Positions 1 to 20,613 of a stretch of DNA of 20,613 nucleotides are shown here, in pieces. Below the pieces are notes generated by a model. The model saw nothing but the letters and a program-made list of their open reading frames with translations, was not told the DNA's origin and did no database searches. The first letter of the stretch is position 1. Every line of letters starts with the position of its first letter. Position numbers and translations under genes: made by a program. Where the stretch lies: positions 1 to 20,613 of IMG/VR virus record IMGVR_UViG_3300028837_001222. The stretch is one strand, 5' to 3'. Source of the DNA: a virus.

Positions 1-873
1 CCATCCATGTAATCCCATCACACGTAATGCTAAACCATTCATCTCAATTCCATATTTCTCTGCTGCTTTAGTAGCTTTGACAGATGGATTAACAATACCT
101 TGAATAGCTAATGCTAAACCTCTTGAGGTCATGTCAAGATGCAAACCATGTCGTGTTGCAGTTGAAAGTGCTGCCATTAATTCTTTAAATTCTATTCCAG
201 CTTGTGCAGCAATTGGAACAACATAACCAAGTGCTTGCTCTAAATCTTGAAATTGAAATTTACCACGTATAACAGATTGAAACAAAATATTAGAAACATC
301 AGTTGCTTGCTCAACTCGCATACCATATGTATTTAAAACAGTTGTAAAAATATCTACAGATGTTCTAATATCAGATAAACCAGCAATACTTGCTTTTGTT
401 GCAGTTGTTAAAAGATTGATAGCATTTTCTGCATCAAACGCAGCAGATAAAATGTCATACATACCCTTAGACATATCACTTGTTGCTTGTCCATACGATA
501 TTGATAAATTCTCTATACCATATGTAAGACGTTCTATTAACGGCAATTGGTCAGCACCTAATATAGTACTAACCTCAGCTATTCTAGTTTCAAATTCACG
601 ATATGCTTTAACAGAATCTTGAATAAACTGTATGAATTTTTGTTGTGCACCCATTACTTGATTTAGCACCAAGTTGTAACCAACGAATCTTAATGCAAGT
701 CCTTTCATTGCTGAACTTTGTGTTTTAGCCCCTGTTGCTCCTCTTGCATGTGCCGCACTCATTTTATTTGTATTATCTCTGATATTGTGCAACTCAGCAT
801 TAACTAGCCTGAGTTCACCGAGAATCATTTTCGCATTAGTTAAATATTGTAGTTCAACTGTTTGTTTTGCCAT
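1..873 (-). CDS. Tail tape measure protein, N-terminal part (runs off the window)
   Basis: I translated this frame from the ATG at 873 and it stays open for 291 codons to the window edge, so the C-terminus is missing. After a helical N-terminus (about 1-75) comes a segment typical of TP901-type phage tape measure proteins: a block around TRIAEVSTILG, then YGQATSDMSKGMYDILSAAF, then DIFTTVLNTYGM and FQDLEQALGYVVPIAAQAGI. In the family this protein sets tail length by spanning the tube lumen and is wrapped by the tail chaperones during assembly. Its start overlaps the stop of the chaperone T frame by one base (TAATG), as expected for coupled translation. The family call is firm; total length and any C-terminal domains cannot be judged. 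Confidence 0.88.
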   Translation of the reverse strand, partial: MAKQTVELQYLTNAKMILGELRLVNAELHNIRDNTNKMSAAHARGATGAKTQSSAMKGLALRFVGYNLVLNQVMGAQQKFIQFIQDSVKAYREFETRIAEVSTILGADQLPLIERLTYGIENLSISYGQATSDMSKGMYDILSAAFDAENAINLLTTATKASIAGLSDIRTSVDIFTTVLNTYGMRVEQATDVSNILFQSVIRGKFQFQDLEQALGYVVPIAAQAGIEFKELMAALSTATRHGLHLDMTSRGLALAIQGIVNPSVKATKAAEKYGIEMNGLALRVMGLHGW

Positions 874-1108
874 TATCTCTGACTTTCCCTTTTAGAAATC
901 ATGTCTTTGGAACTTTGTGGAATGCCCTCTTCTACATATGGTTTTCCACTTTTTATAGAATTACTCTTATTTAAACTTCTAAGAATACTTATGAATCTCC
1001 AATAATCCATATGGAGAATCTCCTGAAAATTTCCCCCTACTTCTAAATAAAGGAAGTTTATAAGTTCTTGGAATCTTTGGAGCTCTTCATCCCAATAGAT
1101 TTTAGTTT
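873..1108 (-). CDS. Tail assembly chaperone, T-frame extension (made by -1 frameshift)
   Basis: In the -1 frame relative to the upstream chaperone gene there is an open frame from 1145 down to a TAA at 873-875. From the probable slip region it adds about 77 residues (starting KIYWDEELQRFQELINFLYL, later MDYWRFISILRSLN and KPYVEEG). The aromatic and charged composition, the position just before the tape measure gene and the frame relation match the lambda G/GT arrangement, in which a minor fraction of ribosomes shift to make a G-T fusion that recruits tape measure and tube subunits. The fusion would be about 190 residues. An internal ATG at 1010 with a GGAG nine bases upstream could alternatively give a short separate T protein of about 45 residues. 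There is no start codon with a ribosome-binding site for the whole T frame, which favours the frameshift. Confidence 0.72.
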
Positions 1109-1450
1109 TTGGAGTGTGCGGGTCTCTAGCTCCTTGCGAAAATCCTTAGAATAAATCCCTTTTCTGCCAGCATCATATACGGCTCTAAACAGATCAATTA
1201 AATCTAGTGGATGCATATGCCTTATTTTTTCCAAAGTACATTCGCCAGTTGTATCTATTGCCGATAAAGTTTCATAGATAACATAGTGTTTAAATTCTTT
1301 TTCCTCTTTATCTTTTGGCATATCTTTCATATCTTCAGCGAGTCTAGCTAATGCTGATTCATGTTTATCAGTTGTCCAATTAGGGATTGCAAAAGCTTTA
1401 CCTTTATTTACAAATGGTAGACTGTAGGGTTTTTTTATTTTTGTTGTCAT
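1058..1450 (-). CDS. Tail assembly chaperone (G-like)
   Basis: A 130-residue, mostly helical, Lys- and Glu-rich protein between the tail tube and tape measure genes, the classical place of the G-type tail chaperone. No motif identifies it; the call rests on position, size and the overlapping -1 frame that continues into a T-like segment. The start is supported by AGAGG eight to nine bases before the ATG at 1450. Residues 73-112 (from LEKIRHMHPLDLIDLFRAVY onward) resemble the helical core of such chaperones. The unshifted product ends with a short polar tail (MKSSKDSKNL). In the family G outnumbers GT and both are lost from the finished tail. Confidence 0.7.
   Translation of the reverse strand: MTTKIKKPYSLPFVNKGKAFAIPNWTTDKHESALARLAEDMKDMPKDKEEKEFKHYVIYETLSAIDTTGECTLEKIRHMHPLDLIDLFRAVYDAGRKGIYSKDFRKELETRTLQKLKSIGMKSSKDSKNL
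1100..1114 (-). promoter_or_regulatory. Probable -1 ribosomal frameshift region in the chaperone gene
   Basis: On the coding strand the zero frame reads CTC CAA AAA CTA AAA TCT (codons 113-118). The shift must occur between the -1 frame stop at 1146-1148 and the zero-frame stop at 1058. Within that interval this stretch has the only A-runs on which a lysine tRNA can re-pair after slipping back one base. It is not a perfect X XXY YYZ heptamer: the P-site codon (CAA or CTA) would mispair after the slip. A weak hairpin (TTGG/CCAA) lies a few bases downstream. The exact slip codon is therefore unresolved. Confidence 0.5.
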
Positions 1451-1470
1451 ATTTTTTCCTCTTTATAATT

Positions 1471-1494
1471 AAAAAATTGGAGGGGATTTCCCTC
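1471..1494 (-). terminator. Hairpin plus T-run after the tail tube gene
   Basis: Read leftward, GAGGG (1494-1490) and CCCTC (1484-1480) form a 5-bp stem with a 5-base loop, followed by CAATTTTTT. It lies just after the tail tube stop at 1503 and before the chaperone start at 1450. It resembles the hairpin after the capsid gene at 6772-6787. It could terminate some transcripts or stabilise the 3' end of the tail tube message while letting some transcription through to the tail genes. Confidence 0.5.
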
Positions 1495-1502
1495 TAAAAT
1501 CT

Positions 1503-2450
1503 TTAGACTGATGGAAATGATACTAAGTTGCTACAAGAAGATGGTTTACATGTGAAAGGTACTGAACTAATCATTGCCTCTCCACCAACATTACCATCAA
1601 CACTTGTACTTTTCCATTCACAAGCGGGCAAAGTTATTCTTGGTACATTTGCTCCTGCATCAATCAAGCCCATGTCAATCACTATTTCAAAGGCTCTGTT
1701 GTTTAATACTTCATCAACATGTAATGCACCACCACCATCAAGAGTAATATCTACGCTACCTTCCACATCCATTTCTCCTTCAATAAGATAGGATTTGTAC
1801 AATGCATCATGGTCAGTATACGGAGTCAACTTGTGGGTTACAGTTAATTCTACTGAATTTGTGATGAAAGCAATATGGTCAGTATTGACAACATGATAAC
1901 CAGTTTTCCGAATTTCCCCCGCAACATTAAATGCTAAATATTCTCCTGTTAATAGACTTGGTGCACTACCAGTTGCAGTTTTACTTGTGACAATAGATCG
2001 TACTTCATAGTCTATTACAACTAAGTACTCCGTATTTTTTGATCCTGTAATTCTAACTGTTGCAGGTTTCATACCATCCATTAAGTAATAGGATACATTG
2101 TCAGCATCAGCACTCATTTTAGTATTAAAACCAACACACATAGAAATAGATTGTAATGAACATGTGCTACTTGCTCTGTCTATTGCATCATCAATTAAGG
2201 TGTCTCCAGCTTGCGGAATATACTCCAAGTGGACTTTTGGCTCATGGGTTTGCTTTAATAGGTGACATGCAAGTGGTGAGCCTATGTCTCGTAATACCTT
2301 GTGTCTATCTCCAGTATCAATTCTTACATTTTGTACTTTACATGATACTGGTAAAGAATTAAGTGATGGTTCTGAAACTGTTCCATAACTATCTTCTATC
2401 CAATACCAACAAGTTCCTTGGAACGGTTGTCCTAATTTATTTAGTGTCAT
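1503..2450 (-). CDS. Major tail tube protein (putative)
   Basis: A 315-residue protein with alternating short beta-strand patterns and no catalytic motif. It sits directly upstream of the chaperone pair and tape measure gene, where the tail tube subunit lies in siphoviruses, and is followed by its own hairpin terminator as expected for a highly expressed gene. No sheath gene precedes it, suggesting a non-contractile tail. It has eight cysteines, including FTCKPSSCSN near the C-terminus. Its ATG overlaps the stop of the HNH gene by four bases (ATGA), so it is probably coupled. Identification is by position and fold-like composition, not by sequence motif. Confidence 0.62.
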   Translation of the reverse strand: MTLNKLGQPFQGTCWYWIEDSYGTVSEPSLNSLPVSCKVQNVRIDTGDRHKVLRDIGSPLACHLLKQTHEPKVHLEYIPQAGDTLIDDAIDRASSTCSLQSISMCVGFNTKMSADADNVSYYLMDGMKPATVRITGSKNTEYLVVIDYEVRSIVTSKTATGSAPSLLTGEYLAFNVAGEIRKTGYHVVNTDHIAFITNSVELTVTHKLTPYTDHDALYKSYLIEGEMDVEGSVDITLDGGGALHVDEVLNNRAFEIVIDMGLIDAGANVPRITLPACEWKSTSVDGNVGGEAMISSVPFTCKPSSCSNLVSFPSV

Positions 2451-2923
2451 AATTTTCTATCCTCCATTATTTTAATTTTTATTGCTTTTTGTTTCTCCAT
2501 AATTTGTTTACACTTATTAATAAATTGTGTTTCTGTTGCAATCATTTTCATTTTATTACATATATTACAACAAGGAACACAGTTATCCAATATATAATCT
2601 TTGTTATTATTTATTCTATCTATACCATTGAAATTTTCTTGTAATTCTCCACAATAATAGCACGGTTGTGATATAATTCCAGCAAACTCATTTATTGTTA
2701 GATTAAACATACGACTCCGTCTTGTTGCTGAATGCTTATACCCATTATATAAACCCTTAATAGATTTATCGTATTTCCTGCTTGTTTGCGGATTATCATG
2801 TCTATATTTTAATGATTCTTTTACTGCACATTTAATACAAACATAGTAATGTTTTGGCTCGAATGATTTGTACCAATTCTTTTTTGGTATTAATTCACAA
2901 TTACATCTTATACAATTTGACAT
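2447..2923 (-). CDS. HNH homing-type endonuclease with N-terminal zinc ribbon
   Basis: With the start at 2923 the protein has 158 residues. A zinc ribbon is formed by C4/C7 and C29/C32 (CIRC and CIKC). The nuclease core follows: CYYC at 88-91, then GIDRINNNKDY (100-110), then LDNCVPCCNICNKMK (112-126), the DRI/DN/CNxxK pattern of phage HNH endonucleases. Such enzymes cut or nick DNA and often spread as free-standing homing genes. I prefer the ATG at 2923 (GGAG eight bases upstream, just after the stop at 2926) over the upstream ATG at 2953, which would overlap the preceding gene by 28 bases. It interrupts the neck-to-tube gene order and overlaps the tail tube start by ATGA. Confidence 0.85.
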   Translation of the reverse strand: MSNCIRCNCELIPKKNWYKSFEPKHYYVCIKCAVKESLKYRHDNPQTSRKYDKSIKGLYNGYKHSATRRSRMFNLTINEFAGIISQPCYYCGELQENFNGIDRINNNKDYILDNCVPCCNICNKMKMIATETQFINKCKQIMEKQKAIKIKIMEDRKL

Positions 2924-2925
2924 GT

Positions 2926-4704
2926 TTAGAGCTCCGTGCAGATGTCGTACCAAAGACAGTATAAAGTTGCTATGTAATGGAACACCACTCTGTGTCCATC
3001 TGTTTCTTCTTCAAGACCATCATCCTCGATATTCATAAAAACTATTCCTTCTGTTATAGATTGATAATAACGAGTTAGGTCATGTAATCTATCTTTTATT
3101 TTTTTGGCAAATTCAGTTCTATCAATATTATCGGTATCTGTAAAGTAGATATGCACCAAGACATAACTTTCCACTTTTCTTGTACTTGCTGCAACATCAT
3201 GCGGTTCATATGTCGTATGTCCAGGGGGTATTTCAAGCTCAATAAATTGCAAATCTGGCAACTGTTCTGATTTAATTTCTTCACTAAGATACATTGGAAG
3301 ATATACTCTATCTCCTTTGGAATCTGTTATATAAATACATTTCTCTAGTTCATCACAATCTTTGTTCACATTCCATAAAGAAACTAGTTGATTACGATAT
3401 GCTTTTCTTGGGTCAAAAGATTCAAATCCACCTGTGACCTCTTCTTTAGTTTTAAACTTCCATATCGGACTTGCTGTGTCATGTGTTCCGCAAGTTGCAT
3501 CATCTTTTGCCACTATTTTCCAGTAGTATGTTTTATCATTATCTAATCCATAAACAGTATAATTTGTATCACCATGATTGCTTAGTATTAACGGTGGTGG
3601 TGATACTGTTCCAAGATATATGTCATATACAAGCGAATCATTTGGATTTGCATCTGCACAATACCATGATAATGTTAAACTTAAATTTTGACCTGTTGCA
3701 TCGTAAACTGGTGTTGGTGTATGTGGTATTATTGGTGGCTCATTTCCAGTTGTAAATGACCATTGTGAACCAGATGTTTCTCCACCTGCATTTTTTGCTA
3801 TTATCTTCCAATAATATAATGTACATGAATCTAAATTATATGGTATTGTATAATCAGATGTTGGGTGGTCTGATTCCACTAATGGTATTGGAATACTTTT
3901 TCCAAAGTAAATATCATAAGTATCTGCATCTGGACAATTCCAATCTAAGTTTTGGTCGTATGAAATACCTGTTGCAGTATCAGCAGGGTCAGGATTACTT
4001 GGTGCAGTTGGTGGGGCTGGTATATCTTGCATTTCTTCTGTTCCAGCACCACCATTCCATCTAAATGTAACTTCTTCTTGGGAAAGTTCTTTATCATAAA
4101 TTACTACTTCATCTAATGTACCATTGAATGGTGCACCAGATGTATAATCCGCAATACGAAAATTAACTGATGTAATTATTGTACCTGTTAACATATTATA
4201 ATATGTTGTGAGTGGTTTATCTATATTATCAACATATATATGAAGTGATGTTGGAACATATCCAGTATCTTTTGTGAAAACTATATGATGCCAAAGACCA
4301 TCGTTATAAAAAGCTGAACCAGTACCAACAATAAGTTTCAATGCTGATGTGGTAGCTACACTAACCCGTATTTCACCATCTGGTCTCATATAAATCATAT
4401 AGCCCCGTGTATTCGCTAAACTAAATTTACTCATAATTACAGTTGATACGCCATAGGAAGTTTTAAACCAACACTCAAGAGAAAATGCATCTGTTCTTTC
4501 AAAACCTGCAATATTACCACAATTAACATATTCATTGATGCCATCAAAATTAAGGCAATTATTTAGTTTACCTACAACCCAATCCCCATCTTCCATGTTA
4601 GCTGTAGTCCCATCTCTACCATGAACAGAGCTATCACTAACTAATACTCCTGAAGATTCATTTAACTTCCAGTGTGCATAAACATTTGGTCTTAGGTCTA
4701 CCAT
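2926..4704 (-). CDS. LamG and Fn3-like decorated neck/tail-terminator-like protein
   Basis: 592 residues in three regions. Residues 5-222 are a LamG/concanavalin-like module: AHWKLNESSG near the start, NFDGINEYVNCG (52-63), FSLECWFKT (74-82), DGLWHHIVFTKD (135-146), YVDN (157-160) and FNGTLDEVVIYDKELSQEEV (193-212). Two Fn3-like repeats follow (about 230-320 and 322-420), each ending in a YYWKI(I/V)AK strand and a W(S/K)F(T/K)T strand. The last part (about 427-592) is alpha/beta and resembles tail terminator or neck proteins: YVLVHIYFTDTDNIDRTEF, a helix KKIKDRLHDL, and a final DGHRVVFHYIATLYCLWYD. Position between the connector and tail tube supports a neck or terminator role for the C-terminus, with a surface-exposed carbohydrate-binding front. 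The fusion is in one unbroken frame. LamG is confident; the C-terminal role is inferred. Confidence 0.75.
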   Translation of the reverse strand: MVDLRPNVYAHWKLNESSGVLVSDSSVHGRDGTTANMEDGDWVVGKLNNCLNFDGINEYVNCGNIAGFERTDAFSLECWFKTSYGVSTVIMSKFSLANTRGYMIYMRPDGEIRVSVATTSALKLIVGTGSAFYNDGLWHHIVFTKDTGYVPTSLHIYVDNIDKPLTTYYNMLTGTIITSVNFRIADYTSGAPFNGTLDEVVIYDKELSQEEVTFRWNGGAGTEEMQDIPAPPTAPSNPDPADTATGISYDQNLDWNCPDADTYDIYFGKSIPIPLVESDHPTSDYTIPYNLDSCTLYYWKIIAKNAGGETSGSQWSFTTGNEPPIIPHTPTPVYDATGQNLSLTLSWYCADANPNDSLVYDIYLGTVSPPPLILSNHGDTNYTVYGLDNDKTYYWKIVAKDDATCGTHDTASPIWKFKTKEEVTGGFESFDPRKAYRNQLVSLWNVNKDCDELEKCIYITDSKGDRVYLPMYLSEEIKSEQLPDLQFIELEIPPGHTTYEPHDVAASTRKVESYVLVHIYFTDTDNIDRTEFAKKIKDRLHDLTRYYQSITEGIVFMNIEDDGLEEETDGHRVVFHYIATLYCLWYDICTEL

Positions 4705-4705
4705 T

Positions 4706-4888
4706 CTAATCCTTCAATTTTATTTCATCCTGCTTAATTTTGTGAATAGAAGATTTTAATTTGGCAATATCATCTGTAAGTTGTTTTATCTTTAATATTT
4801 GTGCTTGTTTTATTTGTAACACTTTAAGTTCTTCTTTTAGCACTACTTTCTGTTTTTCTAAAGCTTTGACTTGTACATCTAAATTCAT
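4706..4888 (-). CDS. Small coiled-coil protein in the neck gene block
   Basis: 60 residues, almost entirely one predicted helix with heptad-like spacing of Leu, Ile and Val between Lys and Glu (for example VKALEKQKVVLKEELKVLQI). Its ATG overlaps the stop of the upstream connector gene by one base (TAATG), and its stop lies one base before the ATG of the LamG protein, so it is almost certainly translated. Function is unknown. The fold would allow it to dimerise or to pair with a neck protein. Confidence 0.65.
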   Translation of the reverse strand: MNLDVQVKALEKQKVVLKEELKVLQIKQAQILKIKQLTDDIAKLKSSIHKIKQDEIKLKD

Positions 4889-5862
4889 TATTTTTCCCCA
4901 GGTAACATTCCAGCCCCAATGACAGGTCTTGATATTCTTCTCATTGCTTTTTTGTAGGCTTTATCCATTCTGTTACGATTATGCAATATGACTACTTTGT
5001 TGGAATGCAAATCAGCCATAGTAGCTTTGTCTAGTTCCGCAAATCTTTCAATACATTTATGGGCTGCTAGAAAAGCCACAGCCGATTTGAAAATAGCCAC
5101 ACTAAAAGTACGCCATTCAGTATAATAGTTTATTTTAACTCCGCAATTAGTACCAGGAATAGGTGCTCCACTTAATTGTGTTATTGTAAGTTTTCCACAT
5201 TTTGCATCAAGGACAGTTATTTTTAATTGATGACAATCTCCATTACTATCTGTCCACAATCCATCTATATCAGTTCCACAAGAAATTTCGCCATATCCAG
5301 TTATTACTCCATCCCCATTAGCATCAGCCAAGGGAGTATTCTTAGTAGCAAAAGTAGTATTTACTCCATCAAATCCTGCACCTGTATTAGGATTACATTG
5401 TGGCGTTTCATTATCTCGATATACATAAACTTCTCTTAATGCCTCAAGATATGCTTCCCAGATAATCATAGCTATATCATGGTCACTTATAGATTTCTTT
5501 GAAGTAATTCCAGAATATCTCCTAACATCATAAATGATATTCCAAGGAAGTATAAAAAATTTATCTTTATATATTACAGTATTTGGTGCAGATGATGCAG
5601 TTACTTTTATTTGATATTCTCCATAAGTTGCATCAACTGGTATAGTATATGAGTAATAGTAAATTCCTACATCAGATTTGGTCATAGAAGCTTCTGATAC
5701 TTCTTCACCCATACAAGGGTTATATATTGTAATTGAAACAGTACTAGGGTCTACATAAGCATTTCCATCTATATTTTTAATTTTAATGACGTAGTAATTC
5801 TTTTCGCTTCTTTCATATATTGCATCTTCATATTTGGTGCAAATAGTATAGAAATTACCCAT
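4888..5862 (-). CDS. Head-tail connector protein with Ig-like N-terminal domain (putative)
   Basis: 324 residues. Residues 20-108 look like a macroglobulin/Ig-type beta domain (YVDPSTVSITIYNP, then GIYYYSYTIPVDATYGEYQI). From about 110 to the end is a mostly helical part (SISDHDIAMIIWEAYLEALR and FKSAVAFLAAHKCIERFAEL) interrupted at about 150-245 by a Gly/Asp/Cys-rich insertion with DANGDGVI. Helical proteins with a central beta insertion are common among gp6/gp15-type adaptors, and the location between capsid and tail tube genes supports this. Eight cysteines are spread along it. Its ATG lies one base after the preceding stop. No decisive motif; other virion roles are possible. Confidence 0.5.
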   Translation of the reverse strand: MGNFYTICTKYEDAIYERSEKNYYVIKIKNIDGNAYVDPSTVSITIYNPCMGEEVSEASMTKSDVGIYYYSYTIPVDATYGEYQIKVTASSAPNTVIYKDKFFILPWNIIYDVRRYSGITSKKSISDHDIAMIIWEAYLEALREVYVYRDNETPQCNPNTGAGFDGVNTTFATKNTPLADANGDGVITGYGEISCGTDIDGLWTDSNGDCHQLKITVLDAKCGKLTITQLSGAPIPGTNCGVKINYYTEWRTFSVAIFKSAVAFLAAHKCIERFAELDKATMADLHSNKVVILHNRNRMDKAYKKAMRRISRPVIGAGMLPGEK

Positions 5863-5863
5863 T

Positions 5864-6604
5864 TTATTTCACCCATTTTCCAAGTTTATGTTGCCATTTA
5901 TAAAGCTCTAATGCATGCACATAAGCTTCAAATTCTAATTCAAGTTCATCCCAAGTTTTCTCAGCGACTTTTAATTTTCCATCACGGATTCTTGCTATGA
6001 ATGCACCTTCAACTTTAATTCCAGTTAACTCTTTAAAAGCCATTGCATAAGCTGCAAGTTGTAGCCAGTATGTCGGATAGAATCCTTTACCTGTTTTCCA
6101 ATCTCCAATGACATAAGCAGGCTTTTCAAATTTTGGTTTACGCCCTCTTACTAAAAAAGGACTTTGCAAAACGCCCTTTGGTGTCTTGACTCTTGGAGGA
6201 CTTTGATATGTTCCTACGAAATCCGCAGTTCCAGCATATCCGTGTTTGTTGCTCCAAAGTCTTTGTTCAAGTCCATCGGGTTTTAATGATGCAGCTTGCT
6301 GAAATTCGTAAAATTTACACATACCTTCTTGAATCTCTAATTCATATCCACCAAGATTGCAATCTTCGCCCTTTAATGTTAATTCAATGAGCTTATGCAT
6401 GTGAATACCTATCGCTTGTCTAGTCTCAAGTATCTGGTTAGCCTTTGCATGTCCTATCCGTTTTATCCAAGCATCTATTCTGTGTTTAGCTATAATACCA
6501 AGTGTTGCTGTTACTCTAAGATATTGTCTACCATTTATGCAATACTCTTTATCAGTAGATTCAAAGTCTTTTGGTACAATAATTTGCCATCTTTTTTGCA
6601 CCAT
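5864..6604 (-). CDS. PD-(D/E)XK nuclease, RecB/Cas4-like
   Basis: 246 residues with the RecB-family nuclease motifs in order: GIHMH (66-70, the GxxxH helix), GTADFVG (125-131, metal-binding D128), VIGDWKTGK (165-173, D168 and K170 of D-x-K) and YWLQLAAYAMA (179-189, the QxxxY helix). It should be a Mg-dependent DNA exonuclease or endonuclease. The four-cysteine iron-sulfur cluster of true Cas4 proteins is not apparent. A Pro/Lys-rich loop (about 134-163) separates the two metal-binding strands. GAGGAG before the ATG at 6604 supports the start. It lies inside the structural operon between the capsid and connector genes, an unusual place for a nuclease; virion or packaging-linked DNA processing is possible. 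Confidence 0.85.
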   Translation of the reverse strand: MVQKRWQIIVPKDFESTDKEYCINGRQYLRVTATLGIIAKHRIDAWIKRIGHAKANQILETRQAIGIHMHKLIELTLKGEDCNLGGYELEIQEGMCKFYEFQQAASLKPDGLEQRLWSNKHGYAGTADFVGTYQSPPRVKTPKGVLQSPFLVRGRKPKFEKPAYVIGDWKTGKGFYPTYWLQLAAYAMAFKELTGIKVEGAFIARIRDGKLKVAEKTWDELELEFEAYVHALELYKWQHKLGKWVK

Positions 6605-6609
6605 AATAT

Positions 6610-6729
6610 TTACTCCTCGAATAATTCATGGTATCGGTCAGGATTATTCTTTATCACAGCTTTTTTAATATGGCTGCTCCAAGGATAAATTGTTATCTCT
6701 TCTCCTGTTATTACATCAAGATATTTCAT
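6610..6729 (-). CDS. 39-residue protein between capsid and nuclease genes
   Basis: A short frame starting MKYLDVITGEEITIYPWSSH and ending NPDRYHELFEE. The regular strand-then-helix pattern, GAGG just before the ATG, and the placement of its last codons over the ribosome-binding site of the nuclease gene all suggest a real gene. Small proteins of this kind often follow the major capsid gene in tailed phages and some act in head completion, but I do not recognise this one. Confidence 0.6.
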   Translation of the reverse strand: MKYLDVITGEEITIYPWSSHIKKAVIKNNPDRYHELFEE

Positions 6730-6767
6730 ATGCCTCAATCAAGTTTATGAGAAATGATTAAAGAATT

Positions 6768-6787
6768 AAAAGAGGGGATTAGCCCTC
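6768..6787 (-). terminator. Hairpin plus T-run after the capsid gene
   Basis: Read leftward, GAGGG (6787-6783) and CCCTC (6776-6772) form a 5-bp stem with a 6-base loop, followed by TTTTAATTC. It starts 11 bases after the capsid gene stop and shares stem sequence and layout with the element after the tail tube gene. It probably terminates part of the transcription or protects the capsid message. Confidence 0.5.
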
Positions 6788-6797
6788 ATTCACTTGT

Positions 6798-8123
6798 TTA
6801 CGATGGATTTACAATGTGTGCAATTGCATTCGTATCAAGTTCGCCTACAGCAAAGTAAGCCCATTGGTCGATACGGTATGAATTACAGTTCGTTTGGAAG
6901 AACTTGTAGGTCTTTGGTCTCTCACCGAAAACTGCTCCAACAGCACGTCTTGAATCAATGATGATTGCTACGACTTCATCAGCAGCATCAGTACAGGAGT
7001 TTGCACCGCAGTACTCAATAACTTTCAATCCAGCAATTTTCTTGATTCTACCATCGCTATCAAAACTAACATCCCCCATTCCCATTACTGGTGTAGGAGT
7101 TTGCATCCTCTTGAAGATTTTAGCTACGCTTGGTGAAATAAGTAGATAGTCAGGTTTGTATGGATTAGCTCCTTCTCTCATACTAGCTTCTGTACTGTGA
7201 ATTGCGTTGTAAAGTTGATACAATGCAGTATCAGCACAGCAAGTTGCATCTAAAGCAGGGCTACAGATAATTGCAGTAGGTAGACTTGTTGAAGTTCCAG
7301 GTGTTGCAGTTTCTAGTTCGCTGTAAATCTGAGCATCGAACCATGCAGCCCACGAATCGGACATAGCACTAAGGTACGAATCCATAAGTATTCCACCTAC
7401 ATCCCAAATGTCCTTATCACATACGATAGCTTCAAGGTTGTACTGTTTCAGAGTAAGTGGATAGGTAGTAAATCCAAGACTTGCACAACTTCCACATTCA
7501 CAAGCTGCTTTTTCTACTGGAGCACTAAATGAACCGAATGCTCGAATTTGTACACCAAGCCCGTCACCAGGGTTTATTGCTAATCCTTTCACACAAATTT
7601 TGAAAAGGTCAGCTTTACAAACGAAAGTGTTCCAAACTATTTTAGCGTAAACATCTTCTGGACTCCATGCACTAACATCATCTTCACAGCCAGTATCGGA
7701 ATCAGTGTTAATGAATAAGTTATCCATGCCTACTTCAGCATAGCGTTGATTCGTGTAAGTTTGGAATCGAATGTCTTTAACACTTGATAGTTTAGCATCG
7801 TATTTAGACTCTGTTTCAATGTCCTCATGTCTCTTGTAATAGCCGTTGTAGTATTTAACTAAATCATTATCTTCATTGCCATTACCTTTTACTTCGCCAG
7901 CATCATCAGTAATTTTCGGCTTTGGTGCTAACTCAGGGTGGTCTTTGTAGAAACTTTCTTCCCACTCGGCTTTTTGCTCTGTGAGTTTAGTTTTCTCAGC
8001 TTCTTCTTGGATTTTATCATCCTCAAGCTTTAGCTCGCTAACAATTTTAGCTTTCTTGCGTTCCTCTGCAAGTGCTTCAAGCTCTTCGAGGGATTTTTCC
8101 TCATAATCACTTTCTTTGGTCAT
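6798..8123 (-). CDS. Major capsid protein, HK97 fold (putative)
   Basis: 441 residues from the ATG at 8123. Residues 1-100 are highly charged and helical (SLEELEALAEERKKAKI), like the delta/scaffolding segment removed by a prohead protease. The rest has a capsid-like layout: WNTFVCKADLFKICVKG, a central helix LSAMSDSWAAWFDAQIYSEL, the PDYLLISPSVAKIFKRMQ block, and a final strand region with DEVVAIIIDSRRAVGAVFGE and YRIDQWAYFAVGELDTNAIA. The start at 8123 has GGAGG eight bases upstream; the ATG at 8138 overlaps that GGAGG and is less likely. Thirteen cysteines include CECGSC and a CC pair, unusual for a capsid protein. The protease gene lies directly upstream. Confidence 0.78.
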   Translation of the reverse strand: MTKESDYEEKSLEELEALAEERKKAKIVSELKLEDDKIQEEAEKTKLTEQKAEWEESFYKDHPELAPKPKITDDAGEVKGNGNEDNDLVKYYNGYYKRHEDIETESKYDAKLSSVKDIRFQTYTNQRYAEVGMDNLFINTDSDTGCEDDVSAWSPEDVYAKIVWNTFVCKADLFKICVKGLAINPGDGLGVQIRAFGSFSAPVEKAACECGSCASLGFTTYPLTLKQYNLEAIVCDKDIWDVGGILMDSYLSAMSDSWAAWFDAQIYSELETATPGTSTSLPTAIICSPALDATCCADTALYQLYNAIHSTEASMREGANPYKPDYLLISPSVAKIFKRMQTPTPVMGMGDVSFDSDGRIKKIAGLKVIEYCGANSCTDAADEVVAIIIDSRRAVGAVFGERPKTYKFFQTNCNSYRIDQWAYFAVGELDTNAIAHIVNPS

Positions 8124-8147
8124 AATTTTATCCTCCATATATTGGAT

Positions 8148-9005
8148 TTATTTTTCTTTATTCTCATTTTCTTTGAGCCATTTTATTAGCTCTTGTCTTT
8201 TCTTTTCAATTTCAATTTCTAATTCTGGATCATCAGAATTTTCATTACTCTCATCATTGCGTAATCCACAACCATCTTTATCGTTGCAACGCCCTTGTAG
8301 AACAGTAGATACGCATACAGGTGTAATCTCATTCAAAATTGGTACAAGGTCATCTTTGCTAAAACCTTCTTTTTTCCAAGGTATATTAGCTGGTAAAGAT
8401 GATGCTAATATGAAATCTCGCTTTCCGTAATATGTCACCGACACATTAGGAATTTTACCTGCACGTTCACACAATTTAACATATGCTGTCCATGCAGCAG
8501 TAAATGCACAATCAGGTTCTACATTTAATTCCATTGATACTTCTTTAGTATCTGTATCATATTTTACATTTGTATGATACCCAATAAAGTAAGTAATATC
8601 AGATTGCATCAAGAAGAATCCTGTAGAAGTTCCCATATGATTAATATCGTGTAAAGTTCCGTTCCATTTCTTGTAGCTTTTTTCTAATACTTCAGCAGGG
8701 AGAAATCCACCATTCATAAAACGGTTTCCTATAATAGCTATCATATTTTTAATACCTGTTTGAATTGTTTCTTTACTTTCCTCTGATACTTGTTCTTCAA
8801 TTGGTACTGTTACAAATTGAGCTTCATCAGAGAACATTTCTTCATTTTTCTTATGTCTACGTCTCCAATATTCATGGCATACTGCAACAGCTTTATCGTG
8901 AGACCAGCTAGGATGCTCCTTTTTCACTTGTGGAATACACTCTGCAAGGAAATCTTTTTTAGTCTGACCCTTTTTAGGTTTTGGATTTTCAAACTCGTTA
9001 TCCAT
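8148..9005 (-). CDS. Prohead maturation protease, possibly fused to scaffold-like tail (putative)
   Basis: 285 residues directly upstream of the capsid gene. The N-terminus (17-50) has the motif FLAECIPQVKKEHPSWSHDKAVAVCHEYW seen in pieces at the front of many phage protease-region proteins. The central domain has His119 and His123 in LHDINHMG and Ser189 in NVSVTYYGKR, the His then Ser order of the S78/U35-type serine proteases that cut capsid delta domains. The C-terminal part is acidic and helical (EIEIEKKRQELIKWLKENEN), like a scaffold. GAGATGAT before the ATG supports the start. A His/Ser catalytic pair is my assignment from the family pattern and is not proven here. Confidence 0.6.
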   Translation of the reverse strand: MDNEFENPKPKKGQTKKDFLAECIPQVKKEHPSWSHDKAVAVCHEYWRRRHKKNEEMFSDEAQFVTVPIEEQVSEESKETIQTGIKNMIAIIGNRFMNGGFLPAEVLEKSYKKWNGTLHDINHMGTSTGFFLMQSDITYFIGYHTNVKYDTDTKEVSMELNVEPDCAFTAAWTAYVKLCERAGKIPNVSVTYYGKRDFILASSLPANIPWKKEGFSKDDLVPILNEITPVCVSTVLQGRCNDKDGCGLRNDESNENSDDPELEIEIEKKRQELIKWLKENENKEK

Positions 9006-9009
9006 AAAA

Positions 9010-9534
9010 TCATCTCTTCATATTCTTATTATATCGTTTATCTTGAATACTTTTAACATACACGCTTTCCTCAAAACTTTGCATGTTATCTGGAAGTTTG
9101 CCGTCTTTCTTTAATCGTTTTGTTTTCTCTTTTGAATCAAACCATAGATTAGGAATCCATTGTTCAGGCGGTTTAACAAATGGTTTTATTAAGACACGCA
9201 ATTCATCAGATTTTTTCAGTATCTCATTTAGTATCCAGAAGAATACATCTCTGTAAGCAGTATCTTTTGCAATTAGCCACAAGAGGAGTTGACCATACTG
9301 CTTTATCATTCTTCGTTGCCAATAAGGTTTGATTTGATTTGAACCAACGATTAAAATATCATTCAGATTTCTAATTACTGGATTTGGATAGAACTTCAGA
9401 TTTTCATCAACTATAGCCATATCGACTTTCAAATGATGATAGCCAAGTTTTAATAAGAGGCGTAATATTTTTTTAGAGTGTTCGCCCCAAGCTATATCTG
9501 TAATTTTATCACGCCTTTTTCTTTCGTGCAACAT
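9010..9534 (-). CDS. Unknown protein in the head gene block
   Basis: About 174 residues from the ATG at 9534, which overlaps the previous gene by 26 bases. An upstream in-frame GTG at 9588 would overlap by 80 bases and is less likely; no strong ribosome-binding site decides it. The protein is basic and helical with hydrophobic stretches that are too broken for membrane segments (KKILRLLLKLGYHHLKVDMA, and YGQLLLWLIAKDTAYRDVFF), and ends in a Lys/Arg-rich tail. I do not recognise it. Its place between a coiled-coil protein and the prohead protease suggests a head assembly role. Confidence 0.6.
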   Translation of the reverse strand: MLHERKRRDKITDIAWGEHSKKILRLLLKLGYHHLKVDMAIVDENLKFYPNPVIRNLNDILIVGSNQIKPYWQRRMIKQYGQLLLWLIAKDTAYRDVFFWILNEILKKSDELRVLIKPFVKPPEQWIPNLWFDSKEKTKRLKKDGKLPDNMQSFEESVYVKSIQDKRYNKNMKR

Positions 9535-10102
9535 TCCTTTTAACAGCTTCTTTTTTTGCTGCTTTAAGTTTTGCCTGTTTATCTGCACTTTTTAGAAGGT
9601 CTCCAAATTCAGCTTCAAATAAAACTTCTTCATCTTTCTCCCCTATATCTCGTAAGGGAACAATATTCTTTACTTTTGCATCTTTGAAACGTATATTCAG
9701 AAATTCTTTATTTCGTGCAGCCGATTCCATAAAATCTTCGTATCTATGTTCTATTTGTCCTTTTAAACTTAATAGATTTGCATTATAGGCTGCTATTTGT
9801 TCATCAAATATCTTTAGTACTTTTTTCTTATCATGTTCATAATAAGACATAAGTTTAGGAATCAACGTCATTAGCATAGGAAGTTTTATCTCCCCTTGCT
9901 GAATTTTTTTTCTGTCCGTTTCCAGTTTCTTGACAATAAATTTATACTGAGCTTCTTGTTTCAATAAACCCGTATAACGATTTGATGCATTGACAAGTTC
10001 CTGAAAGAATTTACCTTCAGATTCCATAAGTGGAAGTACAGTTACAGGTTTTATTTCTACAGGAGCTTTTTGTTTTTTCTTAACAACTCTCTTTTTTGAC
10101 AT
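9509..10102 (-). CDS. Basic coiled-coil protein in the head gene block, unknown function
   Basis: 197 residues with a very basic N-terminus (KKRVVKKKQK) and C-terminus (KLKAAKKEAVKRNVARKKKA) flanking a long helical, probably coiled-coil centre (about 30-130). GAGG six to seven bases before the ATG at 10102 supports the start. Basic ends could bind DNA or RNA inside the virion. It could be an internal head protein or a scaffolding or portal-associated factor; no family is recognised. Confidence 0.6.
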   Translation of the reverse strand: MSKKRVVKKKQKAPVEIKPVTVLPLMESEGKFFQELVNASNRYTGLLKQEAQYKFIVKKLETDRKKIQQGEIKLPMLMTLIPKLMSYYEHDKKKVLKIFDEQIAAYNANLLSLKGQIEHRYEDFMESAARNKEFLNIRFKDAKVKNIVPLRDIGEKDEEVLFEAEFGDLLKSADKQAKLKAAKKEAVKRNVARKKKA

Positions 10103-10113
10103 TTTTTACCTCT

Positions 10114-10536
10114 TTAATTATAGAATTTTAATATTTTATCCTTAAATATTTTTGGAACTTCTTGTAAAGTTCGCCAAGCAGCCCATGATATATATGGAAG
10201 AAATGCCGTTTTCCCACTGCTACTCTTAATTGCTCTTGGTTTTTCAGGAGTTCCAACTCTAATAAATCTTGTTCCATATTCAAGAAATGCTGGATAAGGT
10301 TCACCCCTATCATTGGTAACATCACAGATGATCTTGAAACTATGCTTACCAGTTTTTTGAGAGCGGATACCTCTTACTAAAGTACCCTTTTTTCGTGGTG
10401 CTCGATACTTAGCTCTCCTAACCATTTTTTTCTCTATTTCATTAGTTAGTATCCCATCTTCCAACGCTTTAATTACATTTTCAGTTTTTGAGATAAACTT
10501 TTGTAATCCTTTAGTTCTAATCTTTAGAGTTACCAT
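10114..10536 (-). CDS. HK97-gp10-like neck/tail component
   Basis: 140 residues from the ATG at 10536. The pattern AKYRAPRKKGTLVRGI followed by YPAFLEYGTRFI and a C-terminal helical WAAWRTLQ segment matches the HK97 gp10-like family (APxxTGxLxxSI then YAxxxExGT). That family acts at head closure or tail completion. The upstream in-frame TTG at 10563 would extend the overlap with the portal gene from 20 to 47 bases and is less likely. It lies directly after the portal gene, away from the other neck genes, which is not the usual order. Confidence 0.68.
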   Translation of the reverse strand: MVTLKIRTKGLQKFISKTENVIKALEDGILTNEIEKKMVRRAKYRAPRKKGTLVRGIRSQKTGKHSFKIICDVTNDRGEPYPAFLEYGTRFIRVGTPEKPRAIKSSSGKTAFLPYISWAAWRTLQEVPKIFKDKILKFYN

Positions 10537-12037
10537 CTTGTTCGTCACTAACTTCTTCGCCAATGGCTTTTTCTTTTGCAGCTTGGAGTTTTCGTTTTTC
10601 GATCATAGCTTTTTGTGAAACACTAAGTTGATATTCATAAAGATCATCCTTATCTTTGTTTTCACTATTACCTTCATCGTCATCATCAGTATCACTACTT
10701 GGCGATTCAGGTTGTTGAGGTTTAGGAATATCTGTTGGAATTTTATCAGTATCGAGTATTATTTGACCTTCATTGAAAACTGTTCGAGCTTCTTTTGGAT
10801 TAATAAATCCACCTGCTCCTCTTTGCCCGTTCATAGCTAGCGTACCAGCTTCTACTCTCTTAAGTAATATTTCAGCTTCAGCTAGTTCATCAATATAAAT
10901 GGCATTCCAAACAATTTTATACTTCCATTTTCGCCCTTTGGCTTTTAAAATTTTCTCATATAAAGTTTCGATTAGTGGAGTATATAGTAAATCTTGATCG
11001 TCTTTTACATCTTTGACATAATCGCCCATACCTACTTCTGCACCAGTTACTTTTCCAACTTGAATACCAGTTAAAACATGAGTAGGCATTCTAAATGCAG
11101 AAGCAGTTTGGAGCACCAAGTAGTCATAAAATGGTTTTGGATCAATTGCTACAGGATTTATGGCTTTAATTTTGGCAGTTTCACTATGTATATAAGCACC
11201 TGGATGTTGCTTGACTATTTTTTGCCAAAATTTTAGTCTATCCTCTTCAAGTCCCTCTTCTTCAATATCGTATGAACCGTGTGCAAACCACGATAAAATT
11301 TCACCACAACTAATATCTACATTTATCATAGACTTAATAATATTTCTAAGTAAGTTAATTTTAGAATTTCCAAATTCCTTATGCGGTAATTTATCCACTG
11401 TTAAATGGATAATTCTGTCAGGATGAATCCAGTAATCTTTGCCATTTTTAGTATCTTCATAATGAAAATGCTTAGTAAAAAGTTTCTGATATTTCTTTTT
11501 TTCAGAAGGGTAATAATCTATTTCTTTAATGTATTCACTATTCAACACTCGAACTTTCCAGGGAGCTACAAAAACACTTTCATCATTTACTTTTATCTTA
11601 GAAGGAGGGTCATGTAACTCAGTTTTTTCGTCATCTTCATAAGTAATCAAAAGATAACCATCACCATAAGTAAAACTGGCTACTCTAGCTTCAAGCCATT
11701 TGTATGAAAACTGAGTACGCCTTTCAAAAGCTTGTAATAATTGTAAATCGGCTTTTACTGGAACTGTTTGTTGATTTAGAGATTGTATTTCAAACCAGGC
11801 TCTAATTGAATCCATAGCTTTCTTTCTTGCACCTTTCATAAATAAAGGACATTGCTGTGCCGTATTTCGACAATCCACCATACTTAGTTCTTTTTTAAGG
11901 AAGGGGTGTTTATATTCAGGACTTGCATCAGGTGGATATGATAACTTTTCCTCTTTCTTGCCTACTTTAATATCTTCAGCAGAAGGTGCAACATAATTTT
12001 TCCATACTTTTCTCAAATGGTCGCCTATTGTTGCCAT
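10517..12037 (-). CDS. Portal protein
   Basis: 506 residues from the ATG at 12037 (GGAG nine bases upstream; an upstream TTG at 12052 is not needed). Portal features: YGDGYLLITYEDDE in the wing, DYWIHPDRIIHLTVD, FGNSKINLLRNIIKSMINVD (stem and crown helices), and FRMPTHVLTGIQVGKVTGAE followed by a helix with DDQDLLYTPLIETLYEKIL, the pattern of DUF1073/SPP1 gp6-like portals. The ring of twelve subunits forms the DNA gate and docks the terminase. The C-terminus is an acidic disordered tail (SSDTDDDDEGNSENKDKDD) then a basic helix. It begins four bases after the large terminase stop. Confidence 0.88.
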   Translation of the reverse strand: MATIGDHLRKVWKNYVAPSAEDIKVGKKEEKLSYPPDASPEYKHPFLKKELSMVDCRNTAQQCPLFMKGARKKAMDSIRAWFEIQSLNQQTVPVKADLQLLQAFERRTQFSYKWLEARVASFTYGDGYLLITYEDDEKTELHDPPSKIKVNDESVFVAPWKVRVLNSEYIKEIDYYPSEKKKYQKLFTKHFHYEDTKNGKDYWIHPDRIIHLTVDKLPHKEFGNSKINLLRNIIKSMINVDISCGEILSWFAHGSYDIEEEGLEEDRLKFWQKIVKQHPGAYIHSETAKIKAINPVAIDPKPFYDYLVLQTASAFRMPTHVLTGIQVGKVTGAEVGMGDYVKDVKDDQDLLYTPLIETLYEKILKAKGRKWKYKIVWNAIYIDELAEAEILLKRVEAGTLAMNGQRGAGGFINPKEARTVFNEGQIILDTDKIPTDIPKPQQPESPSSDTDDDDEGNSENKDKDDLYEYQLSVSQKAMIEKRKLQAAKEKAIGEEVSDEQDGNSKD

Positions 12038-12041
12038 ACTA

Positions 12042-13367
12042 CTAATCTCCAAAATTCCAAAGTTCTTGTTTTACCCATCCGACTACACTTTTACCACGAA
12101 ATGCTCGATAAGGTGTTAAACCATATTTTAAAGCATCCATAGTGTGGTCATCAAGTTTTGCGGGGACTTCCGTTTTATTTTTCCCCGTTTTATCTTTCTC
12201 ATATTGGTAAGCTTGAAATTCTCTTATTGTGTGAACACAGTGTCGGTCTACATGAAGATTCATTTTTTTAAGCATAGATTTAATCTTACCTATGCCAGTA
12301 TTCACATCTCGGTCTCCCTTTTCTGAGGGAATTTTTAAATCTGCTGCTTGAAATATAAGGTCAGGATTTGAAGGGTCAAAATATACTTTTCTGAAGTGTC
12401 GTTTTTCATGTCTTTTTGCAATTTCACTAACAACAAAGTGGGAAGGTTTTTCTCTTTGATAATATTCATCTAATATAAATACATCTTTATCTTTAAAACC
12501 TAATGTTAATATTACACTAGGATTTGTAAAACCCCAATCAACTCCAGCCGTAATAAAATCAAAGTTTTTTAAATCTCTATAATCTCCAACATGTTTATCA
12601 GGATTAAATTCTTTATAGATTTGTCCTGCGAATGCTTCCCATGTTCCATCAAGAAATCTTCTTACCCAATCTTCATCGCCAGAATCTTGTGCTTCTGCAA
12701 TAAAATCTTCATAACGGGGAAGAAGTACATTATCATAAGTAGTTGTTTCAATTACGTGATAATCGGGATTGCCACGTTTAAAAAATCTTTTATAAATCCA
12801 ATGCGATTGACTACCAGGATTAGTAGTTAAAAGAATGAAAGGATTTTTATTTTTTAAGTTTCCAGTTCCAGATATTCTTAATGTTAATTGTGCAAATATA
12901 GTTTCAGCAATTTCGATAGGCTCATCAAGTCCTACAAAGTCTAAAGTCATTCCTCTGAGTTTTTCTTCCTCGTCACAAGGTTTAAACCATACTTCTGAAC
13001 CATTCCAAAAAATAGCCTTCATATCTCCTTTGCTATGCTTAATTCGTGCAAGTTGAATTGGGATACCTGCTTTATCTAAAGCATCTTGATAATACTCAAG
13101 CTCTTGTTGAAATACTTTGAAAACAACATCAGTTAATTGTGGCGTAGTTAATGATCCAAGCATACCAATACAGCCAGGATTTTCAACGCATGTTTGAATA
13201 GCAACATGAGCAAGTAGCAAAGTTTTACCTGCTCTTACTGCACCACTATATAAAATGTATCTATATATACTAATAGCACGCATAGTTCGAATTTGAACAG
13301 GTAGAAATTCTCTACCCAATTTCAAAACCATACGAGTAATGTTATGCCCACCCTTACCCGAATCCAT
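12042..13367 (-). CDS. terL: Terminase large subunit (packaging ATPase/nuclease)
   Basis: 441 residues from the ATG at 13367. ATPase domain: Q-like FLPVQIRTMRA, Walker A SGAVRAGKT with K48, Walker B LDFVGLDEP (D148, E149), and coupling motif LLTTNPGS. RNase H-like nuclease: FITAGVDWGF (D277), a second acidic strand DVFILDEYYQ, YFDPSNPD, and DDHTMDALKYG near the C-terminus. It pumps DNA into the prohead through the portal and cuts the concatemer. An in-frame GTG at 13376 and an ATG at 13331 are alternative starts; no strong ribosome-binding site decides. It is the first gene of the leftward operon, about 50 bases downstream of the expected transcription start. Confidence 0.95.
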   Translation of the reverse strand: MDSGKGGHNITRMVLKLGREFLPVQIRTMRAISIYRYILYSGAVRAGKTLLLAHVAIQTCVENPGCIGMLGSLTTPQLTDVVFKVFQQELEYYQDALDKAGIPIQLARIKHSKGDMKAIFWNGSEVWFKPCDEEEKLRGMTLDFVGLDEPIEIAETIFAQLTLRISGTGNLKNKNPFILLTTNPGSQSHWIYKRFFKRGNPDYHVIETTTYDNVLLPRYEDFIAEAQDSGDEDWVRRFLDGTWEAFAGQIYKEFNPDKHVGDYRDLKNFDFITAGVDWGFTNPSVILTLGFKDKDVFILDEYYQREKPSHFVVSEIAKRHEKRHFRKVYFDPSNPDLIFQAADLKIPSEKGDRDVNTGIGKIKSMLKKMNLHVDRHCVHTIREFQAYQYEKDKTGKNKTEVPAKLDDHTMDALKYGLTPYRAFRGKSVVGWVKQELWNFGD

Positions 13368-13412
13368 CAAGAACACGCCTTAGTAATGTAAAAACAAGGA
13401 TATAGCTAAATT

Positions 13413-13451
13413 CTATCCTCAATAATAATATGTTTGCCATAGTATATAAAG
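13413..13451 (-). promoter_or_regulatory. Leftward archaeal promoter for the structural operon
   Basis: On the minus strand CTTTATATAC (13451-13442) is a TATA box, then GGCAAACATATTATTATTG, then GAGGATAG. Archaeal spacing puts the transcription start near 13420, leaving a leader of about 50 bases before terL. A further TTTATATAAA-like stretch lies just upstream at 13455-13464. The whole 39-base block is a near copy of the rightward promoter at 13508-13546. Confidence 0.65.
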
Positions 13452-13482
13452 TTTTTTATATAAAGAATCATATTGTTCATTT

Positions 13483-13499
13483 TACCAGGAATCTTGGTA
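13483..13499. promoter_or_regulatory. 17-base dyad between the divergent promoters
   Basis: TACCAGGAATCTTGGTA is an almost perfect palindrome centred on A13491: arms TACCA/TGGTA and inner GA/TC, with one mismatched pair. It ends nine bases before the rightward TATA box, where a regulator could block or recruit the transcription factors TFB/TBP. No regulator is identified; the helix-turn-helix protein encoded at 13548 is one untested candidate. Confidence 0.5.
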
Positions 13500-13507
13500 T
13501 TAGAAGT

Positions 13508-13546
13508 CTTTAAATAGTAGAGCAAACATATTATGACTGAGGATAG
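13508..13546 (+). promoter_or_regulatory. Rightward archaeal promoter for the early arm
   Basis: TTTAAATA at 13509-13516 is the TATA box. Expected start of transcription is near 13537, just before GAGG (13539-13542), which sits five bases before the ATG at 13548. This argues for 13548 rather than 13533 as the start of the first rightward gene and gives a very short leader. Confidence 0.65.
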
Positions 13547-13547
13547 T

Positions 13548-14021
13548 ATGACTGTTGCTCAAGAAACTCGTTGGAGAGCCGAACTTGAAATACTCCAAGA
13601 ATTGGGGAAAGTACCTTCATCTAGGGAAATGCAAAAGTTACTCAAAGATAAATATAATATAGAAGCTAATCATAACACGGTCAATGCCGACTTGAAGCGA
13701 GATTTGGAATTTCTTACTAAAGAAGAATACACCAATCAAAAAAATGGTATATTAAGTATGCTAGATACAGAGATTAGTATTGCTCATGGTATAGCTACTA
13801 AAGAAACTGATAGTGAACTTAAACTTAAAGCTATGAATACAGTATCTAAACTATCAAAAACTAAGTCTGAGATTTTAATCAAGTTTAGAAGAGCACAAGC
13901 TAAATTATCTACAGAAGAAAAACCTATTTATAATATATCTATTGGAGAACCAGTAGAAATTGATTTAAAGAAATTCAATAAATTGGAGAAGGATGCAAAA
14001 AATGTTAAAAAAATTGATTGA
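13548..14021 (+). CDS. Terminase small subunit (putative), HTH and helical oligomer domain
   Basis: 157 residues from the ATG at 13548, with GAGG five bases upstream. The upstream ATG at 13533 lies before or at the predicted transcription start. Residues about 8-55 form a winged-helix/HTH-like region (QELGKVPSSREMQKLLKDKY then NHNTVNADLKRDLEFL). A helical middle (ILSMLDTEISIAHGIATKET, SKLSKTKSEILIKFRRAQAK) could oligomerise, and PIYNISIGEPVEIDL near the end gives a short beta segment. This HTH-helix-beta order is common in small terminases, which recognise the packaging site, and the gene is divergent from terL. It could instead be a transcription regulator of the shared promoter region. Confidence 0.55.
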   Translation: MTVAQETRWRAELEILQELGKVPSSREMQKLLKDKYNIEANHNTVNADLKRDLEFLTKEEYTNQKNGILSMLDTEISIAHGIATKETDSELKLKAMNTVSKLSKTKSEILIKFRRAQAKLSTEEKPIYNISIGEPVEIDLKKFNKLEKDAKNVKKID

Positions 14022-14217
14022 TCTTTTGCCTATTAGTAGACGAAGATATATAAAAGATTTAGAAAAAGTTATGATCGTGATAGACGGTTTAACGGAAGCC
14101 GAGGCAAATCATTGTCAAATAGAAATGAGTCTTATTCAACAATCTCAAGTAAATAAAATTAAGAGACCAGCAAATAAAAAAAATACGACAAATGGTAGAG
14201 ACCCTGCATTTCAATAA
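13993..14217 (+). CDS. Small basic protein, unknown
   Basis: 74 residues (71 if the ATG at 14002 is used; GGAGAAGG lies just upstream of both). It begins with KMLKKLIDLLPISRRRYIKD and ends in a basic, Asn- and Lys-rich tail. It overlaps the preceding gene by 29 bases. The middle segment DLEKVMIVIDGLTEAEANHC may be helical. I recognise no family; position suggests an early gene coupled to the small terminase. Confidence 0.55.
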   Translation: MQKMLKKLIDLLPISRRRYIKDLEKVMIVIDGLTEAEANHCQIEMSLIQQSQVNKIKRPANKKNTTNGRDPAFQ

Positions 14218-14231
14218 GGATAGGGATAAGA

Positions 14232-15056
14232 ATGGAAATAAATGTTAAGACAATAAAATTTAAAAAGAAATCTACTTGGTATCATATTATACCAATTGGA
14301 GACATACATATGGGCAATATCGGTTGTGATGTTGCAAAACTTAAAAAATTAGTTGCTTGGATAAAAGAAAAAGATAATGTATATTGGATAGGTATGGGAG
14401 ATTTTTTTGATAGTATTAATTATACCGATAAAAGATTTGATCCACGAACAATTGCACCAGAATTTAGAGATTCACTAGACAACCTTATACCTGAACAAGT
14501 ACATGCTGTTGTAAAAATATTAGAGCCGATAAAAGAAAAATGTCTTGGATTACACGAAGGAAACCACGAAAGAAAAATACGATTAAAATATCACTATAAT
14601 CCAATATATGAAGTATGGAAAGCATTTAACATACCATCAATACCAATACTTAAAGATGCTGCAATAACACGATTACGCTTTGTATTTGATGTAAAATCAA
14701 GAATCAAACCTTCTTATACATATGATATTTTCAGTGTGCATGGTAATGTTGGTGGTAGAAAGGGTGGTGCTAAATTAAATAGGTTAGAAGATATGTGTGC
14801 AAATTTTCAAGCTGATATATATTTAATGGCACATTCTCATATTAAATTAACATCATCAAAATCTCAATTATATGTAGATAAGAATATGAATCTTAAACGA
14901 GCTAAAAAAGTATTAGCTGTTACTGGTTGTTTTTTAAATGGGTATACTGACGGTGCTGGTGGATATTGTGAACAATGGATGCTTTCGCCTACAATGACAG
15001 GAGTGGTCAAAATATCATTACGCCCATTTCAACGAGATTTGCATGTTTCTGAATAA
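14232..15056 (+). CDS. Calcineurin-like metallophosphoesterase
   Basis: 274 residues with all five family motifs: GDIHMGN (D24, H26), GMGDFFD (D57), LHEGNHER (N111, H112), FSVHGNVGG (H170) and LMAHSHIK (H201, H203). It should hold two metal ions and hydrolyse phosphodiesters or phosphomonoesters. Viral relatives are often annotated as DNA repair exonucleases or phosphatases; the substrate cannot be told from sequence. It is placed directly before the replication gene. Start supported by AAGG/GGATAAG just upstream. Confidence 0.88.
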   Translation: MEINVKTIKFKKKSTWYHIIPIGDIHMGNIGCDVAKLKKLVAWIKEKDNVYWIGMGDFFDSINYTDKRFDPRTIAPEFRDSLDNLIPEQVHAVVKILEPIKEKCLGLHEGNHERKIRLKYHYNPIYEVWKAFNIPSIPILKDAAITRLRFVFDVKSRIKPSYTYDIFSVHGNVGGRKGGAKLNRLEDMCANFQADIYLMAHSHIKLTSSKSQLYVDKNMNLKRAKKVLAVTGCFLNGYTDGAGGYCEQWMLSPTMTGVVKISLRPFQRDLHVSE

Positions 15057-15064
15057 GTGATTTT

Positions 15065-15190
15065 ATGACAACTAAGAAGGCAGATGATTCTTTAGATTCT
15101 CATGCAATAAAACGAAAAGACGGTTCGCTTGATGAGAAAGCGGAACACAGGGCAATATTAAAAGAGCTAAAAAGATTAGGTTTAAGATGA
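15065..15190 (+). CDS. 41-residue polar protein coupled to the primase-helicase gene
   Basis: The frame reads MTTKKADDSLDSHAIKRKDG and ends LKELKRLGLR. Its TGA overlaps the ATG of the primase-helicase by four bases (ATGA), a strong sign of translational coupling. Charged and probably helical at the C-terminus. Function unknown. No strong ribosome-binding site is visible; GTGAT lies four bases before the ATG. Confidence 0.6.
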   Translation: MTTKKADDSLDSHAIKRKDGSLDEKAEHRAILKELKRLGLR

Positions 15191-17367
15191 CACTCAAAAT
15201 TCCTGAACAACTTAGGGAAATACAATTTAGATTCATCAAAATACGCCCCAATTCTAAAAAAGCCCTAGAAAAAAATTTCACTGAATCCTATAATTATAAA
15301 TATGATGAAGTAGCTTTTAAACAATACCTAAAAACAGCTAAAAGTTATGGTATATTATGCGGATTCGGAAAACTTGCAGTAGTGGATTGCGATACAGAGA
15401 AACTGGCAAAACATCTTTATATGGAATTACCTGCAACATTTAGTGTTATTACTGGTTCTGGTGGTCTCCATTTATATTACATAATTCCAGATTTGGGCAA
15501 AAAACTGGTGATAGAAGATAATAAAGATGTCCATCATGGCGAAGTTCAATTTAAAGATTTCTATGTATTAGCTCCAGGTTCACTTCATCCAACTTCCAAG
15601 ACACTTTATAAAATAAAAGATGATATAAAAATACAGACTATTACAAAGAAAAAACTTTTTGAAGCTTTAGAACCTTTCCTCAAAAAGAAAGATAAATTTG
15701 TAGAGACTGTAACAACTGGATTGAATTGGGATATAGAGACAATTCTCAAAAAACTTCCTAGTATACAAGGACAACGAGAAACTGATGAAGGAATAGAGCA
15801 TTATGGTTCTCATCCAGTACATGGTTCATCTAAAGATAAAGATGGAGAATATTACGGTTCAAATTTTAATCTAAATCCTACTAAAGGTGTTTGGCATTGT
15901 TATAGATGTAATACAGGTGGAGATGCATTGTCTCTTATTGCAATGTTAAATGGTTTAGTGAAATGTAAAGATTGCAAACCAGGATTCTTTAGCACCAAAG
16001 AAGGTAAAGAGATTTTCCTAAAAGCTAAAAAAATCGGAGCACAGAAATACGGTTTTGAAGATACTCGTTTATTATTATTTGGTGGTGGAAAACGTAAAGG
16101 GGAATTACTGGTACAGAATATTGTTGAATTTATAAAACAAGAATGTCAATTTATAACAGTACGAGATAGCACAGGGAGATTGCCTCATATATATGCTTAT
16201 GAAGATGGCTACTACAAATTATTTGGTGAGGATTTAATTGTACAACAACTGAAAAAGATTTTCAACAATCAGAATATTCCCTACAAGACTCGATATAAAA
16301 ACGAGATTTTGGATTATATTAAAACTGAAAATGTAGTTGATAGGGATGAAATAAATCCACCAAAACATTTATTGAATCTTAATAATGGAATTTATAATAT
16401 AGATACTCAAAAACTTATACGTCATAGTCCAAAATATTATTTCCTTTATAAAATTCCTTGGAATTATAAGCCACAAGCTAAATGCCCAAAGATTATGAAA
16501 TATTTTAAAAGCACTTTGAAGCCTGAATTTATTGAATTAACTCAGGAGATATTTGGATATTGTCTAATGTTTGACTATCGACATGCTGCTATTTTTTATC
16601 TGTATGGAACAGGTGGAAATGGCAAAAAGATTTGGACTAAAATGTTAGAGCATATGCTTGGTGCTAAAAATGTGGCAAATAAATCTATTGATAGTTTAAT
16701 AAGATTCAGATTTACCTCTGCACTTCTTTATGGGAAACTTGCCAATATTTGTGGTGAATTAACTTCATCTGTATTAAGAGACACCGATATGTTAAAAAGT
16801 TTAAGCGGTGGAGATTCCATACAAGCAGAATTTAAAGGGAAAGATGGATTTGATTTCGAAAATAGAGCCAAAATTATCACAGCTTGTAATGCGATTCCCC
16901 GTTGTGGAGATATGACTGATGGATGGTATCAAAGACAATATATAATTCCATTTCTGAAAAAATTCAGACATACTAAGCAGGAAGATACCGAATTACTGGA
17001 TAAGTTATTAGTGCAAAAAGAAATGGAAGGTATATTGGCATGGTCACTCATAGGAATGCATAGACTATTGAAGAATAAACGATTTTCATATCCTATTGAT
17101 AAAGAAGAACGCTATTTAATGTATCGAGAAAATACTAGATATTTTGTGCAAAAATTCTATGCAAAGACGAATGAATTTAGCGATACTCTTAAATCAGACG
17201 AAATTTACGAAGATTATGTTAAATGGTGCGAAAAAAATAGTGTGCCTATTAACAGTAAAAATTCGTTAGGTAGAACTCTCAGTGATATGCATATGACCTT
17301 TGAAAGAATGCTCGAAGAAGGAAATCATAGTTATACAGATATTAGAAGATATATTAAGAGGTTGTAA
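15187..17367 (+). CDS. Primase-polymerase / SF3 (D5-like) helicase fusion
   Basis: 726 residues. Residues 10-165 are an archaeo-eukaryotic prim-pol domain: LAVVDCDT (catalytic D67 and D69), TGSGGLHLYY (H95) and YVLAPGSLHP. Residues 205-255 form a zinc-binding element, HPVH (209-212) and CYRC (238-241) followed by GGDALSLIA, as in CHC2-type primase fingers with His in place of the first Cys; another CKDC is at 260-263. Residues about 330-690 are the D5_N and SF3 helicase: Walker A GTGGNGKK (474-481), Walker B LANICGEL (518-525), motif C IITACNAIP (563-571), and Arg-finger region GWYQRQYIIPF (579-589). The usual Ser/Thr after the Walker A lysine is Lys481. It should prime and unwind viral DNA. 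ATGA start overlap with the preceding small gene. Confidence 0.92.
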   Translation: MTLKIPEQLREIQFRFIKIRPNSKKALEKNFTESYNYKYDEVAFKQYLKTAKSYGILCGFGKLAVVDCDTEKLAKHLYMELPATFSVITGSGGLHLYYIIPDLGKKLVIEDNKDVHHGEVQFKDFYVLAPGSLHPTSKTLYKIKDDIKIQTITKKKLFEALEPFLKKKDKFVETVTTGLNWDIETILKKLPSIQGQRETDEGIEHYGSHPVHGSSKDKDGEYYGSNFNLNPTKGVWHCYRCNTGGDALSLIAMLNGLVKCKDCKPGFFSTKEGKEIFLKAKKIGAQKYGFEDTRLLLFGGGKRKGELLVQNIVEFIKQECQFITVRDSTGRLPHIYAYEDGYYKLFGEDLIVQQLKKIFNNQNIPYKTRYKNEILDYIKTENVVDRDEINPPKHLLNLNNGIYNIDTQKLIRHSPKYYFLYKIPWNYKPQAKCPKIMKYFKSTLKPEFIELTQEIFGYCLMFDYRHAAIFYLYGTGGNGKKIWTKMLEHMLGAKNVANKSIDSLIRFRFTSALLYGKLANICGELTSSVLRDTDMLKSLSGGDSIQAEFKGKDGFDFENRAKIITACNAIPRCGDMTDGWYQRQYIIPFLKKFRHTKQEDTELLDKLLVQKEMEGILAWSLIGMHRLLKNKRFSYPIDKEERYLMYRENTRYFVQKFYAKTNEFSDTLKSDEIYEDYVKWCEKNSVPINSKNSLGRTLSDMHMTFERMLEEGNHSYTDIRRYIKRL

Positions 17368-17369
17368 AT

Positions 17370-17648
17370 ATGGGAAAATGTAGCATATGTAAAAAGAAAA
17401 TATTATATAACAAATACAAAATGTATAGAGGAAAAGTTCTCTGTCCAGAGTGTTATGACACTCGTTTAGAGAGAAAAGCAGCTAAAAAAGCAGAAGCGAA
17501 AAGACAAGCCGAATTAGTTAAAATAGTTAAGCCAACGAAAAAAGCAAAGAAAGCAGCTAAGAAAAAAGGACTTGACTTTGGTATAATACCTGAAATGAAG
17601 TTCGATGATAAAAATGAAGAAGAAAAAACCGCAGAGGATTCCAGTTAA
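17370..17648 (+). CDS. Zinc ribbon protein with lysine-rich tail
   Basis: 92 residues. CSIC (4-7) and CPEC near 25-28 make a treble-clef/LIM-like zinc ribbon, followed by a Lys/Ala-rich helix (RKAAKKAEAKRQAELVK, KAKKAAKKKG) and an acidic end. GAGG nine bases before the ATG supports the start, which is two bases after the primase-helicase stop. Likely nucleic-acid or protein binding. The following gene starts inside its last codons in another frame. Confidence 0.68.
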   Translation: MGKCSICKKKILYNKYKMYRGKVLCPECYDTRLERKAAKKAEAKRQAELVKIVKPTKKAKKAAKKKGLDFGIIPEMKFDDKNEEEKTAEDSS

Positions 17649-17772
17649 TCCTATTTGTGAAGAATGTAAAGTTCCAATAGTTAGATTCCAAAAATATTTG
17701 TTGCATGACAATGGAACAGTTCTTTGTGAAAAATGTTTTAACAAACTTAAAAAAGAGGGAAAAGTAGCATGA
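17614..17772 (+). CDS. Second small zinc ribbon protein
   Basis: 52 residues, read by me in the frame from the ATG at 17614. It starts MKKKKPQRIPVNPICEECKV and has CEEC and CEKC pairs with the same ribbon spacing as the preceding protein. It overlaps that gene by 35 bases, and its stop overlaps the next ATG by four bases (ATGA). The paired cysteines and coupling make it real despite its size. The two ribbons could be a duplication. Confidence 0.65.
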   Translation: MKKKKPQRIPVNPICEECKVPIVRFQKYLLHDNGTVLCEKCFNKLKKEGKVA

Positions 17773-17996
17773 GAAAAGTAGAACTTATTTATGTAGAAGT
17801 AATAAATGAAACTGAACAGTTATTTATATTTGAAACACTATTCAATAAGCAAAATTATGCACACCTACTTGTATTAAATACAGCATTGCCTATAGAGATG
17901 CAAGATGGACTATTATCAAAAGTTATTTTGTCACTTGCCAATATGACAAGAGAAGATGCTAGTGCTTCAATAGATACTAAGACTGTGAAGTTGTAA
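17769..17996 (+). CDS. Small protein, unknown
   Basis: 75 residues, start MRKVELIYVEVINETEQLFI. Its N-terminal half looks beta-rich and its C-terminal half helical (GLLSKVILSLANMTREDASA). No cysteines, unlike its neighbours. It begins by ATGA overlap and ends two bases before the next ATG. No family recognised. Confidence 0.6.
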   Translation: MRKVELIYVEVINETEQLFIFETLFNKQNYAHLLVLNTALPIEMQDGLLSKVILSLANMTREDASASIDTKTVKL

Positions 17997-17998
17997 AA

Positions 17999-18553
17999 AT
18001 GAAAACACTCAATGATCTGGGTCTTTGCAAGAAGTCCCGAAAGAAAGTCGAGGATTGGCTTCAAGAGTGGCTCGACTTATTCATAAAACAGGCTAATAAA
18101 AAACATGCTTGGGTTTATAGAGCTAACTTTGAGAAAAATGATTTCTTTTACTTTACAGATTGTAAAGATATTCTTGAGAAAGACCCCGAAGCAAAAGGAC
18201 AAGAAAACAATCTCGCTATAAGAAGTCGAAAGCGGAAAATTATGATGCAGTTATTTCTTAAAACTTTGCTAGGTCAAAGTCTAGGACTTATCACAATCAC
18301 CTGTAATCATTGTGCTTATAGGGGATGCTGGATAGAGGCTTTGAAAGACGGGAATGGTCATTGGGTTTACTGCCCCAAGTGTAAAAAAACTGATGTGCAT
18401 GTGTTCCCAGAAGGCTATGACAATTGCATGAATACAATAAAACTAGAGGTAGCTAAAAGGAGAGACAAATCACAATTACTTTTCAGCCCAGATTGTAAAA
18501 AACTCATCAAAGAAATACAAGATTACAAATACAAAAAAGGTGACAAAAAATGA
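17999..18553 (+). CDS. Zinc-ribbon protein, unknown
   Basis: 184 residues. The N-terminal half is helical and charged, with KSRKKVEDWLQEWLDLFIKQ. A zinc ribbon follows: CNHCAYRGCW (about 102-111) and CPKCKKT (124-130), with HVFPEGYDNC after it. The C-terminus is basic (KLIKEIQDYKYKKGDKK). It might bind DNA or RNA, or be a host-takeover factor. The ATG lies two bases after the preceding stop, and its own stop overlaps the next ATG by four bases. Confidence 0.62.
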   Translation: MKTLNDLGLCKKSRKKVEDWLQEWLDLFIKQANKKHAWVYRANFEKNDFFYFTDCKDILEKDPEAKGQENNLAIRSRKRKIMMQLFLKTLLGQSLGLITITCNHCAYRGCWIEALKDGNGHWVYCPKCKKTDVHVFPEGYDNCMNTIKLEVAKRRDKSQLLFSPDCKKLIKEIQDYKYKKGDKK

Positions 18554-18696
18554 TACTGGTACTTCCAATTTTTTACATGGTCGCCGTGATTCTCTTTTGG
18601 TGGATACCGTTTAATCCTAAGTGGTGCTTTATCTTGATAATCATTGGTGGAATTTACGATTTGTTAAGAAGATTAATAAATAAAAAAGGAGAATGA
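18550..18696 (+). CDS. Small membrane protein with two hydrophobic segments
   Basis: 48 residues: MILVLPIFYMVAVILFWWIP, a short NPKW turn, CFILIIIGGIYDLL, then a basic tail RRLINKKGE. Two membrane helices with a positive C-terminus inside are likely. A role in lysis, superinfection exclusion or membrane signalling is possible, but nothing decides. Start by ATGA overlap. Confidence 0.62.
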   Translation: MILVLPIFYMVAVILFWWIPFNPKWCFILIIIGGIYDLLRRLINKKGE

Positions 18697-18702
18697 GAAA
18701 AA

Positions 18703-18879
18703 ATGAAAACTATATCATTATGTGGTAGACCAGCAGGATGTTGTCCCTCAATTAAAGAGGACATAGAAAACGGTATCATGTATATCGTTGATGGAGACCA
18801 AAAAATAGCTTTTACCAAAGAACAAAGGCAAAAGTTAACTGAATATCTGTGTAGTAAAGATGATTGCTGTAAAAAATGA
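18703..18879 (+). CDS. Small cysteine-rich protein
   Basis: 58 residues beginning MKTISLCGRPAGCCPSIKED and ending LCSKDDCCKK. The six cysteines (C7, C13, C14, C50, C55, C56) are grouped at the two ends around a strand-helix centre (IMYIVDGDQKIAFTKEQRQK), so the ends may join through a metal or disulfides. GGAG lies in the gap before it. The LCGRPxGCCP start looks like a recurring small-protein type in viruses and archaea, but I know no function. Confidence 0.6.
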   Translation: MKTISLCGRPAGCCPSIKEDIENGIMYIVDGDQKIAFTKEQRQKLTEYLCSKDDCCKK

Positions 18880-19012
18880 GTTAAAATGTGCCAAATGCGG
18901 TAAACAGATGCAATGGGTTATGGATACCCTATTATGTCCAGTGTGTAATATGGATGTAATTTATAGATTGAATGTATGGGTAAAACCTGTAAGTAAAAAG
19001 CATACTATATAA
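18860..19012 (+). CDS. Small zinc ribbon protein
   Basis: 50 residues from the ATG at 18860, overlapping the previous gene by 20 bases: MIAVKNELKCAKCGKQMQWV, then LCPVCNMDVIY. CAKC and CPVC form a rubredoxin-like ribbon. No clear ribosome-binding site, so translation could be by re-initiation. The TATA box of the next promoter overlaps its stop codon. Confidence 0.55.
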   Translation: MIAVKNELKCAKCGKQMQWVMDTLLCPVCNMDVIYRLNVWVKPVSKKHTI

Positions 19013-19035
19013 ATATGACTTACATATAGAGGGAG
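19005..19035 (+). promoter_or_regulatory. Archaeal promoter before the gene at 19040
   Basis: TATATAAA at 19006-19013, then TTACATATAGAGGGAG. The TATA box begins 34 bases before the ATG, the same spacing as at the MazG gene (33), so the transcript has a very short leader or none. Confidence 0.6.
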
Positions 19036-19039
19036 AAAA

Positions 19040-19243
19040 ATGAAAATAACATTTTGTTGTGCACAAATGAGAGAAATATGGCATGAAGGTAATGTTGGTG
19101 TTGATGCAAGTACAAATGATTGGTATATAGTGATGGGATGCATAGGAACATCAGATACACCAAGTAGCCATAATCATAAAGTTAAACGCTGTCCATTTTG
19201 TGGTTCAAAAATGAAGGTTAGGCAAAGGCGAAACTACAGATGA
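19040..19243 (+). CDS. Small zinc-binding protein
   Basis: 67 residues, MKITFCCAQMREIWHEGNVG at the start and CPFCGSKMKVRQRR at the end. CC near the N-terminus and CPFCG near the C-terminus could share one zinc, with a strand-rich centre. GAGGGAG before the ATG supports the start. It ends by ATGA overlap with the phosphoesterase gene. Similar short CPFCG-ending proteins occur in many phages without a known role. Confidence 0.62.
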   Translation: MKITFCCAQMREIWHEGNVGVDASTNDWYIVMGCIGTSDTPSSHNHKVKRCPFCGSKMKVRQRRNYR

Positions 19244-19734
19244 AAATATTTATCACATCAGATCATCATTTCGGACATGATAACATTATCAGATATTGCA
19301 ATAGACCATTTAATAATGGTTACGATATGGATGACATAATGATACTCAAATGGAATGAAGTTGTATCTAAAGACGATCTAGTTATCCATCTTGGTGACTT
19401 TGCTTTACTTTCTAAAACAGGATGTATGTTATCTACCTTACGTGATATGCTAAATGGAACAATCATTATAATCAAAGGTAGTCACGATGTTTCAAAGAAG
19501 AAATTAGCAGAAGCGGGATTCATAGTTGGAAGCAATCCGATGTACATTGGAAAGTATATACTATCACATGTTCCATTAGCAGATAGTCAGATACCAAAAG
19601 GTATGATAAATATACATGGTCATATACATGAGAAAGCAACAAGGGGAGAGAGAATTAATATCTGTGTAGAGCATACGAATTATTATCCTGTAGAATTAAA
19701 AAAAGTGATGAACTACAAAACTACTAAGCAATAA
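19240..19734 (+). CDS. Calcineurin-like metallophosphoesterase, small
   Basis: 164 residues: SDHHFGHDN (D8, H10), HLGDFAL (D53), KGSHD (79-83), LSHVPL (H110) and INIHGHIHE (H126, H128). The usual GNHD motif reads GSHD, so the metal-bridging Asn is Ser81, while His82 and Asp83 remain; the other phosphoesterase in this window keeps Asn. Activity may be changed or weakened. The family includes small phage phosphohydrolases with a SDxHFGHxN start; substrate is unknown. Confidence 0.85.
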   Translation: MKIFITSDHHFGHDNIIRYCNRPFNNGYDMDDIMILKWNEVVSKDDLVIHLGDFALLSKTGCMLSTLRDMLNGTIIIIKGSHDVSKKKLAEAGFIVGSNPMYIGKYILSHVPLADSQIPKGMINIHGHIHEKATRGERINICVEHTNYYPVELKKVMNYKTTKQ

Positions 19735-19741
19735 TTTCTAG

Positions 19742-19749
19742 TATATAAA
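19742..19749 (+). promoter_or_regulatory. TATA box of a possible upstream promoter
   Basis: TATATAAA, followed by TGTTTGC, the reverse complement of the GCAAACA core shared by the two promoters at 13413-13546. Transcription would begin near 19770, just before the hairpin at 19777. No gene starts there, so it would give a long leader for the MazG gene or a small RNA. Confidence 0.4.
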
Positions 19750-19776
19750 TGTTTGCTATGTAAAATTAAATATGCG

Positions 19777-19800
19777 TAGGTAATCATTTTTGAGTACCTA
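19777..19800. promoter_or_regulatory. Dyad/hairpin upstream of the MazG gene
   Basis: TAGGTA-A-TCA-TTTT-TGA-G-TACCTA pairs at nine of ten positions around a TTTT loop. The half-site occurs again as TTACCTATA at 19827-19835, between the second TATA box and the start codon. It may be an operator, or a hairpin at the 5' end of a transcript from 19742. Confidence 0.5.
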
Positions 19801-19816
19801 TAGCAATAAAAAGACA

Positions 19817-19835
19817 TATATAAACGTTACCTATA
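19817..19835 (+). promoter_or_regulatory. Archaeal promoter for the MazG gene
   Basis: TATATAAA at 19817-19824 then TTACCTATA and TGAGGGA before the ATG at 19850. Layout matches the promoter at 19005. The TACCTA half-site just downstream of the TATA box would let a repressor block initiation. Confidence 0.6.
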
Positions 19836-19849
19836 TATGAGGGAATAAA

Positions 19850-20134
19850 ATGAATCAAGAAAAATTATATAGAGAAGCAATAAAAAAATGGGGTGTTATT
19901 GCTCAAACTAATATGCTAATTGAAGAATGTGCAGAACTCATTGTAGCTTTAGCAAAGTCAACCAGATTTCATAATGGTTCAACAATCCCTGAAATAATTG
20001 AAGAAATGGTTGATGTAGAAATAATGCTTGAACAATTTAAAATTATAGTCAATGACCCTGATATGTCTTATTCTTTATTTGATATTATAAAGAAACGAAA
20101 ATTAAAACGATTAGAGAGTCGATTAAATGAATAA
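19850..20134 (+). CDS. MazG-like nucleotide pyrophosphohydrolase
   Basis: 94 residues, one all-alpha MazG-type unit. The metal-binding motifs are EECAEL (E26 and E29 of ExxE) and EEMVD (E52 and D55 of ExxD), separated by a helix and a loop. The family hydrolyses (d)NTPs to monophosphates and pyrophosphate; in viruses it may clean the nucleotide pool or act on an alarmone. Length is typical for a single-domain member. It has its own promoter and GAGGGA before the ATG. Confidence 0.82.
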   Translation: MNQEKLYREAIKKWGVIAQTNMLIEECAELIVALAKSTRFHNGSTIPEIIEEMVDVEIMLEQFKIIVNDPDMSYSLFDIIKKRKLKRLESRLNE

Positions 20135-20216
20135 TGAATCGCCCCTGTAGCAATACTTTTCACATAACAGGTAACATGACATAGGGATACGTCTTACTTT
20201 GCTGCTAAAGGGCGTT
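20135..20216 (+). ncRNA. Possible structured RNA after the MazG gene
   Basis: The segment can fold as a three-part rod: CGCCC (20140-20144) with GGGCG (about 20207-20211), then GTAGCAA with TTGCTGC (seven pairs, one G-U), then AGGTAA with TTACTT and an inner GAC/GTC around a loop with AGGG; the last pairing competes with the second at its edge. This could be a leader for the 35-residue frame at 20241 or a stand-alone RNA. I match it to no known class, and hand folding cannot measure its stability. Confidence 0.35.
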
Positions 20217-20240
20217 TCCGTTAATCCTGAGAGGAATTAG

Positions 20241-20348
20241 ATGACAATGAGAGATAGGTTAATAGCCATCAGAAAAACATTACGTACTGATTTCCCTAAA
20301 GGCATCAATGAATTAAGTGCCCTAATAAATGATATGGATTTCAGTTAA
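20241..20348 (+). CDS. Possible 35-residue protein
   Basis: Frame starting MTMRDRLIAIRKTLRTDFPK and ending ALINDMDFS, probably helical. AGAGG lies seven bases before the ATG, but that site can pair with TAATCCT just upstream, which may limit translation. It sits inside the long-range inverted repeat. No homologue is recognised. Confidence 0.4.
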   Translation: MTMRDRLIAIRKTLRTDFPKGINELSALINDMDFS

Positions 20349-20368
20349 TCGTATTCCCACAGGGCGAT

Positions 20369-20400
20369 TCAAAAATTATACACTACTCAAAAATTATACA
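20369..20400. repeat. 14-base direct repeat, two copies
   Basis: TCAAAAATTATACA occurs at 20369-20382 and 20387-20400, a period of 18 bases. The first copy touches the right arm of the long inverted repeat. Confidence 0.85.
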
Positions 20401-20478
20401 GTCACTTTTCGATTAAGGGTCGACACATTTCTTTTTTATCACCGCCTTTTTATAAAACCAAGGGAATTATATTAGCTG

Positions 20479-20526
20479 TGTTAAGCCTGTAGCTTTACAA
20501 TATTAATTAACCTTGTAGCTTAACAA
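20479..20526. repeat. Iteron-like direct repeat within an inverted repeat
   Basis: TGTAGCTTTACAA (20488-20500) and TGTAGCTTAACAA (20514-20526) agree at 12 of 13 bases with a period of 26. TGTTAAGC (20479-20486) is the exact inverse of GCTTAACA (20518-20525). Tandem sites in AT-rich DNA recall origin or regulator binding sites. Confidence 0.7.
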
Positions 20527-20556
20527 CCATTATAAGCCACACATTTTTATTCATGT

Positions 20557-20570
20557 ATTAATATATTAAT
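20557..20570. repeat. Perfect 14-base palindrome
   Basis: ATTAATATATTAAT is its own reverse complement. In such AT-rich DNA this may be chance, or an easily melted or bound site. Confidence 0.6.
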
Positions 20571-20613
20571 GTAACGCTATTTTGATTTTTATATGATTTG
20601 TTTTATATACAAG

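Follow-up and report, generated by a model that had tools for sequence, protein, structure and literature searches.

The stretch of DNA analysed here, the window, is a virus record of 20,613 bases with a GC content of 33%, a single contig from an uncultivated tailed virus. Gene G (1450-1058, minus strand, as all features below) encodes a protein of 130 aa, probably the first of two tail assembly chaperones, and ends with a TAA at 1060-1058. The tape measure gene (873-1) was recognized by Pfam (PhageMin_Tail, E = 8.9e-26) and by tape measure families of PHROG (best E = 3.4e-34). Between the two, the -1 frame relative to G is closed by a TAA at 1148-1146 and then stays open up to the TAA at 875-873, which overlaps the ATG of the tape measure gene as TAATG. 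The initial annotation had placed G and, under its 3' end, the -1 frame correctly, and the ORF map also confirmed the TAATG. The frame was indeed open and protein-like, its length however had been given as about 77 codons, where we counted 90 (1145 to 876), 88 of them beyond the inferred slip. As had been claimed as well, this frame has no full-length start of its own: the earliest ATG, GTG or TTG in the T domain is codon 44. The T domain (1139-876, 88 codons), supported by its open frame and by codon-phase evidence, would be reached only via a -1 shift, with a predicted G-T fusion of 104 + 88 = 192 aa.

Upstream of G, the ORF at 2450-1503 occupied the place expected for the major tail protein and matched no named family in Pfam or PHROG. 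Terminator-like hairpins (GAGGG..CCCTC) with T-rich stretches were seen at 1494-1480, between G and the gene presumed to encode the major tail protein, and at 6787-6772, after a 446-aa ORF presumed to encode the capsid protein. A similar hairpin seemingly precedes G in L010 and L011. Promoter and terminator scans of the window gave no enrichment over shuffles, and tRNA and Rfam scans found nothing. Amid the tail genes, a 168-aa ORF (2447-2953) resembled by eye an HNH homing endonuclease, with paired CxxC motifs, and had no Pfam match.

Profile scans of viral contigs added 25 contigs in which T follows G, making 26 loci with the window, among which L008/L009, L014/L016 and L058/L059 are near-copies. 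T was found in the -1 frame of G in all 26 loci, while the stop codon of G was differently placed. Over the 18 aligned loci, identity to the window went down to about 42% for T and about 41% for G, and terminase identity among the relatives down to 43%. Whether related viruses keep the overlap had been named as a check by the initial annotation; the layout of G with T at -1 was present in the 25 other contigs and is, judged by comparison, far beyond chance. A few observations on individual contigs may be recorded here. In the relatives L070 and L071, the terminase matches contained one in-frame TAA each, which may reflect an error, a pseudogene or a gene boundary. The relative L084 encodes glycosyltransferases (13375-17214) and, with them, an FrhB/FdhB domain fused to a polysaccharide pyruvyl transferase, perhaps for host-surface modification. 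In L090 (Methanobacterium virus Drs3), an unannotated +1-frame ORF at about 3636-3791 follows the small gene Drs3_00030 and precedes the long ORF Drs3_00031; it is possibly the T domain of that virus, reached through a +1 shift.

Codon phases were compared for the window together with the four relatives closest to it. Ahead of the junction, the fraction of variable sites was 0.58 at the third position of the G frame versus 0.24 and 0.15 at the other two; past the G stop, it was 0.72 at the third position of the -1 frame versus 0.16 and 0.28. In the overlap, variable sites were low in all three phases (0.12-0.24). These patterns show that both G and T are translated.

In the window, the overlap has at its 5' edge, in register, the slippery heptamer G_GAT_TTT (1145-1139; zero-frame codons GAT TTT), the arrangement of a canonical -1 signal. 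The junction N_NAT_TTT_C was invariant in 26/26 loci, and the fusion reads F|S there. Four slip classes were distinguished: G_GAT_TTT in 11 loci including the window, A_TAT_TTT in 8, A_AAT_TTT in 5 and A_CAT_TTT in 2. Loci of the GAT class had AAG, GTG, CTG, GAG or CAG as the codon before GAT, each ending in G. Since the base ahead of GAT was always G despite these five different codons and a share of G-ending codons of 11.7% in the window, it is the heptamer itself that is kept, and the whole G_GAT_TTT appears to be under selection. On the tree of the fusion protein at least seven changes between slip classes were required, so the junction is not one frozen sequence. G_GAU_UUU has been documented as the site where pea enation mosaic virus shifts (PMC5009743), and further RNA viruses have it too. 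As we interpret its name, the 'twoonefour' motif of the predictor PRFect (PMC10274946) would also correspond to this heptamer. The initial annotation had seen no perfect slippery heptamer and had spoken of a non-canonical slip region. The recognized heptamer at 1145-1139 contradicts the former statement, and the latter label is misplaced because the conserved site N_NAT_TTT_C has in the window the form of the known G_GAU_UUU.

The heptamer is followed by a 5-nt spacer, CGCAA (1138-1134), and by a putative stimulatory hairpin (1133-1111) in which GGAG (1133-1130) would pair with CTCC (1114-1111) across a 15-nt loop. The post-slip codon in the window is CGC, rare in this DNA (2.0 per 1000 in codon counts), and it was frequently CGC among the loci. 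The window stem of 4 bp is among the weakest of the set, 18% of control positions fare equally well, and a 98-nt stretch of the window folds no more stably than shuffles (z = -0.06). On its own, the window hairpin would not convince. In most relatives, however, the stem is strong. In 21 loci, a stem of 4 bp or more started exactly 5 nt downstream; the spacer was 4 nt in L013 and 6 nt in L060, L010 had a 3-bp stem at 8 nt, and among the 26 loci checked no hairpin was found at the expected place in L017 and L043. The stem sequence varied: GGGTC-GNRA-GACCC in L014-L016, L018 and L029, GGGC/GCCC in L012 and L021, GGGGC/GCCCC in L020, GGAGG/CCTCC in L039 and L042, GGGCG/CGCCC in L037, L058 and L059, and GCCCGT/ACGGGC in L019. 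An RNA structure 5-9 nt downstream of the slip site, as in canonical -1 signals, was thus seen for the virus family and in weak form in the window.

A 5-mer arm at the 5-nt spacer had its full complement downstream in 16/26 loci, compared to a mean of 4.2 and a maximum of 10 when arms were swapped between loci in 5000 permutations. For 4-mer arms the values were 22/26 against a mean of 10.0 and a maximum of 17. None of the 5000 rounds reached the observed counts, a p value not to be taken literally since the swapping leaves the relatedness among loci in place. Given that swapped arms found far fewer complements, the pairing is not due to composition. A stronger point than the p value, in our reading of the alignment, is that stem positions 2-5 show two or three different Watson-Crick pairs apiece across loci. 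The mean folding energy reached -7.5 kcal/mol only at the position of the hairpin and was about -0.2 to -3 elsewhere. Two other foldings were considered and set aside. RNAalifold on the seven closest sequences proposed a different long pairing without covariation, the short hairpin being seen only with distant relatives. A 6-bp GGAGCU/AGCUCC stem with a longer loop in the window was found in some close relatives only and is not general.

We propose that a programmed -1 ribosomal frameshift joins G and T immediately ahead of the tape measure gene, and put the probability of this reading at roughly 0.93. The comparison of 26 contigs strongly supports the lambda-type shift suggested by the initial annotation, and we very probably deal with a well-supported fresh example of this known frameshift, not with a new mechanism. 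One gene pair would give rise to the short gpG of 130 aa and, where the smaller share of ribosomes shifts, to the longer gpG-T of 192 aa. The ribosome would decode ...AAG GAT TTT in the zero frame and be held by the hairpin past the CGCAA spacer, with tRNAs on GAT and TTT. Both tRNAs would then re-pair one base back, onto GGA TTT, and decoding would resume on TCG in the -1 frame. That the shift occurs in cells, and how efficiently, we infer from the comparison.

The slip region favored by the initial annotation, the A-rich run CAA AAA CTA AAA (1111-1100), does exist in the window, falls within the overlap and contains AAA codons able to slip. Whether relatives conserve its A-rich codons had been named as a check: L007/L002 (CAACAACTC) and L011 (CAAAGATTA) have the run in broken form and distant relatives lack it, whereas N_NAT_TTT_C is invariant. 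On this alignment we rejected the run as the slip site, and a shift taking place there is very unlikely. Still less probable is that T is a separate protein, made from its own start inside the overlap or by re-initiation after G. The ATG at codon 44 in the window, with a GGAG near it, and the overlap of the G stop with T would be compatible with such a start. However, 24/26 loci had no ATG, GTG or TTG from the slip up to the IYW...E motif, which is conserved; the exceptions, a GTG in L015 and an ATG in L016, differ in position, and the conserved protein reaches upstream as far as the FS junction. We therefore rejected an own start for T, no start codon being conserved over the 26 loci; relatives with a separately initiated T and no conserved overlap, which would have spoken against the initial annotation, did not turn up among the 25 contigs.

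A sequencing or assembly error that splits a single frame was the other objection foreseen at the outset, and the window, as a single uncultivated-virus contig, could in itself contain one. It is ruled out by the 25 other contigs with T in the same -1 relation, many of them clearly diverged and with differently placed G stops, and its probability is negligible. Transcriptional slippage can in principle join frames as well, and there is a run of four T at the junction. Such a run is short for polymerase slippage, and the fixed 5-nt spacer, the hairpin and the codon register of NAT_TTT suit a slip of the ribosome, so that we consider a fusion made at the transcript level about as improbable as a separate T.

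The programmed ribosomal frameshift itself might proceed in more than one way. A tandem slip is plausible for the GAT and AAT classes. In the 10 loci with A_TAT_TTT or A_CAT_TTT, the upstream tRNA on TAT or CAT cannot, by the rules of codon-anticodon pairing, re-pair after a tandem slip, so that tRNA-Phe more likely slips there by itself on U_UUU. The two modes are known from work on recoding (PMC8211752). It would be tempting, if tentative, to propose that the slip drifted within the family between a tandem mode (G_GAU_UUU, A_AAU_UUU) and a single tRNA-Phe mode (A_UAU_UUU, A_CAU_UUU) while spacer and hairpin were kept. If true, the family would be a natural series revealing which part of the heptamer is dispensable. 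Somewhat more doubtful is that tRNA-Phe alone slips on U_UUU in the P site throughout, with a C-- codon waiting and the upstream codon of minor importance. The invariance of U_UUU_C, the 10 loci just mentioned and the frequent rare CGC as post-slip codon would agree with this variant; the G that always precedes GAT despite different codons, however, points to a tandem slip in the lineage of the window.

The products of G and T are probably G/GT tail chaperones, since the tape measure gene follows the pair immediately and the model of G weakly matches 2ob9; the second ORF, in addition, overlaps the first in a shifted frame, with no start codon of its own. When the AlphaFold model of G (pLDDT 79) was searched against PDB with Foldseek, no match was significant. 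Several proteins named tail assembly chaperone were among the non-significant viral matches of this model, and after realignment the top solved structure was the HK97 chaperone 2ob9_B (Z 4.4 over 79 residues, 10% identity). This Z is too low to prove homology. The structure search with the T model gave no useful match, the sequence family libraries gave no match to known tail chaperones and nothing useful for G, and weak matches of G to ClpS and to an anti-repressor in these libraries were treated as noise. Homology to G/GT chaperones is nevertheless likely, and from gene order and frame relation we hold with high confidence that the pair works like G/GT.

The window had also been ascribed to a probable archaeal virus, which our data do not support. 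No archaeal provirus or relative was found: scans with the T and terminase profiles of genome contigs, one genome per species for 84,980 species, detected no near provirus, and their two distant matches were to bacterial MAGs at 26-27% only. PCNA was absent from 21 records. Two relatives carry genes for a family A DNA polymerase; for archaeal viruses, family B enzymes are reported and family A ones are not (PMC11348598). The same evidence is no proof of a bacterial host.

The present data bring a family of uncultivated tailed viruses under the lambda G/GT rule, and the comparative evidence for this is unusually clear: the slip core is invariant, the spacer fixed, and the hairpin varies in sequence while its pairing stays. 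Annotators can use it to join two ORFs split by gene callers, and the natural slip variants are a ready set for the question of one- versus two-tRNA slips. Lambda itself slips on G_GGA_AAG, different from the G_GAU_UUU described here, we detected no sequence similarity to its G/GT, and a main conserved element in our loci is a short hairpin set off by a spacer fixed at 5 nt. The tail-gene frameshift is conserved in dsDNA phages according to Xu, Hendrix and Duda (2004), as cited in PMC5009743, and in lambda G binds the tape measure protein while T recruits tail tube subunits (PMC5009743); by analogy, G and T may have lambda-like roles here. The HK97 chaperone (PDB 2ob9) is the best structural match of the G model, yet with 10% identity. 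The identical heptamer, followed downstream by an RNA structure, occurs in RNA2 of pea enation mosaic virus and in further RNA viruses of eukaryotes (PMC5009743), but these rely on eukaryotic ribosomes and make other gene products. Shifts in tail genes were also reported for haloarchaeal viruses, at -1 in HVTV-1 and HCTV-1/2/5, at +1 in HSTV-2 and on G_GGA_AAT in Hardycor1 (PMC8211752, PMC7911831). These resemble the present case in the tail chaperone region concerned and, for several of them, in the -1 direction; they belong to other virus groups, and wherever their slip sequence is stated it differs from ours.
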